From assembly GCA_900079685.1 (NCBI GenBank), contig LT599018.1, forward strand, positions 1,448,970-1,512,969: a stretch of 64,000 nt of DNA, given 5' to 3'. The stretch comes from an uncultured delta proteobacterium. GTDB lineage: Bacteria; Desulfobacterota; Desulfovibrionia; Desulfovibrionales; Desulfovibrionaceae. The notes beneath the pieces are model-generated. The model was given only the letters and a program-made list of their open reading frames with translations. It searched no databases and was not told the origin of the DNA. Positions 1 through 64,000 of the stretch are shown here, one piece after another. Position 1 is the first letter of the stretch, and each line of letters opens with the position of its first letter. A program made the translations under genes and the position numbers.

Positions 1-48
1 GAAAAGGGACGCCTTGTCTTTTGACCGGCTTTCCGATACTCCACAACG

Positions 49-1191
49 ATGAAGCAAACGCAACGCCGCGGCCAGACGCCATCCGACCCGGAGCAACCGG
101 GCGGGACCGGCGCGCGCGGGGAAGACATTTTCGTCACCCAGGCCGTTCTGCCATCCCCGGATGTCTATTCGCGGTACCTTGACGCCATTTTCACCTCCCG
201 CCAGCTGACCAACGAAGGCGCATTCGCGAGGCAGCTCGAAAAAGAGCTGGCGCACACCTTTGCCGTCCCTTTCGTCAGCCTGTGCACCAACGGCACTCTG
301 GCCCTGCAGATGGCCATCCGGCTGAAAAACTTGCAGGGGAAGGACGTCATCACCACACCCTTTACGTATGTGGCAACGGCCTCCGCCCTGCTCTGGGAAA
401 ACTGCACCCCCATTTTCGCCGATATCGACGAGGAAACGCTCTGCCTTTCCCCGCAAGCGGCGGCCATGGCTGTCACGGAAAACACGGCGGGCATCCTGCC
501 GGTGCATATTTACGGCAACGCCTGCGATACGGATGCCTTTGAATCGCTCTCCCGGACCCACGGCCTTGTCTGCATCTACGACGCGGCTCAGGCCGTTGGC
601 TGCGAATACAAGGGAAAAAGCCTCGCCGCGTATGGGGACGTCGCCACATTGAGCCTGCACGCGACCAAGGTTTTCCACACCGTGGAGGGCGGCGCCGTCA
701 TCACCCACGACAAGGACTCCCGCGACCGGATCGCGCTCCTCCGGGCCTTCGGGCACAGGGGCGACGACCACAAGCAGTTGGGGATCAACGCGAAACTTTC
801 GGAGCTGCACGCCGTCATGGGCCTTGCGCTGCTGCCGGAACTCGCCGCCAACATTGCCGGGCGCAAACGCGTTTCCGCGCTGTATGACGCCCTTCTTCCC
901 ATGGGGGGGCTGCGCAAACCCGCGCTGCGGCAAGATCTGGAATACAACTACGCCTATTATCCCGTTATTTTTGACGACCCGAAACGGATGGCGCGGACGA
1001 TCGCCGCCATGAACGAACAGCGCATTTTCCCCCGCCGGTACTTTTACCCGGCCCTGAACACCCTGCCCTATATGCCCGAACGCCCTTCCTGCCCGGTTGC
1101 CGAAGACCTCGCGGAGCGCGTCCTCTGCCTGCCGCTGTACGCGGCTTTGGACGAAGCCGCTGTTGCGCGCATCGCGTCCCTGATCCGCTAG
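49..1191 (+). CDS. DegT/DnrJ/EryC1/StrS-family PLP sugar aminotransferase
   Basis: This is a 380-residue fold-type I PLP enzyme of the DegT/DnrJ/EryC1/StrS family, which aminates keto-sugar nucleotides for surface polysaccharide synthesis. Visible family marks are the TNGT segment near residue 80, the PFTYVAT motif near 104-110, the DAAQ cofactor motif (Asp178 to Gln181) and the SLHATK motif with the Schiff-base lysine at Lys207. The C-terminal half has the usual R-R-YFYP substrate region. Length is normal for the family. The first about 25 residues are charged, Pro/Gly-rich and unlike the family, and there is no good ribosome-binding site before ATG 49, so the true start may lie elsewhere. 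The next gene is convergent, and upstream context lies outside the window, so the sugar substrate cannot be named. Confidence 0.9.
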   Translation: MKQTQRRGQTPSDPEQPGGTGARGEDIFVTQAVLPSPDVYSRYLDAIFTSRQLTNEGAFARQLEKELAHTFAVPFVSLCTNGTLALQMAIRLKNLQGKDVITTPFTYVATASALLWENCTPIFADIDEETLCLSPQAAAMAVTENTAGILPVHIYGNACDTDAFESLSRTHGLVCIYDAAQAVGCEYKGKSLAAYGDVATLSLHATKVFHTVEGGAVITHDKDSRDRIALLRAFGHRGDDHKQLGINAKLSELHAVMGLALLPELAANIAGRKRVSALYDALLPMGGLRKPALRQDLEYNYAYYPVIFDDPKRMARTIAAMNEQRIFPRRYFYPALNTLPYMPERPSCPVAEDLAERVLCLPLYAALDEAAVARIASLIR

Positions 1192-1212
1192 GGGCTGTTT
1201 CTAAACACCACG

Positions 1213-1238
1213 AAAAAACCCGCTGTGGTCAGCGGGTT
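1213..1238 (-). terminator. intrinsic terminator of the GntR-family gene
   Basis: An 8-bp perfect stem (1217-1224 with 1231-1238, six-base loop) is followed on the minus strand by a T run (A6 on the plus strand at 1213-1218). The stop codon of the regulator gene sits inside the hairpin. Confidence 0.75.
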
Positions 1239-1960
1239 TCAGAAGCGTCAAAGAGCGGGCTGTCGGAAAAGCCGGGAGGCGGGCTATTCGCGGCGCCATC
1301 GCCGCCCTCCGGGATCCCGGCTTTATACAGGGCCTGCCTGGAGTGTTCGATGTGATCCTCCAGCAGTTTTTTGGCCGTGGCCGCTTTCTCCTGTTCCAAC
1401 GCCGCGACAATGGCCTTGTGCTGGGCGATCACCTCGGCGAGGTTGCATTCTCCCCGTATCGCTTCCAGGCCGATCCGCCGGAAATTGTCCAGCAGGTCTT
1501 CCGCTATGCAGGTCAACCGCCTGTTACCGGCAAGCCGGACCATGGCGACGTGCAGCTGCATGTCCGCCTCAATAAATTTCAGGTAGTCGCGCGCCTCGGC
1601 AGCGGCCGCCTGGCTCGCGATAAGCGACCGGAGATGCGCGAACGCGCCCGCGCTGATGCGGCCGGCGGAAAGCGTTATACCGGCGGAGCCGATAATGACG
1701 CGCAATTGCAGCACTTCCTCTATTTCCGCCCTGCTCAGGGGGCGGACCATGATGCCCTTGCGCGGCATGACGGTCAGCCAGCCGTCATCCTGAAGGGATT
1801 GCAGGGCTTCCCGCACGGGAGTGCGGCTTACCCCCAGCTCGCGGGCCAAGTCGCGCTCGTGGATTATGGTCCCGGGACGAAAAACGTTCGAGACGATACC
1901 GTCTTTGACGTAGCGGTACACTCTCTGTCTGCTTGACGTTTCCCGGCCTGAATCCGGCAT
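1229..1960 (-). CDS. GntR-family transcriptional regulator with FCD domain
   Basis: This 243-residue protein has an N-terminal winged helix (about residues 12-75, with the diagnostic ELGVSRTPVREAL recognition segment). A C-terminal all-helical FCD ligand-binding domain (about 85-215) carries the E-ADMQLHVAM and H-IEHS type residues that bind metal and carboxylate ligands in the FadR/FCD subfamily. Such proteins usually repress catabolic genes for organic acids or amino acids. The start is chosen for a strong GAGGAGGG ribosome-binding site six bases before ATG. The gene stands alone between two terminators, so its target is not indicated by an operon partner. The last about 25 residues are low complexity. 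Confidence 0.88.
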   Translation of the reverse strand: MPDSGRETSSRQRVYRYVKDGIVSNVFRPGTIIHERDLARELGVSRTPVREALQSLQDDGWLTVMPRKGIMVRPLSRAEIEEVLQLRVIIGSAGITLSAGRISAGAFAHLRSLIASQAAAAEARDYLKFIEADMQLHVAMVRLAGNRRLTCIAEDLLDNFRRIGLEAIRGECNLAEVIAQHKAIVAALEQEKAATAKKLLEDHIEHSRQALYKAGIPEGGDGAANSPPPGFSDSPLFDASETR

Positions 1961-2050
1961 ATGACCCTCCTCGCGGCATGCCGCAAACCCGTATCCTCCA
2001 AAACACTAACAGGAAGACGGTCATGGTCAACCCAAAATTCCCTTTCCATG

Positions 2051-2075
2051 AAAAAGCCCGCTGCGCGGGCTTTTT
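2051..2075 (-). terminator. terminator after the Grx-FTR operon
   Basis: An 11-bp perfect inverted repeat (2051-2061 with 2065-2075) runs from A5 through a GC core to T5. It works in either orientation, but it lies directly downstream of the minus-strand FTR gene. Confidence 0.8.
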
Positions 2076-2099
2076 CACAAATCAGACAGGATGCCGGCA

Positions 2100-2447
2100 T
2101 TAAAAAGTAATATTCTCCGGCGGCCGCCGGTCGGGAATTGCCCGGAACGCGGTTTTTTTATCGTTCCATTCCGCGGACACGTAAAGACCGCAATAGCAGG
2201 TGCCGAACTCCGCAACGTCGTCGGCCCGGTAGACGCAGGGGCACACGATATCCTTGTCTTTTTCATACTCGCCGTTGGCCAGACGGCAGGGGCAGGCCAT
2301 ATACCCGTACTCTTTCCGGATGGCGAGCAGCTGTTCCAGGAGCGGCATGGTCATGTCCCGCTCGTGGTTGAAGTAATAGCCTTTTTTTGCCTGCAAGGGG
2401 CCGAGGATATCGTACAGTTCCTGCGCGGTGGCCGGCGTTTTGCTCAT
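2100..2447 (-). CDS. ferredoxin-thioredoxin reductase catalytic (beta) chain
   Basis: The 115-residue protein has the full FTR catalytic-chain cysteine pattern: CPC at 52-54, CPC at 69-71 and CYC at 84-86. It is embedded in the family sequence around YEKDKDIVCPC and EFGTCYC. In the family four cysteines hold a [4Fe-4S] cluster and two form the redox disulfide that passes ferredoxin electrons to a thioredoxin-fold protein. There is no variable (alpha) chain nearby, as is usual outside phototrophs. Its ATG overlaps the stop of the upstream glutaredoxin-like gene (ATGA), so the two are translationally coupled and the glutaredoxin is the likely electron acceptor. Confidence 0.93.
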   Translation of the reverse strand: MSKTPATAQELYDILGPLQAKKGYYFNHERDMTMPLLEQLLAIRKEYGYMACPCRLANGEYEKDKDIVCPCVYRADDVAEFGTCYCGLYVSAEWNDKKTAFRAIPDRRPPENITF

Positions 2448-2704
2448 TGGGCGAGAGCCTCCTCGATGGCTTCCGGATTGTAGCCGATGACGACGACGTG
2501 GGACGGGCCGATAACCAGGGTCGGGAACGACAGGCGCGGGTTCACCTCGCGGATCTTCTCAAGCGCCTCGTCCTTGTCCTGGCCGGACAATTTATCAACA
2601 TAGGTGCAGTTGAACTCGATATGGTTTTTCTCAAGGTACTCCCGCGCGTGGCGGCAGTGAACGCACGTTGAAAGCGCGTACAGAAGAACGGAAGGATGAG
2701 ACAT
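2444..2704 (-). CDS. glutaredoxin-like thiol-disulfide protein
   Basis: A compact thioredoxin-fold protein of 86 residues with a CVHC active site near the N-terminus (STCVHCRHAREYL) and the cis-proline region FPTLVIG. These are typical of glutaredoxin/NrdH-like proteins in anaerobes. The start is set at 2704 because a GGAGGT ribosome-binding site lies just before this ATG; an in-frame ATG 54 bases upstream has no such site. It is the first gene of a two-gene unit overlapping the FTR catalytic chain by four bases. This suggests a ferredoxin to FTR to glutaredoxin relay in the cytoplasm, in place of NADPH-thioredoxin reductase. Its final protein targets cannot be read from the sequence. Confidence 0.88.
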   Translation of the reverse strand: MSHPSVLLYALSTCVHCRHAREYLEKNHIEFNCTYVDKLSGQDKDEALEKIREVNPRLSFPTLVIGPSHVVVIGYNPEAIEEALAQ

Positions 2705-2782
2705 GAACACCTCCAGATTGTCCGTGCGGATAAATTGCATTCTCGGAAAGCACGGCACGGAATCGTATAGTATGTATGCCCG

Positions 2783-3313
2783 CTACGCCATGAAATCAAC
2801 TATAAACGACGTTATTCCTCTCACGCATGCATCCAGGGTGGAAACAACTTCCTCCCGGCCGGTATCGGAACGGCGCAGGATATACGCGCCCGGCAAATCA
2901 TCGCCGAACCGCGCCGCCTTTTGCAGATCCAGGTCGGGGACGCGCCAGCTGACGGCCAGGCTGCTTGCCGCATCACCCTCTTCGCGGCCATGGACCCGGA
3001 TCATGACGGAATCGCCCTCGTCGTCCCAATCCAGCGCTTTTTGCGCCGCCCCGGCGCTCCCGGCAAGCGAAGGCATGGCGGAACGCATCTCTTCCAGGGC
3101 GGCGACAACCGGCCGCATGCGTTCTTTCCCCTTGCCGCGCAGCCGCTCAAAGGCCCTGGCAAGCTCCTCCTCCTGGGCGCGGCGCCGGGCGACCTCCTTT
3201 TCCAGAAGCTCCGCCGGGTTTTCGCGCAGGGTGTCATCCTTGACCAGGAGCTTCTTCAGGAACAGCCAGACCACGACCAGAGCCACAACGCCAAGTATCA
3301 GATTGATATACAT
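2783..3313 (-). CDS. hypothetical membrane-anchored coiled-coil protein
   Basis: I do not recognise a family. The 176-residue product starts with one transmembrane segment (about residues 3-20, LILGVVALVVVWLFL). A basic and acidic helix (about 25-75, many E/R/K/A residues) that looks like a coiled coil follows, then a mixed region. It is probably anchored in the inner membrane with the bulk in the cytoplasm. The start at 3313 is preferred because a GGGAG ribosome-binding site precedes it; the longer frame upstream is Arg/Pro-rich and unlike a real N-terminus. It is separated by about 80 bases from the Grx-FTR unit on the same strand. Confidence 0.6.
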   Translation of the reverse strand: MYINLILGVVALVVVWLFLKKLLVKDDTLRENPAELLEKEVARRRAQEEELARAFERLRGKGKERMRPVVAALEEMRSAMPSLAGSAGAAQKALDWDDEGDSVMIRVHGREEGDAASSLAVSWRVPDLDLQKAARFGDDLPGAYILRRSDTGREEVVSTLDACVRGITSFIVDFMA

Positions 3314-3562
3314 GTAACTCCCGTAGGGGCGGATCATGAAAAAGACGGGTATCACGGCCGCCGGCACAGGCCGCCGGGCCGCGCGGACTCCTCTTACTCG
3401 TGCAGAGTACATGTCTCCGCCGAAGAAGACAAGCCGCCGGACCCCCCGCAGGGAACGCCGTGTGCGAAGAGCGCCTCTTCCGCGCGCTCTTCACACACGT
3501 TTAGCCCCTCTGCCGGAGGCGTTGCCGGGGTGACCGCCGCCGCCGTCCGCACCAGTTACAAC

Positions 3563-3730
3563 TTGACAAGCCCCCATGAGTCTTTCTACGGTAGCCGAGC
3601 ATGATAGAATATCCGCAAGGACCTCCCCTCCGTGCGGATAAGTGAAACTGCCCGAGTAAACGTTTGACGGCAAAGTCCCGTCACATGGTAAAAGCGAGAC
3701 TTGTCCCCGGTCCGCCGGACCGGGGTCTTT
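3563..3730 (+). promoter_or_regulatory. structured leader with possible attenuator before the EF-G-like gene
   Basis: The 448-base stretch 3314-3761 holds no gene. Its second half contains a TTGACA at 3563-3568 and a second possible -35 (TTGACG) near 3664, neither with a good -10. Three successive hairpins follow: 3610-3617 with 3633-3640 (8 bp), 3665-3670 with 3678-3683 (6 bp), and 3705-3713 with 3717-3725 (9 bp, GC-rich, followed by TCTTTC). The last resembles a terminator only 36 bases before the ATG. I could not match it to a known riboswitch class. Confidence 0.4.
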
Positions 3731-3761
3731 CATCGACACTGTTACGGTAAGGGAGAGCTTC

Positions 3762-5825
3762 ATGGCCAACACGGAAAACCAAAGAACATACGCGCTTATC
3801 GGCACTGGAGGCTGCGGCAAAACGTCCCTGGCGGAGATGCTTCTCTTCCAGACCGGCGTTGTTTCCCGCCTCGGTAAAATCGAGGACGGCACCACCGCTC
3901 TTGACCTCGAGCCTGAAGAAATCAAACGGCGCGGCAGTATCCAGCCGGGTTTCGCGACCTACCTCTGGAACAAGAACCGCCATTTCTGCATCGACATCCC
4001 CGGCGACAGCAACTTCACCGGCGATGTGGACTACCTGCTCATGGCCGCCGACGCCGCCGTGTTCGTGATAGACGCGGTTGACGGCGTACGCCCCCTTACC
4101 AAAAAACACTGGTCCTCCGTGATGAAAGCCGGCATCCCGGCCTGCTGCTTCATCAACAAGGTCGACCGCGACCGCGCGGACTTTGACCACGCCCTAAACG
4201 GCCTTTCCTCCATTCTGGGCCTGAAGACCGTTCTGCTTTACGCGCCCATCGGCATTGCCGAAAACTTCAAGGGCCTCGTCGACGTTCTGGGCAAAAAAGC
4301 CCTCATGTTCGGCGCCGACGGCGCCGTTACCGTTGCCGACATCCCGGCGGACATGGCCGACGACATGGCCGTCCTGCGGGAAACCGCCATCGAAAACATC
4401 GCGGAAAGCGATGAAGCCCTGATGGAAAAATATCTCGAAGTCGGCGAACTTACCGAGGAAGAAATCCAAAGCGGCCTGCGCATCGGCGTCAAGAACGGTG
4501 AAATCGTTCCCGTCATCGCGGGTGCCGCGCTTGAAAATAAAGGCGGCGCGCAGCTCATGGACCTTATCCAGAGCTACTTCCCCTCCCCCCTCGACCACGC
4601 CCCGTGGCTGGGCAAGGACGGGAGCGAGCGCGTCAGCTCCGGCTCGATCCCGGCGGCCTGCTTCGTGTTCAAAACCGTGGCCGACCCCTTTGCCGGCCAG
4701 CTCAGCATGGTCCGCGTGCTTTCCGGCACCATCAGCAGCGAATCCGCCCTCAGGAACATGACCAGCGGCGACATCGAACGGCTGGGCAACCCCATCCTGC
4801 TTGCCGGAAAAAACCAGACGCCCACCAAGGACGTGTTGGGGCCCGGCGCCATCGTGGCGCTCGCGAAACTGAAAAACACCAAAACCGGCGACACGCTCTG
4901 CGACGACAAATCGCCGTTCGAGCTCGCCATCCCCGAACTGCCCCCGCAGCTTATTTCCTACGCCCTCGCGCCCAAGGAAAAGGGCGATGAAGACAAGGTC
5001 TACTCCGCCGTGCAGCGCCTCCTGGACGAGGACATATCCCTCAAGCTCTCCCGCGACGAGGAAACCGGCGATATCCTCGTTTCCGGCATGGGCCAGCTGC
5101 ATATCGAAATTTCCGTGGAACGCGCCAAACGCCGCTATAAAACGGAAATCCTCCTGAAAACGCCCAAGGTCCCCTACCGCGAAACCATCAAGGGCAAGGC
5201 CCAGGTCCAGGGGCGGCACAAAAAGCAATCCGGCGGGCGCGGCCAGTTCGGCGACTGCTGGGTGGAATTCGAGCCGCTGGGACGCGGCGAAGGCTACCAG
5301 TTCGAAGACGCGGTCGTCGGCGGCGTGGTGCCGCGCCAGTATATCCCGGCCGTGGACAAGGGCATCCAGGAAGCCTCGGCGCGCGGGTATATCGCGGGCT
5401 ACCCCATGGTGGACTTCAAGGCCAAACTCTACGACGGCAGCTACCATACGGTGGACTCCTCGGAAATGGCCTTTAAGGTCGCGGGGTCCCTGGCCTTCAA
5501 AAAAGCCATGGAAAGCTGCAAACCCACCCTGCTCGAACCCATCGTGACGCTGACCATCTCCATCCCGGACGAGTTCATGGGCGACGTCATCGGCGACCTT
5601 TCCAGCCGCCGGGGCAAGGTGCTCGGTTCCGACTCCCAATCCGGGATCACGGAAATAAAGGCCAACGCTCCCATGAACGAAGTGCTGCGCTACGCGCCGG
5701 ACCTGCGCTCCATGACCGGCGGCCAAGGTGTGTTCACCATGGAATTCTCCCACTATGAAGAAGCGCCGGCCCCGGTGGTGGAAAAAGTCACCGCCAACTA
5801 CCAGCGCGAAAAAGACGAAGAATAA
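3762..5825 (+). CDS. elongation factor G-like translational GTPase (EF-G paralogue)
   Basis: The 687-residue protein has the full EF-G architecture: G domain, domain II, then the domain III-V region with the GRGQFGDCWVEFEPL-type domain IV and a C-terminal EF-G C fold. The nucleotide-binding motifs are altered. The P-loop is GTGGCGK (14-20) rather than AHIDAGK. The switch II motif is DIPGD (78-82), so Asp stands where canonical EF-G has the GTP-hydrolysing His of DTPGH. NKVD (132-135) is intact. This places it among EF-G-like proteins rather than the main fusA product, which normally sits in the str operon with rpsL-rpsG-tuf. It may act in ribosome recycling, stress or an unknown step. A good AGGGAGAG ribosome-binding site precedes the ATG. 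It is monocistronic, with a structured leader. Confidence 0.88.
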   Translation: MANTENQRTYALIGTGGCGKTSLAEMLLFQTGVVSRLGKIEDGTTALDLEPEEIKRRGSIQPGFATYLWNKNRHFCIDIPGDSNFTGDVDYLLMAADAAVFVIDAVDGVRPLTKKHWSSVMKAGIPACCFINKVDRDRADFDHALNGLSSILGLKTVLLYAPIGIAENFKGLVDVLGKKALMFGADGAVTVADIPADMADDMAVLRETAIENIAESDEALMEKYLEVGELTEEEIQSGLRIGVKNGEIVPVIAGAALENKGGAQLMDLIQSYFPSPLDHAPWLGKDGSERVSSGSIPAACFVFKTVADPFAGQLSMVRVLSGTISSESALRNMTSGDIERLGNPILLAGKNQTPTKDVLGPGAIVALAKLKNTKTGDTLCDDKSPFELAIPELPPQLISYALAPKEKGDEDKVYSAVQRLLDEDISLKLSRDEETGDILVSGMGQLHIEISVERAKRRYKTEILLKTPKVPYRETIKGKAQVQGRHKKQSGGRGQFGDCWVEFEPLGRGEGYQFEDAVVGGVVPRQYIPAVDKGIQEASARGYIAGYPMVDFKAKLYDGSYHTVDSSEMAFKVAGSLAFKKAMESCKPTLLEPIVTLTISIPDEFMGDVIGDLSSRRGKVLGSDSQSGITEIKANAPMNEVLRYAPDLRSMTGGQGVFTMEFSHYEEAPAPVVEKVTANYQREKDEE

Positions 5826-5843
5826 TACCCGTCCGCGAACAAA

Positions 5844-5879
5844 AAAAGCCCCGCCGCGACATGTCGCGGCGGGGCTTTT
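5844..5879 (+). terminator. bidirectional terminator between the EF-G-like gene and the convergent membrane-protein gene
   Basis: A 16-bp perfect inverted repeat (5844-5859 with 5864-5879, CATG loop) is flanked by A and T tracts. It serves both convergent genes. Confidence 0.9.
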
Positions 5880-5881
5880 CG

Positions 5882-7699
5882 TTACGCCTCGGGCCGCTGG
5901 CGGGCCGCCCGCCAGGCGGCAAATTCCCGTGACGCGGCGCTGTAGAACATGAACAACAGGATCGCTGTCAGCACGATCTGCACCTCCACAAAGGACTGCA
6001 CGCCCATATACATGCTGCCCCTGCCCAGGAAACTGCCGCCGATCGCCAGGACCTGGTCCGCCAAAATCCCCAGCAGCCAGACGACGCAAACCGCGTACAA
6101 GACCCCGAGGCTTTGCAAACGCTTGCGGATAAGGCAGATGACGATGGCGGGGCAGACCAGCCAGGACAGCCAGAAACCCGCCGCCTGGTAGCGGAACACG
6201 GCGTCCCGCCCCCAGGGATAGGAACTTTCCCCATCGCCTCCCCGCAGGGCCATCACAACATCCACGGCGGCCTTCACCATTTCGTCGCCCATGGAGCACA
6301 CGACGAACAGGATAAAGCAGCTCACGGCCAGGGGCATGGCCGGAACGTTCCGCCCCGGCGCGCCGTCGCGCGCGAGCAGGACGAAGCCGAGAATTCCCAG
6401 CCCCGCGAAGATGGCGCCGTTCGGGATCACTATCCGGTAAAACCATTCGAGAGAGCCGCCCTCCATATACATCTGCAGGAAAGAGACCGCATACAGCGCG
6501 GCGCACACGATGGAGCCGGCGAAGAAAAGGCCGCCGCCGCTCCTGGAAACAGGCTTCCGCGAACGAAGCCGGGCGAAAACAAGCCACACGCCCAGGATGA
6601 CGAGCACAGCGCACAAGGCCGCCAGAACAAGCCCGGGCCAGCGCTCCCTGTCAAACGTCTTGAAAATGCTCGTAGCGCCCATCAGGGCGAACGTCACCCA
6701 CACATGGGAAAGGTACAGGATGAGAACCGACACCAAGGGAAGGCCGTCCCGGAGGTTTTCCCCGGTTCCTCCCGGCCGTGCGATCCATGCGCCTTCTTCC
6801 GGCAGGGAAACGAACCGCCAGGCCAGGATGCCGCAATAGATCCCGAGCACCGCCACGGGCGCGGGCGTCATTCCCAAAAGGGTGAACAGGGAGTATAGCG
6901 AAACGGTTTCGATCCCCGTATCTTTGAGGAGAAATTGGATCAGCCCGTAATTGCCCGTGGCATGGGAAAGGAAAAACCACCCGGCCAGCACCCCCAGCAG
7001 GGGAATGAGCCGCGCGCCGGGCTTTCTGACCATCCAAAGGATCACCGCCGGGAACACGATGCCGGGGGAGGCTAAAAGCAGCGCCCGCCAGAAAACGGCC
7101 AGGTTCTCCCGGCCGAGATCGAACCAGAGGCAGGTGAAAAATGTGGCCTTGGCGGCCAGGAATATCCAGCACAGAACCATCAGAAGCCCCACGCCCAACG
7201 GGGGCAGCGGAGACAGTGGGGGAAGCGGATCGTCCCTGTCCGGAAACGCCTCCCGCACCGCGCGTGACCCGCCGAAATACGTGTACCAGGCCAGCATGAC
7301 CGGAACATACATGGCGATCGATACCAGGAGCAGCGTCCCGTTCTGGAAAAACGAGGGGGAATACCCGTAGTACGAACTCCAGCCGAGCGGAAAATCCAGA
7401 ATCCCGAACAACCGCATGCAGCCCGCCAATCCCGCCAGGATGCAGCCAATACAAAAGAGGCGGCCGGCGGCAATGCCCCAGGACGAGCGCGTGTGGATGC
7501 CGACCACGGCCGCCACCGCGATGACGCTCAAGACCAGGGAAGCGCCCGCCCACAGGAAGGCTTCCGCCGAAAAATACCGGTCGGTTTGCAGAAAGGTAAA
7601 GGCGATGTGCGCCGGGAAAAGGCAGGCCAGCCAGCAGTAGGCCTGTACAAGAAAAAGCGTTACCAGCCCAGGAAGAGGCTTGCGTTCGAAACGGTCCAT
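5882..7699 (-). CDS. unknown polytopic membrane protein
   Basis: This 605-residue protein is very hydrophobic, with roughly a dozen or more predicted membrane segments spread along its whole length and short polar loops. I see no recognisable motif for a transporter, glycosyltransferase or enzyme family. Loop features include a Pro-rich stretch (PLPPLSPLPPLG, around residues 158-170) and several aromatic-rich turns. The start is supported by a GGGGA ribosome-binding site six bases upstream of ATG 7699. It is monocistronic and convergent with the EF-G-like gene. Function is unknown; a transport or envelope role is only a guess from its topology. Confidence 0.7.
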   Translation of the reverse strand: MDRFERKPLPGLVTLFLVQAYCWLACLFPAHIAFTFLQTDRYFSAEAFLWAGASLVLSVIAVAAVVGIHTRSSWGIAAGRLFCIGCILAGLAGCMRLFGILDFPLGWSSYYGYSPSFFQNGTLLLVSIAMYVPVMLAWYTYFGGSRAVREAFPDRDDPLPPLSPLPPLGVGLLMVLCWIFLAAKATFFTCLWFDLGRENLAVFWRALLLASPGIVFPAVILWMVRKPGARLIPLLGVLAGWFFLSHATGNYGLIQFLLKDTGIETVSLYSLFTLLGMTPAPVAVLGIYCGILAWRFVSLPEEGAWIARPGGTGENLRDGLPLVSVLILYLSHVWVTFALMGATSIFKTFDRERWPGLVLAALCAVLVILGVWLVFARLRSRKPVSRSGGGLFFAGSIVCAALYAVSFLQMYMEGGSLEWFYRIVIPNGAIFAGLGILGFVLLARDGAPGRNVPAMPLAVSCFILFVVCSMGDEMVKAAVDVVMALRGGDGESSYPWGRDAVFRYQAAGFWLSWLVCPAIVICLIRKRLQSLGVLYAVCVVWLLGILADQVLAIGGSFLGRGSMYMGVQSFVEVQIVLTAILLFMFYSAASREFAAWRAARQRPEA

Positions 7700-7879
7700 A
7701 GATTCCCCAAATTCAATTTATCTTGTTCATTCCAGTGCTTACGACATACAACACTGTTTTGGCAAGCCGATTCCGCGCCGCGCCGCACGATTTCTTTTGC
7801 CCAATCCCGGAAACGCTACTACACTTCACATACCCTATGGTCCATGGTTCCGGAACACATAAGGAAAGGAGATCTTACT

Positions 7880-8602
7880 ATGCAGGAAAACGGGTTGCCG
7901 GACATTACAATATTTATAGACTGTGCGGATTTCGCCAGCATCGAGAAAGCGTTGGCCCTGCCGTGGACGAAAGGTTTCACCACCAACCCTTCCCTGGTTT
8001 CGCAGGCGGGGGTGGGCGATTACACGGCATACGCCGCGAAAGTGCTGCAACTCGTGCCCGCCCTGCCGGTCTCCTTCGAGGTTCTGGACACGGCCATGGA
8101 GGGCATGGAGCGCGAGGCCCGCATCATCCGCTCCTGGGGCGGCAATGTATACGTCAAGATCCCGGTCATCGACCCCGCCGGGAATTCCATGGGACCGCTG
8201 ATTAAAAAACTGTCCGGCGAAGGCATTCCCCTGAACGTCACCTGCGTGTTCACGCCGGAACAGGCGAAAATCGCGGCGCGGTCCCTCAACCCGGCCGTGC
8301 CGTCCATCGTCTCCGTGTTCGCCGGGCGCGTCGCGGACGTGGGCATCGACCCCATGCCGCTCGTCCGGGAATGCCGCGACATCGTCGCGCCGCTGCCCAA
8401 AGCCGAGCTTTTGTGGGCCTCCACCCGCGAGGTTATCAATATCTGGCAGGCCGCGGAAGCCGGTTGCGGCATCATCACCGTTCCGCTCTCCCTGGCCGCG
8501 AAGCTGCACCATGTCGGTAAAACGCCCCACGAGCTTTCCGTGGAGGCGGTAAACGCCTTTTTGCGGGATACCCTCAACGCGGGCGTGACGTTCCGGGCGT
8601 GA
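7880..8602 (+). CDS. transaldolase / fructose-6-phosphate aldolase family protein
   Basis: A 240-residue (beta-alpha)8 class I aldolase of the small transaldolase family. Visible marks are the FTTNPSL motif (33-39), the Schiff-base lysine in NVYVKIP (Lys93), and the C-terminal segments A-RVADVG-D and LLWASTR that shape the phosphate site. The enzyme moves or cleaves dihydroxyacetone units in sugar-phosphate metabolism. The N-terminal acidic motif is DCAD rather than the usual DTAN, so transaldolase versus F6P-aldolase activity cannot be decided. The start at 7880 follows a strong AAGGAAAGGAG ribosome-binding site; the longer upstream frame overlaps the divergent gene and is not credible. Confidence 0.87.
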   Translation: MQENGLPDITIFIDCADFASIEKALALPWTKGFTTNPSLVSQAGVGDYTAYAAKVLQLVPALPVSFEVLDTAMEGMEREARIIRSWGGNVYVKIPVIDPAGNSMGPLIKKLSGEGIPLNVTCVFTPEQAKIAARSLNPAVPSIVSVFAGRVADVGIDPMPLVRECRDIVAPLPKAELLWASTREVINIWQAAEAGCGIITVPLSLAAKLHHVGKTPHELSVEAVNAFLRDTLNAGVTFRA

Positions 8603-8657
8603 CATCCGGGACATGACAGCCGCCGGAGCGCGAAACGCTCCGCAGGACAAGAAAAAT

Positions 8658-8697
8658 CGCCCCCCGGCCCACAGCCCATGCTGCCCGGCGGGGGGCG
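8658..8697. terminator. GC-rich stem-loop after the transaldolase gene
   Basis: A 9-bp perfect GC stem (8658-8666 with 8689-8697) lies between the transaldolase gene and the next gene. The plus-strand 3' side has only a weak T tract a few bases later, so it may be a poor terminator or a leader element of the next gene. Confidence 0.35.
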
Positions 8698-8724
8698 GAA
8701 CATATTTTTAAGGACGTAACTCGT

Positions 8725-9678
8725 ATGGTTTTCTCAAAACTGATAGGCGCCGTGCGCGGCTCCGCCAGGGACGGCGCCGGCATTTGCCTGGGGCTGTACC
8801 GCGTCATGCTGCCCCTGATCGTGATCCTTAAAATCATGGGGGAGTTCGACCTGATCCGCTATCTGGCCCTGCCTCTCGCCCCGGTCATGACGCTTATGGG
8901 CCTGCCGGAAGACCTCGGCATCGCCTGGGCGGTCAGCATGGCGATCAACCTCTATTCCGGCCTGATTGTCCTCGCGTCCATGATACCATCCATGGACGCG
9001 CTCTCCGTGGCGCAGACCTCCACCTTTTCCCTGATCGTCCTCTATGCCCACAGCCTGCCGGTGGAATGCCGCATCGCGCAGCAATGCGGGCTTTCGCTCG
9101 TGTTTCAACTGGCCTTCCGCGTCGGGGCGGCGATCCTCGCGGGCGTGGCGCTGCATCTGTTCTTCAGCCGGACGGGGATCTTCGCCGAACCCGCCCTCAT
9201 CCTGTTCCCCGGCGACAGCGCCGCGCCGACCTTATCCCAATGGGCCTGGAGCCAGGTGATAAACCTCGTCTGCATATACTGCATCATCACCGTGCTGCTC
9301 CTGGCGCAAAAGGCCATTGACCATTACAACATCGTCCGCTGGCTGGAATTGCCGCTTCTGCCGCTGGTGAAAATGGTGGGCGTTTCGCGCAAAGCCGCGT
9401 CCACCATCCTGGTGGGCATGTCCATGGGCCTGATTTACGGCAGCGGCCTGATTATCCAGGCCGCCCGCGACGGCAGATTGAGCCGCCGCGACATCTTCGG
9501 CGCCATCTCCCTGATGGGCCTGGCTCACGCGATCATCGAAGACACGTTCCTGTTGATGGTGATCGGCGCGCATTGGACCGTGGTGCTGGCGGCGCGCCTC
9601 GTCATCGCCACCGCCCTGACCGCCGCGGTCATGCGGGTATGGCTGCGCTCGCATCCCGTCGCAATGGACACACAGTAA
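8725..9678 (+). CDS. nucleoside-recognition (Gate) domain membrane protein
   Basis: The 317-residue integral membrane protein has about eight hydrophobic segments arranged as two similar halves. Each half carries the Gate-type pattern seen in nucleoside-recognition domain proteins and SpmA/SpmB-like proteins (for example YSGLIVLASM in the first half and GLIYGSGLIIQAA in the second). The second half includes MGLAHAIIEDT, a conserved acidic stretch in a membrane segment. The family is thought to form or gate small-solute or ion pathways, but substrates are unproven. An AAGGAC ribosome-binding site precedes ATG 8725. It is a single gene ending in a strong terminator. Confidence 0.8.
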   Translation: MVFSKLIGAVRGSARDGAGICLGLYRVMLPLIVILKIMGEFDLIRYLALPLAPVMTLMGLPEDLGIAWAVSMAINLYSGLIVLASMIPSMDALSVAQTSTFSLIVLYAHSLPVECRIAQQCGLSLVFQLAFRVGAAILAGVALHLFFSRTGIFAEPALILFPGDSAAPTLSQWAWSQVINLVCIYCIITVLLLAQKAIDHYNIVRWLELPLLPLVKMVGVSRKAASTILVGMSMGLIYGSGLIIQAARDGRLSRRDIFGAISLMGLAHAIIEDTFLLMVIGAHWTVVLAARLVIATALTAAVMRVWLRSHPVAMDTQ

Positions 9679-9680
9679 CC

Positions 9681-9712
9681 AAAACGCCCGCTGCGGTTGC
9701 AGCGGGCGTTTT
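9681..9712 (+). terminator. bidirectional terminator between the Gate-domain gene and cysE
   Basis: A 14-bp perfect inverted repeat (9681-9694 with 9699-9712, GGTT loop) starts with A4 and ends with T4. It serves two convergent units. Confidence 0.92.
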
Positions 9713-9736
9713 GTATTTACGTGTTCCGGGAGCGGG

Positions 9737-10672
9737 TTAGTGACCGTTATGGGCATACTGCTGCTGCACAAGGCGCGACTTGGGCGGCACGTCGTGCGTC
9801 ACCCAGAGGTTGCCGCCGATGGTGCTCCCCGCGCCTATGGTCACGCGGCCGAGAACCGTGGCCCCGGCGTACACCGTGACGTGGTCCTCCAGAATCGGGT
9901 GGCGGGGAATGCCTTTGACCAGCGTGCCGTCCGCCTCCTTGGGGAAGGAGAGCGCGCCGAGCGTCACGCCCTGGTAGAGGCGGCAGCCCTTGCCGATGAT
10001 ACAGGTCTCGCCGATGACGACGCCCGTGCCGTGGTCAATGAAAAACTCCTCGCCGATGCTCGCGCCGGGGTGGATGTCGATGCCCGTGACCGAATGGGCC
10101 ATTTCCGTCATGATCCGGGGAATCAGGGGCACGTCGAGCGTGTACAATTCATGCGCGATGCGCTGGTGCGTCAGGGCCGTGATGGACGGGTAGCAGAATA
10201 TCGTCTCGCCGGGCGTTTTGGCGGCGGGGTCGCCCTCGAAGGCGGCCTTCACGTCGCTGGCCAAAAGCTCCCGGATGCGCGGTATGCGCTGCATGAACTT
10301 CATGGCCATATCGTCGCTGGCTTCCCCGCACAGCACGCAATCGGTCGCGTATTCCGCGCAGGTGAAGCAGCCGCCGCGACGGATCTGCTCGGCCAGCAGG
10401 CGGTAGATGGAATCCAGGTTTGCGGCCATGTGGTAGCGCATGGAATCGAACCTGACCCGCGACGTGCCGTAAAAGCCGGGAAAAATAATGGCTTTCAGCC
10501 GCGACATCAATTCCTCAAGCTCCTTGAGCGAGGGCATGGGCGCGTCATGCAGGGAATGGTGGATCACGGACCCGTAGGAAGACGGGTCGCAGAGCGCTTC
10601 GGTGATCGCCTCAAGTTCCGGCAGGCGGGTTTTGACAACAGGCCGCATGGCGGCGGATGATTTATTGCTCAT
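9737..10672 (-). CDS. cysE: serine O-acetyltransferase
   Basis: The 311-residue protein transfers acetyl from acetyl-CoA to serine, giving O-acetylserine for cysteine synthesis. A long helical N-terminal region (about 1-190) precedes a left-handed beta-helix of hexapeptide repeats (about 195-295). The repeats carry the catalytic segment FFIDHGTGVVIGET and the PRHPILED/GAGSTIGG repeats typical of the EpsC/CysE group. Length and the extended N-terminus match the longer form found in Desulfovibrio-type genomes. A short Cys-bearing stretch (CFTCAEYATDCVLC, about residues 102-115) is unusual for CysE and may bind metal or be redox-sensitive. The gene lies three bases downstream of cysK, in the same operon. 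Confidence 0.93.
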   Translation of the reverse strand: MSNKSSAAMRPVVKTRLPELEAITEALCDPSSYGSVIHHSLHDAPMPSLKELEELMSRLKAIIFPGFYGTSRVRFDSMRYHMAANLDSIYRLLAEQIRRGGCFTCAEYATDCVLCGEASDDMAMKFMQRIPRIRELLASDVKAAFEGDPAAKTPGETIFCYPSITALTHQRIAHELYTLDVPLIPRIMTEMAHSVTGIDIHPGASIGEEFFIDHGTGVVIGETCIIGKGCRLYQGVTLGALSFPKEADGTLVKGIPRHPILEDHVTVYAGATVLGRVTIGAGSTIGGNLWVTHDVPPKSRLVQQQYAHNGH

Positions 10673-10675
10673 AAT

Positions 10676-11614
10676 TTACTCGTCGGTAAAAAGCCTGGTT
10701 GAAAGGTACCGTTCCGCCGTGTCGCAGACAATGAACACGATGCGCTTGCCCCGCAGGGCCGGGTCGGCTGCGAGCCGGGCGGCGGCAAGGCCGGCGGCGC
10801 CCGAGGAAATGCCGCACAAAATGCCTTCCTCGCGGATCAGGCGTCTGGCAAAGTCCAGGGCCTCGTCCGTGGTGACCGTCAGTACGCCGTCAAGCACGCT
10901 CCGGTCAAGAACCTTGGGCACGAAGCCCGCGCCGATTCCCTGGATGCCGTGTTTCCCCGCCGCCCCGCCTGAAAGCACCGGCGACTCGGCGGGTTCCACC
11001 GCGTAGACCCGGATCTTCGCGTTCAATTCCTTCAGCCGTTTGCCGACCCCGGTGACCGTGCCGCCGGTTCCGGCAGCGGAGACGAAAACGTCCACCGTGC
11101 CGTCCGTATCGTCCCATATTTCTTCCGCCGTGCTCGAGTAATGGGTTGCCGGGTTGGCCGGGTTGTCAAACTGGCCGAGCATGACCGCGCCCGGGGTTTC
11201 CTTCACGATCTTTTCCGCCTCGGCCACGGCCGCGCTCATGCCCCCGGCCGCCGGGGTCAGGATCAGCGTGGCGCCGAGGCCGCGCAGCATGGTTTTGCGC
11301 TCCTCGCTCATGCTTTCCGGCATGGTCAGGATCAATTTGTACCCCTTGACCGCCGCGGCGAAGGCCAGCCCTATGCCGGTGTTGCCGCTCGTCGGCTCCA
11401 CGATCACCTGCGCGGGGGAGCGGCCCGGGGTGAGCCGCCCGGCTTTTTCCGCATCCCGGATCATGCCCATGGCTATCCGGTCCTTGACGGAGGAAGCGGG
11501 GTTGAAAAATTCAAGTTTGGCAATAACTTCCGCCCCGTCTTGCGGGACAACGCGGTGCAGGCGCACAAGGGGCGTTTTCCCCACCAGGGCGGTCATATCG
11601 GGTGCGATGCGCAT
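10676..11614 (-). CDS. cysK: cysteine synthase (O-acetylserine sulfhydrylase)
   Basis: A fold-type II PLP enzyme of 312 residues that makes cysteine from O-acetylserine and sulfide. Signatures are the PLP lysine in NPASSVKDRI (Lys44), the EPTSGNTGIG substrate loop, the AAGTGGTVTGVG phosphate-binding loop and the GISSGAA C-terminal motif. The start at 11614 has a textbook AGGAGGA ribosome-binding site; the frame continues about 190 codons upstream but that part runs antisense to the next gene and is not coding. It forms a cysK-cysE operon with a three-base gap, so the two partners of the cysteine synthase complex are made together. No regulatory box was recognised upstream. Confidence 0.95.
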   Translation of the reverse strand: MRIAPDMTALVGKTPLVRLHRVVPQDGAEVIAKLEFFNPASSVKDRIAMGMIRDAEKAGRLTPGRSPAQVIVEPTSGNTGIGLAFAAAVKGYKLILTMPESMSEERKTMLRGLGATLILTPAAGGMSAAVAEAEKIVKETPGAVMLGQFDNPANPATHYSSTAEEIWDDTDGTVDVFVSAAGTGGTVTGVGKRLKELNAKIRVYAVEPAESPVLSGGAAGKHGIQGIGAGFVPKVLDRSVLDGVLTVTTDEALDFARRLIREEGILCGISSGAAGLAAARLAADPALRGKRIVFIVCDTAERYLSTRLFTDE

Positions 11615-11686
11615 AAATCCTCCTGAAAGAACCGGATAAGGATGCCGTAAAACCAGCCGGGTTACAACCTCGGCGTAAAGCAACCC

Positions 11687-11713
11687 TAAAGATACACGAA
11701 AAAGAGCCGATAG
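11687..11713 (+). promoter_or_regulatory. sigma-28 (FliA)-type promoter
   Basis: TAAA at 11687-11690, a 15-base spacer, and GCCGATAG at 11706-11713 match the flagellar sigma-28 consensus (TAAA-N15-GCCGATAA) at 11 of 12 positions with ideal spacing. It lies 43 bases upstream of the start codon of the unknown gene at 11757. Confidence 0.7.
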
Positions 11714-11756
11714 GGAGAGTGAAGATTTATACCCCATACCCAGAACGAGGTGAACC

Positions 11757-12485
11757 ATGAGCGCGATATCACCCATTGTGCAGCAGATGCGGGGGCCGCT
11801 GGACGTAACGCCCCAGGAAACGGCGCAACAGAATAAAGCCGCATATCTCGCGGCGGGCAAGGAAACCTCCCGCGCCATGGGGGACTCCCTGACCGGGGAA
11901 AATTCCCTGGAAGTTCCCGCAGGCAACGACACCGTGACCATTTCCGAGGAAGCCCGCACCATGCGGCAGCGCATGGCTGAAGACAAGGAAGCCGAGAATA
12001 AAAACGGCCCTGACGGAGAAACCGCCCCCGGCGCCAAGGAAAGCGTCCATACGGGCGTGGCCGGCGCGGTCGAGGGCGAAGAAATGAGCGCCGCCGAGCG
12101 GGCCAGGGAAACCATCCTCAAGCAGATCAAAGCGGTGAGGGAAAAGATCGAACAGGCCAAGCAGCGCCTTGCCGAGGTTTCCGCCACAAACGGGGCGGAC
12201 GGTGCCGCGGCGGCCGGATCCTCGGCCCAGGCGCCCTCAGCCGAAGGAAAAGAAGCCGCCGTCCAGGCGGTTCAGGGCATGGGCAACGCCATGGGAGGCG
12301 CGGCGGAATCCGAGGCCATCCAGGCGGAAATCAAAATCCTGGAGCAACAGTTGCAGACGCTATACTCGCAGTTGCAAAATTCCGCCTCTAACGGCGGCGG
12401 TTCCGCGGCCACGGGCACGGCGGGCATCGGCGGCGCTTCCAACGGCCCCAGCGGGCAGGGCGAGCGAATTTCCGTCAGTGCCTGA
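11757..12485 (+). CDS. unknown coiled-coil protein, probably flagellar/motility regulon
   Basis: The 242-residue product is Ala/Glu/Gly/Gln-rich and soluble, with no signal peptide. Near residue 57 it has a DTVTISEEAR motif, a pattern often seen in small proteins of deltaproteobacteria and reminiscent of the FlgM-type D-V-S-EA segment. Residues about 110-142 form a charged helix with heptad character, a second Gln/Glu helix lies around 182-206, and the tail is Gly/Ser/Asn-rich. A GAGGTG ribosome-binding site precedes ATG 11757 and a sigma-28-type promoter lies just upstream. I do not recognise a named family. The promoter suggests expression with late flagellar and chemotaxis genes. The gene is monocistronic, divergent from cysK and ended by a terminator. 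Confidence 0.75.
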   Translation: MSAISPIVQQMRGPLDVTPQETAQQNKAAYLAAGKETSRAMGDSLTGENSLEVPAGNDTVTISEEARTMRQRMAEDKEAENKNGPDGETAPGAKESVHTGVAGAVEGEEMSAAERARETILKQIKAVREKIEQAKQRLAEVSATNGADGAAAAGSSAQAPSAEGKEAAVQAVQGMGNAMGGAAESEAIQAEIKILEQQLQTLYSQLQNSASNGGGSAATGTAGIGGASNGPSGQGERISVSA

Positions 12486-12504
12486 CCCTTCCTTATAAAA
12501 ATAT

Positions 12505-12537
12505 CGCAAAGGCCTGCCGCCCGGCAGGCTTTTGCGT
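12505..12537 (+). terminator. terminator after the sigma-28-linked gene
   Basis: A stem of about 12 bp around GCCTGCCG/CGGCAGGC (12505-12537) contains one G-T pair and ends in TTTT. Confidence 0.8.
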
Positions 12538-12569
12538 TGCCCGCCGGACTGTAAAATCCGCATTTTTAC

Positions 12570-12598
12570 TTGACAGGCCATTTTGCGGGAGGTAAAAA
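12570..12598 (+). promoter_or_regulatory. sigma-70-type promoter of the rimP-nusA-infB operon
   Basis: TTGACA (12570-12575), a 17-base spacer and TAAAAA (12593-12598) form a strong housekeeping promoter about 135 bases before the rimP ATG. Confidence 0.7.
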
Positions 12599-12681
12599 AC
12601 CGCCTATCAGTAGAAGGGTTCTTCCTCCGCCTGTTCGCGCAGAACCTTTCGACATCCTGAGCAGCCTTTGCGGCGTATCCG

Positions 12682-12708
12682 GGGTGGCCTGACGGCCTCC
12701 CTTTTTTT
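12682..12708 (+). terminator. leader terminator/attenuator upstream of rimP
   Basis: A stem of 12682-12689 with 12694-12701 (7 of 8 pairs, TGAC loop) is followed by seven T residues. It lies between the promoter and the rimP start, so transcription must read through it. This is compatible with attenuation or antitermination control of an operon that itself encodes NusA. Confidence 0.6.
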
Positions 12709-12735
12709 TAGCCCTTTTGTAGGGCAGAGAGCACC

Positions 12736-13335
12736 ATGAACGAATCGACCCTTGCCCGGACCATTGCCGACCTCGCCCGGCCCCTGGCCGCCTCGCTGGA
12801 CCTTGCCGTCTGGGGCGTGGAGGCCATGCAGGGCAAGCGCGCGATCATCCGGGTCTACGTGGAAGGCGAGGGCGGCGTGGATATCGACAAGTGCGCGGAA
12901 CTCTCCCGCCTCCTGGGGCTGACCCTGGACGTGGAAGACGTTATTCCCGGCGCGTACGTTCTGGAAGTGTCCTCCCCCGGCCTTGAGCGGACGTTTTTCA
13001 CGCCGGAACAACTGGCCGCCCGCGTGGGCGAGACGGTGGAAGTAACGCTCCATACCCCGGTCGAAGCGTACCCCGGACGGAAAAAAGTGCTCGGAACCCT
13101 GACGGAGGCGTCCGGCGGCACCTTTTCGGTCGTGCCCCTCGATACTCCGAAAGATTCCCCGGACGATGCGCCGCTGGCGGCCGTTTTTGCCTGGGACGAC
13201 ATAAAGAAAGCAAAACGCGTGCATTTTCTGCCCGAAACGCCCGAACCGGCGAAGGGCAAAAAGCCGAAAACGGCAAAGCCCCCCAAGGGAAAAAAGACCG
13301 GGGGCAATGAAAACGAAGACGACGCGGCCCTATAG
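12736..13335 (+). CDS. rimP: ribosome maturation factor RimP
   Basis: The 199-residue protein is needed for 30S subunit maturation. The N-terminal domain (about 1-85) has the family pattern LDLAVWGVE ... ID-CAELSR ... VLEVSSPGLERTF. The C-terminal Sm-like domain follows (about 90-165). Beyond this is an unusual Lys/Pro/Gly-rich tail (about 170-199), longer than in most RimP proteins and probably disordered. An AGAGAG ribosome-binding site precedes the ATG. It is the first gene of the operon with nusA, ylxR and infB, about 60 bases before nusA, the classic arrangement in proteobacteria. Confidence 0.95.
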   Translation: MNESTLARTIADLARPLAASLDLAVWGVEAMQGKRAIIRVYVEGEGGVDIDKCAELSRLLGLTLDVEDVIPGAYVLEVSSPGLERTFFTPEQLAARVGETVEVTLHTPVEAYPGRKKVLGTLTEASGGTFSVVPLDTPKDSPDDAPLAAVFAWDDIKKAKRVHFLPETPEPAKGKKPKTAKPPKGKKTGGNENEDDAAL

Positions 13336-13395
13336 CCGCACGCACGACCACATGCGGGCGGAACGCGCCGTTTCGCCGCGCCGGAGGAAATCCGC

Positions 13396-14679
13396 ATGAG
13401 TTTGGAACTGAAAAAAGCCATTGATCAGATCAGCAAAGACAAGGGACTCGACCGCGACATGCTGATCGACACGCTTGAGGAAGCCGTCCGCACCTCCGTC
13501 ACCCGCAAGTTCGGCGACGACATGGATATCGAAGTCAGCTTCAACGAGGAAACGGGCGATATCGACGTTTACCAGTTCAAGATCGTGGTGAAAAAGGTCG
13601 AAGACCCCAACAGCCAGATAACCCTGGAAGACGCCAAAAAGCACGACCCGTCCGTGCAGCTTGACGACGAAATGGGCTTCCGCCTCAAGGTCGAAGACCT
13701 CGGCCGCATCGCGGCCCAGTCCGCCAAGCAGGTCATCATCCAGCGCATGCGCGACGCCGAGCAGGAAATCATCTACGAAGAATACAAGGACCGGATCAAC
13801 GAAATCGTGTCCGGCTCCATCCAGCGCCGCGACAAGGCCGGCTGGATCATCAACCTCGGCCGGACCGAAGCCATCCTGCCCAAAGAAGAGCAGATCCCGC
13901 GCGAGCACTACAAACGCGGCGAGCGCGTGCAGGCCATCATCATCGAAGTTCGCAAGGAAGGACGCGGCCCGCAGGTCGTTGTTTCCCGCTCGCACCGCGA
14001 CTACATGGCCGCCCTCTTCCGCCGCGAAGTGCCGGAAGTGGACGACGGCACCGTGCAGATCATGGGCGTTGCCCGCGATCCGGGCAGCCGCGCCAAAGTC
14101 GCCGTGCTCTCCCGCGACCGCGACGTGGACCCGGTGGGCGCGTGCGTCGGCATCCGGGGCTCCCGCATCCAGAACATCGTGCAGGAACTCAGGGGCGAGC
14201 GCATCGACATCGTGGTCTGGAGCCAGGATATCGCCACCTACGCCAGGAACGCCCTCTCCCCGGCTACCATTTCCCGCATCGTCGTTGACGAGGACGAAAA
14301 CCTGCTGGAAGTCATCGTGCCGGACGATCAGCTGACCAACGCCATCGGGCGCAAGGGCCAGAACGTCAAACTCGTGGCCAAGCTCCTGGGCTGGAAAATC
14401 GATATTTTCACCGAAAGCCGCTACAACGAAGCCAACGCCATCGGGCGCGGCCTTGAGCAGCTTGCCAACGTGGTTGAAATCCCGGTGGAGAACTTCACCA
14501 ACGCCGGGTTTGCCACGGTGGACGATATAACGGCTGCCGACGACATGGCCCTTCTCGCCGTTGCCGGCATGACCCAGTCGCGCATTCAGGATCTGCGCAC
14601 GGCGCTGAGCTTCCTGCAGGCGGCCCCCGCGGCCGGGCAGGCGGACGGAGCATCCGAAGAGGACGGCGCGAAAGAATAG
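13396..14679 (+). CDS. nusA: transcription termination/antitermination factor NusA
   Basis: The 427-residue protein contains the N-terminal RNA polymerase-binding domain (about 1-130), an S1 domain (about 135-200), and two KH domains (about 205-345). The KH domains carry GACVGIRGSRIQNIVQEL and the second-KH motif NAIGRKGQNVKLVAKL. A short C-terminal helical segment ends the protein without the duplicated acidic repeats of the E. coli protein, which is normal outside gammaproteobacteria. NusA modulates pausing, termination and antitermination, including at the leader terminator of its own operon. A CGGAGG ribosome-binding site lies upstream. The ylxR ATG follows two bases after the stop. Confidence 0.97.
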   Translation: MSLELKKAIDQISKDKGLDRDMLIDTLEEAVRTSVTRKFGDDMDIEVSFNEETGDIDVYQFKIVVKKVEDPNSQITLEDAKKHDPSVQLDDEMGFRLKVEDLGRIAAQSAKQVIIQRMRDAEQEIIYEEYKDRINEIVSGSIQRRDKAGWIINLGRTEAILPKEEQIPREHYKRGERVQAIIIEVRKEGRGPQVVVSRSHRDYMAALFRREVPEVDDGTVQIMGVARDPGSRAKVAVLSRDRDVDPVGACVGIRGSRIQNIVQELRGERIDIVVWSQDIATYARNALSPATISRIVVDEDENLLEVIVPDDQLTNAIGRKGQNVKLVAKLLGWKIDIFTESRYNEANAIGRGLEQLANVVEIPVENFTNAGFATVDDITAADDMALLAVAGMTQSRIQDLRTALSFLQAAPAAGQADGASEEDGAKE

Positions 14680-14681
14680 TT

Positions 14682-14900
14682 ATGGAAGATACTGCGGCCA
14701 GGCACATACCCATGCGGATGTGCGTCATGTGCAGAAAGCGGTTGCCCAAAACTTCCCTGGACCGCTTCGTCACATGCGAGGGCGTGGCCCTTGCCGATCC
14801 GCGTCAAAACTTACCGGGGCGCGGCAGCTATTGTTGTTCCTCGCCGGAGTGCAAAAAGCGCTTCGAAGCCAGGAACACACGGAAATGCAAAGGGGTTTGA
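14682..14900 (+). CDS. ylxR: YlxR-family (DUF448) nucleic-acid-binding protein
   Basis: A 72-residue small basic protein with the YlxR fold. The N-terminal MRMCVMCRKRLPK-type motif is followed by the GRGSYCC pattern with the family Gly-Arg-Gly. Four or more cysteines (the CVMC pair, and CC and C in YCCSSPEC) could bind a metal. The family sits between nusA and infB in many bacteria and is thought to bind RNA or affect transcription, but its role is not settled. It lies two bases after nusA and three before infB, so it is tightly coupled. Confidence 0.9.
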   Translation: MEDTAARHIPMRMCVMCRKRLPKTSLDRFVTCEGVALADPRQNLPGRGSYCCSSPECKKRFEARNTRKCKGV

Positions 14901-14903
14901 GGC

Positions 14904-17900
14904 ATGTCTGAGGAAAAAATCAGAGTGAAAGATATTACAACGGAATTGGGCGTTTCCAACAAGGATATGCTCACGGCCTTGCGCGAGTTGAGCATCCCGG
15001 CCAAGAGCCATATGGCGACCCTCACCGCGGATGATGTTACGCGGGTGAAAGAGCACTTTGCCGCCGCCCCCGCCGGGGACGCGGACAAGGAACGCCGCGA
15101 GACCCAGAGCGGCGTCATTGTCCGCCGCCGCCGCCGCGACCCGGAAAACGCGCCCGAGGAAGCCGCCGCGCCTGCCGCCGTTGCCGCCCCCGCAGACACG
15201 CCCAAAACGGAATCTCGCCCCGAGCGGAGCGCGGCCGCGCCGGAACTCAAGGCTCCGGCCAGGAAAAAAGCCGCTGCCACAGCCGTTGCCACAGCCGTTG
15301 CCGAAGACGCGCCCGAAGCAACGCCCGTACTGAAAGCCGACGGGGAAAAAGCGGCCAAGGCTGAAAAGGTAACGGCCGAAGCGGCCGCCGAGGCCCAGCC
15401 CGTTGCCACTGAAAAACCGGCAAAAGCCAAAGCCCCCAAAGAGCCCGAGCAAAAAGCCCGCATCATCCGCCGCGCCGATGAGGCAGCCCCTGCCCCGCAG
15501 AAGAAGGCCGAGCCCGTCCCGGCCGCGGTAGCCGCGCCCGCCGCAACCGAAGCGCCCGCAACCGCCGGCGCTGCAAGCGCCGCCGCGCCGTCGGGCGCCC
15601 CCAAAGCGGATGACGGCGCCGCCCAGGAAAAAGCCCCCGCCCGCCCCCCGCGCGCCGCGAGAGCCAATATTTCCGCTGAGCCGGAACGCGGGAAGGACGG
15701 CGCCGCCGTCTCCTCCGTGCCCGTGCTCGCGCCCCGCTCCGAGCGTGACGACAGAGGCGATGACGAACGCGGCGAGCAAGCCTCTCCCTCCTCCCAGGTT
15801 CGCATTATTTCCCGCCCTGTCCCCGGACAGACGCCCTCCGGCCCGTCTTCGGACGCCCGCCCTGCCGGGCAGCGCCCCGGCGGCCCCGGCGGTCCCCGCT
15901 CCGGCGGACCCGGCGGACCCGGCGGCCCGCGCCCCGGTGGTCCCGGCGGCCCGCGCCCCGGCGGCCCCGGCGGCCCGGGCAGACCGTTCGCCCCGCGCCC
16001 GGCAGCGGCAGCGGCCGGTCCCGCGCCGGAATCCGACGCCAGCAGGAACAAAAAACGGCAGAAAACCCGCCGGACCGTTGATTTTGATTCCAGCGGCGGC
16101 GATGACTTCAGCAAGCGCCGCCGCGAAATGGATGGCGGCGACGAAGGCGCCTGGCGCGGCAAGGGCGGAAAGCGACGCGGCAAAGGCCGCGAAGCGGCCC
16201 GCGCCAGCACCGTGACCCAGCCGCTCAAGGCGGCCAAGCGTAAAATCCGGGTGGACGAACTCATCCGCGTCTCCGACCTCGCCCACCAGATGGGCCTGAA
16301 GGCGACGGAGATCATCAAGGTGCTCTTCGGCCTCGGCGTGATGGCTACCATCAACCAGACCCTGGATGTGGACACCACCACCCTGGTGGCCGCCGAATTC
16401 GACTACGAAGTGGAAAAGGTCGGCTTCTCCGAAGAGGAATACACCGAGGAACAACTCGCGGACGCGCCGGAAAACATGCGGCCCAGGCCCCCGGTCGTGA
16501 CCATCATGGGCCACGTCGACCACGGCAAGACCTCGCTCCTTGACGCCATCCGCAAATCCTCGGTCGCGTCCGGGGAAGCGGGTGGCATCACCCAGCACAT
16601 CGGCGCGTACAACGTGAAAACGAAAAAAGGCCAGATCGTGTTCCTGGATACCCCGGGCCACGAGGCGTTCACGGCCATGCGCGCGCGCGGCGCGGAAATC
16701 ACGGACATCGTCGTGCTGGTGGTCGCCGCCGACGACGGCGTCATGGAACAGACCCGCGAGGCCATCAGCCACGCGAAGGCCGCCGGCGTGCCGATCATGG
16801 TGGCGGTCAACAAGATGGATAAAGAAGAAGCCAACCCGGACCGCGTCAAGCGCGAACTGGCCGAACAGGGCCTGGTGGCGGAAGACTGGGGCGGCGACAC
16901 CAACTTCTCCTACGTTTCCGCCAAAAGCCTGGCGGGCGTTGACGATCTGCTCGAAATGGTCGCCCTGCAGGCGGAAATACTGGAATTGAAGGCCAACCCC
17001 GACAAACCCGCCCGCGGCCACATCATCGAGGCCAAACTCGACAAGGGGCGCGGGGCTCTGGGCACCGTGCTGATCCAGCAGGGCACCCTGAAAGTGGGCG
17101 ACGCCTTTGTCTGCGGTTCTCTTTTTGGCCGCGTGCGCGCCATGTTTGACGACCAGGGCAAAAAGCTCAAGTCCGCCGGACCGTCCATGCCCGTGGAAGT
17201 GCAGGGGTTTGAAGGCGTGCCCGAAGCCGGGGAGGAATTCATCTGCATCGCGGATGAAAAGGCCGCCCGCCGCATTGCGGACAACCGTGCCGTCAAACAG
17301 CGCGAAAAAGCCCTGGCCAAGGAATCGCGCGTCACGCTGGAAACCTTCCTTTCCAGAAAGCCGGACGCCGTGGAAGCCCTGGTCCTCAACCTGGTGGTCA
17401 AGGCCGACGTGCAGGGTTCCATCGAAGCCATCACCGACGCGTTGAACAAACTCTCCACGGAAAAGGTGCGTATCCACGTCATCCATACCGGGGCCGGCGC
17501 CATTTCGGAATCCGACGTGCTGCTCGCTTCCGCGTCCGACGCCATCATCATCGGGTTCAACGTGCGCCCGACGCCCAAAGCCAAGGAACTCATCGCGCAG
17601 GAAAAGATCGACATCCGCTTCTACGACATCATCTACAAGCTGGTGGAAGAAGTGAAAAACGCCATGGAAGGCATGCTCGCCCCCGTGGAAAAGGAAGTTT
17701 ACCTCGGCCTCGCGGAAGTGCGCGAAACCTTCAGCGTGCCCAAGGTCGGCGTTATCGCGGGCTGCATGGTTTCGGACGGCAAAATCCTCCGCAACGCCCA
17801 GGTGCGCCTCCTGCGCGACAACGTCGTCATCTATACCGGCAAGATCTCGTCCCTCAAACGCTTCAAGGATGACGCCCGTGAAGTGCTCAAGGGCTACGAA

Positions 17901-17990
17901 TGCGGGATCGGCCTTGAGCGGTTCAACGACATCAAGGTGGGCGACAACATAGAAGCCTTTGAAATGATCGAAGAAGCCGCCAGCCTGTAA
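14904..17990 (+). CDS. infB: translation initiation factor IF-2
   Basis: The 1028-residue protein directs initiator tRNA to the 30S subunit. An IF2_N domain (about 3-55) is followed by a very long Ala/Pro/Lys/Glu-rich linker (about 56-430). The linker contains a Gly-Pro repeat tract (about 305-365) of GGP/GGPR units, and a second IF2_N-like helix follows (about 445-500). The GTPase domain begins at 536 with GHVDHGKT, then DTPGHEAF and NKMD, followed by domains II, III and IV to the end. The total length is greater than E. coli IF-2 because of the linker. It is the last gene before a strong terminator. Confidence 0.97.
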
Positions 17991-18012
17991 CCGGGCGCCG
18001 GAACAGACAACA

Positions 18013-18056
18013 CCCGCCGCGGCCTTCACCGGAAAGCCGCGGCGGGTTTGTTTTTT
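18013..18056 (+). terminator. terminator after infB
   Basis: An 11-bp perfect GC-rich stem (18013-18023 with 18036-18046) is followed by TTTGTTTTTT. It separates infB from the DUF503 gene group. Confidence 0.92.
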
Positions 18057-18392
18057 CCCCATGCGCGCGCGGCTGCATTGCGGCGGCGTTGCCGCACCGG
18101 TCCCGGCATCATGCGGCAGCTTCGCTTGTATAATACATTAATAATATTGCCATATTACAGAAATAATGTGCGGTACGTCCGTAATTTTCCAAAGAAATTC
18201 CGGCGGGTATGGCGCAATGTATCGACAGGAGACTGAGTTGCTGCTATGTTGCAGCAAAGCCATTCCGCACCTGACGCTCTCGCCATGGATATTTTCCAGA
18301 TGCGGAAGGATTCCATTATCATTACTGAACGGTCGGGGCAGGCCGCGTTACGGTGCGAAACGTCCGCCCCGGTTTTCAGATGAGGATACGCC
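18057..18392 (+). other. AT-rich gap after infB with a -10 box and a possible small ORF
   Basis: The middle of this 336-base stretch is AT-rich compared with its surroundings. It holds a perfect TATAAT (18129-18134) without a convincing -35 hexamer. It probably contains the promoter of the next unit. No RNA gene was recognised. A 45-codon frame in its second half is listed separately. Confidence 0.4.
18246..18383 (+). CDS. possible small protein (45 residues)
   Basis: An open frame starts at ATG 18246 and stops at TGA 18381-18383, nine bases before the next gene, with an AGGAG about 14 bases upstream of the ATG. An alternative in-frame ATG lies 13 codons later. The peptide has a central MRKDSIIITERSG segment, but I do not recognise it, and codon evidence at this length is weak. 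It may be a leader peptide or noise. Confidence 0.25.
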   Translation: MLQQSHSAPDALAMDIFQMRKDSIIITERSGQAALRCETSAPVFR

Positions 18393-18617
18393 ATGCTGGA
18401 AGCCCTCTCCTCCCTTCCCCCGTTGTCCGAGCCGCTGATCCTGGGACTTTTCGGGGCGGCGCTGACCCTGGTGGGGTCCGTGCTGCGGTCGGGCCTGCGG
18501 CCGACCCCGCGGAAAGTCGGCAGCTGCTGCTGCGTGTTCGGCCTTGTCCTGATGGCCGCCGGGTTTATCTGCATTACCTCCAACACCTCTCTCATAGCAT
18601 ACGCGCATAAGGTCTGA
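18393..18617 (+). CDS. small two-helix membrane protein, unknown
   Basis: The 74-residue protein has two hydrophobic segments (about residues 13-31 and 48-64) joined by a short basic loop ending in CCC, and is probably inserted in the inner membrane. A GAGGAT ribosome-binding site lies six bases before ATG 18393. The next gene (DUF503) begins six bases after its stop, so they are likely co-transcribed. I know no named family for it. Its position between infB and DUF503 is not part of the usual conserved gene order. Confidence 0.6.
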   Translation: MLEALSSLPPLSEPLILGLFGAALTLVGSVLRSGLRPTPRKVGSCCCVFGLVLMAAGFICITSNTSLIAYAHKV

Positions 18618-18623
18618 TCTTCC

Positions 18624-18914
18624 ATGGTTCTTGGCCTCTTGCGGGTAGAGTACCGTCTGCACGGGAACGAATCGCTCAAGGACAAACGGCGCGTAGCGAA
18701 CAGTTTGAAGCAGAAAGTGCGGAACAAATTCAACGTTTCCATCGCCGAGGTCGGCAGTGAAGACGATATGGGCAGGCTCGCCCTTGTCGTCGCCAGTGTC
18801 AGCAATGACGCGAAGCATCTTGAAAGCCGCCTCACCAAATGCCTTTCCATGATGGAAGCCGTCTGCCGCGAGGAGATGGTGTACAGCGACATCGAATACA
18901 TCGGCGTGGAATAG
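18624..18914 (+). CDS. DUF503 (YlxP-like) protein
   Basis: A 96-residue protein of the DUF503 family, recognised from the N-terminal MVLGLLRVEYRLHG strand, the SLKDKRR motif, and the KFNVSIAEV segment followed by a C-terminal helix. Members are small alpha/beta proteins found next to infB, rbfA and truB, and are assumed to act in ribosome assembly or RNA metabolism; no enzyme activity is established. Here it follows a tiny membrane protein by six bases. rbfA, which commonly follows it, is absent. Confidence 0.9.
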   Translation: MVLGLLRVEYRLHGNESLKDKRRVANSLKQKVRNKFNVSIAEVGSEDDMGRLALVVASVSNDAKHLESRLTKCLSMMEAVCREEMVYSDIEYIGVE

Positions 18915-19060
18915 CGCCGCATTCCGCCGTTATTTTTTATTCCTTCCTCACAATCCCCCGGTTTTGTTCCGTTCCCGTCCGATCCATGGTACACTCGACG
19001 CAGACAATGCCGCGCGTATGGGCATCCTTTGAAAACCGCTTTATCGAAGGACGTGTCGCC

Positions 19061-20398
19061 ATGGCTCACCACTACAACAATTCCGCGTATAGCCGGCTGG
19101 CCGAACGGCTGAACCGCTTTCCCCAGGGCGCTCCCGCCACCCCCCTGCTGTTCTCGATTCTGCACATGCTCTTTTCCGAGGAGGAAGCGGGCCTGGTGGC
19201 GCAACTGCCCATCAAACCCTTTGGCGCCGCCGCCGCGGCCAAAGCCTGGAAGCGGCCTCTGGCCGAATCCCGCGCCCTCCTGGACCGCATGGCGTCAAAA
19301 GCCCTGTTGCTGGACATGGATCTGAACGGCGAGCAGGTCTATTGCCTGCCGCCGCCCATGGCGGGTTTTTTCGAGTTCGCGTTCATGCGCGTGCGCCGCG
19401 ATATCGACCAGAAAACCCTGGCCGAGCTCCTGTACCAGTATATCAACGGCGAGGAAGACTTCATGCGCGCCCTGTTCGTCGAGGGGGAAACGGGCCTGGG
19501 CCGCGTGTTCGCCCACGAGAGCGCCCTTGGCCTCCCGGCTGAAGAAACCGCCGTTCCGGAAGAAAAAACGGTGGCTCCGGCCGGAAAAGAGGCGGCTCCG
19601 GCGGGCCGACTGGAAGTGCTGGAATACGAGCGGGCCAGCCGCGTCATTGCGGCCTCGCCCGAGATCGGGGTGAGCATGTGCTACTGCCGCCATAAGAAAG
19701 ACCACCTGGGCCTGGCCTGCGGCGCGCCCATGGATATCTGCATGACCTTCAACTCGGCGGCCCACTCGCTGATAAAGCACGGCCACGCCCGGGCCGTCAG
19801 CAAAGCCGAGTGCCTGGACCTCCTGCAACAGGCCCGGGATGCCGACCTCGTCCAGTTCGGGGAAAACAACCGGCAGGGCGTCAACTTCATCTGCAATTGC
19901 TGCGGCTGCTGCTGTGAAGCACTGGGCGCCGTAAAACGGTTCGGCATCCTGCGGACCATCCACTCCAACTGCATCATCACGCTGGATGCGGCGACCTGCA
20001 AGGCCTGCGGCAAATGCGCGGCGGTCTGCCCCGTGGGCGCCCTGCACATCCCCGGCGGGCCGGAGCGGGAAGGCGGCAAAGGGAAGCGGCCGGAACTGCG
20101 CGCGGATATCTGCCTCGGCTGCGGCGTGTGCGTGCGGCATTGCCCCGCGAAGAGCCTTGCCCTTGAACGGCGCGCGAACAGGACCATCACGCCCCTCAAC
20201 ACCTCCCACCGGGTGGTGCTCATGGCGGCGGAACGGGGCGTTTTGCAGAACCTCATTTTTGACAACCAGGTGCTTGCCAGCCACCGGCTGGCGGCCGCCA
20301 TGCTCGGGGCCTTCCTCAAACTGCCGCCGGTGGCCAGAACCCTTGCCCAAAAACAGCTGAGATCCCGTTATATCGAACGGCTGCTGGGAAAATTGTAA
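19061..20398 (+). CDS. Cys-rich 4Fe-4S ferredoxin-domain protein
   Basis: The 445-residue protein has an N-terminal part (about 1-140) resembling a winged-helix/methyltransferase-adaptor type fold. An Ala/Pro/Glu linker follows (about 160-185). Next comes a Cys-rich module with CYCRHKKDHLG--C----DIC (about 206-230), a further cluster CNCCGCCC (about 280-290), and two ferredoxin [4Fe-4S] motifs, CKACGKCAAVCP and CLGCGVCVRHCP (about 310-370). The C-terminal 70 residues are helical. It has no signal peptide and is probably a cytoplasmic electron-transfer protein. The start at 19061 follows a GAAGGA ribosome-binding site; the longer frame overlaps DUF503. It occupies the place where rbfA is normally found. 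The electron partner is unknown. Confidence 0.8.
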   Translation: MAHHYNNSAYSRLAERLNRFPQGAPATPLLFSILHMLFSEEEAGLVAQLPIKPFGAAAAAKAWKRPLAESRALLDRMASKALLLDMDLNGEQVYCLPPPMAGFFEFAFMRVRRDIDQKTLAELLYQYINGEEDFMRALFVEGETGLGRVFAHESALGLPAEETAVPEEKTVAPAGKEAAPAGRLEVLEYERASRVIAASPEIGVSMCYCRHKKDHLGLACGAPMDICMTFNSAAHSLIKHGHARAVSKAECLDLLQQARDADLVQFGENNRQGVNFICNCCGCCCEALGAVKRFGILRTIHSNCIITLDAATCKACGKCAAVCPVGALHIPGGPEREGGKGKRPELRADICLGCGVCVRHCPAKSLALERRANRTITPLNTSHRVVLMAAERGVLQNLIFDNQVLASHRLAAAMLGAFLKLPPVARTLAQKQLRSRYIERLLGKL

Positions 20399-20674
20399 CG
20401 AGTTTCCCCTGTAATTTCAGAATGTTTTGATGAATAAATTTCTATAAAAAAACTATGGGAAGCCCGCAAAAAAACGTGCTATACATCGCCTTCGGTCTTT
20501 CAGCCGGAAGCGATTGCGCGAACAGGACCGCGTAACGGCCCAAGCCCGCCCGCGGCGTTCTCTTGCGTCCACTGCGTACGGGGCATCGGAATACGCCCCG
20601 CCCGCCGGAGACCGAAGATTGTCCTTGCCCGCCCCATCCGGGACCGTTCGCGCGGTTCCGAGGAGATATGATAC

Positions 20675-21709
20675 ATGTTTGAAGTGGTTTCCGATTCCTT
20701 GCCCATCCAGGCCGTTGCCCGGAGCGTGTCTTCCGCCGGGAGCATCCTGGCCGTCACTCACGTCAACCCTGACGGCGATGCCGTGGGGTCCCTTGTGGCC
20801 CTCGGGCATATAGCCGCGTCCCTGCATATCGACGTCCGCCTGTACTGCGAGACGCCTATTCCCGACAACCTCAACTGGCTGCGCCCGCCCACGCCCGTTG
20901 TGGCTTCCCTCGACGAGCTCGGCGCGTGGCGGCCGGACCTGGTGGTGTTTCTCGACTGCGCGGACGGCAAACGCGCGGGCGCCGCCGTTACCGGGTACAT
21001 CGAGCGCAACCGGGAAGAAACCGGCCTGAACGTCGTCTGCATCGACCACCACGTCGCCAACCCGAACTTCGCGGACGTCAACTGGGTTGACCCGGCCATG
21101 AGCGCCACCGGCATCATGGTCGCCCTGCTGGCCAAGAAGCTCGGCATCCCGCTTTCCGGGGATCTCGGCGAAGCCCTCTGCCTTGCCATCGTCTCGGACA
21201 CGGGCTCCTTCAGCTACGCCAATACGACGGCCCTGGCCTTGGACCTGACGGCGGAGATCGTGCGCAACGGCCTTTCCATGGCCGATTTCACGGTCAAGTA
21301 TGAAAACCACTGGACGTTGAACCGGATGCACCTCTGGGGCTCGCTCATGCAGGAAGTGCGGCTCCTGTGCGACGGCAAGGTTGTGGTCAGCGTCATTACG
21401 GACGAAATTCTGGAGCGCCACAGCGCCCCCCGCGCCTACCTTGAAGGGTACGCCTCCTGGCTGCGCCGCCTTGCCGACACCAAAGTGGTACTGCTTGCCA
21501 GGCCCAGCCGCAACGGCAGCAAAATAAGCCTGCGTTCCATGGGCGACGTGGACGTGCAGCAAATTGCCGCCGAGTTCGGCGGCGGCGGGCACAAAGGCGC
21601 GGCCGGTATCGATATGACCGAGCAGCCCCGCGATGCCGCCGTCAAAGTGCTGGAAGGCGTCTGCCGGGCTTTGGGCGAACCGTGCTGCAGCGCGAAATGC
21701 GTTCTCTAG
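20675..21709 (+). CDS. nrnA: DHH-family oligoribonuclease / pAp phosphatase (NrnA-like)
   Basis: A 344-residue DHH-DHHA1 phosphoesterase that degrades nano-RNAs and dephosphorylates pAp in characterised relatives. Motifs in order are THVNPDGDAVGS (28-39, metal ligands Asp33 and Asp35), FLDCAD (92-97), DHH (124-126), SDTGSF, and the C-terminal substrate motif GGGGHKGAAG. Its position before truB is a conserved arrangement in many bacteria. A GGAGAT ribosome-binding site lies upstream of ATG 20675. The 276-base gap before it is non-coding, with an AT-rich tract near 20430-20460 that may hold the promoter. The C-terminus ends in a Cys-containing tail (CCSAKC). Confidence 0.93.
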   Translation: MFEVVSDSLPIQAVARSVSSAGSILAVTHVNPDGDAVGSLVALGHIAASLHIDVRLYCETPIPDNLNWLRPPTPVVASLDELGAWRPDLVVFLDCADGKRAGAAVTGYIERNREETGLNVVCIDHHVANPNFADVNWVDPAMSATGIMVALLAKKLGIPLSGDLGEALCLAIVSDTGSFSYANTTALALDLTAEIVRNGLSMADFTVKYENHWTLNRMHLWGSLMQEVRLLCDGKVVVSVITDEILERHSAPRAYLEGYASWLRRLADTKVVLLARPSRNGSKISLRSMGDVDVQQIAAEFGGGGHKGAAGIDMTEQPRDAAVKVLEGVCRALGEPCCSAKCVL

Positions 21710-21839
21710 GCTTTTGCATCCTGTGATGCGGGCGGGCAGCGCCCGCCCGCATCGCCGCCATGCTCGCCCTGCAGCGGCTTCTTTTGCCTTTTTTGCTGGA
21801 CAAGTCCCGCCTTTTCAGCCTATACACCCCAGTTATTAT

Positions 21840-22751
21840 ATGGATACACTACCATTTTCCTGCCCGCAGCAAGACGGCGTTCTGGTGCTGCACAAGCCCT
21901 CGGGACCGACATCCGCCGCCTGTATCGCAAAAATCAAGCGGCGTTTGGGGCAGAAAAAAATAGGCCATGCGGGGACGCTGGACCCCATGGCATCCGGTGT
22001 GCTGCTTGTGCTTCTGGGCCAGGGGACGAAACTTTCCGGGCACCTCATGGGCAGCGGGGAAAAAATTTACGCGGGCACGGTACTCCTCGGCCAGACCACG
22101 GACACGTGGGACGCCGAGGGGAAAATCATTGCCCGGGCAGATCCTTCCGCTATAACTCCGGTCATGGTAGAAGAAGCTGTCTCGTCGTTCATCGGCGATA
22201 CGGTGCAGGAAGTTCCGCCCTATTCGGCGGCCAAGCACGAGGGCAAACCCCTCTACGCCCTGGCCAGAAAAGGGCTGGACGTGCCGGTCAAAACAAAGAC
22301 CGTGCACGTCTCGGACGCGGCGATCGAATGGGTCGATCTGCCGTACTTTCGCTTCCGGGTAGCGTGCGGCTCCGGCACGTACATACGGTCCCTGGCCCAC
22401 AGCTTGGGGATTCGATTACAGTGCGGCGCCACACTTACAGAGCTTACCCGGGAGTACAGTCACCCTTTCGGCCTGGAGCAGGCCCACAACCTCGATGAGG
22501 TTCTGGCAACGCCGGAAGCGTTCGCCGGGCGCGTGGCGAGCATCGCCGACGCGTTGCCGTCCTGGCAGCGCATACGCCTCACGGAAAGTGAGGCCGCGCA
22601 GGTCAGAAACGGCGCCGCCCTCCCCTTTTGCGGGGCCGAGGCGGCACACGCGCTGCTTGAAGACGCGGAGGGTAACCCCCTCGCGCTTGCGAAGCGCGTC
22701 GAACGATCCGGCACGGTTTACTGGGCCGTTGACAGGGGACTGTGGAACTAG
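21840..22751 (+). CDS. truB: tRNA pseudouridine-55 synthase
   Basis: The 303-residue enzyme isomerises U55 of tRNA to pseudouridine. It has the catalytic [14 protein letters not shown] motif with nucleophile Asp48, the [19 protein letters not shown] substrate segment, and the [14 protein letters not shown] motif. A PUA-like C-terminal region follows (about 235-303). The start at 21840 matches the family N-terminus. The ribosome-binding site is poor, and the frame continues upstream without a better start, so initiation may be weak or coupled to nrnA. It lies 130 bases after nrnA, and the next gene, rpsO, starts about 40 bases downstream. Confidence 0.95.
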
Positions 22752-22792
22752 GGCGTTCCGAAGACGGAACGCAAACATCGGAGGATACAGCT

Positions 22793-23062
22793 GTGGTCAT
22801 GGATACTGATCAGAAGAAAGCGGTTATTGACGCCCACGCCAAGCACGAAGGGGACACCGGTTCCCCGGAAGTGCAGGTCGCGCTCCTGACGGCGCGCATC
22901 ACCTACCTGACGGAACATTTCAAGTCCCATAAAAAGGACTTCCACTCCCGCCAGGGCCTGCTCAAACTGGTTGGCAAACGGCGCAACCTGCTGAACTATC
23001 TGCGCAAAACAGACGTCCAACGCTATCGCGCCCTGATCGACAAGCTCGGTCTGCGTAAGTAA
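22793..23062 (+). CDS. rpsO: 30S ribosomal protein S15
   Basis: An 89-residue S15 with the invariant [14 protein letters not shown] and [19 protein letters not shown]-type helices that contact 16S rRNA helices 20-22. The GTG at 22793 is chosen because the CGGAGGAT ribosome-binding site sits seven bases before it, while the ATG six bases later is too far; 89 residues is also the standard S15 length. It is followed by a 350-base gap with tandem hairpin repeats and then pnp, the classical rpsO-pnp pair in which S15 and PNPase control their own messages post-transcriptionally in other bacteria. Confidence 0.96.
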
Positions 23063-23251
23063 CGCGGACGCCGTGAGTATCGGAAGGGGGCACAAGGCCC
23101 CCTTCCACATTTTTAGTTTTCCGGCATGTGCCGGCATTATAACCGGGCGCGACGCGCCCAAAACGCAGGAAGGGGGGTCCGGGAAAAAAGCCAAACAAAA
23201 AGCACATTTCGTTTCATTCGCTCCCAGGGCGCGCTAGCGCCCCGCGCAGCG

Positions 23252-23367
23252 GAGCAAGGCGGGCTTTGCCTGCCGTAGCGATCTGAATGAGGCGAGCAAG
23301 GCGGGCTTTGCCTGCCGCAGCGATCTGAATGAGGCGAGCAAGGCGGGCTTTGCCTGCCGCAGCGATT
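23252..23367 (+). repeat. 42-bp tandem repeat with hairpins, 2.7 copies, in the rpsO-pnp gap
   Basis: Copies lie at 23252-23293, 23294-23335 and a partial third at 23336-23367. The first two differ at one base. Each carries a stem GGCGGGC-TTT-GCCTGCC (7 bp with one G-U pair). The whole rpsO-pnp gap (23063-23413) has no other gene. In the transcript these would form three successive hairpins just before pnp. Confidence 0.9.
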
Positions 23368-23413
23368 TGTTTTTGGCCCTTTTCCCGGAATCCCCTTCAA
23401 AGGATTGCAAACA

Positions 23414-25663
23414 ATGAGTGTTTTTTCTTCTACTCGCGTAACCGCCACCATCGGCGGTAAAGAGATCATCCTGGAAACAGGCAAATTGGCCAACCAGGCC
23501 GACGGCGCCGTGTGGGTCCAGTGCGGCGGCACCGTCGTTCTGGTAACCGTCTGCTCCCAGCCCCTGGACTTTGACAAGGGCTTTTTCCCGCTGACCGTGG
23601 AATATTCCGAACGCATGTACGCGGCCGGCCGTATTCCGGGCAGCTTCTTCCGCCGTGAAATCGGCCGTCCCTCCGAGCGCGAAACCCTGGTTTCCCGCCT
23701 CATCGACCGGCCCGTCCGCCCGCTTTTCCCCAAAGCCTTCAAGGACGAAGTGCAGATTCTCGCCAGCGTCATCTCCTCCGACCAGGAAAACGAATCCGAC
23801 GTGATGGCTCTTACGGGCGCTTCCGCCGCGGTGACGCTCTCCTCCATTCCCTTCGCGGAATGCATCGCCGGCGCGCGGATCGGCCGGGTGAACGGCAATT
23901 TCGTCATCAACCCTTCCATGAAAGAGCAGGAAGCGTCCGACCTTAACATCGTGTTCGCCGCCTCCCGCGAGGCCGTGGTCATGGTGGAAGGCGAGGCCAA
24001 GTTCGTGCCGGAAACCGTCATCATCGACGCGCTCGCTTGGGGCCACAAGGAAATCCAGCCCCTGATCGACGCGCAGGAAAAACTGCGTTCCCTCGCGGGC
24101 AAGGAAAAGCGCGTGCTGCCGGAAGGCCCGGACTACACGCCGCTGGAAGCCTTCATCATGCAGGCCGTGGGCAACGACCTTAAAGCCGCGCTCATGGTGC
24201 CCGGCAAGATGGAACGCAAAGACGCGCGCAAGGCCGTGAAAGCCAAGGCCATGGAAGCGCTGACCGCTGAAACGTCTCCCTTCAAGGAAGACGCAGGCGC
24301 GCTCGCGGCTGCCGGCGACGTGCTGGGCGGCCTCGAAAAGACCGTCATGCGCCGCCGCATCAAGGAAGAAGGCATCCGCCTTGACGGCCGCGACTTCAAG
24401 ACCGTGCGGCCCATCCTGATCGAAGCAGGCGTCCTGCCCCGCGCCCACGGTTCCGCCCTGTTCGCGCGCGGCGAAACAAAATCCCTGGTGATCGCCACCC
24501 TCGGCAGCACCACGGATGAGCAGCGGGTGGACTCCCTGACCGGCGATACCACCAAAAAATTCATGCTCCATTACAACTTCGCGCCGTTCAGCGTGGGTGA
24601 AGTCAAGCCCGTGCGCGTCTCCCGCCGCGAAATCGGCCACGGCGCCCTTGCGGAAAAAGCGCTGCGGCCCATTCTGCCCCAGAACGGGGACTTCCCCTTC
24701 ACCGTGCGGGTGGTGGCGGAAACCATGGAATCCAACGGTTCCTCCTCCATGGCCGCGGTCTGCGGCGGCTGCCTCTCCCTGATGGACGCGGGCATTCCCG
24801 TCTCCGCGCCGGTCGCGGGCATCGCCATGGGGCTTATCAAGGAAGACGACCAGTTCATCGTGCTCACCGACATCCTCGGTGACGAAGACGCCCTCGGCGA
24901 CATGGACTTCAAGATCGCCGGCACCGCCGAAGGCGTGACCGCCGTGCAGATGGACATCAAGATCACCGGCATTTCCACGGAGGTCATGGCCCGCGCCATG
25001 GCCCAGGCCAAGGAAGCCCGCCTGGTGGTCCTTGAGGAAATGAAAAAAATCCTGCCCGAAACGCGCAAGGAACTTTCCAAATTCGCGCCGCAGCTCGCCG
25101 TGGTGGAAGTCAACCCGGACGTCATCCGCCTGATCATCGGCCCCGGCGGCAAGAACATCAAGCAGATCACGGCCGATACCGGCGCCTCCGTGGATATCGA
25201 AGATTCGGGCAAGGTCTCCATCTTCGCGCCCACCCTGGAGTCTCTGGAACGGGCCAAGGAAATGGTGCAGTATTACGACCAGCGCGCGGACCTGGGCAAG
25301 AACTACACGGCCAAAGTCCGCAAGATTCTGGAAATCGGCGCCATCGTGGAAATCCTGCCCAACCTGGAAGCGCTGGTGCACATCTCCCAGCTGGACGTGA
25401 ACCGCGTGGCCAAGGTTGAGGACGTGGTGCAGCTCGGCCAGGAAATCCCGGTCAAGGTCATTGAAATCAACGGCGACCGTATCCGGGCGTCCCGCAAGGC
25501 CGTGATGCTCGAAGAGCAGGGCATTGAATGGAAGCCGGAAGATACGGCCCGCCCGCCGCGCGAGCGCAACGACCGGGGCGACCGTGGGGACCGGGGCGAC
25601 CGGGGCGACCGCGGCCGTGACCGGGGCGACCGGGGCGGACGCGAACGCAGGCCCAGAGATTAA
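23414..25663 (+). CDS. pnp: polyribonucleotide nucleotidyltransferase (PNPase)
   Basis: The 749-residue 3'-5' phosphorolytic exoribonuclease has two RNase PH domains (about 10-230 and 310-545) joined by a helical domain. A KH domain follows (about 550-615, LIIGPGGKNIKQI) and then an S1 domain (about 620-690). A C-terminal low-complexity tail of Asp-Arg-Gly repeats (about 712-749, RGD units) resembles RGG-type RNA-binding tails and is longer than usual. The start is set at ATG 23414, which matches the family N-terminus (a TTG lies three codons upstream), and an AAAGGA precedes it. It follows rpsO after a repeat-containing gap and ends before a GNRA-loop terminator. Confidence 0.96.
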   Translation: MSVFSSTRVTATIGGKEIILETGKLANQADGAVWVQCGGTVVLVTVCSQPLDFDKGFFPLTVEYSERMYAAGRIPGSFFRREIGRPSERETLVSRLIDRPVRPLFPKAFKDEVQILASVISSDQENESDVMALTGASAAVTLSSIPFAECIAGARIGRVNGNFVINPSMKEQEASDLNIVFAASREAVVMVEGEAKFVPETVIIDALAWGHKEIQPLIDAQEKLRSLAGKEKRVLPEGPDYTPLEAFIMQAVGNDLKAALMVPGKMERKDARKAVKAKAMEALTAETSPFKEDAGALAAAGDVLGGLEKTVMRRRIKEEGIRLDGRDFKTVRPILIEAGVLPRAHGSALFARGETKSLVIATLGSTTDEQRVDSLTGDTTKKFMLHYNFAPFSVGEVKPVRVSRREIGHGALAEKALRPILPQNGDFPFTVRVVAETMESNGSSSMAAVCGGCLSLMDAGIPVSAPVAGIAMGLIKEDDQFIVLTDILGDEDALGDMDFKIAGTAEGVTAVQMDIKITGISTEVMARAMAQAKEARLVVLEEMKKILPETRKELSKFAPQLAVVEVNPDVIRLIIGPGGKNIKQITADTGASVDIEDSGKVSIFAPTLESLERAKEMVQYYDQRADLGKNYTAKVRKILEIGAIVEILPNLEALVHISQLDVNRVAKVEDVVQLGQEIPVKVIEINGDRIRASRKAVMLEEQGIEWKPEDTARPPRERNDRGDRGDRGDRGDRGRDRGDRGGRERRPRD

Positions 25664-25695
25664 CGCGCGGGGCTTTGCCCTTGCCTTCAGATAAC

Positions 25696-25727
25696 GCAGA
25701 AAAGCCGCCGAAAGGCGGCTTTTCTGC
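25696..25727 (+). terminator. terminator after pnp
   Basis: A 14-bp perfect stem (25696-25709 with 25714-25727) has a GAAA tetraloop and T4 inside its 3' arm. Confidence 0.88.
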
Positions 25728-25741
25728 ATACTGCTGAAAGG

Positions 25742-25883
25742 CCAAAGGCACTGGATCCCCGCCTGCGCGGGGATGACGTCCGGGAACGCGAAGACCTGTG
25801 CCACAAGCTCCTAATGGGCACTCGTCATTCCCGCGAAGGCGGGAATCCAGTGTCTTTCCGTCTTGTACCGAGTTTGCCAACAA
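25742..25883 (+). repeat. 142-bp dispersed repeat, copy A
   Basis: The element is built from two GC palindromes of the type CTGGAT(T/C)CCCGC...GCGGG(G/A)AT(G/C)(A/C)AG facing each other across a 60-base core. By eye it matches the reverse complement of 57966-58107 with about 11 mismatches in 142 positions and no gap. It lies between the pnp terminator and the 3' end of the convergent sensor kinase gene. Confidence 0.88.
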
Positions 25884-25894
25884 CCACAGATAAG

Positions 25895-28800
25895 CTACCG
25901 CGCCTTGGCCGCGAGAATCTGCTCCGAGATGGTCTGCACAAGCTTTTCAAATTCCAGCGGTTTCGCCATATGCCCGGTCATGCCGCTGGCAAATGCCTTT
26001 TCCACGTCTTCCCGGAAGGCGTTGGCCGTCATGGCGATTATCGGCATGGTGAGCACATCCTTCCGGCCAAGGGCGCGGATGGCGATGGAGGCCTCATACC
26101 CGTCCATATTGGGCATCTGCACGTCCATGAGGATCGCGCTGTAATATCCTTCCGGCGACTTCGCCACCATGTCCAGGGCCACGGCGCCGTCATCCGCCTC
26201 GTCCACCGTGAGATCTATGGCGTCCAGGAGGTCAACGACGATCATGCGGTTGATCGCCACGTCGTCCACAAGCAGAATGCGCTTGCCGCACAGTATGTTG
26301 CGATCGTCGGCATGCACTTCCACGTTGCCGGGAACCTCGGCCTCCGGCAGCCAGAGGCCGAAGGAGAAGGTACTGCCGCAGCCTTCCACGCTTTCCACCG
26401 TGATGTCGCCGCCCATCAGCCGCACGATATTCCTGCTGATGGAAAGCCCGAGCCCCGTGCCGCCGTATTGCCGTGAAATGCGCCTGTCTCCCTGCTCAAA
26501 CGGGCTGAATAATTTTTCCTTCACCGCGTTGCTGATGCCGATACCGTCATCCTTGACCGTGAACTCGAAGAAAACCTTGTTTTCGCTGCGCTCTTTGGCG
26601 GTAACGGAAAACTCCACAGTGCCGCACTCGGGCGTGAATTTGACGGCGTTGCCGAGGAGGTTGATAAGCACCTGGCGCAACCGGAGCGCATCGCTGATAA
26701 AGGTGCACCGGCCGTCCAGATCGGCCGCAATGGTGAAGGCGATGTTCTTTTCCATGCAACGCGGGCGGATGATGGACCCCACCGCGTCAATAAGCCGGGG
26801 GAGATCAAATGGCTCGGCGGACAGTTCGATTTTCCCCGCCTCTATCTTGGAGATGTCCAGAATGTCGTTGAGCAGGCCCAGGAGGTGCTGCGAGGAGACC
26901 TCGATCTGGCGGACGTTGCTTTGCAGTCCGTCCGGGTCTTCGCTCCGCCGGTCCAGCTTTCTTTTGACGATATTGGCCATGCCGATAATCGCGTTCATCG
27001 GCGTTCTGATCTCATGGCTCATGCGGGCCAGGAAGTCGCTCTTGGATTCGTTGGCCTTGTTGGCCGCGCGCACGGCGTTGCGCAATTCCAGCTGCATCTC
27101 CCGCAGCCGCTGTTCCGTTTCCACGCGGCGCGTAACGTTGCGCGCCACGCCGAGAATACAGATGGTGCCGTCAACGTCCTTCACCGGCGTGCGTACGGAA
27201 TCCACTATTTCCTCGTGCCCGTCATGGAACTTGAGCGTTTCTTCCGCGTAATACGGCGTCCCCTGCTCCACGGCCCTGCGGTCGTGCTCCATGAACGCCG
27301 CCGCTTCTTCGGACGAGAAAATATCCGAGGCGCGCGTTCCCCTGAATTCCTCCGGCGTCATCCCGGCCAGGGCGGCGAAGCGCGGGTTCACCGCGAGGTA
27401 GACGCCGTTGGCCCGCTTGTACCAGATAAGGTCGGGAGACGAGGAGAAAATGGTATTGAGGAGCGAGCGTTGCTCTTCTATGCGCAACTGGCTGGCCACG
27501 ATTTCCGTCACGTCCGCCGTGGTGACAAGATAGCCGATGGTGTTGCCCTCTTTGTCCTGGAGGTACCCGGCCTTGTCCTGGAAATAGCCGCCCTGGGCCG
27601 TATGGTAGACCGAGGATTCCCGGCCTTCGAGCAGGGCGGTGATGGGGTCGTCGTCGGCCTCCGCATGGAAACTGAACTCCCCGTAGGGTTTCCCCAAGAC
27701 GTCAGGCAGGGTTTTGCCCAGCCGTTCAAGGCCCTGGCCGTTCATATATTTAATGCTGCGGTTGGTGTCCGTGATGACCAGCGGCGCCTGGACGCTGTCC
27801 ACAATCCCGTCGGCCAGGTCGTCGAGCGAATCCGCGAGAATGCCCATCTCGTCCTTGATCGGGCTGTTGAACCGGAACTGGCGCTCCCCGGAGCGGAACC
27901 GCGAAATACCGGCAATGAGCTTCGTAATGCTGCGCGTGAAGGCCGACGCCATCCAGATGGCGATGAAAATAACGAGGATGGCCATCAGGCAGGTGGACAC
28001 GCTGAGGCGCGTGGCCGTCTCGTACAGGTTGCCGTCGATGGAGGCCTGGGTCTGGGCGGCTATCACCTCGAGCTGCTGGTCCGTGTCCTGGATGAGCTTG
28101 TCGATGACCTTCTTGGTATTCGTCGCCGGGCGGTGGAAATCGTCAACGCCCGCGCCCACCGCCACGAAGCCGAAGCCGCGTTTTGATTTGGCGTACTGGC
28201 CTGTATAATACGGGATGGCTGCGGCTGTGGTCAGCTTGCGCAGCCCGCTCCAGAGAATGACGAAGGAACCGGAGCCGCCCTCGCGCGTTAAGTCGAACCA
28301 TCCCGTACACTGCGGGGCAAAGTTCAGATACCGGCAGTCCAGGCCGACGAAACCCTTCTTCGTCAGCTCCGGCGCCGGTTTTTTGGTCACGGATTGATCC
28401 ACGAAGGTCGGCTCATCCTTGATGAACTCGGCGTATGGTTTGCCGCTGGTCTGCCACGCGTTGTAAATGCGGTCTTCCAGCCACGGCACGTGCGGATCGC
28501 CCGTTTCCGGGTCGTACCCGGCAATGGAAAAGTGGCGGGCATGGGTGATGCTTCTGCCCTTGTGGTCCCAGATAAAGGCGTAGTTGCCTTCGGACGCGTC
28601 CGAAAGTTCCGTGTACCGCTGCGCCGTGGGGATGATGTGGTTGGTGAACTCCATGATGTGGTCATGGTCAAGGGCAAGGGTGACGTACCCGATCTTTTTG
28701 CCGTTTTCCATAACGGGCATGCCCCAGCGCACAATGCCCTTGAACCGTTCGCCGAGCGGGTTCTCCATGCCGGCATAGGCGGATTTCTCCGGCCGGAATT

Positions 28801-29638
28801 CCTCGCCGGCCTTGGCGGCGGCGGCCGGCGTGTAGATGCCGATGACCCGGGATCCGACATACGCGCCGATGACGTCGGAAACGTAAATGTCGCCGGGGCG
28901 GAGTTGTTCCAGCTCCCTAAAATACTCTTCGGCCTTGATGTAGGTATCGGCCCGCCGGGAGACGTTTTTCAGTTCCGGGTTCATCCGGGGGGAGGTCGTG
29001 ACCTTGATTTTCTCTTTCCCGTCAAGGTCGATAAACGTTATCTCATAATACAGGGGCCTGCTCTCGTAGGTGAACGGGTCCGGCTGGCGGTAGTTGAAGC
29101 TGCGGTCGTTTTCCTCGATGGAGGAAATCATTTTGGCGCCTTGCGGCGCTATGACCGAGGGAACCCAGCGCTTCCCCTCCGGGTCCAGTTCCCATTTACC
29201 CTGCCGCACGATATTGCCGCGCAGGTTCTCCACAAAAGCCCTGTAGACGGAAGCATCGGGTTTGAGGCTCGCCACAAAGCGGATATCCGCATCGCGGGTA
29301 TAGAGAAAATCCGCCACCCGGCGGGCGATATCGGTGGTTGTGCGCTCGATGTCTTCCGTGGCGCGGGTGTCCAGGGCCGCGACGGCGTCGTGCACGGCGA
29401 TGTCGCCGGTTTTGATAAGGGCGGCGTCAAGAGTTTTGGCGAGCACGTCCGTGTGGGCCTGGAGCTCTTTGCCCATTTTGCTTGACTGCCCCCAGGCGAC
29501 AAGCGCGAGCAGGATAAGCGGAACGACCTTGATGACGATAAAGAGCGTGATGAGCTTGGCCCGCATCCCCAAGCCGAGCCGTGTGAATATGCCCTCTATG
29601 ATCAGGCGGTGCCGTGGAACCGTTGAAAAATCTTTCAT
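25895..29638 (-). CDS. Cache/PAS hybrid sensor histidine kinase with receiver domain
   Basis: The 1247-residue membrane kinase has TM1 at about 28-49 and a very large periplasmic region (about 50-540). That region has Cache-like features, including the helix around ERTTTDIARRV and several W/Y-rich strands. TM2 lies at about 543-565, then HAMP (about 566-605), and two PAS domains (about 613-715 and 725-845). HisKA has the phosphorylatable His near residue 875 in FLARMSHEIRTPMNAI. HATPase_c (about 950-1103) has GGTGLGLSISRNIV, and the C-terminal receiver (about 1118-1240) has the phospho-acceptor Asp near 1172 in ILMDVQMPNMDG. The start at 29638 is preferred over a longer frame, with a modest GGAAAG ribosome-binding site. 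It is a monocistronic signal sensor with no adjacent regulator. Confidence 0.9.
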   Translation of the reverse strand: MKDFSTVPRHRLIIEGIFTRLGLGMRAKLITLFIVIKVVPLILLALVAWGQSSKMGKELQAHTDVLAKTLDAALIKTGDIAVHDAVAALDTRATEDIERTTTDIARRVADFLYTRDADIRFVASLKPDASVYRAFVENLRGNIVRQGKWELDPEGKRWVPSVIAPQGAKMISSIEENDRSFNYRQPDPFTYESRPLYYEITFIDLDGKEKIKVTTSPRMNPELKNVSRRADTYIKAEEYFRELEQLRPGDIYVSDVIGAYVGSRVIGIYTPAAAAKAGEEFRPEKSAYAGMENPLGERFKGIVRWGMPVMENGKKIGYVTLALDHDHIMEFTNHIIPTAQRYTELSDASEGNYAFIWDHKGRSITHARHFSIAGYDPETGDPHVPWLEDRIYNAWQTSGKPYAEFIKDEPTFVDQSVTKKPAPELTKKGFVGLDCRYLNFAPQCTGWFDLTREGGSGSFVILWSGLRKLTTAAAIPYYTGQYAKSKRGFGFVAVGAGVDDFHRPATNTKKVIDKLIQDTDQQLEVIAAQTQASIDGNLYETATRLSVSTCLMAILVIFIAIWMASAFTRSITKLIAGISRFRSGERQFRFNSPIKDEMGILADSLDDLADGIVDSVQAPLVITDTNRSIKYMNGQGLERLGKTLPDVLGKPYGEFSFHAEADDDPITALLEGRESSVYHTAQGGYFQDKAGYLQDKEGNTIGYLVTTADVTEIVASQLRIEEQRSLLNTIFSSSPDLIWYKRANGVYLAVNPRFAALAGMTPEEFRGTRASDIFSSEEAAAFMEHDRRAVEQGTPYYAEETLKFHDGHEEIVDSVRTPVKDVDGTICILGVARNVTRRVETEQRLREMQLELRNAVRAANKANESKSDFLARMSHEIRTPMNAIIGMANIVKRKLDRRSEDPDGLQSNVRQIEVSSQHLLGLLNDILDISKIEAGKIELSAEPFDLPRLIDAVGSIIRPRCMEKNIAFTIAADLDGRCTFISDALRLRQVLINLLGNAVKFTPECGTVEFSVTAKERSENKVFFEFTVKDDGIGISNAVKEKLFSPFEQGDRRISRQYGGTGLGLSISRNIVRLMGGDITVESVEGCGSTFSFGLWLPEAEVPGNVEVHADDRNILCGKRILLVDDVAINRMIVVDLLDAIDLTVDEADDGAVALDMVAKSPEGYYSAILMDVQMPNMDGYEASIAIRALGRKDVLTMPIIAMTANAFREDVEKAFASGMTGHMAKPLEFEKLVQTISEQILAAKAR

Positions 29639-30014
29639 TATGCTTTCCGGAATACACCAAATGACAAGACAAATCCCCCCAGGAGTTTGTGCCGGCAATC
29701 CCCGTGATGACACAAAATCCACTGGCAGCCGCCCAAAGCGGTCGCCTGTCGCAGCGCGCACAGGGCGAGCCGCAAGTAGTCCAGCATTATATTTACCCCG
29801 GCTTATCAAAGCTGGCAACAATTATCCATAGGGAAGCGCACAAAACGGGACAAAAAAATGTGACAATCTATATTACAGTCGCGCAAGAAGGGCATCCGTG
29901 TTTTTTGCACGGATGCCCTGACCAAAAAATCCCATTGTATGGGTCCGGCCCCGCGACGCATCCCGGAACAGCCCCGGATACACGCGCTGACGGCGCCTTT
30001 CGTCAAAAACCGTA
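29639..30014 (-). other. intergenic region upstream of the sensor kinase
   Basis: This 376-base gap holds a hairpin (listed separately) that probably ends the FadL-type gene. It also holds a perfect TATAAT on the minus strand (29786-29791) flanked by a CCAGC/GCTGG inverted repeat at 29781-29815, with no convincing -35. It is likely the kinase promoter with a leader of about 140 bases. No RNA gene was recognised. Confidence 0.4.
29889..29919 (-). terminator. hairpin, likely terminator of the FadL-type porin gene
   Basis: A 12-bp perfect stem (29889-29900 with 29908-29919) is followed on the minus strand by TCTT. It lies about 95 bases past the porin stop codon. Confidence 0.55.
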
Positions 30015-31316
30015 TCAGAACCGGTAGCTCAACGAGATGCTGCCGATATGCGTGGCGCTGCTCTCATGCGTCCGCGAGCGCAAGACGTTCGTTTCCGCGT
30101 TTGCATGATAGATGCGCGATTTCGCGTCGATGAACGCGTAGGCGAGGTCCAGCGTCCAGCTTTCCCAGTTGAAGCCAAGGCCCAGGCTCCAGATGTTGCG
30201 GTCGTTGGTCGGGACGAGGTAGTCCTGGTTGTTCCCCGTGGGCATGGGCGACTGGTCGAACACATAGCCCGCGCGCATGGTCAGCCAGTCCAGCGGGGAG
30301 TATTCAACACCGAACCCGAGCCGCCACACGTCTTTCCAGTGCTTGTGGTTGCGTGATTCCCCTATGGGCTGCGGCAGGTGGATGTTCAGGTCGCGGAAGG
30401 AGCTCCAGCGGGTGTAGGTGGCGGCGAACTCAAAGGAAAGTTCCGGGATGGGCGTAAAGGCGATGCCACCGGTGTAGGAATCGGGCAGAATAACCGTGGA
30501 GTGGGCTTTGCCGTCATGGAATCCGGCGTCGAAGTTGCCTTGCGCAAGCCCGGGTATGGGGCTGTTGCTGTTTATCATGGTGTATTCGACTTCGCCTTTG
30601 GCATGCACCCGCACCTGGCTGCGGTACAAAAGACCCACGGCCCACTGGTCGTTAAACTGGTAGTGGCCGGAGACGTTCCAGCCGATGCTCGTGTCCGAGG
30701 CGTCCTGGATATTGCTGTCCACTTCCATCGTATACGGCGTGGTGCGACCGTCTGGCAGGCGCAACGGGACATTGGCCCGTTTTTTCAGGTCCAGGTTGAC
30801 GTACACGATCTCCGGCCCGGCGGCCAGGGAGAGTTTGTCCGTCGCGGCCCAGGCCAAGTTGGGGGCGATTGAGGCCGATTGCAGGGAAACCTCGTAGATA
30901 TTGAAGCGGCCCGGCCAGTTGTGCGGGTACTCGAAGCCCAGCCCGTACCGGGTGAATTCGCCGACCCCCAAGGTGAACTTGTCGTTGATCTGGTGGGTGT
31001 AATACAGGTGCGGGATGGCCCAGGTCGATTTTCTGAGGCCCGTGGTTTCCTTCTCGCCGTTTTCGTACGTATCTATCTTGCCGATGGGGGTGATGGTGCT
31101 GACGCCGGCCATGACGTTGACGCCGGGGAGCCGCGCGAGCAGGGCCGGGTTGTAGGCGATGGCGGACGCATCCGGCTTGCGGGCGACCAGGGAGCCGCCG
31201 AGGGCTATGCCGCGCGCGCTGTATTCATACAGGGCAAAGCCTTCGGCAAGGGCGGTGGCGGCGAAAGCGAGAACAAAGACCGTCGCGCACGCGAGGCGGG
31301 CAAAAAAAGAAACCAT
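30015..31316 (-). CDS. OmpP1/FadL/TodX-family outer-membrane transporter
   Basis: The 433-residue protein starts with a signal peptide (about 1-24, hydrophobic core ACATVFVLAFAATALA) followed by EGFALYEYSARGIALGG, the FadL-type N-terminal hatch. Glycine and alternate-aromatic beta strands run through to the C-terminal SLSYRF, a typical outer-membrane insertion signature. The family forms 14-strand barrels that let hydrophobic compounds such as long-chain fatty acids or aromatics cross the outer membrane. The start at 31316 has an AGAGG ribosome-binding site; 16 codons upstream in frame are not needed for the signal peptide. It is monocistronic and divergent from amtB. Confidence 0.88.
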   Translation of the reverse strand: MVSFFARLACATVFVLAFAATALAEGFALYEYSARGIALGGSLVARKPDASAIAYNPALLARLPGVNVMAGVSTITPIGKIDTYENGEKETTGLRKSTWAIPHLYYTHQINDKFTLGVGEFTRYGLGFEYPHNWPGRFNIYEVSLQSASIAPNLAWAATDKLSLAAGPEIVYVNLDLKKRANVPLRLPDGRTTPYTMEVDSNIQDASDTSIGWNVSGHYQFNDQWAVGLLYRSQVRVHAKGEVEYTMINSNSPIPGLAQGNFDAGFHDGKAHSTVILPDSYTGGIAFTPIPELSFEFAATYTRWSSFRDLNIHLPQPIGESRNHKHWKDVWRLGFGVEYSPLDWLTMRAGYVFDQSPMPTGNNQDYLVPTNDRNIWSLGLGFNWESWTLDLAYAFIDAKSRIYHANAETNVLRSRTHESSATHIGSISLSYRF

Positions 31317-31731
31317 GGGAAAACCTCTCGAGGGTTGGCAGAATAACGATGCCGGGAGAAACACAGGGGGAAGAGTGCATCATCGCCCTTCAAAAAAAGC
31401 CGGATTCCCTCGACATTCGGGACGCCGCACCATAGTGCACTCCCGTTATAAAATCAAGCGGCCGTTTCCTTTCCCGAGATATTTCCTGCTGTTTTCTGCA
31501 TCCCGGTGGGAAAATTTTCGCGAATTGGCACCGAAATGTCGCTATAATCCCTTCCTGCGCCTAATAATCCGTAAAAAATCGTTTTCCTCCTCCTGGCATC
31601 CTCCTTGCTTTTACGTTCACTTGGCAAACGGCCCGGCGATTCACCACCGATCCGTCGGAATCCGGAGCCCCGGCGCAAACGGCAATACGCTCCCGGGGAT
31701 CCATTCACATACAGCCTTTCAGGAGAACGTT
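31317..31731. other. divergent intergenic region between the porin gene and amtB
   Basis: The 415 bases contain the sigma-54-type promoter of amtB (listed separately), giving a long amtB leader of about 110 bases. A short palindrome GTGCAC lies near 31435. I saw no full NtrC-type enhancer pair and no ORF of interest. Confidence 0.45.
31594..31609 (+). promoter_or_regulatory. sigma-54 (RpoN) promoter of amtB-glnK
   Basis: TGGCAT-N5-TTGCT at 31594-31609 has the GG (31595-31596) and GC (31607-31608) dinucleotides at the required 12-base offset and agrees with the TGGCAC-N5-TTGCW consensus in all but one base. Nitrogen-regulated ammonium-transport operons are classic RpoN targets. Confidence 0.75.
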
Positions 31732-33123
31732 ATGACCGCATTCACATCTTCCGCGACATGGTCCATATCCCGGCGTGGAGCCGCGAAAGCCGCGCTCCTC
31801 GCCCTTGCACTGCCCTTCGCGCTTCCCTCAACGGCCGTGGCCGGCGACGCGGAGTTCCTCTCCCAGTCCGCCGGCAACACCATGTGGACGCTTATCGGCG
31901 CCATCCTCGTCATGTTCATGCAGCCGGGGTTCGCCCTTGTGGAGTGCGGGCTGACCAGGGCCAAAAACGCCGCGAACATCATTATGAAAAACTATGTGGA
32001 TTTCGCCGTGGGCAGCATCATTTTTCTGCTGGTCGGCTTCGGCGTGATGTTCGGCGAATCCGCTTACGGCGTTATCGGCACCTCGCTGTTCGGCCTTGCC
32101 GGCATCGACCCCGCGACCGAGACCGGCCAGTGGACCCTGACCTTCTGGTTCTTCCAGTCCGTATTCTGCGCGACGGCGGCAACCATCGTCTCCGGCGCGG
32201 TGGCGGAGCGCATGCGTTTCGGCAGCTATTTCCTCGCCAGCGCGCTTGTCTCCGCCTGCATTTACCCCGTGAGCGGGCATTGGGCCTGGAACGGCCTGTA
32301 CGGCCTCAGCGAGGGCTGGATCGAAAGCCTGGGCTTCATCGATTTTGCCGGGTCCACCGTGGTGCATTCCGTGGGCGGGTGGGTCGGCCTTGCCGGGGCC
32401 ATGATCCTCGGCCCCAGGATCGGCAAGTACGACAGCACCGGCAGGGCGCGCGCCATCCCCGGGCACAACCTGCCCCTGGCCGCGCTCGGCGTGTTCATTC
32501 TCTGGTTCGCCTGGTTCGGGTTCAACTGCGGTTCCACCACGACAGCCGACGGCACCCTCGGCTTCATCGCCGTCAACACGGGTTTGGCCGCCTGCGCGGG
32601 CTACCTCGGCGCGCTTGCGACCATCTGGTTCAGGATCGGCTCGCCAGACCCGTCGATGAGCTTTAACGGCGTGCTCGCGGGCCTTGTGGGGATAACCGCC
32701 GGATGCTTCGACGTCTCGCCTTTCGGCGCCGTCGCCATCGGCCTCCTTTCCGGCGTTCTGGTGGTTTTTTCCGTCATGTTCATCGACCAGGTCCTGAAAA
32801 TCGACGACCCCGTCGGCGCGGTGTCCGTGCATGGCGTGTGCGGCGCTTTCGGCACGCTGATGGTGGCGTTTTTCGCCGCGCCCGGCTACGGAAGCGACGC
32901 GGTAGGCCTCTTGTACGGCGGGGGCTTCTCGCTGTTCGCGCCCCAGCTTGTCGGCATCGTTGCCATCGGCGCGTGGGCGTTCTGCGGCGGGCTTGTCGTT
33001 TTCTCGGCGGTAAAGGCGCTGTGCGGGATACGCGTTTCCAAGGAGACGGAGATAAAGGGGCTGGACGTCACGGAACACGGGACGGAGGCGTACACGGAAT
33101 TCCAGTTCTTCACCAGCAACTAG
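31732..33123 (+). CDS. amtB: ammonium transporter (Amt/MEP family)
   Basis: The 463-residue transporter begins with an apparent signal peptide (about 1-37), as in E. coli AmtB, then eleven hydrophobic helices. Conserved parts are the FVLVxPGFALVECGL-type helix, WFFQSVFCATAATIVSGAVAERMRF, and the twin pore histidines: His212 in STVVHSVGG and His367 in SVHGVCGAFG. It conducts ammonium/ammonia across the inner membrane and is gated by a PII protein. An AGGAG ribosome-binding site lies seven bases before ATG 31732; a much longer frame upstream is antisense to the porin gene. The glnK-like gene follows after 24 bases. Confidence 0.95.
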   Translation: MTAFTSSATWSISRRGAAKAALLALALPFALPSTAVAGDAEFLSQSAGNTMWTLIGAILVMFMQPGFALVECGLTRAKNAANIIMKNYVDFAVGSIIFLLVGFGVMFGESAYGVIGTSLFGLAGIDPATETGQWTLTFWFFQSVFCATAATIVSGAVAERMRFGSYFLASALVSACIYPVSGHWAWNGLYGLSEGWIESLGFIDFAGSTVVHSVGGWVGLAGAMILGPRIGKYDSTGRARAIPGHNLPLAALGVFILWFAWFGFNCGSTTTADGTLGFIAVNTGLAACAGYLGALATIWFRIGSPDPSMSFNGVLAGLVGITAGCFDVSPFGAVAIGLLSGVLVVFSVMFIDQVLKIDDPVGAVSVHGVCGAFGTLMVAFFAAPGYGSDAVGLLYGGGFSLFAPQLVGIVAIGAWAFCGGLVVFSAVKALCGIRVSKETEIKGLDVTEHGTEAYTEFQFFTSN

Positions 33124-33147
33124 CGCAACGTCTTCAAGGAGGAAACC

Positions 33148-33474
33148 ATGAAACTCGTCATAGCGTACATCCGGCCGGAAACCTTGCATACCGTCAAAAG
33201 CAACTTGTTCGCGCATGGGATATACTCCATGTCTGTCACGAACGTTTTAGGCGCCGGGCAGCAAAAGGGATATACCGAAATATACCGCGGCGTGCAGACG
33301 GAAGTTGTATTGCTGAAAAAGCTCCGTCTCGAGATAGGTGTAGCGGATGAAGTTGCGGAAGCCGCCATAGAGGCCGTGGCACAAGGAGCGCGCACGGGAG
33401 CGGAAGGTGACGGCGTAATATTTGTCCTTGATATTATACGAAATTTGAGGATACGAACAGGGCAATCTTTATAG
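33148..33474 (+). CDS. glnK: PII nitrogen-regulatory protein (GlnK-like) lacking Tyr51
   Basis: A 108-residue PII protein that should bind ATP/ADP and 2-oxoglutarate and plug AmtB. The T-loop region keeps the QQKGYTEIYRG core, the GVIFVLDI segment is close to the family B/C-loop pattern, and the C-terminal R-RIRTG is intact. The uridylylation tyrosine of enteric GlnB/GlnK (Tyr51) is replaced by Thr51, and the T-loop tip (VQTEVVLLKK) differs, so it is probably not uridylylated at that site. An AAGGAGG ribosome-binding site lies upstream. It is the second gene of amtB-glnK, ended by a strong terminator, and its expression follows the RpoN promoter. Confidence 0.93.
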   Translation: MKLVIAYIRPETLHTVKSNLFAHGIYSMSVTNVLGAGQQKGYTEIYRGVQTEVVLLKKLRLEIGVADEVAEAAIEAVAQGARTGAEGDGVIFVLDIIRNLRIRTGQSL

Positions 33475-33495
33475 ACTGATGTATAAAAATATCGC

Positions 33496-33535
33496 GCACC
33501 GGCACACAAAAATGGTGTGCCGGTGCATTTTTTTT
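33496..33535 (+). terminator. terminator after amtB-glnK
   Basis: A 12-bp perfect stem (33496-33507 with 33515-33526) is followed by A and eight T residues. Confidence 0.93.
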
Positions 33536-33626
33536 GTTTGACCCCTTTACTTTTTGTACAAAATAATAGATCATTTCGCGGTGTTTCCCGCTTGTACCAA
33601 GCTCTTCTGAAGCAGAAGGATCATTA

Positions 33627-36600
33627 GTGAAGTATCGCCAGAAATTGCATTCCCTGCGCCGTTTTATTTTCATCTTTGCAGGTATCTACTTGGCGATATT
33701 TACGGTACTCCTTTCCACAATACTCTATACGATGCTGCCGGCCATGGTTTCCCGGGTGGAGGAATTTTACTTCGGCAAACAGCGCGATGTCGTCGCCGGG
33801 CTGTTTGACACCGCGCGGCGCACCACCAACACCGTTGCCGCCAGCATTGCGCGCAACAGGGGGATTGCCGCGTTCGTCAGCGGCAACCGGCCCGACTTTT
33901 TCACCGAGGCCTGGCCCGACGAAACACCCCTGGAAAGCATGCGCTTCAACCTTCTGGTCATCAAGGACACGGCGGGCAACGATCTGCACGCCGATTTTTA
34001 CGACTACGAGGAAAACGTTGCACTGCAACCGCAGGAAGAGTTGTCCGACAGACTCGCCCCGCTCGCCCGCGACATTGCCGCCGGGCAAACCCGCGCCCTC
34101 CAAACCGGCTCGGACCTGCCCTCCTACGGTAAAGACGGCATTCTTATACACGGCGGCACACCCTACCTGATCGCGGCCGTCCCGGTCTTCCACCCGACCT
34201 CCACGGAAAAACCCATGGGGGTCGTTTTTTTGGGCAGCATTCTCAACGACAGGTACTTCAAGAATCTCTGCCAGTACAAGACGGTTTCCTACGCGCTGGT
34301 GAGCGCCAAGGGGCTTCAGGCGGAAGGCGCCATGCTGCACAAGGATGACGAGACCGCGCTCGTCACCCTGCCGCTCTCCGATATCAACGGCCTCCCGGTC
34401 GCCCTTGTCATGACCACCCCCCGGCTGTTGTATTCCATGGGGAAAAGCACGCTTACCGCCATGGCGTTCATGCTCCTGGCGACCATGTCCCTCTTCGCCA
34501 CGGCGCTGTATTTCCTGGTGGCGCGGTTCATCCTCCGGCCCATTGAGAACATGAACGCCGACATTGCCCATGTCGGCGTCACCGGTAAACTGGAGTCGGA
34601 AAAATACTCCAAAACAACGGAATTCGTTAATCTTTGCGCTTCCATCAATGAAATGCTCCGCCGGATGAAGCAGTCCGACGTGTCCCTCGACCTCTTGCAG
34701 CGCATCCTTTCCGGAACGGATATTTTTCTCTACGTCTCGGATCTTGAGACGGATACCATATTGTTCGTCAACGACAACCTGAAAAAGCATTTCGGCCTTG
34801 GCGACTCCGTCGTCGGCAAAACCTGCTGGCGCGTTTTCCAGGCGGGCGCCTGCCGCCGGTGCGATTCCTGCCCCAACCACCAGCTGGCGAAGAACCCCGA
34901 TGGGTTCATCGTCTGGGAAGAGCGCAGCTCCATTACCGGAAAATACTACCGCAACGCGGACAGCCTGATCGAGTGGACGGACGGGCGCCTTGTCCATTTG
35001 CAGCACCGGGTGGAAATTTCCGACATGAAAGCGGCCGCGGCCACGCTGCAACGGCGCCTCAACCAGCAGGAGCTGGCCTCCGCCATTGCCCAGAGCTTCA
35101 TTTCCGGCGAAGACATGGCCGTCATGATCGACAACGCGCTTGCCATGTGCGGTGCGTTCATGGGCGCCGACCGGGCTTCCCTGGCCAGGGTGGACGATGA
35201 AAAGCAGCTGCTGTCATTTCCCCATGAATGGCGCGCTGATGCGTCTTCCTGCCCGAGCTTGCTGCACAGGAACCCCTTCTTCGGTCCCGGATACCCCCTT
35301 TACGGCGCGCTGGTGGTAAAAGGCGCGGCCTATATCGCATACGACGATATCCGGTCGCAGCCGGCTCTTGCATCGGTTCAAGAGTGGGCCGGGACAAAAG
35401 GGGTCATTGCCGTTCCCGTATACGCCGGGGGAATGTTCTGGGGAGTTTTCGGCGTGGCCTCCTGCGTGACGGTCCGGGCCTGGACGGAGAGCAACATCCA
35501 GCTCGTCAAGCTGATCGGCAGCCTTATATCCGGCCTGGTGTCGCGCACGATCACCGAGGAAAAACTCGCGCGGATGTCCTCCATCGTGGAGAGTTCCCCC
35601 CAGTACATGGCCTATCTCACGCCGGGCGGGGAATTCGAATACCTCAACGAAGGGGCGCGCAACCTGCTCGGCTACTCCCTCAGCGACATGAAGGAAGAAG
35701 GCCTGGGCAGGGTTCTCGATCCGGAAACCGCCCGCCGCGTCAGGGAAGAAGCCCTGCCGCGCGCCCTGTGCGCGGGGCGGGTGGATCTGGAGATGCCCGT
35801 CATCCGTAAGGACGGCGAACGGCGGATACTGGCATTTTCCGCTTTTGCCACCACGCGAGGGTCCAGGGGGGTCGGCGTTACGGCGGTGGATATCACCGAA
35901 CAGCGCGCGCTGGAAAAAGAAGTGGTCGCGGCCAAGGAGCTTGCGGAATCCTCCAGCCGCGCCAAGAGTGAATTCCTCTCCCGCATGAGCCACGAGATCA
36001 GAACGCCCCTCAACGCCATTACCGGCATGACGGGCATCGCCAAAGCATCTCGAACGCAAGGAATATTGCCTGGACAAGATCGAGAACGCTTCCACGCACC
36101 TTTTGGGCGTCATCAACGACATTCTGGACATGTCCAAAATCGAGGCGAACAAATTTGAGCTGTCGTTCACGGAATTTGATTTCGAGGCGATGCTGATCCG
36201 GGTCGTCAACGTGATTCACTTCCAGGTGGAGGAGAAAAAACAGACCCTGGTCGTCGCCCAGGACAAAGGCATCCCCAGAGCCATCGTTTCCGACGAGCAG
36301 CGCCTCGCGCAGGTTATCGCCAACCTGCTGGCCAACGCGGTAAAATTCACGCCGGAGAAAGGCAGGATAACCCTGCGCGCGGGCCTCGTCCATGCGGCGG
36401 AGGATGTCTGCGCCATCCGCATTCAGGTGGAAGACGCGGGTATCGGCATCAGCGAAGAGCACCAACGGCGCCTGTTCAAATCCTTCGAGCAGGCGGACGG
36501 CGGCATCGCCCGCAAGTTCGGCGGCACCGGCCTCGGCCTTGCCATCTCCAAAAACATCGTGAACCTGATGGGCGGGGATATAACCGTCACCTCCGAGGAG

Positions 36601-37500
36601 AACAAGGGGGCCGTATTCGCCTTCACCATCCAGGTCCGGCGCGGCACGGGCAAATACGCCCCCCGGTTCAATTCGTCCGTTGCCTGGGAAAAGCTGCGCC
36701 TCCTCGCCGTTGACACCGCTCCGGAAACACGGGACTTTTTCCACGCCTTTGCCGAGGAGGCCGGCTGCCGCTGCGACGCCTTGCCCGATGCCGAAGCGGC
36801 CTGCGCGATCCTGCGTGACCCGGAATACGCGCCCGACATCGTTTTTTTGGACGGCGCCATCGGCGGTATCGGCTCCCTTGAACTGGCGCGGCGGATCAAA
36901 TCGGCGAGCACGGCCCGGTCCGGGAATATCCCGGTCGTCTTCATGGCCACGGCGGCGGAGTGGTCCCTCATGGAACACGCGGCGCGGTCCGCGGGCGCGG
37001 ACACCTTCATTTCAAAACCGCTCTTTGCCTCGCTCGTCGCCTGCCGCGTCGTGGAGCGGCTTTCTCCCGGCGAGGCCGCATGCCCCCCGCCCAAGGATAT
37101 GGCCACCGCCGATTTTTCCGGGTACCGTATTCTGCTGGTGGAAGATATCGAGGTCAACCGGGAGATAGCCCTCTCCCTCTTGGGAAACACGGGCATCCAT
37201 ATCGATACCGCGGAGAATGGCCGCGAAGCCGTTGAAGTCGCGGAACGGAACCTGGACCTCTATGATCTGATACTCATGGACATCCATATGCCGGAAGTGG
37301 ACGGGTACGAAGCCACGCATCATATCCGGACGCTTGATACCCCCAAGGCGCGGCGTATCCCCATTATCGCCATGACCGCCGACGTGTTCCGCGAAGATAT
37401 CGAAAAATGCCTGGCCGCCGGGATGAACGACCATGTGGGCAAGCCCATAAACATCGACGATGTCCACGCAAAGCTCCAACGATACCTGCCCGCCCGATAG
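33627..37500 (+). pseudogene. hybrid sensor histidine kinase split by a frameshift in HisKA
   Basis: The first frame (33627-36158) encodes TM1 (13-37), a periplasmic sensor domain (about 40-270), TM2 (about 275-300), HAMP, a PAS domain with a CRRCDSCPN Cys motif (about 354-470), GAF (about 485-635), a second PAS (about 652-775) and the start of HisKA, with His789 in RMSHEIRTPLNAI. The reading frame then shifts near 36044-36050. The expected continuation LERKEYCLDKI-...-LLGVINDILDMSKIE lies in the +1 frame and runs to 37500. That part carries HATPase_c, a degenerate receiver (about 36700-37060) and a canonical receiver with Asp at 37279-37281 (LILMDIHMP). The second frame has no start of its own. 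It is either a pseudogene, a sequencing error or, less likely, a translational frameshift. Confidence 0.85.
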
Positions 37501-37690
37501 GCCTTCCCTGATACCGCAATGACTCCCCACGCCGCCACACCATCAGATACCTGGTACGACCATCACGGCCGGCCCATACGAACCACATTATTAATTTTCG
37601 CATACGGGGCGGAACCCCCTTCCACACTTTTCCCTACGGAACAAGGCGTTTCACGGCAGGCGGGGAGACGTCGTGTTTCCCTTGTTTTTC

Positions 37691-37721
37691 TTGCCATTTT
37701 TCGCCGATTCATGCATATAAT
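37691..37721 (+). promoter_or_regulatory. possible promoter of the CI-type regulator gene
   Basis: TTGCCA (37691-37696) and a perfect TATAAT (37716-37721) are separated by 19 bases, about 45 bases before the start codon. The -10 is convincing; the spacing is long. Confidence 0.4.
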
Positions 37722-37763
37722 TAAATAACTATTATTGGGACCTTTTACCAACAGGAGCGTGTT

Positions 37764-38144
37764 ATGAACACTTCGTCAAACCCTCAAGGCAACCCGCTCG
37801 CCCGGGTTTTTGAGGCAGCCAACTGCCGGACACAGGAAGAACTCGCCGGTCTGCTCGGCATCCGGCAGTCCGCCGTATCCGATGCCAAACGGCGCAAGTC
37901 GGTCCCGTCCGAATGGCTCGTGTGCCTGTTCCGCCTGCGCAGCGTCAACCCGGAATGGGTCCTGACCGGCTGCGGCCCCAAGTACCTAAACAAGGAAAAC
38001 GGCCAGGACAGCGCAACCCAGGTTGAAAAAAAGGATAAGCCGTCGATCGAAGTACTGCGCCTCTTCTCCTCCAAGGCTCTTGCCGACGAACTTGTCAGAC
38101 GCGCGGGCACTCCCGCGTGCCACTCGAAGAAGCGGACCGCCTGA
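37764..38144 (+). CDS. CI-repressor-type helix-turn-helix regulator
   Basis: A 126-residue protein with a Bac_CI_repr-type DNA-binding domain (about 10-75): the TQEELAGLLGIRQSAVSDAKRR helix-turn-helix, then SEWLVCLFRLRSVNPEWVLTG, a pattern common in small phage CI-like regulators of Desulfovibrio-type bacteria. There is no peptidase (LexA/CI cleavage) domain; the C-terminal half is short, charged and ends in a basic tail. An ACAGGAGCG ribosome-binding site lies before ATG 37764. It stands alone between the broken kinase gene and tamA, and no other phage gene is near, so it is probably a host regulator. The target is unknown. Confidence 0.82.
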   Translation: MNTSSNPQGNPLARVFEAANCRTQEELAGLLGIRQSAVSDAKRRKSVPSEWLVCLFRLRSVNPEWVLTGCGPKYLNKENGQDSATQVEKKDKPSIEVLRLFSSKALADELVRRAGTPACHSKKRTA

Positions 38145-38302
38145 GCTCGGCCGTTCCGGCCAAGCCCACTCCCGGCTCCCGCCGCCACGCGCCCTATAAC
38201 ACCCTCTAAGGCGTGAGCCGGGTGGCTCCTTCTTCGCTGGAAAAATGACATCCTGCCTATTAGATAGTGGCAATTATTCGATCTTTCGGGTAGAAATACC
38301 CC

Positions 38303-40453
38303 ATGCCGCATCCGCTTGCCCGTCTCTGTCTCGTGACGCTCTGCTGTCTGTTCGCCGCGTGCGGCAGCCAGAACGGCGCTCTGTTGCAGCTTGATCCCGG
38401 CCCCGACGAAACGGGTCCGTCTCCATACGTCGCCGAAGACCCCAAAGGCCCCATTCCCGCGCCGTCGCTACCGCCGGGCATGGCAACCGCGAACGGTTCC
38501 CCGCCCGCATCGGCCCCGCCATCTCCTGCCCTGCACCCCTCGCAACAGCCCCGGCCGCAGGAGGCCAACGGGGAAACCCCGCCGTCCGCGCAGGACGAAT
38601 ACGCCGCCGAGCACAACCTCCCGCGCCTGTCATACGCCATTGTGATCGTCACGCCCGACGCGCCGGAACTGGAAGCGCCCTTTCTCGCCGCCTCCCACCT
38701 GCAACAGATGCGGGAAAAACCGCCCGCCAGCGCGATGGGCCTGGACCAGCGCATGCGCTCTGACCTGGAAACCGCCCGGGACGTGCTGCATTCCTACGGC
38801 TATTACATGGGCAAGGCGCACGGGAAAATCGTCAAAACAGAACGCGGCGCGCGGCGGGAAACGGTTACGGCGGAAGCGACGCAAACTGCCAAGGACGAAA
38901 AACCGTCCGGAAAAACCGACGCGGAAACCGATAGTGCCGACGACTACACCGTGACCATAACGTTTGAGCCCGGCACCCGGTACACCATAGGAAAAACGCG
39001 CGTCTCCGTGACCGACCCGCAGCAGTTGAAGCCCGACCCGACAAAAGGCGAATACACCGCTCCCGGCACGAGCCTCGCCGCCGTGGGGCTCAAGGAAGGG
39101 GACCCGGCTCTCGCCGGGGCGGTGCTCGACGCGGTTTCCGCCATGCGCGAGCAGTTCCGCGACAGGGGCTACCCCTTTGCCTCCATCGCCTCCAGCCGCT
39201 ACCTTGTGGACCACGGCGCCCAGACGCTTGACGCCGAAATCGTGGTGGATTCCGGCCCGCTCGTATACATGGACGGCCTCATCGTCAAAGGCGAGTCCCC
39301 CGTCAAAAAGCCCTACCTGGACGCCCTGGCGACCTGGGAATCCGGCCACCCCTGGAACCAGAGCCGGGTGGAAAACTTCCGTAACGCGCTGCGCCAGAGC
39401 GGCCTTTTCACCGCCGCCGAGCTTAATCCCGCCGAGGAAGAAGACGAAAACGGCCTGAGGGCCGTTATGGCGGAACTCACCCCCGCCCCGGCCCGCACGG
39501 TCGGCGGCGCGCTGAAGTACGATACGGACTTCGGCCCCGGCGTGCAGGCTTACTGGGAAAACCGCAACATCACCGGGCGCGGGGACAGGCTGCGGTTTGA
39601 AATGCCCATCTGGGCCGACTTGCAGGAATTTCTCGCCACCTACCGCTTGCCCTTCTTCCTGCGCAAGGACCAGGATTTTACCGCGCGGGCGGCCTTCCGC
39701 AACGAAGACACGGACGCGTACGAACTTACCTCCTACCTGGCGGCAGCCGGCCTGGAACGCCGGTTCTCCCCGCACTGGACCGGCGCGATCGAGTTGTATG
39801 TCGAAGGCGGCACACTCAAGGACCCGGACGAACCCGAAACCGAATACCTCCTGATGGGCGTCCCGACCTCTCTCGCCTACAACAACACCAACAGCCTGCT
39901 GGACGCCACCAAGGGCTTCCGCCTCAACCTTGCCGTGGCGCCTTACACCGGGCAGTACCACGAGGATTTCACGGTCGTGCGGACCCGCGTGGAAGCCCAG
40001 GCCTTTCTCCCGGTCATCGGCGAGGACGCCCTGGTTCTCGCGCTCCGCGGCATGTACGGCATGATATCGGACACGAACGCCCAGGACGTGCCCGCGTCTT
40101 TGCGGTTTTACGTGGGCGGCGGCGGGTCCGTACGCGGGTACGAGTACCAGTCGCTGGGGCCGCGCAACGATTCAAAGGACCCGCTGGGCGGCGCGTCCGC
40201 CGTGGAATTCAGCGCCGAAGCCAGGGCCAAATTTGACGACACCTGGGGCATGGTCGCCTTTCTCGACGGCGGCATGGCCTACGCGGACGCGGCGGCGGAT
40301 TTCAGCGAAGAAGAACTGCGCTGGGGCGCGGGCCTTGGCCTGCGGTTTTACACGGCCATCGGGCCCATACGGCTCGACTTCGCCGTGCCCCTCAACAAAC
40401 GTAACGATGACGACAACTTCCAGATTTATTTCAGCATAGGGCAGAGTTTCTGA
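38303..40453 (+). CDS. tamA: TamA-like outer-membrane assembly protein (BamA/Omp85 superfamily)
   Basis: The 716-residue protein has a signal peptide ending in LFAAC (Cys20), a possible lipobox, followed by a Pro-rich linker (about 45-110). POTRA repeats follow (about 110-400, with the FEPGTRYTIGKTRV and DSGPLVYMDGLIVKG POTRA strands). A C-terminal 16-strand-type barrel (about 405-716) includes the Omp85 RFYVGGGGSVRGYEY motif and a final ...FSIGQSF strand. In TamA/TamB systems this protein sits in the outer membrane and helps insert or transport barrel and autotransporter proteins or lipids. A lipidated Omp85 protein is unusual, but Phe at -3 makes the lipobox weak. The stop overlaps the tamB start (TGATG). 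Confidence 0.88.
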   Translation: MPHPLARLCLVTLCCLFAACGSQNGALLQLDPGPDETGPSPYVAEDPKGPIPAPSLPPGMATANGSPPASAPPSPALHPSQQPRPQEANGETPPSAQDEYAAEHNLPRLSYAIVIVTPDAPELEAPFLAASHLQQMREKPPASAMGLDQRMRSDLETARDVLHSYGYYMGKAHGKIVKTERGARRETVTAEATQTAKDEKPSGKTDAETDSADDYTVTITFEPGTRYTIGKTRVSVTDPQQLKPDPTKGEYTAPGTSLAAVGLKEGDPALAGAVLDAVSAMREQFRDRGYPFASIASSRYLVDHGAQTLDAEIVVDSGPLVYMDGLIVKGESPVKKPYLDALATWESGHPWNQSRVENFRNALRQSGLFTAAELNPAEEEDENGLRAVMAELTPAPARTVGGALKYDTDFGPGVQAYWENRNITGRGDRLRFEMPIWADLQEFLATYRLPFFLRKDQDFTARAAFRNEDTDAYELTSYLAAAGLERRFSPHWTGAIELYVEGGTLKDPDEPETEYLLMGVPTSLAYNNTNSLLDATKGFRLNLAVAPYTGQYHEDFTVVRTRVEAQAFLPVIGEDALVLALRGMYGMISDTNAQDVPASLRFYVGGGGSVRGYEYQSLGPRNDSKDPLGGASAVEFSAEARAKFDDTWGMVAFLDGGMAYADAAADFSEEELRWGAGLGLRFYTAIGPIRLDFAVPLNKRNDDDNFQIYFSIGQSF

Positions 40454-43400
40454 TGCGTATACCGGCCAAAAAAATCCTGCGCATAAGCGGCCTCGTTCTC
40501 GGCGGCATCCTGCTCGTCCTCTGCCTTGCCGTCGCGACCGTCCTCGTCTGGCTGCGGACCGGTTCCGGCGAACGGTTCGTGGCGGATTTCGCCGCCAAAA
40601 GCCTGGCGGACCAAGGCCTGTTCCTGACCATGGACGGCCTTGAAGGCCCCCTGCCCTCGCGCGTCCTCCTGACCAACGTCAGCCTGGCGGACGCCAAGGG
40701 CACGTGGTTCGCGGCCAAGGAACTGGAACTCGTCCTGTCCCTCGGCGATCTCTTCCGCCTGACCGGCGCCGTGTCTCTCGCCAGGGTCGATACGCCCGAA
40801 GTCTTCCGCCTGCCCGAGCTGCCGCCTTCCCCGCCCGCTGCAACGCCCCCGGCAGAAGAAGCTAAAACCTCTTCCCCGTATTTCAGCCTGCCCGTGGCCG
40901 TGCGCCTGGACACGCTCGCCATTGAAAACCTGGGGATTTACGCCCCGCTCGTATTCCCCGATGCCCCCCAAGGTTCCGGCCCGCTGCTCCGCGCCAGTCT
41001 TCACGGTTCGGCAAAGGCCGAGGCCGAACACCCCCTGACGGCCGAAGCCTCCCTTGACGCGTCCGTGGCGGATATCCAGGCGCTTGCCGCCCAGGTCCAA
41101 TCCCCGGTGCCGCTGGCCGGTTTCTCCCTTACCGTGAACGCCAACGCCACGATCGGCGCGACGATCGACGCGACCGTCAAGGGCACGGCCACGCCCGAAG
41201 CCTGGAACGAAAAGCTCCCCATCGATTACGGGCTCCAGGCGGGCCTCGCCGGGGCCAAGGCCGCCCTGCAATCGGCCTTCCTGGACGGGCTGGGCCTGCG
41301 CCTCGACGCCGTGGGCGGGGCCGACCTGGAAACCCTCGCCGCGTCGGCGAAAACCACGCTCACAACCCAGGCGGGCGGCAAATGGGAAACCGTCGTTGCC
41401 CGGCTGGCCGGGCAGGACATGGGCGGCAGCGTGACCGCCGCGCTGGAGGCCAGCGTTGACGGCGACAAAAAAATCGCGGCAACGGCGGATCTTTCCGGCA
41501 CGGCGATGCGCTGGGGGTCGGACGAGTTGCAGCGCATTCTCGGGCCGCAATTCACGGTAAAAGCGACCGCGGACGGCAGCGAAAGCACACGCTTCGCCCT
41601 GAACCTCGCCACCCTGGAAGCCGGGGCCGTCTCGGCCTCGGGCAGCGGTTCCTTCGCGCTCAAGGACAAAGCCCTGTCCGCGGCCTTCGAGGCCGCCCTT
41701 TCGGACATCAAGGCCGCGGCGCCGGGCGTGGAAGGCGCGCTACGCGCGAAACTGAACGCTTCCGGCACCCTGGACGCGCCCGCCGCCACCCTGGAAGTCG
41801 CCAGCGACGCCATCAAAACGGACGCGGCCTCCGTCGCCAACCTGCGCGCCAACGCAACACTTTCCGGCACGCTCAAAGCCCCGGCCGCCACCCTGGACGC
41901 GACAGTAGACGCGATCACGGCCCAGGCGGCCTCCTTGCGCGCCGTCGCGGCCAAGGCCAGGCTGTCCGGCACGCTTGCCGCGCCCGTTTTCTCCCTGGAA
42001 GCCACAAGCGAATCCATCAAAACTCAGGCCGGGGAATTCAAACAGTTCCGCGCGGGTATCGACGGTACCGCCTCCCTGCCTGAGGGCGCGGAAAAAACCG
42101 TGGACACCAAGGCCGGTGTGACGCTTGGCGCAAGCCCCGCCGGGCCCGTGGCCCTGCACACCGCCCTCGCCGCCGCGCAAAAAACGGACGGCGCGGTTAC
42201 CGCGCGGCTGAGCGGCCTGGACCTGACCCTCGCGGGCACGGCCCTCGCGGCGGACATCACCGCCGCCATCCCCCCGCCCGGCCCCAACTCCGGCGCGGGC
42301 GCGGTCCTGCCGTCCCTCAACGGCACGGCGTCCGCAACCGTTACGGACTGGAAGCCCATTGCGGCCCTGTCCGGCGTTCCCATTGCCGGCGGCAAGGCCG
42401 GGTTTGACGCGAAGTTCACCCACAGCGCCAACGCGCAGCAGATTACCGCCTCGCTGCGCGCGGAAGCGCTCTCCCTCCCGGATGCCTTTGCGATCAACGG
42501 ACTTTCCGGCACCGTCGAAGCCCGGGACCTCGCCAACCCCGACGTCGCGCTGAACCTCGCGCTCGGCAAGGGCGAAGCCGGCCCCGTGACCTGGCAGACC
42601 GGGGCCGTGGCCGTTACCGCCAAGCAGGGGAAAGGCGCGTTCGCCGCCGCCCTGCGCACGGACAAAACCGCGAGCCAGGCCGTCGCGTCCGCGCCCAAGG
42701 GCGCTCCGGCCCAGCCGGGCAAGGCGGAACGGCTGACCGTGGCCGGCAGTTTTGCCCTTTCCCCCATGCGGGTCACGCTGGACCGGCTCGCGGCCCGCGT
42801 GCCGGATTCCCCCATGGGGATCTACCTCACCGCGCCCGCGACCGTGGACCTCGGCGACGCCGTCAAGGTGAAGAATCTCAAGCTTAACGTGGTTCCGGGC
42901 AACGGCGCGATCGCGCTTGACGCCGCCCTCGCCGGCGGCAACGCGGACCTTACGGCCACCGTCACGGAATTCCCGTTCCGCCTGATCCGCGAGGCCGTTC
43001 AGGCGCCCGTGCCGGACGGCACCCTTTCCGCCGAAGCCGTTATCAAAAAGAGCGGCGCGGCCGTTCAGGGAAAAATCGACGCCAAAGCCGTGGTCACCGC
43101 CCCGGCCGTGGGGAAAGCCAAGACCCCGGCCGTGGCCTTTATCCTGGCGAGCACGCTGGACCAGCGGGCGGACCCCAATTTCCCGCAGCTAAAATCCGGC
43201 GGCGGCATATCCCGCCTCAGGGGGAGCCTAAACGTCGGCTTCGAAGGCAGCCAAACTGCCCCAAACCAGGCTGCCAAAACCCCGGCCAATTCACCTGACG
43301 CGCAGATCCATTTCAACGTCCCGCTGCGGTTCGCGGCCAACGGCGCGCCGGAACCGGCCATGACCGCCCCCCTGGGCGCGAAAGTGGCCTGGCGCGGGGA

Positions 43401-44742
43401 GATAGCCCCGCTCTGGGCGCTGGCGCCGGTCCCGGACAGAAACCTGTCCGGCCTTGCCCAGGTTGACGCCGAGGTCAAGGGCCCCATGGAAAAGCCCGAG
43501 TACACCGTCAACGCCTACGTGGCGAACGGCCGGTTCGAGGACAGCATTCTCGGCGTCCTGTTGACCAATATCGCGGTGGAAGCGGCCAGCGCTTCCTCCG
43601 GGGATTCAAAGCTCCTCATGCGCGCGGAAGACGGCATGGGCGGGTATGTCGCGCTGGAAGGCGCTCTCTCCTCCCCCGGGCAACCGGCGGGGAATGCGGT
43701 CTCATCCGCGCCGCGCATCACGGCCAGGGGGCACATCAACCACCTGCAGCCCCTGCACCGCGACGACATTTTCCTGCGGCTCTCCGGGAAGCTTTCCGTG
43801 GACGGGCCGCTGGACACGATGAAAGTCGCCGCCGATGTGGAAGTCGAGCGCGGCGAGCTTTCCATCGCCAAGCTGGCCGGGGGCGTGCGCACGCTGGAGA
43901 TCACCGACCCCGCCGCACAGCAGGAAAAACCCTCTTCCGGCCCCGAACTGGATGTGAAGGTCGCCATCCCCCACCGCTTCTATATCCGGGGGCGCGGCCT
44001 GGACAGCGAATGGGCGGGCAACCTCGCGGTCAAAGGCAAGGCTTCCGCGCCGTCCCTGACCGGCAGCCTCAAGCCCGTGCGGGGCACCTTCGACCTCATG
44101 TCCCGTCCTTTCGCCTTCAGCGGCGGGGACATCGCCTTCATGGGCGGCGACCGGATAGACCCGGGCCTCAACCTCAACCTCACGTACGACGGCCCCAACA
44201 TCATGGCCATCGTCCGTGCAACAGGCACGGCCAGCAAGCCGGAAATCAAGATGGAAAGCCAGCCCTCCCTGCCCCAGGACCAGATCATGGCCGAGGTTCT
44301 GTTCGGCAAGGAATTCTCCAAACTCAGCCGGTTCGAGGCGCTCCAGGTGGCCAACAGCCTCCGCCAGCTCGCCAATATCGGCGGGGACGGGCTTGACCCC
44401 CTCGCGACCATGCGGACGAAACTCGGTATAGACATGCTGCGCGTCGGGTCCAGCGGCGGGGAAACCGGCGACAACCGCAGCGTTTCCGGCGCGCCCGGGG
44501 CCGGCACGGTCGGCGGCGGGGGCAACGGCTCTTCCGGCGGCGGCTCTGACAGCGCCGCGACCCCCACCCTGGAAGCGGGCAAATACATCAACGACGCGAT
44601 TTACGTGGGCGTGGAACAGGGGGCCACGGCGGACAGCACCGGCGTGCGGATCGAGGTTGAACTGCGCCCCAACCTGAGCTTGCAGGGCAAAACCACCTCC
44701 AATTCGAGCCAGATAGGACTGGGGTGGAAAAAAGATTACTGA
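40453..44742 (+). CDS. tamB: TamB (DUF490) translocation and assembly module protein
   Basis: This 1429-residue AsmA-like bridging protein has an N-terminal membrane anchor (about 8-32) and a very long beta-rich periplasmic region. The conserved C-terminal DUF490 domain is at about 1090-1429, with VRGTFDLMSRPFAFSGGDI and PQDQIMAEVLFGK. It spans the periplasm and works with TamA; related proteins carry phospholipids. Internal features are three consecutive repeats of about 34 residues around 434-532, each starting LSGTL-AP and ending with an I-T-A segment, and a Gly/Ser-rich insert near 1347-1366 inside DUF490. High Ala content follows the GC bias. It is translationally coupled to tamA by a one-base overlap. 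Confidence 0.9.
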   Translation: MRIPAKKILRISGLVLGGILLVLCLAVATVLVWLRTGSGERFVADFAAKSLADQGLFLTMDGLEGPLPSRVLLTNVSLADAKGTWFAAKELELVLSLGDLFRLTGAVSLARVDTPEVFRLPELPPSPPAATPPAEEAKTSSPYFSLPVAVRLDTLAIENLGIYAPLVFPDAPQGSGPLLRASLHGSAKAEAEHPLTAEASLDASVADIQALAAQVQSPVPLAGFSLTVNANATIGATIDATVKGTATPEAWNEKLPIDYGLQAGLAGAKAALQSAFLDGLGLRLDAVGGADLETLAASAKTTLTTQAGGKWETVVARLAGQDMGGSVTAALEASVDGDKKIAATADLSGTAMRWGSDELQRILGPQFTVKATADGSESTRFALNLATLEAGAVSASGSGSFALKDKALSAAFEAALSDIKAAAPGVEGALRAKLNASGTLDAPAATLEVASDAIKTDAASVANLRANATLSGTLKAPAATLDATVDAITAQAASLRAVAAKARLSGTLAAPVFSLEATSESIKTQAGEFKQFRAGIDGTASLPEGAEKTVDTKAGVTLGASPAGPVALHTALAAAQKTDGAVTARLSGLDLTLAGTALAADITAAIPPPGPNSGAGAVLPSLNGTASATVTDWKPIAALSGVPIAGGKAGFDAKFTHSANAQQITASLRAEALSLPDAFAINGLSGTVEARDLANPDVALNLALGKGEAGPVTWQTGAVAVTAKQGKGAFAAALRTDKTASQAVASAPKGAPAQPGKAERLTVAGSFALSPMRVTLDRLAARVPDSPMGIYLTAPATVDLGDAVKVKNLKLNVVPGNGAIALDAALAGGNADLTATVTEFPFRLIREAVQAPVPDGTLSAEAVIKKSGAAVQGKIDAKAVVTAPAVGKAKTPAVAFILASTLDQRADPNFPQLKSGGGISRLRGSLNVGFEGSQTAPNQAAKTPANSPDAQIHFNVPLRFAANGAPEPAMTAPLGAKVAWRGEIAPLWALAPVPDRNLSGLAQVDAEVKGPMEKPEYTVNAYVANGRFEDSILGVLLTNIAVEAASASSGDSKLLMRAEDGMGGYVALEGALSSPGQPAGNAVSSAPRITARGHINHLQPLHRDDIFLRLSGKLSVDGPLDTMKVAADVEVERGELSIAKLAGGVRTLEITDPAAQQEKPSSGPELDVKVAIPHRFYIRGRGLDSEWAGNLAVKGKASAPSLTGSLKPVRGTFDLMSRPFAFSGGDIAFMGGDRIDPGLNLNLTYDGPNIMAIVRATGTASKPEIKMESQPSLPQDQIMAEVLFGKEFSKLSRFEALQVANSLRQLANIGGDGLDPLATMRTKLGIDMLRVGSSGGETGDNRSVSGAPGAGTVGGGGNGSSGGGSDSAATPTLEAGKYINDAIYVGVEQGATADSTGVRIEVELRPNLSLQGKTTSNSSQIGLGWKKDY

Positions 44743-44885
44743 GGCTTTTCCGCCTGCGTGGGCCCGGCAAAAAAATGCGGTGAAGGGGCAGGTAGCGGGA
44801 AAAACCATCCAAATCCGGCATATCTTCTGTTTCCGGAAATTTGACGGGGAAACGCTGTTTTCTTTTTTGAAAGGATACTGTATAT

Positions 44886-44920
44886 AACACCCCTTCGTTC
44901 CACGCGAGAGGGTGTTTTTT
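44886..44920 (+). terminator. terminator hairpin downstream of tamB
   Basis: AACACCC pairs with GGGTGTT (44886-44893 with 44909-44916, one bulged C), followed by T4. It lies 143 bases past tamB, so it may instead be an attenuator of the following operon. Confidence 0.55.
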
Positions 44921-44955
44921 GATAACGCCGCGTGCGCGTTGGTAAATTTGACCAG

Positions 44956-44967
44956 GTTTGTACAAAC
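44956..44967 (+). promoter_or_regulatory. 12-bp palindrome, candidate operator
   Basis: GTTTGTACAAAC is a perfect palindrome located three bases after a TTGACC (44948-44953) and about 95 bases before the CoA-transferase start. The -10 region is weak, so this is only a candidate. Confidence 0.3.
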
Positions 44968-45061
44968 ACGACACATTCCCGCAATCCTGACGGCAGGCCC
45001 GCTCCGCGTGAACGGCCATGCCAGGCGCAGGATTGAACGTTTTTTGATACAGAGAACACGC

Positions 45062-46402
45062 ATGAACGCCCGCACGCAATACCGCGCAAAAGTAGTCTCT
45101 CCCGAGGCGGCCGTCCGGTCGGTGAAATCCGGCGACTGGGTGGACTACAACTTTTGCCTCTCGCAACCCGTCGTGCTTGACGCGGCCCTTGCCGCCCGCA
45201 AAGACGAGCTTTTCGGGGTGCGCGTACGCGGCGGCATGCGCATGGGCTCGTTCAAGATCATCGAAGCGGATGCCACCGGGGAGCATTTCAGCTACAGCAC
45301 GTGGCATACCACCGGGTTCGAGCGCAAACTGATGGACGAAGGGATCATCACCCACACGCCCATGGTCTACCGCAACAAACCCCTCTTCTACCGCAAAAGC
45401 CTGGAAGTGGACGTGGCCATGTTCTGCGTCTCCCCGATGGACGACGAGGGGTATTTCAACTGCTCGTTCACCAACTCCGCCACCAGGGCCATTGTGGAAA
45501 AAGCCAAGACCGTCATCCTGGAAGTGAACGAAAAATTTCCGGCGTTTCCCAACGGGTACGAGCACAAGATCCACATCAGCGAGATCGACTATGTGGTGGA
45601 AGGCGAAAACCCGGACATGGCCGTCATTCCGCCCGCCCCCTCCACCGAAACAGACCGGCTGATCGCCTCCCTCATCATCCCGCGCATCCGGGACGGCGCC
45701 ACCATCCAGCTCGGCATCGGCGCGCTGCCCAACGCGATCGGGTCCATGATTATCGAGTCGGACCTGAAAAATTTGGGCATGCATACGGAAATGCTCGTGG
45801 ACGCCTATATGGCCATGTTCGAGGCGGGCAAGATCACGAATACGCACAAGGGCATTGACAAGGGCGTCGGAATGTTCACCTTCTGTGCGGGCAGCGCGGC
45901 GTTATACGACTGGACGCGGGCGAACAAAGACCGGCTCGCGACGGGCGCCGTGAATTATACAAACAACCCCGCCGTGATAGCGCAAAACCCGAACATGGTC
46001 ACCGTCAACTCCTGCGTGGAAGTGGACGTGCTGGGCCAGGTGACGAGCGAAACCTCGGGCAAACGGCAGATCAGCGGGTCCGGCGGGCAGCTGGACTTCA
46101 TCAACGGCGGGTATTTGTCCGAGGGCGGCCAAAGCTTCGTGTGCTGCACGTCCACATACAAGGACAAGAGCGGCAAGGCCCATTCGCGGATCCGACTAAG
46201 TTTGCCCCAGTACAGCGCCGTGACCGACCCGCGCACGGAGATGCACTGCCTCGTCACGGAATGGGGCGTCGCGGATCTGGCGGGCCGGTCGATCTGGGAG
46301 CGGGCCGAGCGGATCATCAACGTGGCCCACCCGGATTTCCGCGAGGAGCTGTTCCGGGGCGCCGAAGAATTAGGGTTCTGGAAACGGTCCCGCAAAAAAT
46401 GA
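45062..46402 (+). CDS. acetyl-CoA hydrolase/transferase family CoA-transferase
   Basis: The 446-residue protein belongs to the class I CoA-transferase group that includes 4-hydroxybutyrate, butyrate and succinate:acetate CoA-transferases. Marks are an N-terminal VKSGDWVDYNFCLSQP region, the QLGIGALPNAIG loop, the catalytic HTEM motif with the likely CoA-ester-forming Glu243, and a C-terminal TEWGVADLAG-S-WERA motif. It exchanges CoA between acyl-CoA and acetate or a similar acid. The start at 45062 matches the family; its ribosome-binding site is weak. The next genes encode a four-subunit 2-oxoacid:ferredoxin oxidoreductase beginning 82 bases downstream, so it probably acts on that enzyme's acyl-CoA product. 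The exact substrate is unresolved. Confidence 0.88.
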   Translation: MNARTQYRAKVVSPEAAVRSVKSGDWVDYNFCLSQPVVLDAALAARKDELFGVRVRGGMRMGSFKIIEADATGEHFSYSTWHTTGFERKLMDEGIITHTPMVYRNKPLFYRKSLEVDVAMFCVSPMDDEGYFNCSFTNSATRAIVEKAKTVILEVNEKFPAFPNGYEHKIHISEIDYVVEGENPDMAVIPPAPSTETDRLIASLIIPRIRDGATIQLGIGALPNAIGSMIIESDLKNLGMHTEMLVDAYMAMFEAGKITNTHKGIDKGVGMFTFCAGSAALYDWTRANKDRLATGAVNYTNNPAVIAQNPNMVTVNSCVEVDVLGQVTSETSGKRQISGSGGQLDFINGGYLSEGGQSFVCCTSTYKDKSGKAHSRIRLSLPQYSAVTDPRTEMHCLVTEWGVADLAGRSIWERAERIINVAHPDFREELFRGAEELGFWKRSRKK

Positions 46403-46484
46403 CGGGCCGTTGGAAATAGAAGGAAATTTTGTCGAACACGGGCGCCGCGTGCCGTCAAAGGCCCCGCCCAAAAGGAGAAACACC

Positions 46485-46688
46485 ATGCCAAGAGTGGAGA
46501 TCAAGGAAGACCGTTGCAAAGGCTGCGGGCTGTGCTTCGTGGCCTGTCCCAAAAAGATCCTGGCCTATTCGGAAAGGATCAACCAGAGCGGGTACCACCC
46601 CTCGGAGTGCATCAGGAAGGAAGACTGCATCGGCTGCGCCATGTGCGCGCGCACCTGCCCCGACGTGGCCATTGACGTATACAAATAA
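46485..46688 (+). CDS. korD: 2-oxoacid:ferredoxin oxidoreductase, delta (4Fe-4S) subunit
   Basis: A 67-residue two-cluster ferredoxin with CKGCGLCFVACP and CIGCAMCARTCP, the delta subunit that passes electrons from the thiamine-diphosphate enzyme to free ferredoxin. The start at 46485 follows an AAAGGAG ribosome-binding site; the frame upstream is not family-like. It is the first subunit gene in the order D-A-B-C, with ten bases to the alpha subunit gene. By similarity the complex could use 2-oxoglutarate (Kor) or branched-chain oxoacids (Vor); I cannot tell from the sequence alone. Confidence 0.9.
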   Translation: MPRVEIKEDRCKGCGLCFVACPKKILAYSERINQSGYHPSECIRKEDCIGCAMCARTCPDVAIDVYK

Positions 46689-46698
46689 GGATCATCCC

Positions 46699-47763
46699 AT
46701 GAAAGAAAAAGTTCTCATGAAAGGCAACGAGGCCATCGGCGAAGGGCTGATCCTGGCGGGTTGCCGCCATTATTTCGGCTATCCCATCACCCCGCAGACG
46801 GAAATCCCCGAATACCTGGCCAAGCGCTTCCCGGAAATCGGCGGCGTGTTCGTCCAGGCGGAGAGCGAAATCGCCTCCATCAACATGGTGTACGGCGCGG
46901 CGGCCGCGGGCAAACGCGTTATGACCTCCTCCTCCAGCCCGGGCATCAGCCTGAAGCAGGAAGGCATTTCCACGCTGGCGGCGGCGGAACTCCCCTGCGT
47001 CATCGTGAACATCGGCCGCGGCGGCCCCGGGGTCGGCACGATCCAGGCGTCCCAGGCGGACTATTTCCAGTCCACCAAGGGCGGCGGCCACGGCGACTAC
47101 CGTTTGCTGGTCTTCGCGCCCAACTCCGTGCAGGAGCTCATGGATTACACCATCCTGGCCTTTGACAAGGCCGACCATTACAAAACGCCCGTGCTGATCC
47201 TCGGCGACGGCGTCACCGGCCAGATGATGGAACCGGTCACCCTGCCCGATCCCATCGATCCCGCCAGCTTGCCGAAAAAAACCTGGTCCTGCTCCGGTTG
47301 TGAGGGACGCGAACCCAACATCGTGACGAGCCTGTACTTGCAGGCCGCCCGGTGCGAAGCCCACAACAAGGACTTGCAGGCCAAGTACGCGGAAATTTCC
47401 AAAAACGAACTGCGCTGGGAAGAAATCCAGACCGAGGACGCGGACGTCGTGATCGTGGCCTACGGCATTTCTTCGCGCATTTCGCTCTCCGCCGTGCAGA
47501 AAGCCCGGGCAGAGGGCCTCAAAGTGGGCCTCTTGCGTCCCATCACCCTGTGGCCCTTCCCCACGGCCCCCATTCGCGCGCTGGCCGAAAAAGGTAAAAA
47601 ATTCCTCGTTGTCGAACAGAGCGCCGGCCAGATGGTGGAAGACGTGCGCCTCGCCGTGGCCGAAAAGACCGAAGTGGCCTTCTACGGCCGGATGGGCGGG
47701 ATTCTGCCCGACTCCCAGGAAATTCTGGACACCGTCCGGGGCATGGCCCGGAACAAAGGATAA
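46699..47763 (+). CDS. korA: 2-oxoacid:ferredoxin oxidoreductase, alpha subunit (KorA/VorB type)
   Basis: The 354-residue alpha subunit has the N-terminal motif [28 protein letters not shown] followed by [19 protein letters not shown], the pyrimidine-binding part of the thiamine-diphosphate site. It also has [13 protein letters not shown] and the [24 protein letters not shown] loop. A transketolase-C-like domain ends the protein. With beta and gamma subunits it converts a 2-oxoacid plus CoA and oxidised ferredoxin to acyl-CoA, CO2 and reduced ferredoxin in the cytoplasm. The beta subunit gene starts four bases after its stop. Length is normal for stand-alone alpha subunits. Confidence 0.93.
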
Positions 47764-47767
47764 GGTT

Positions 47768-48523
47768 ATGGAAAAGAAAGTTTTTTCACGCCCTGAAGCA
47801 CTCAGGGACGTTCCCACCCACTACTGTCCCGGTTGCCATCACGGCATCATCCACCGTCTGGTCGCGGAAGTGATCGACGAACTCGGCATCCGCGAAAAAA
47901 CCATCGCCGCCAGTTCCATCGGCTGCTCCGTGCTGGCGTACGACTATTTCAACTTCGACACCGTCGGCTGCATGCACGGCCGCGCTCCGGCCGCCGCCAC
48001 GGGCATCAAGCGCTCGCATCCGGACAAGGTCGTCTTCACCTACCAGGGCGACGGCGACCTCGCCGCCATCGGCACGGCTGAAATCATCCATGCCGCGGCC
48101 CGGGGGGAAAACATCTCCGTCATTTTCGTGAACAACGCCATCTACGGGATGACCGGCGGCCAGATGGCCCCCACCACCCTGGAAGGCCAGACCACCAGCA
48201 CCTCGCCTTACGGCCGCGACCACCACGTCGCGGGCAACCCCATCAAGGTCGCCGAACTGATGGCCGCCATCGACGGGCCGGTGTTCGTGACGCGCGTCGC
48301 GGTCCACACGCCCAAGCACATCAACGAGGCCAAAAAAGCCATCAAGAAGTCCTTCGAGCTCCAGCTCGCGGGCAAGGGCTTCTCCCTGGTTGAAGTGCTG
48401 TCCACCTGCCCGACCAACTGGGGCATGACGCCGACCAAATCGTCCGAATGGGTGGGCACGACCATGATGCAACACTACCCGCTCGGGGTGACCAAAGATA
48501 TCGAGCAAGGAGCGGCCCAATGA
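47768..48523 (+). CDS. korB: 2-oxoacid:ferredoxin oxidoreductase, beta (TPP-binding) subunit
   Basis: The 251-residue subunit binds the thiamine-diphosphate pyrophosphate through GDGDLAAIG...[16 protein letters not shown], the standard GDG-N-N motif. It starts with [14 protein letters not shown], the beta-subunit signature, and [15 protein letters not shown] follows. It pairs with the alpha subunit to form the active site. The last four bases overlap the gamma subunit start (ATGA), so translation is coupled. Confidence 0.94.
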
Positions 48524-49068
48524 CACACTCCATCATCTTCTCCGGTTTCGGCGGCCAGGGCATCATGCTCATGGGCCAGCTCCTGACCCAGGCCGGCATG
48601 CAGGCGGGCAAGAAGGTTTCCTGGATTCCCTCCTACGGCCCGGAAATGCGCGGCGGCACGGCCTATTGCAGCGTGACGATCTCCGATGAGGCCATCGGCT
48701 CCCCGGTCATCACCGAGCCCAACGTCGTGGTGGCCATGAACCTGCCCTCCGTGACGCGCTTCGCCCCGCAGATCGTGCCGGGCGGAACCCTGATAATCAA
48801 CTCCTCGCTCGCCCCGGACCTGGTCGCCAGGAAGGACATCACCCAGGTGCAGGCGCCCATGAACGCCATCGCGGACGAGCTGGGCAACCCCAAAGTGCTG
48901 AACATGATCGGCCTCGGCGTGCTTATCGCCGCCTGCCAGCCCGTCACCAGGGAAGAGATGATCAACGGCATGGAAGCCATGCTCGGCAAGAAATTCGCCA
49001 GCAAGCCCAAAATCCTTGAACTCAACCGCACGGCCCTGCAAAAGGGCATGGACCAGGTGAAGAAGTAA
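48520..49068 (+). CDS. korC: 2-oxoacid:ferredoxin oxidoreductase, gamma subunit
   Basis: A 182-residue gamma subunit with [16 protein letters not shown] near the N-terminus, [20 protein letters not shown], and a C-terminal helix region. In the family this domain binds CoA and helps the radical intermediate react. It completes the D-A-B-C set. An AAGGAG ribosome-binding site lies inside the korB end. The operon ends 20 bases later at a strong terminator. Confidence 0.94.
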
Positions 49069-49087
49069 GCTCCGCTTCGCAATTCAG

Positions 49088-49128
49088 TCCGGCGCGCCGC
49101 GTCCGCGGCGCGCCGGATTTCTTTTTTC
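49088..49128 (+). terminator. terminator after the kor operon
   Basis: A near-perfect stem of about 13 bp (49088-49101 with 49104-49117) is followed by TTTCTTTTTT. Confidence 0.93.
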
Positions 49129-49183
49129 CTTCCGCTCTTTGCTCCGGCGGCCGAATCCGATACAGTCAGCACCGGAGGGTTTC

Positions 49184-49873
49184 ATGGACACAAACGTCAC
49201 GGTCGTCATCACCTCATCCAACAGGCACGACCTGCTCGAACGGACGCTGGACTCCTTTTTCACCCACAATACATACCGGGGCATACGGCGCATCCTGATC
49301 TGGGAAGACAGCTACGTGTACCCGGAATTCGTCGACCGCGACGCGAAATACGCGGGGCGCGGCATCTCCGTGCTCCACACCCGGCCCCGCCTGGGGCAGC
49401 TCCTGGGTATCGACGTGGCCTACAAATACGTGGATACGGACTACATATTCCACTGCGAGGACGATTGGGAGTTTTACGCGCCGGGGTTCATTGAAACGTC
49501 CTTTCCCATCCTCGAATCCTCTCCCAAAATGCTTCAGGTGCACCTGCGCCGGCCGGACCTGCTCTTCCCCATGGGGGAACTCGATTATACCGTGGACGCG
49601 ACCGGCAAATTCGCCGTCATCAATGAAGGCAGAACGGAACACGGCGTCTGGCGGGGATTCTCCTTTAACCCCGGTTTGCGGCGGCTGGCGGATTACAAAG
49701 CCCTTGGGTCCTACAGCGGGCAGTTGCTGACTCCCCGGTACACGGGCCAGCATTTCGAGGCATACCTCGGCACGCTCTACCATGAGCTCGGCTATACCAC
49801 GGCGATATCCCTGTTCAACAACGGCCGGGGATTCGTGCGCCATATCGGCGAAGAGCGCCACGTGCACACATGA
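49184..49873 (+). CDS. small glycosyltransferase family 2-like protein
   Basis: The 229-residue protein begins VTVVITSSNRHDLLERTLDSFF, the GT-A nucleotide-sugar binding start of family 2. It later has YIFHCEDDWEFY, where EDD takes the place of the metal-binding DxD. A Gly/Ala region and an aromatic C-terminal half follow. There is no membrane segment. It may add a sugar to a lipopolysaccharide or flagellar component, but acceptor and donor cannot be told. A GGAGGG ribosome-binding site precedes ATG 49184; the 15 codons upstream in frame lie in the terminator region. The glycerate kinase gene follows after 126 bases. Confidence 0.78.
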   Translation: MDTNVTVVITSSNRHDLLERTLDSFFTHNTYRGIRRILIWEDSYVYPEFVDRDAKYAGRGISVLHTRPRLGQLLGIDVAYKYVDTDYIFHCEDDWEFYAPGFIETSFPILESSPKMLQVHLRRPDLLFPMGELDYTVDATGKFAVINEGRTEHGVWRGFSFNPGLRRLADYKALGSYSGQLLTPRYTGQHFEAYLGTLYHELGYTTAISLFNNGRGFVRHIGEERHVHT

Positions 49874-49999
49874 GGCGGCGTCTGAAACGCCGCCCCTTCG
49901 TTGACAAGCCCACCCCCCCGTGGCATTTACTTTCTCGGCGCGGTCAGCCGCGCGCTCTTTTTTTTCCTTATCCAGCAACCACAACCGCAGGTGGCCGAC

Positions 50000-51148
50000 A
50001 TGCATATTCTCATTGCGCCGGACTCTTACAAAGGCAGCCTTTCCGCCCTTGACGTCGCCGAAGCCATGGAAACCGGCGCAAAACGCGTTTTTCCCGGCGC
50101 GGCCTTCGACCTCGTGCCCATTGCCGACGGCGGCGAAGGCACGGTGGACGCGCTTGTGGCCGCGACGAACGGCACGTTCCGGGAAACGCGGGTAAAAGGC
50201 CCCAAAGGCGACCCGGTCAACGCCAAATGGGGGCTGTTCGGCGACGGGAAAACAGCGGTCATTGAAATGGCCTCGGCCTCCGGCCTGCCGCTCCTTGCCC
50301 CGGACGACCGGGACGCGCTGAACGCGTGCACTTACGGCACCGGGGAGCTGGTGCGCGCGGCCCTGGACGAAGGCGTGACGGCCATCATCCTCGGCATCGG
50401 CGGCAGCGCCACCAATGACGGCGGCACCGGCTTCGCCCGCGCTCTGGGCGCGAAATTTCTCGACGGTTCGGGGAACGCCCTGCCCCCCGGCGGCGCGGCC
50501 CTCGCCAACCTGGCCTCCATCGACCTTTCCGGCCTGGACCCCCGCCTGGCGAAGACGGACATCCGCGTCGCCTGCGATGTGGACAACCCCCTTTGCGGCC
50601 CGCGCGGCGCATCCGCCGTGTTCGGCCCCCAAAAAGGCGCTACCCCGGCCCAGGTGAAGCAGCTCGACGCCGCTCTCGGCGTTTTTGCCGCCGTCGCCGC
50701 CAAAACGACCGGTAAAACGCAGGTGGCGGAAACGGCCGGCGCGGGCGCGGCGGGCGGCCTTGGCGCGGCGCTCCTGTATTTCACCGGCGCGGCCCTCATG
50801 CCGGGCGTGACGCTGGTGCTTGACGCCGTGAACTTTGACGCGCGGGTGAAAAAAGCGGACCTCGTCTTCACCGGCGAAGGCCGGACCGATTTTCAGACAG
50901 CCTACGGCAAAGCCCCTGCCGGCGTGGCCCAGGCCGCGAAAAAATACGGCATCCCGGTCGTCTGCCTGTCCGGCGGCATGGGCAAGGGCGCCGACGACGT
51001 TCTTGCGCAGGGCATTGACGCGATCTTTTCCATTGCGCCGGGCCCCATTTCCCTCCAGGAATGCCTGGAGAACGGGAAAGAATTGCTCCAGAACGCGGCT
51101 GAACGGATCTGCCGTCTTCTGAAGGCCGGAGCCGGTTTGAAAATCTGA
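50000..51148 (+). CDS. glxK: glycerate kinase
   Basis: The 382-residue protein belongs to the GarK/GlxK glycerate kinase family, which phosphorylates D-glycerate with ATP to 2-phosphoglycerate (or 3-phosphoglycerate in some members). Signatures are IAPDSYKGSLSALDVAEAME at the N-terminus, PIADGGEGTVDALV, GIGGSATNDGGTGFARALG, and the C-terminal VFTGEGRTDFQTAYGKAP. The start at 50000 matches the family; an AGGTGG precedes it. The LapG-like gene begins 18 bases downstream, so these two may share a message, though a functional link is not obvious. Confidence 0.93.
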   Translation: MHILIAPDSYKGSLSALDVAEAMETGAKRVFPGAAFDLVPIADGGEGTVDALVAATNGTFRETRVKGPKGDPVNAKWGLFGDGKTAVIEMASASGLPLLAPDDRDALNACTYGTGELVRAALDEGVTAIILGIGGSATNDGGTGFARALGAKFLDGSGNALPPGGAALANLASIDLSGLDPRLAKTDIRVACDVDNPLCGPRGASAVFGPQKGATPAQVKQLDAALGVFAAVAAKTTGKTQVAETAGAGAAGGLGAALLYFTGAALMPGVTLVLDAVNFDARVKKADLVFTGEGRTDFQTAYGKAPAGVAQAAKKYGIPVVCLSGGMGKGADDVLAQGIDAIFSIAPGPISLQECLENGKELLQNAAERICRLLKAGAGLKI

Positions 51149-51166
51149 CCATGGACAGGGGGAGCC

Positions 51167-51883
51167 ATGTGTAACCGTATTGTATTCGCCATATGCCTGA
51201 TCGTATTTTCCGTTTTGCCGGCCTGGGCCGAAGACGGCCTTTTCCAAAAGCCGGAACGGGCCGCGACCGTCGTGGACCCCTGGCACAGAAAGCTCGACCC
51301 GCTCTGGCAGCGCGTTCTGCAAGCGCAGACCGCCGCCCCCGGCTTTACTCCGGGCGGGGAAAACTTCGGGCCGGTCGACAGGCCGACCTGGAAGAACATG
51401 GTGGCCCAGGCCAAGCAGAGCCAGGAACAGGACGTTCTCCGGATGGTGAACGGGTATTTCAACCAGTGGCGGCCCCAAAGCGACCAGAACGCCTGGGACA
51501 GCCCCGAATATTGGGCGTCCCCCAAGGAGTTCATCCTGAAGAGGGGCGGCGACTGCGAGGATTACGCCATTGCCAAGTATTTCGCCCTGCGCTTTCTCGG
51601 CGTGCCCGCCGACCGCATGCGCATCGTGGCCGTGAAACGCTTTGACGAAGCCGGGACCCAGGCCTCCGAAATGCACGCCGTGCTGGCCGTGCACACGGCC
51701 AAAACCTGGTTCATCCTGGACAACAACGCCAGGCCCAAGAACAACATATTCCCGCACACCCAGTACAAGGGCCGGTTCGACCCGGTCTACTCGATGAACG
51801 AGGGCGGCGCCTGGGTGCACGGGGACGCGACCTCGTCCAGCGGCCCCGCCAAACAGGCGGATGCGTTCGAGTTCCCGAAATAA
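51167..51883 (+). CDS. LapG-like transglutaminase-fold cysteine protease (BTLCP family)
   Basis: The 238-residue exported protein has a signal peptide (about 1-21). It has the bacterial transglutaminase-like cysteine protease catalytic triad: Cys130 in GGDCEDYA, His170 in EMHAVLAV and Asp185 in FILDNNA. Spacing is close to Pseudomonas LapG (135, 172, 189), which cuts a large adhesin at the outer membrane and is held by the c-di-GMP receptor LapD. No LapD or giant adhesin gene is in this window, so its substrate and regulator are unknown. It follows the glycerate kinase gene by 18 bases and ends in an 18-bp terminator stem. Confidence 0.85.
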   Translation: MCNRIVFAICLIVFSVLPAWAEDGLFQKPERAATVVDPWHRKLDPLWQRVLQAQTAAPGFTPGGENFGPVDRPTWKNMVAQAKQSQEQDVLRMVNGYFNQWRPQSDQNAWDSPEYWASPKEFILKRGGDCEDYAIAKYFALRFLGVPADRMRIVAVKRFDEAGTQASEMHAVLAVHTAKTWFILDNNARPKNNIFPHTQYKGRFDPVYSMNEGGAWVHGDATSSSGPAKQADAFEFPK

Positions 51884-51898
51884 GCCACACGGAAAATG

Positions 51899-51938
51899 CC
51901 GAAAATAAAACCCGCCGGATGGCGGGTTTTATTTTCGG
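51899..51938 (+). terminator. bidirectional terminator between the LapG-like gene and cheV
   Basis: An 18-bp perfect stem (51899-51916 with 51921-51938, GGAT loop) is flanked by AT-rich arms. It ends both convergent genes. Confidence 0.93.
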
Positions 51939-51954
51939 GCGTATGGTGCGGCAG

Positions 51955-52926
51955 TTACAGAAACGCGTCCGAGGGCAGGCTTTTTACCTTGCCGGTCGTG
52001 ATGAGTTCCAGAACCTTTTCGCTCAGGACCTGCAAATCGGGTTTGGCGAACTGGGCGTCCGCGCCGACGGATTCGCCCTTGTGTTCCAGGCGGTCCGTAA
52101 TAAGGGAGGAAAAGAGCGCCACCGGCAGATACTTCAACGTGGCGTCTTCTTTTATTTTGCGGCACAGGGTCAGGCCGTCCATCTGGGGCATTTCGATATC
52201 CGAAATGACCGCCTGCACCCGCTGCTTGACCGGCGTGCCGCCCTGTTCTTCCTCGCGGCGGAATCGCAGCAGCGTATTCCAGGCCTCCTCACCGTTGGAC
52301 GTCTGGATGATTTTGAACCGGCCGCTTTGTTCCATCAGCCGTTTGACGAGGTTGCGCACGTTGCCGGAGTCGTCGGCGTGCAGCACCGTGTAGATGGTTC
52401 CCTTGCCGGAGGCGTCGTGGAGCGCGCCGTCCAGCCGGATGGCGAGCGCCGGGTCAAGCTCGCCGACGATGGCTTCCATATCCAGGATAAAGACCACCCG
52501 GCCCTCAAGGCGCACAACGCCGGTTATGGCGTTGCGGCTCATGTTCTGCAAAAAGCTGCCCGGCGCTTCCACTTCCTGCCAGCTCAGGCGGTGAATCCTG
52601 TTCACGCCGGAGACGAGAAAGCCGGTAATGATGTTGTTGAATTCCGTAACGATGATCTTCGGTTCCTGGGTAGCCGCGCGTTTCTTCCCAAGGTACAGGG
52701 CGAGGTCCACCAGCGGAACCACGCGGCCGTCGCGGTGCGGAAACGCGCCCAGAACCGCCGGGTGGCGCATCTGGGGCATGGCCGTCACAGGCTGTTCCCT
52801 GATGATTTCCAGCACCTTTGCCACGTTGACACCGTAGTGTCCGCGATAGCCTTCTTCATCAAGGTAGAACTCAACGACTTCCAGTTCGTTGGTTCCGGCA
52901 TCCAGCAAAATATTCGTCTGTGACAT
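51955..52926 (-). CDS. cheV: chemotaxis coupling protein CheV
   Basis: The 323-residue protein joins a CheW domain (about 10-165, with GVNVAKVLEII and FLVSGVNRIHRLSW) to a receiver domain (about 180-320). The receiver's acceptor is Asp243 in VISDIEMPQMDG, and Lys-Pro (AKPDLQ) lies near the end. CheV couples chemoreceptors to the CheA kinase and may act as a phosphate sink. The start at 52926 follows an AGAGGTGGG ribosome-binding site; 25 further in-frame codons upstream are unlikely. It is monocistronic here with no other chemotaxis gene nearby. A sigma-28-like element lies upstream. Confidence 0.93.
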   Translation of the reverse strand: MSQTNILLDAGTNELEVVEFYLDEEGYRGHYGVNVAKVLEIIREQPVTAMPQMRHPAVLGAFPHRDGRVVPLVDLALYLGKKRAATQEPKIIVTEFNNIITGFLVSGVNRIHRLSWQEVEAPGSFLQNMSRNAITGVVRLEGRVVFILDMEAIVGELDPALAIRLDGALHDASGKGTIYTVLHADDSGNVRNLVKRLMEQSGRFKIIQTSNGEEAWNTLLRFRREEEQGGTPVKQRVQAVISDIEMPQMDGLTLCRKIKEDATLKYLPVALFSSLITDRLEHKGESVGADAQFAKPDLQVLSEKVLELITTGKVKSLPSDAFL

Positions 52927-53017
52927 ACCCACCTCTGAATTCACATCGGTATATGGCGCCGCAACTCCCAATCCTGCTCCCCCGCTGACGCCGGCGGGCA
53001 ACGTGTACGTTTATGCT

Positions 53018-53045
53018 TTATCGACGAAGTTGCAGCAACACTATA
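53018..53045 (-). promoter_or_regulatory. weak sigma-28-like promoter upstream of cheV
   Basis: On the minus strand a TATA (53042-53045) and GTCGATAA (53018-53025) are separated by 16 bases; the consensus is TAAA-N15-GCCGATAA. The -10 matches 7 of 8 positions but the -35 and spacing are off, so this is only a candidate. Confidence 0.35.
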
Positions 53046-53185
53046 CGGCTAAATTATATTATATGCAAAAAAATACTCTATATCTGTTTTTTAGCGGCGG
53101 ACTCCACGCGGGGAAGAAAAGCCCGGCATCGGATTTTCCGCCTTGACAGCCACCCCTTTCCCCGCCTAGAGAAACGGAACGCAGA

Positions 53186-53348
53186 CCAGGTTCCTGTCAG
53201 TACGACAGGCCAAGCGGGAATCCCGTCAAAGTCGGGAGCGGAGCCGCCGCCGTAGCCCCCGTAACAGCACCTTCCGCGCATGACGCGAAACGCCACTGGG
53301 CAACCGGGAAGGCGGGAAGATGTGGGGGAAGCCGGAATACCGGCCTGG
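53186..53348 (+). promoter_or_regulatory. cobalamin riboswitch
   Basis: The segment shows the cobalamin riboswitch pattern. A closing stem CCAGG (from 53186) pairs with CCTGG (53344-53348). Next come a P2 hairpin (CCTGTC/GACAGG near 53193-53209), the conserved GCGGGAATCCCGTCAAA-type stretch, CGGAGCCGCCGC, and the B12-box GCCACTG (53292-53298). The distal AAGCCGGAATACCGGCC (similar to the AAGNCAGGAUACC consensus) ends it. It precedes a terminator and cbiK, so B12 should switch off cobalt insertion and transport genes. Confidence 0.88.
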
Positions 53349-53441
53349 CTGTCTGGTGAAGGCGGCCTTCCGTCCGCCTTCATGGCGCGCTTTGCGGCAA
53401 CGGGCCTTTTGCCGCGAAAGCTTTTGAGGACAAAATCCGGC

Positions 53442-53474
53442 GTCCTTTCCGCCCCGGCGGGAAGGACTTTTTTT
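53442..53474 (+). terminator. expression-platform terminator of the cobalamin riboswitch
   Basis: A perfect GC-rich stem of about 11 bp (53442-53453 with 53456-53467) is followed by T7 (53468-53474), only 29 bases before the cbiK start. Another 8-bp stem (53358-53365 with 53374-53381) lies between it and the aptamer and may form the alternative structure. The whole gap 52927-53503 is otherwise non-coding. Confidence 0.85.
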
Positions 53475-53503
53475 GTCCGTGGTCAAACTTCCGGAGAAAT
53501 GCG

Positions 53504-54406
53504 ATGCGCGTTCTTTCCTCCATCATCGTTATAACCGCTCTTCTTTGCATCCCGCTTTCCACCCAGGCAGCCAAGCATGCGGAAAAAAAGGAAGCCCGTA
53601 CGGCCATCGTACTGGCCAGCTTCGGCAGCACGGTTACGGAAGCGCAGGACGCGGAAGCGGCCTTTGTCCGCGAAGCCGAAAAGCGTTACGCCCCCACCCG
53701 CGTGGTGCTCGCCAACACCGCCCGCATGGTCATGGCGAAAAACGCGGCAAACGGCATCGTGATCCCGTCCCTGTTCAGGGCCCTGGCCGATCTCGCTGAC
53801 CAAGGCTACACCCGTGTGGCGGTGCAGAGCCTCCAGCTTATCCCCGGCGCGGAATATGACGGCATCGCCGCCGTTGCCAAGGCCCAGGAAGGGTTGCCCA
53901 AGGGGCTTGAAAAAATCGGCCTCGGCGCGCCCCTCATGGCCTCCAACGAAGACTGCGAAAAGGTCGCGGCAGCCCTGATCGGCTCCCTGCCCAAGGAACG
54001 GAAGGCCGGAGAACCGGTCGTCTTCGTCGGGCACGGCGCGCGCCACGGCATCGGCGGCATGGTCTACCCCGCCCTGCAGTGGCATATGGCGAACCGGGAC
54101 GCGAAAATTTTTATCAGTACCCTTGAGGGCACGCCGGACCGTGAAACCACCCTCAAGGCCCTCGGCAAACCCGGCGCCAAAAAGCCCGTTCTCTGGGTCG
54201 CGCCGCTTTTGGGGCTCGCCGGCGACCATGCCGTCAACGACCTCTACGGCGGCGGGGAAGACTCCTGGAAAAGCGTTCTGACCAAGGAAGGCTGGCAGGT
54301 GAAGGAAGCCTTCACCCCCCTGTACGGTGTTCCGGCCATCCGGGAAATATGGTTCGATCATCTTGACGCGGCCCTTCTGGCTCTGAAAAATGACGCGTTG
54401 CAATAG
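53504..54406 (+). CDS. cbiK: periplasmic sirohydrochlorin cobaltochelatase (CbiK-P type)
   Basis: The 300-residue protein has a signal peptide (about 1-22, ending STQA) and the class II chelatase fold. The metal and catalytic histidines are His177 in FVGHGARHG and His242 in LAGDHAVNDL, and ASFGST appears near the start of the mature form. It inserts cobalt into sirohydrochlorin; the exported form is known from Desulfovibrio vulgaris, where it is heme-associated and may act in metal or heme handling. A CCGGAG ribosome-binding site lies before ATG 53504. It is the first gene under the cobalamin riboswitch, and its end overlaps the permease gene by 17 bases. Confidence 0.92.
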   Translation: MRVLSSIIVITALLCIPLSTQAAKHAEKKEARTAIVLASFGSTVTEAQDAEAAFVREAEKRYAPTRVVLANTARMVMAKNAANGIVIPSLFRALADLADQGYTRVAVQSLQLIPGAEYDGIAAVAKAQEGLPKGLEKIGLGAPLMASNEDCEKVAAALIGSLPKERKAGEPVVFVGHGARHGIGGMVYPALQWHMANRDAKIFISTLEGTPDRETTLKALGKPGAKKPVLWVAPLLGLAGDHAVNDLYGGGEDSWKSVLTKEGWQVKEAFTPLYGVPAIREIWFDHLDAALLALKNDALQ

Positions 54407-55466
54407 GAACACGACGCTGAATACCCCCACCCCATACCGGCAATCGCCGCATCCCCGATGGAAACGGCGGCGGCCGCTCCTGCTCCTCGCGGCGGCGGTT
54501 CTTGCCGTTTCCGTCGGCGGGGCCTGCGCCGTCGGGGCGTATCCGGTGCCGTTCGCGGACGTCATCCGCATCCTGTTTACCGGCTCGTCCGGTGTTGCCG
54601 GCGACCCAGCCGTGACGGTCGTTTTGCAGTTGCGCCTCGCCCGCGCGCTGCTCGCCCTTTTCGCCGGGGCCGGGCTCGCCGTTTCCGGCGTGGTGTTCCA
54701 GGGAATATTGCGCAACCCCCTGGCCGACCCCTTCACGCTGGGCGTTTCCGGCGGGGCGGCCTTCGGGGCGGCGCTCGCCATCGCGCTCGGCCTGGCCGCG
54801 CCCCTGTACCCGCTGGCGGCTCTCGCCGGGGCGGGCGCGGCGCTCGCCCTGGTCCTGCTGCTCGCAACCAGCCGGGGCGCGCTCGGGCGCGAAACCCTCG
54901 TGCTGGCCGGGGTTGTGGTTTCCGCTTTTCTCGCGGCCCTTATCGCGCTGGTCAAGGCGCTGGACGAGGATTCCGTGGCGGGCATCGTGTTCTGGATCAT
55001 GGGCAGTTTCCAGGGGCGCGGCTGGCACGACATGCCCGTTCTCCTGCCGGGGCTGGTCCTGGGCTGCATCCCGGTCGTCCTGCTGGCCCGCGAGCTGGAC
55101 TTCCTTTCCCTCGGCGACGCGGACGCCCGGCACTTAGGCGTCAACGCCACCGCCGCGCGGTTCTGGCTGCTCCTCGGCGCAAGCGCCGTGGCGGCTTCCT
55201 GCGTGGCTGTTTCCGGCATTATCGGGTTCGTGGGGCTGGTGGTGCCGCATCTGGTCCGCCTCGCCATCGGCGCGCGGCACGCGCCGTTGCTCGCGGCAAG
55301 CGCTTTTTGCGGCGGCATTCTGCTGCTCTGGTCCGACGTCGTGGCCCGCTCGCTCCTGCCGGACGGGGTGGAACTGCCCGTGGGCGTCATCACGGCTCTG
55401 CTCGGCGGCCCCTTTTTCTGTTACCTGCTCCGCCGCGCGGGACGCCGGGAGGGACGGTTGTCATGA
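54390..55466 (+). CDS. BtuC/FecCD-family ABC transporter permease
   Basis: The 358-residue inner-membrane permease has about ten hydrophobic segments and the FecCD marks RLARALLALFAGAGLAVSG, GILRNPLADPFTLGVSGGAAFGA and SGIIGFVGLVVPHLVR. It forms the channel of a type II importer for corrinoids, heme or siderophore-like chelates. The start at 54390 overlaps the end of cbiK and lacks a clear ribosome-binding site, so re-initiation is likely; the first about 25 residues are polar and basic. Its riboswitch context points to B12 or a cobalt chelate. The stop overlaps the ATPase start (ATGA). Confidence 0.92.
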   Translation: MTRCNRNTTLNTPTPYRQSPHPRWKRRRPLLLLAAAVLAVSVGGACAVGAYPVPFADVIRILFTGSSGVAGDPAVTVVLQLRLARALLALFAGAGLAVSGVVFQGILRNPLADPFTLGVSGGAAFGAALAIALGLAAPLYPLAALAGAGAALALVLLLATSRGALGRETLVLAGVVVSAFLAALIALVKALDEDSVAGIVFWIMGSFQGRGWHDMPVLLPGLVLGCIPVVLLARELDFLSLGDADARHLGVNATAARFWLLLGASAVAASCVAVSGIIGFVGLVVPHLVRLAIGARHAPLLAASAFCGGILLLWSDVVARSLLPDGVELPVGVITALLGGPFFCYLLRRAGRREGRLS

Positions 55467-56257
55467 TCCGCCTCCGCGATGTGACGGTCCGTTACGGCAA
55501 TGCCGCCCCGGCTTTGGCGGGCGTCTCTCTGGACATCCGGCCCGGCGAGATGACGGGCCTGCTCGGCCCCAACGGCAGCGGCAAAACCACTCTGCTGCGC
55601 GCCGTGGCCGGAAGCCTTGCGCCCTCCGGGGGGCGGGTCCTCATCCGCGATAGAGCGGTGCGGTCTTTGTCGCACAAGGAAAGGGCCAGGATGATGGCCT
55701 TCGTGCCGCAGCGCCCCGAGAGCGTCCCGGAATTCACGGTGTTCGAAACCGTGCTCATGGGCCGCTATGCCCATCACAAATTTCTGGAAAAGTACACGGA
55801 AGAAGACGGCGCCATTGTCCGGCGCGCCTTGGAGGAAGCGGCTGTCGCGCATCTGGCGGAAAGACCCGCGCGCACCCTTTCCGGCGGGGAACTGCAACGG
55901 GTTTACGCCGCGCGGGCCTTTGCCCAGCAAACGGGTGTTCTGCTCCTGGACGAAGCCGCAACCGGCCTGGACCCGGCCCACGCCACCGCCCTGTTCGACC
56001 GGATCCGGCAGCGCAACAAGCGGGACGGCGCAACGGTCCTCATGGCCATCCACGACCTCAACCTGGCGGCGTTATATTGCGACAGGCTGATTTTCCTGAA
56101 AAACGGCGCGGTCGTCGCGGACGGGCCAACCCGCGATATTTTCACCGCCGCCACCCTGGAGCGCGTGTACGAGGCGCCCTTTCTCGTGCTGGAACACCCG
56201 GCCATGAAACTGCCCCAAGCCCTGGCCCTGCCGGAAACGGAGAGCGCCCGTGCATAA
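55463..56257 (+). CDS. ABC transporter ATP-binding protein (BtuD-like)
   Basis: A 264-residue FecE/BtuD-type ATPase with Walker A LLGPNGSGKTTLL (about 33-45), Q-loop FVPQRPE, signature LSGGELQRV, Walker B VLLLDEAATGLD and the H-loop AIHDLN. It energises the adjacent permease. The start at 55463 follows a GGAGGG ribosome-binding site inside the permease gene and overlaps its stop by four bases. Its end overlaps the next gene by eight bases. The long frame upstream in the same phase is antisense noise within the permease gene. Confidence 0.95.
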   Translation: MIRLRDVTVRYGNAAPALAGVSLDIRPGEMTGLLGPNGSGKTTLLRAVAGSLAPSGGRVLIRDRAVRSLSHKERARMMAFVPQRPESVPEFTVFETVLMGRYAHHKFLEKYTEEDGAIVRRALEEAAVAHLAERPARTLSGGELQRVYAARAFAQQTGVLLLDEAATGLDPAHATALFDRIRQRNKRDGATVLMAIHDLNLAALYCDRLIFLKNGAVVADGPTRDIFTAATLERVYEAPFLVLEHPAMKLPQALALPETESARA

Positions 56258-57215
56258 GCGTCTTTTCACTCTGCTCCTGGCGACCGCCGCCCTCGCAACG
56301 CCCGGCGCCAGCCCTTCCGCCTGGGCCGCGCGCTGCATCATTGACGACGGCGGGGACAGAATCTGCCTGGAGGCCCCGGCCAGGCGCATTGTGCCGCTGT
56401 ACGCCGCCTTTACCGACATTTTGACGGACATGCACCTCGAGGACCGCATCGCGGGCCGGACCAAGGCCGACGACGGCCCTGAATCGGCCACCCCTTCCAT
56501 CGGCACGCACATGCGGCCCAACATGGAGCTGGTGCTCGGGCTGCGGCCGGACCTGGCCCTGCAAATGGGCGGGCGGGCGGAAGCGGCCCAAAGCGTGGCG
56601 GCCCTGCGGAACCACGGCGTTCCCACGGCCTTTTTCCAGGTGCGGACCTTTGCGGATCTTTTTTCCGTCATCGAACGCATCGGCACGCTTACCGGCGCGG
56701 AAGACGGCGCGGAGGAACTCGTCCGCTCCCTGCAACGCCGCCTGGACGCTCTCGGGGATACCCTGAAAAACGCCCCTCGCCCCCGGCCCGGCGTGTTTTT
56801 TGAAGTCCGCTACCCCAACCTCCTCGGGGCCGGGCCGGATTCCCTGGTCACGGACATCATCCGCGCCGCCGGGGGCGTGAACGTGCTGGCCGGGGAAGAT
56901 GCATCCTCCGGTACGGGTGGCGCGGGCGGCACAGGCCGCACGGGCCGCATCGTCCGCCTGAGCGAGGAGGAACTGCTGCGCCTGAACCCGGACGTTTACT
57001 GCGTCCAGACCGGCCCCATGAACAAAAATCCCGCCCCCCTCGCGGACAGGCCGCACTTCGCCGTATTGCGGGCGGTTGCCCTGGGGCGCGTCCTTGTCGT
57101 TGACGAGCATGTTTTTTCCCGCCCCGGCCCGAAAGCCGTGGATGCCGCCGAACTGCTCGCCGCCTTTCTCCATCCAGGCCTTTTTCCCCCAGCCCAGGAG
57201 GCTGTAAAACCATGA
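56250..57215 (+). CDS. ABC transporter substrate-binding protein (BtuF-like)
   Basis: The 321-residue periplasmic protein has a signal peptide (about 1-26) with no lipobox Cys. It has two alpha/beta lobes of the class III binding-protein fold (ARRIVPLYAAFTDIL in the first, TGRIVRLSEEELLRLNPDVYCVQTG in the second) linked by a helix. A Gly/Thr-rich loop (about residues 220-233, GTGGAGGTGRTG) is unusual. Translation probably starts at GTG 56250, overlapping the ATPase stop. The genes overlap throughout, as expected for one importer. The ligand is inferred as a corrinoid or cobalt chelate from the riboswitch, not from binding residues. Confidence 0.88.
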   Translation: MHKRLFTLLLATAALATPGASPSAWAARCIIDDGGDRICLEAPARRIVPLYAAFTDILTDMHLEDRIAGRTKADDGPESATPSIGTHMRPNMELVLGLRPDLALQMGGRAEAAQSVAALRNHGVPTAFFQVRTFADLFSVIERIGTLTGAEDGAEELVRSLQRRLDALGDTLKNAPRPRPGVFFEVRYPNLLGAGPDSLVTDIIRAAGGVNVLAGEDASSGTGGAGGTGRTGRIVRLSEEELLRLNPDVYCVQTGPMNKNPAPLADRPHFAVLRAVALGRVLVVDEHVFSRPGPKAVDAAELLAAFLHPGLFPPAQEAVKP

Positions 57216-57934
57216 CCACCACTCCCAAGCCCGGCACATTGTACGGGGTCGGCGTCGGCCCCGGCGCGCCGGACCTTTTGACCTTGCGGGCTGTTTCCGT
57301 CCTGCAAAAAACGCACGTGGTGCTGGCAGCGGCCAGCACCAAAAACGAATATTCCACGGCCCTGGAAATCGCCCGCCCCCACCTGCCGGAGGGCGCGCGG
57401 ATCGTGCGGCTGGCCTTCCCCATGACCCACGACGAAAAGGCCCTGGCGCTCGCCTGGGAGGAAAACGCGCGGATCGCCGCGTCCTGTCTGGAAGCGGGCG
57501 ACGACGCCGTGTTCCTGACCCTCGGCGACCCCCTGATCTACAGCACTTTCGGCTACCTCATGCGGACCGTGAACGCGCTGTTCCCGCATATTCCGGTGGC
57601 GGTCGTTCCCGGCGTCACCTCCTTCCAGGCGGCGGCCGCCGCGACCCGCACCGTGCTGTGCGAAAAGGACGAAAATTTCCTGCTCCTGCCGGGCGTCATG
57701 GACGAGGAGGCTTTGCGCGCGGACCTGCGCCTCGGCGACAACGCGGCCATCCTCAAGGCCTACAAGACCCTGCCCATGATCCAGGCCGTTCTCGCGAGCG
57801 AAAAAGATCCCAAGGACGCGCTTTTCGTCTCCCGCCTCGGCCTTGACGGGGAGGTCATCGCGCCGGCGGAACAGGCCCCGGCGTCCCCGAACTACCTCTC
57901 CCTTATCCTTGCCACGAAAAAGAACCGCGTGTAG
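57212..57934 (+). CDS. cobI: precorrin-2/cobalt-factor II C20-methyltransferase
   Basis: A 240-residue SAM-dependent methyltransferase of the tetrapyrrole methylase family. It shows the N-terminal YGVGVGPGAPDLLTLRAV motif, the TLGDPLIYSTFGYL segment, and VPGVTSFQAAAAA, which identify the CobI/CbiL branch. It adds a methyl group at C20 of the corrin precursor. In this anaerobe it should act on the cobalt form made by cbiK. The ATG overlaps the binding-protein stop by four bases, so it is the last gene of the riboswitch-controlled operon. Its TAG stop lies inside a 30-bp perfect palindrome. Confidence 0.93.
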   Translation: MTTTPKPGTLYGVGVGPGAPDLLTLRAVSVLQKTHVVLAAASTKNEYSTALEIARPHLPEGARIVRLAFPMTHDEKALALAWEENARIAASCLEAGDDAVFLTLGDPLIYSTFGYLMRTVNALFPHIPVAVVPGVTSFQAAAAATRTVLCEKDENFLLLPGVMDEEALRADLRLGDNAAILKAYKTLPMIQAVLASEKDPKDALFVSRLGLDGEVIAPAEQAPASPNYLSLILATKKNRV

Positions 57935-57960
57935 AACTCATTGCATGCAATGAGTTCTAC
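57931..57960 (+). repeat. 30-bp perfect palindrome on the cobI stop codon
   Basis: A 15-base arm (57931-57945) is exactly complementary to 57946-57960 with no spacer. The TAG stop of cobI is at 57932-57934. A 16-base part (57943-57958) recurs with one change at 58133-58148. Confidence 0.9.
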
Positions 57961-57965
57961 CGAGG

Positions 57966-58107
57966 TTGTTGAAAAACTCGGTGTAAGACGGAAAGACACT
58001 GGATTCCCGCCTTCGCGGGAATGACGAGTACTCGTTTGAAGCTTGTGGCGCAGGTCTTCGCGTTCCCGGACGTCATCCCCGCGAAGGCGGGGATCCAGTG
58101 CCTTTGG
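57966..58107 (+). repeat. 142-bp dispersed repeat, copy B (opposite orientation to copy A)
   Basis: This is the reverse-complement counterpart of 25742-25883, with about 11 mismatches and no gaps. Two hairpins with CCCGC(C)TTCGCGGG-like cores bracket a central segment. The copy is flanked by 16-base imperfect direct repeats (57943-57958 and 58133-58148). Confidence 0.88.
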
Positions 58108-58202
58108 ACTTTGTAATCAATCAGAATCCACCGCATGTAATGAGTTCTGACCGCAAACCGGCAGAAAAACCGCCGGTTCGCGATATGCAACACGGAGTTC
58201 GT

Positions 58203-59477
58203 ATGGCTGATTCCATCACCGATCTTGTCACCGGCATGGGGCAAAAGGCGCGCGCGGCCTCCCGCGCGCTGCTCGGCGCCTCTTCCGCCGCGAAAATCGC
58301 GGCCCTGACCACCCTGGCTTCCCTTCTCGAGGAACGCCAGGCCGCCATTTTCGCGGTCAACGCCAAGGACGTGAATGCCGCCATGGCGAACGGGCTGGAA
58401 AAGCCCAAAGTGGACCGGCTGCGCCTTACCCCGGATATCGTGGCGGAAATGGCCCTCGCCTGCCGCCAGGTTGCCGCCGAACCGGACCTTGTCGGCGCGA
58501 TGGACACCCAATGGGTGCAGCCGAGCGGCCTGCTTGTCGGCCGCATGCGCATCCCCCTCGGCGTGGTCGCCATGATTTTCGAGTCGCGGCCCAACGTGAC
58601 CATCGACTCGGCCATCCTCTGCATCAAATCCGGCAACGCGGTCATCCTGCGCGGCGGGTCCGAGGCGCTTGAATCCAACATCTTCCTCATGGGTCTGGTC
58701 CAGGAAGCCCTTGCGGCGGCCGGCCTCCCCCGCGACGCGGCCCAACTCGTGCCCATCCGTGACCGGGAAACCGTGGCCGCCCTCTGCCGTCTGAATGAGT
58801 ATGTGGACGTCATGATCCCGCGCGGCGGGGAGGGGCTTATCCAAACCGTCGCCTCCCTCGCCACCATGCCGGTGCTCAAGCACGACAAGGGCGTCTGCCA
58901 CGCGTACGTCGACGCCGGGGCCGATCTCGACCTCGCCGTGCCGGTCATCGTCAACAGCAAGGCCCAGCGCCCCTCCACCTGCAACGCGCTTGAGTGTCTG
59001 CTCATCCACCGGTCGCATCTGGCAACGCTCGTCCCCATGCTGGTCCCGGCCCTTGCCGCCGCGAAGATCGAGGTGCGCGCCTGCGCCGAAAGCCTGCCCC
59101 TGTTCCAGCAGGCGGGCATGGAAGCGAGCCCGGCCGTGGCGGACGATTTCGGCATGGAGTTCGGCGACCTGATCCTGGCCGTCAAGGCGGTCGGCAGCAT
59201 GGACGAAGCCATGGACCATATCGCCCGGTACGGCTCCCGCCATACGGAATGCATCTTCTCCCGCGACCATGCCCGCGTGCAGCGGTTTTTGCGGCAGGTG
59301 GACGCATCCGTGGTGCTCCACAACGCCTCCACCCGCCTCAACGACGGCGGCCAACTCGGCCTGGGCGCGGAAATAGGCATCAGCACCAGCAAGCTCCAGG
59401 CTTACGGCCCCATGGGCCTCCGCGAGCTGACCACCACCAAGTTCGTGGTCCTCGGCAACGGACAGTTGCGGAAGTAG
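58203..59477 (+). CDS. proA: gamma-glutamyl phosphate reductase
   Basis: The 424-residue enzyme reduces glutamyl-5-phosphate to glutamate semialdehyde with NADPH in proline synthesis. Family marks are PLGVVAMIFESRPNVT, SGNAVILRGGSEA, and the catalytic Cys260 in QRPSTCNALE. The C-terminal FGDLILAVK and STRLNDGGQLGLGAEIG segments are also present. The start at 58203 follows a CGGAG ribosome-binding site and matches the family; frames upstream run into the repeat element. nadD begins 32 bases after its stop, an arrangement also seen in relatives. Confidence 0.95.
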   Translation: MADSITDLVTGMGQKARAASRALLGASSAAKIAALTTLASLLEERQAAIFAVNAKDVNAAMANGLEKPKVDRLRLTPDIVAEMALACRQVAAEPDLVGAMDTQWVQPSGLLVGRMRIPLGVVAMIFESRPNVTIDSAILCIKSGNAVILRGGSEALESNIFLMGLVQEALAAAGLPRDAAQLVPIRDRETVAALCRLNEYVDVMIPRGGEGLIQTVASLATMPVLKHDKGVCHAYVDAGADLDLAVPVIVNSKAQRPSTCNALECLLIHRSHLATLVPMLVPALAAAKIEVRACAESLPLFQQAGMEASPAVADDFGMEFGDLILAVKAVGSMDEAMDHIARYGSRHTECIFSRDHARVQRFLRQVDASVVLHNASTRLNDGGQLGLGAEIGISTSKLQAYGPMGLRELTTTKFVVLGNGQLRK

Positions 59478-59509
59478 CAGGGGATCATCCCTGCCCGCCG
59501 GAGGCATGT

Positions 59510-60205
59510 ATGACAAAGGACACCAAACCGCTGCTCGGCATTTTCGGCGGCACGTTCAACCCGGTCCACCTGGGCCATATGCGGCTTGTGCTGGAAGTGA
59601 TGGAATCCGTGCGCCCGGCCAGGCTGGATCTTTTGCCCAGCGCGCGGCCCCCGCACAAGGGCGGGCGGCGTCTGCTGCCCTTTGACCTCCGGGTGGAACT
59701 GCTCAACGCCGCGATCGCGGGGATGGACAACGTCTTCGTCAACACCCTGGAAAACGAGCGGGATACCCCCTCCTACACTGTGGATACCCTGCGCATCTAC
59801 CGGGAGCGGGAACCGGACTCGCGCCTGTTCTTCATCCTGGGCGCGGAGGATTTTTCGCTCATCGCCACCTGGCAGCAGTGGGAGATGTTGCCCTATCTCG
59901 CGGACATCGTGGTGGTGCCGCGTTCCGGCGCGGCCGGGGAAGTATTTTCGGATACGATCCGCGACCTCTGGCCCAGGGCCGTGCGTACGGACGCGCCGTT
60001 CGGCGCGGCGGACACGGCCTATGCCATCCCGGGCGTCGCGGATGCCGGGCGGTTCATCCACCTGCCCCTGCCCCGGCTGGATATCCGGGCCGAGCTTGTC
60101 CGCGAGCGGCTGCTGGCGGGCCGGTCCGCTAAATTCCTGGTGCCGGACGCCGTACATGCGCTGCTCGGAGCGCATCCCGAAGCCTTGGCCGTCTGGCGAT
60201 CTTAG
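59510..60205 (+). CDS. nadD: nicotinate-nucleotide adenylyltransferase
   Basis: The 231-residue nucleotidyltransferase adenylates nicotinate mononucleotide in NAD synthesis. It has the GIFGGTFNPVHLGHM motif (10-24), the PPHKGG segment, DTPSYTVDTL and FILGAEDF, and a C-terminal LVPDAVHALL end near the ISSTxIR region. The start at 59510 has GGAGG eight bases upstream; an ATG four bases earlier is out of frame. The stop codon coincides with the edge of a 147-bp palindromic element, which may have been inserted exactly at the gene end. Confidence 0.94.
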   Translation: MTKDTKPLLGIFGGTFNPVHLGHMRLVLEVMESVRPARLDLLPSARPPHKGGRRLLPFDLRVELLNAAIAGMDNVFVNTLENERDTPSYTVDTLRIYREREPDSRLFFILGAEDFSLIATWQQWEMLPYLADIVVVPRSGAAGEVFSDTIRDLWPRAVRTDAPFGAADTAYAIPGVADAGRFIHLPLPRLDIRAELVRERLLAGRSAKFLVPDAVHALLGAHPEALAVWRS

Positions 60206-60350
60206 ACAGTACGCCACGAGCGCCTTTTTGCTCCCGGCTGCGTCAGATTTCACCTTTTATTCCGGTCGAGTACCATCAGAGTACACTCCCTCCATAAAAG
60301 GCTCATCTTCCTTGCCGGAGAGCAAAAAATCATCTCGTGGCGTACTGTCT
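60204..60350 (+). repeat. 147-bp palindromic (MITE-like) element
   Basis: Two 70-base arms (60204-60273 and 60281-60350) are imperfect inverted repeats around a 7-base centre. The outer 17 bp (60204-60220 with 60334-60350) pair perfectly. There is no coding sequence. It lies between nadD and the convergent gene at 60365. No second copy is visible in this window. Confidence 0.85.
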
Positions 60351-60364
60351 GAATACTGTTGTTG

Positions 60365-60772
60365 TTATTCCACCCGCCGCAGCACAAAGGCGGGTTTGCC
60401 GCCTTCCAGACCCATCAGGCGGCCGTCCTCCAGAAAACGGAACTGCGCCTCCGCTTTTTGCCTGCGGTGCAGGGTGATGACGTCACCCCGCCGGGAAACC
60501 ATGACCAACATGGATTTCTCCATTTCCTTTCCAGATTCCGTCACCCGGAACTCCTTGCGCATGCCGTCTATGGTGATCCGCGTACGGGCGAGCGTCTTCT
60601 CGATATCCGGCAGCGGCGCGGGCAGGCCGCCCTCTTCCCGCATCAGGGCGACGGTGGCCGTGACGTCAAAAACCCAGACCCCGTCCACATCTTTTCCGCC
60701 CGAGGCTTCCAGCGGATAAAAGACGACCAGAAGCCCCAAAACACAGAAGATCGCAATATACACCGTTCGCAT
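60365..60772 (-). CDS. small exported hypothetical protein
   Basis: The 135-residue protein has an N-terminal hydrophobic segment (about 3-22, YIAIFCVLGLLVVFYPL) that could be a signal peptide or a single membrane anchor. A beta-rich domain follows with DVDGVWVFDVTATVAL and a C-terminal RFLEDGRLMGLEGGKPAFVLRR region, reminiscent of small lipocalin-like or DUF-type secreted domains. I do not recognise a family. The start at 60772 is preferred because GGAGG lies five bases upstream. It is convergent with nadD, separated by the palindromic element. Confidence 0.65.
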   Translation of the reverse strand: MRTVYIAIFCVLGLLVVFYPLEASGGKDVDGVWVFDVTATVALMREEGGLPAPLPDIEKTLARTRITIDGMRKEFRVTESGKEMEKSMLVMVSRRGDVITLHRRQKAEAQFRFLEDGRLMGLEGGKPAFVLRRVE

Positions 60773-60903
60773 ATCGGCCTCCATGTAGCGGTTCGCGGAC
60801 ACTTTGCCAGTTGGCCATAGTATACCAGATATTCGCAATTTTTTACAAGAAATATACTTTCCGGCTCCGTATGGTCACACCATCACCATTCAAGGAGGAT
60901 CAT

Positions 60904-61308
60904 ATGCAAAGCTGGAATTTCGGGCATTTCGGGAACGGGTTTCTGGCGGCCGGGCAGGAGCGGCGGGACGTGGCTTCCCTGCCGTGGACGGAGCACAAGG
61001 ACTTCAAAGGGGTTTTTCTGAAAACCGTCGTCACGTCCGGCGATACGCGCAATGCGTTTACCTGCCATCTCGTGCGTATTGAGCCGGGCTGCGCCATAGG
61101 CCTGCATACGCACCCCGCCAGCCTGGAGCTGCACGAAGTGGTTACCGGGGAAGGGAGCTGCGTCACGCCGGAGGGCGAAATCCCATACACGCCGGGCGTC
61201 ATGGCGATATTGCCGCAAAACGAGCCTCACGAAGTCAGGGCCGGTAAGGCGGGGCTCTGCCTGCTTGCCAAGTTCGTCACCGCCGGAGGGGGAAACTCCG
61301 CTGCATGA
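60904..61308 (+). CDS. cupin-domain protein
   Basis: A 134-residue single-domain cupin with the metal motif HTHPASLE (His68, His70, Glu75) and the second motif His109 (PQNEPHE). It probably binds a divalent metal and may be an enzyme or small-molecule sensor; no substrate can be assigned. An AAGGAGG ribosome-binding site precedes ATG 60904. Its 3' end overlaps the 3' end of the convergent AraC-type gene by 32 bases. Confidence 0.85.
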   Translation: MQSWNFGHFGNGFLAAGQERRDVASLPWTEHKDFKGVFLKTVVTSGDTRNAFTCHLVRIEPGCAIGLHTHPASLELHEVVTGEGSCVTPEGEIPYTPGVMAILPQNEPHEVRAGKAGLCLLAKFVTAGGGNSAA

Positions 61309-61885
61309 ACTGCCTGGGCGTCAGGCCGTGGTGCAGGGCAAAGGCCTTGTGCATATGGCTCTGGTCCGCGAACCCGGCCAGGGCGGCTGCTTCGGCCGCC
61401 GCCCGGCCCTCCCTGAGAAGCCGCCGCGCAAGCCGCACCTTGCAGGCGAGTTGGAATGCGTGCGGCGTCAACCCGGTCGCCTTGCGGAACAGGCGGCAAA
61501 AATGCCACCGGCTGTAACCCGTGAACGCCGCCATATCGTCAAGGGAAAAGGGGTCGTCCGGCCGGTCCATGATCCTCGCCGCCACGGCCCGGACGCGGGG
61601 GTCGGCGGCAGGGGCGGGGTCCTCCTCAAGGAAGCATTCCGTCCTGAGATTGCCGCCCGGCAGTATCGTGAGCGCGTGGACCGTTCCGGCGGGAATGGTG
61701 AAGGACTCGCCTTCCCCCAGCGTCCGGATGCCGGTCCGGGTTTCCAGCCGCACGCAGCCGGAAAGAACGCGGCCGATAACACGGTGCTCCGCGTGCACGT
61801 GGGGCGGGTAGGCCCGTTCCGCGTCCCGCGCGAGCACGACCTCGACCCGGGATTCCTCATCATAGTAATACACAATGCCCTGCAT
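61277..61885 (-). CDS. AraC-family transcriptional regulator with N-terminal cupin
   Basis: The 202-residue protein has an N-terminal cupin-like effector domain (about 1-100, with PHVHAEHR and the PAGTVH segment). A C-terminal AraC DNA-binding domain follows (about 105-200) with two helix-turn-helix units, including SLDDMAAFTGYSRWHFCRLFRKATG and AALAGFADQSHMHKAFALHHG. The start is placed at Met 61885, which matches the family start; no ribosome-binding site is clear, and longer in-frame starts (for example at 61966) exist. It is convergent with the cupin gene and divergent from nadB, whose start is 139 bases away, so it may regulate either. Confidence 0.82.
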   Translation of the reverse strand: MQGIVYYYDEESRVEVVLARDAERAYPPHVHAEHRVIGRVLSGCVRLETRTGIRTLGEGESFTIPAGTVHALTILPGGNLRTECFLEEDPAPAADPRVRAVAARIMDRPDDPFSLDDMAAFTGYSRWHFCRLFRKATGLTPHAFQLACKVRLARRLLREGRAAAEAAALAGFADQSHMHKAFALHHGLTPRQFMQRSFPLRR

Positions 61886-62024
61886 GGGGTTACTGTACGC
61901 CCGCGGCCCTCTCGCGGCAAGTTTGATGCACTTTATTGTTGACCGCACGGGCAAGAAGTCGCACATTAAGACACGTTTGTTCGATCCCTGTGTATCCCAG
62001 CCATCTTTTACCGGTGTATATCCC

Positions 62025-63644
62025 ATGAGCACTATCCGTTCCCACACTCCTGTGTTGCTTATCGGCGCGGGCCTTGCCGGATGCACGGCCGCCCTTTGTC
62101 TTGCCCGGCGCGGCGTCCCCGTGACCATGCTCACCGCGGAAACCTCCGAGGAAAGCGCCAACTCCTGGCTGGCCCAGGGCGGCATCATCTACAAGGCCGA
62201 CAATGAAGACGCGCCGTCCCTGGAAAACGACATCCTTGAGGCTGGCTGGCACCACAACAACCCGGACGCGGCGCGCCATCTTGCCGTGGAAGGGCCGAAA
62301 GCCGTTGACGCCATCCTGCGCGACCTGGTCCACGTCCCCTTTGACCGCAGCGCTGAACCCGGCAAAGAGAACGAGTTGGACCTCACCCGCGAGGGCGGCC
62401 ACGCAAAGGCCAGGATCATCCACGCGGCGGACCACACCGGCCGCACCATCATGGAACATATGTACGCGGCGGTTCTCAAGGAACCGAACATCACGGTGCT
62501 GCAAGGGCACACGGCCATCGACCTTTTGACCTCGCACCACCATACCCGGAGCATGACCTACCGCTACCAGCTTGAGAACACCTGCTGCGGGGCCTTTGTG
62601 TTCAACGAGAACACGGGCAATGTGGAAACCATCCTGGCCGACGTCACGGTGCTCGCCACCGGCGGGGTGAGCCGCGTGTTCCTGCACGGCACCAACGCCA
62701 GCGGCGCGGTGGGGGCCGGGGTGGCCATGGCCAGCCGGGCTTTCGTGCGCCTTGAAGGCGTGGAATTCGTGCAGTTTCACCCCACCACCTTCTTCCACGT
62801 GGAACCGCGCCGGTTTTTGATAACAGAAGCCCTGCGCGGCGAAGGAGCCCGCATCATCAACGACAAGGGCGAGCGGTTCCTGTTCAAGTACGACGAGCGC
62901 GGCGAGCTTGCCCCGCGCGACATCGTATCCCAGGCCATCATGGACGAGCTTTTGAAAAGCGGCGAGCTCTGTGTGTTTCTGGACGCGACCCAGGTCGAGC
63001 ACGACCTGGAAACCCGCTTCCCCACGGTGCTGGAAAACTGCCTGATTCGCGGGGTGGATATCCGCAAGGAACCGATCCCCGTGGTGCCCGCCGCCCACTA
63101 TTTCTGCGGCGGCATCCTGACGGACCTTGCCGGGCGCACCACCTTGGACCGGCTCTACGCCATCGGCGAATGCGCCTGCACCGGGCTGCACGGGGCCAAC
63201 CGCCTGGCCAGCACCTCGCTGCTGGAAGCCCTGGTCTGGGGGCGGGACGCGGCCGCATCCATCGCCGCGCGGTTCGACAAGGACGGGGGCCTGCCCTCCC
63301 GCCTGCTCGACTCCATTGTGGACTGGGAAAGCTCCGGCTCCGAGCACAACGACGACCCGGCGCTCATCGCCCAGGACTGGGCCTCCATCAAGACCACCAT
63401 GTGGAACTACGTCGGCATCTCACGGACCGAAGCCCGGCTTAACCGCGCTTTTGAAGAACTGCGCGACCTCTCCCGCCACATTTACGATTTCTACCACAAC
63501 ACCCCGATGTCCAAACCCCTGGTGGACCTTTTCCACGGCTGCCAGACCGCCTATTCCATCACCCAGGCGGCCCTGCGCAACAAGCACAAAATAGGCTGTC
63601 ACAACCTCATGCCCTCCTCGGGGGTGCCCAGGACCAAACGGTAA
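62025..63644 (+). CDS. nadB: L-aspartate oxidase
   Basis: The 539-residue FAD enzyme oxidises aspartate to iminoaspartate for quinolinate synthesis. It has an N-terminal FAD motif GAGLAGCTAALCLA, WLAQGGI, GGV-RVF in the middle, and the succinate dehydrogenase/fumarate reductase flavoprotein motifs EFVQFHPTTF and GANRLASTSLLEALVWG. In anaerobes fumarate is the electron acceptor. The C-terminal helical domain is complete. The start at 62025 fits the family; the ribosome-binding site is weak. nadA and nadC are not adjacent, although nadD is 1.8 kb away. A TTGACC lies near 61939 with a poor -10. Confidence 0.94.
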   Translation: MSTIRSHTPVLLIGAGLAGCTAALCLARRGVPVTMLTAETSEESANSWLAQGGIIYKADNEDAPSLENDILEAGWHHNNPDAARHLAVEGPKAVDAILRDLVHVPFDRSAEPGKENELDLTREGGHAKARIIHAADHTGRTIMEHMYAAVLKEPNITVLQGHTAIDLLTSHHHTRSMTYRYQLENTCCGAFVFNENTGNVETILADVTVLATGGVSRVFLHGTNASGAVGAGVAMASRAFVRLEGVEFVQFHPTTFFHVEPRRFLITEALRGEGARIINDKGERFLFKYDERGELAPRDIVSQAIMDELLKSGELCVFLDATQVEHDLETRFPTVLENCLIRGVDIRKEPIPVVPAAHYFCGGILTDLAGRTTLDRLYAIGECACTGLHGANRLASTSLLEALVWGRDAAASIAARFDKDGGLPSRLLDSIVDWESSGSEHNDDPALIAQDWASIKTTMWNYVGISRTEARLNRAFEELRDLSRHIYDFYHNTPMSKPLVDLFHGCQTAYSITQAALRNKHKIGCHNLMPSSGVPRTKR

Positions 63645-63749
63645 CACCAGGGCGGCGGCCCCTTTCGCCCCTGTCACGGAGAGAAAGGAACCGCCGCGCC
63701 CACACCGCCGCGAAGATGCATATGGCGGGTTGCACGACAAGGCGGCTTC

Positions 63750-64000
63750 ATGAACAGCATTTTCGTCAACTACCACGATTTCACCTCCCCCAGCGGGATG
63801 CATATCTTCCATCTCGCCAACGCCCTGGCAAAGCTCGGCGTGCGCTGCGCGACCTACAACGGGGGCAAGGCGGAAACGGTCGCCCGTTACGGAAAGCCCC
63901 TGTTCCGCGCCTTTGACAAACGCATGTCCCCGCGCCGTTTCCTGGCGGAGATCAATTTCGATCCCAAGGACACGGTCATCCACTGCTGGACGCCCCGCGA
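63750..64000 (+). CDS. glycosyltransferase-like protein, N-terminal fragment
   Basis: An open frame starts at ATG 63750 and runs off the window end without a stop (83 codons visible). The start SIFVNYHDFTSPSGMHIFHLANALAKLG resembles the Rossmann-type N-terminus of GT-B glycosyltransferases, with a small-residue turn after a beta strand, and a later DTVIHCWTP segment fits the next strand. The gene is incomplete here, so the family call is tentative. It follows nadB by 105 bases. Confidence 0.5.
   Translation, partial: MNSIFVNYHDFTSPSGMHIFHLANALAKLGVRCATYNGGKAETVARYGKPLFRAFDKRMSPRRFLAEINFDPKDTVIHCWTPR

Follow-up and report, generated by a model that had tools for sequence, protein, structure and literature searches.

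In Escherichia coli, sigma-28 (FliA) is described, in the excerpts available, as being inhibited by FlgM and as serving as the export chaperone of FlgM (PMC3861889). The E. coli gene flxA has a mapped FliA site, is FliA-dependent and, in the available part of that account, has no obvious flagellar function (PMC4183435); the sequence at the mapped site is TAAAGATTTTTTTGTGCATGCCGATAG. In an excerpted expression table, flxA appears among motility and chemotaxis genes (PMC11237407). The flagellar co-expressed determinants (Feds) of Campylobacter are described in excerpt as sigma-28-dependent (PMC5223770), as is predicted for the protein analyzed here, and their secretion has been reported. FliA-dependent FlxA-like proteins are already known, and what appears to be new at the present locus, judging from its sequence, is an FlgM-type motif on such a protein. 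Among the titles and abstract openings listed from one open-access collection for FlxA-like (PF14282) proteins and Desulfovibrio FlgM, no report of the motif or of the family was found.

The locus lies in a 64,000-nucleotide stretch of DNA (the window) from an uncultured delta proteobacterium of the Desulfovibrionaceae, and its features are collected in Table 1. In a second genome of the same genus (G008), the orthologue is split over two partial contig pieces, one beside cysK and the other beside genes that we take to be rimP-nusA. Comparison with these pieces gave dN/dS values of about 0.32 (111 codons) and 0.31 (156 codons), which indicated that the 242-aa open reading frame (ORF) is a real gene. 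Judged by their translations, its neighbors in the window are presumably a divergent cysK, with a serine acetyltransferase gene beyond it, and rimP-nusA-infB downstream. Because a hairpin follows the stop codon, the gene is apparently a single-gene unit; a terminator scan did not list this hairpin. A single-sequence search detected an orthologue in 7 of 99 genomes of the family. A profile of six orthologues found matches in 67 of 247 genomes of the order, nine of them at E ≤ 7.8e-44; the remaining matches (E 6.6e-10 or weaker) mostly spanned the motif and the first coil.

Table 1. Features of the locus in window coordinates, and the paralogue encoded elsewhere in the same genome.
Feature	Position	Strand	Basis or description
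Sigma-28 -35-type element TAAA	11687..11690	+	sequence; conserved in orthologues
Sigma-28 -10-type element GCCGATAG	11706..11713	+	N15 from TAAA
Candidate ribosome-binding site GAGGTG	11747..11752	+	sequence; AACGAGGTG conserved in G008
Gene for predicted 242-aa FlxA-like/FlgM-motif coiled-coil protein	11757..12485, stop included	+	ATG start; dN/dS versus G008
FlgM-type motif DTVTISEEAR, residues 58-67	11928..11957	+	sequence, alignments
Predicted helix 1, residues 112-151	12090..12209	+	AlphaFold2 model
Predicted helix 2, residues 167-212, first part of low confidence	12255..12392	+	AlphaFold2 model
Gly-rich conserved C-terminal tail (GTAGIGG...SGQGERISV)	12393..12482	+	alignment of six orthologues
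Candidate terminator hairpin after the gene	12505..12536	+	15-nt arms, 93% complementary, 2-nt loop
178-aa paralogue	L149:640-1173; C1:2969767-2970300	minus	motif and sigma-28-like site

The preliminary description had placed a sigma-28-type promoter with exact spacing and 11 of 12 matching bases directly upstream of a 242-residue ORF, and the sequence confirmed this: TAAA-N15-GCCGATAG (11687-11713), with the 15-nt spacer GATACACGAAAAAGA, matches 11 of the 12 letters and is separated from the start of the gene by 43 bp. When the 150 bp preceding the gene were shuffled 300 times with dinucleotides preserved, no shuffle reached this score, and the best match on the antisense strand of the same 150 bp was 7/12. 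With no more than one mismatch allowed, the pattern occurred 44 times in the 4.0-Mb genome, versus 17 times for a reversed control pattern. A lone 11/12 match was therefore not decisive, and conservation was used to decide. Many of the genomic sites fell within long ORFs, where they are probably chance occurrences.

Conservation was scored as the best match at N15 spacing no more than 150 bp from the start codon at ten orthologous loci. Six loci from a scan of genome contigs were left out as not independent, one of them encoding the same protein as the G174 locus. A score of at least 10/12 was found at eight of the ten loci (window, 11; G008, 12; G025, 11; G174, 11; G035, 10; G062, 10; G217, 10; G185, 10; G011, 8; G019, 7). 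At the seven of these loci other than G185, 0 to 7 of 300 shuffles reached the observed value. In G008, which has the same neighboring genes, the 12/12 site is located at -58, and the promoter block has been kept while the rest of the intergenic stretch diverged. The region directly upstream of the G019 orthologue gave a best N15 match of 7/12, which 294 of 300 shuffles equaled; a 10/12 site is found there before a 226-aa ORF that precedes the orthologue and apparently heads a two-gene operon. For G011, the best N15 match within 150 bp was only 8/12, a value equaled by 164 of 300 shuffles. Conservation of the promoter before orthologues, the check proposed with the preliminary description, was hence seen at eight loci and, via the operon, in G019, but did not extend to G011.

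The genome encodes FliA (TIGR02479, 249.6 bits; cut-off 189.6), and sigma-28 sites with at most one mismatch precede flgM, fliD and genes for flagellin, a flagellin-like protein, an SprA-related protein and a Cache/PAS protein, which we take to be a chemoreceptor. The conserved promoter, the presence of FliA and the same pattern before flagellar genes together link the window gene to the flagellar regulon. The earlier reading of the element as a sigma-28 promoter is well supported by these observations; the gene appears to have a conserved promoter of the type that characterizes the regulon and is very probably switched on with the last flagellar genes. The role as a new motility or surface factor that was also suggested there would be a further step beyond this link.

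Several other genes of this genome lie behind similar sites. The SprA-related protein (PF12118, 89.8 bits; L088:1634-2479) has a 12/12 site upstream, and a 277-aa protein with weak likeness to the flagellin N-terminus (25.5 bits, cut-off 26.6; L093:1204-2034) has an 11/12 site. One-mismatch sites precede ORFs of 232 aa (L089:950-1645) and 103 aa (L092:606-914), neither of which has a Pfam match.

Across the order, 219 of the 247 genomes contained an FliA above cut-off. The family profile matched in 67 of these 219 genomes and in none of the 28 without FliA (Fisher p 1.5e-4), a comparison in which a genome counted as FliA-lacking when its best FliA-model E-value was weaker than 1e-50. It presupposes that both searches drew on one and the same genome set, and the 67 matches consist largely of the weaker, shorter relatives. 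A smaller size or lower gene content of the FliA-lacking genomes may also account for the pattern.

No Pfam or NCBIfam model matched the window protein above its cut-off; SlyX, THOC7 and similar families gave sub-threshold matches only and were rejected. The coiled coil claimed in the preliminary description was recovered as two predicted helices in an AlphaFold2 model based on six sequences (mean pLDDT 58.8, pTM 0.35). Ten-residue blocks of the first helix had pLDDT values of 67-96, with residues 111-140 confidently predicted; the second was confident at about residues 181-210 only (pLDDT 88-95). In the model, 57 mostly disordered residues precede the motif, and the N-terminal third contains two low-confidence helices (residues 19-42 and 64-79). 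The Gly-rich tail is unstructured in the model yet conserved, with G223, G233, G235 and R237 invariant among the six orthologues. The predicted architecture would accordingly comprise a disordered N-terminus, the motif, a helical hairpin and the Gly-rich tail. Foldseek comparison of this low-confidence model with the PDB yielded no match at E ≤ 0.001 (345 at E ≤ 10), and no fold was therefore assigned.

The motif DTVTISEEAR matches the opening element of the FlgM domain, an identity that goes beyond the earlier sequence reading. The assignment was based on the FlgM encoded in the same genome, in which the Pfam FlgM match (residues 44-98, profile positions 1-55) begins exactly at D44 of DRVSLSPEA; FlgM chains in the PDB have the looser versions DKVTLSKIA and ESVQISETA. 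FlgM (anti-sigma-28 factor; PF04316, TIGR03824) and the window protein share D-x-V-x-[IL]-S-x-E-A, which in FlgM opens the domain some 40 residues into the chain, and flgM of this genome, like the window gene, has a sigma-28 site upstream. Unlike FlgM, the window protein lacks the remainder of the domain and has a long predicted helical hairpin instead. In profile comparisons with FlgM, the window family scored 30.3 (probability 43%; shuffled maximum 18.1) and a group of shorter relatives 47.4 (probability 94%; shuffled-column maximum 17.1). Consistent with the absence of the rest of the domain, masking of the motif left scores of 16.0 and 21.2, respectively, and the Pfam and NCBIfam scans gave no FlgM match for the window protein.

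A stringent DNA pattern for the motif (D-x-V-x-[ILM]-S-x-E-[AG], with Ser as TCN only and no TTR leucine) had three matches in the source genome, in the window gene, flgM and the gene of a 178-aa paralogue, which are preceded by promoter sites scoring 11, 12, and 10 of 12. In 44 genomes of the family, the same pattern had 80 matches, versus 6 for a reversed control. A looser pattern gave five matches in the source genome versus two for its control, and the extra two have Thr in place of Ser. Short motifs can arise by convergence; DSVRISDEA, for example, occurs internally in a long protein that we take to be topoisomerase I. Flagellin, FliD and four other proteins encoded behind sigma-28-like sites in the source genome lack the motif. 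The idea of a general late-export signal was rejected since neither flagellin nor FliD carries it, and the motif is likewise not a mark of all genes behind sigma-28-like sites.

To relate motif and promoter, a stretch of 600 bp ahead of the motif (shorter at contig ends) was scanned at the 80 places for sites of at least 10/12 at N15 or N16, the N16 spacing having been added after a first pass. A site preceded 26 of the 51 ORFs with the motif in their first 62 residues, as against 1 of 29 others, which comprised 27 internal motifs and 2 interrupted frames (p 5.6e-6). Counted among the 51 are FlgM proteins, window-gene orthologues and a small number of questionable ORFs; without the window gene, the count is 25 of 50. 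Among the same 51, a score of 10/12 was reached by 4 reversed and 1 antisense control sequences. When divided into classes, which were defined after the matches were known, promoters preceded 5/5 members of an RTYGKQ family, 18/35 other ORFs with an N-terminal motif and 3/11 with an FlgM-like start. Since FlgM-like ORFs contributed so few, the association rests on the non-FlgM classes. The single promoter-bearing exception among the 29 (L158), a 296-aa ORF that carries the motif at residue 143, may be of the same kind as the ORFs with an N-terminal motif.

Two of these groups deserve separate description. The 178-aa paralogue resembles the window protein in its GDTVTISEEARKLSE motif, which starts at residue 49 (D at 50), and in its upstream TAAT-N15-CCCGATAA site; its C-terminal half differs, and no Pfam family matched it at E ≤ 0.01. 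The RTYGKQ family ([RN]TYG[KR]Q ... D-x-V-[TA]-IS; 128-139 aa) was found in five genomes (L108:1227-1619, L122:1387-1800, L154:724-1140, L160:727-1110, L166:727-1110). Each of the five members is preceded by a sigma-28-like site that matches at least 11/12 with N15 or N16 spacing, and a Pfam scan of one member (L166) gave nothing at E ≤ 0.01.

Profile comparisons also connected the window protein to FlxA. The six-orthologue profile scored 93.4 against ten shorter Desulfovibrionales proteins (134-205 aa), and 57.3 with the motif masked (shuffled-column maximum 14.2). Of four shorter relatives scanned, three passed Pfam FlxA (PF14282; 28.7, 34.6, and 33.3, cut-off 26.3), while the fourth scored 23.3. 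The ten-sequence profile of the shorter family scored 34.9 against E. coli FlxA (b1566, PF14282), a value reached by none of 100 heptad-block shuffles (maximum 22.7) and none of 100 residue shuffles. The FlxA link rests on these shuffles because hhalign gives over-optimistic E-values for coiled coils. The window protein itself did not reach the PF14282 gathering cut-off, FlxA was not among its matches up to E 10, and three of the six orthologues listed FlxA weakly (best E 0.064). Direct kinship of the window family with E. coli FlxA found no support in hhalign (3%), and the connection works via the shorter relatives only, whose coil matches that of E. coli FlxA. Profile evidence by this route supports a link between the window protein and FlxA-like coiled-coil proteins. 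Both E. coli FlxA and the window protein are predicted small coiled coils behind a sigma-28-type promoter of near-identical sequence (TAAAGAT...GCCGATAG in flxA). In contrast to the window protein, E. coli FlxA has 110 aa, is encoded in the Qin prophage and lacks both the D-x-V-x-IS motif and the Gly-rich tail; it is also distinct from the FlxA of the Flx-Hdr complex of Desulfovibrio.

These comparisons suggest that the window protein is likely a late flagellar accessory handled by the partners of FlgM, that is, FliA and/or the export route. In its specific form, to which we assign a probability of roughly 0.45, this reading holds that a late, class-3 flagellar gene is transcribed by FliA and that the FlgM-type motif docks its product on a partner of FlgM, most likely FliA, by which it is held or escorted to export. 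Transcription from the TAAA-N15-GCCGATAA-type promoter would mean that the protein is made only once the hook-basal body is finished. The motif would then dock it on a partner also used by FlgM, most likely FliA, and the protein would be held by FliA or travel with it to the flagellar export apparatus; there, the helical hairpin could pair with itself or with another partner. The step from the motif to FliA or export is the weak one of this explanation. Absence of the motif from flagellin and FliD favors something specific to the partners of FlgM over a general export tag.

A FliA-dependent, FlxA-like protein that stays cytoplasmic and takes part in neither export nor the control of FliA is a somewhat unlikely alternative, in which the motif would reflect another shared feature, such as stability, or convergence. 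E. coli flxA itself provides a precedent in the excerpted account (PMC4183435), and the PF14282 matches of the shorter relatives and the predicted helical hairpin would fit equally. However, the stringent motif occurs in only three genes of the source genome, flgM among them, and each of the three is preceded by a sigma-28-like site; this favors a shared flagellar partner. It is improbable that the window protein, like a Fed, is exported via the flagellum and acts outside the cell or on the filament without touching FliA. The long disordered N-terminus of the model is compatible with such a role, as is the occurrence of an SprA-related protein behind a 12/12 sigma-28 site in the same genome, since the C. 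jejuni SprA-related protein CJM1_0395 is named as a good candidate for secretion by the flagellum in the available part of a study of the sigma-28-dependent Feds (PMC5223770); the absence of the motif from flagellin, FliD and this SprA-related protein argues against it. A role as an export chaperone or adaptor comparable to FlgN, FliT or FliJ, suggested by the predicted two-helix hairpin, is highly improbable: these families were absent from the 13 families matched up to E 10 by the window protein and from the best 25 of 65 matches for the six orthologues, and the low-confidence model had no PDB match at the Foldseek threshold given above. A chance promoter-like sequence before a gene outside FliA control, as the 44 versus 17 genomic occurrences and the many sites inside long ORFs might suggest, is very unlikely in view of the eight conserved loci and the absence of a detectable sigma-70-type site in 11400-12800.

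Handling of the window protein by FliA or the export route could, more speculatively, be one instance of a wider arrangement. The first element of FlgM would then be a portable tag for docking on FliA or for late export, carried by a class of small FliA-transcribed Desulfovibrionaceae proteins (FlxA-like coils, the 178-aa paralogue and the RTYGKQ family) whose products compete with or follow FlgM on FliA and feed back on the late flagellar switch; we consider this extension unlikely on present evidence. FliA regulons hold small proteins of no known function, of which flxA is an example, and a motif shared with FlgM offers a testable handle on their binding. If the motif marks export, it would be a recognizable tag for some non-structural flagellar cargo, of a kind stated, in the available part of the C. 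jejuni study, not to have been identified in that organism (PMC5223770). If instead FliA is its docking site, FlgM would not be the only client that takes part in the timing of flagellar assembly in these bacteria.
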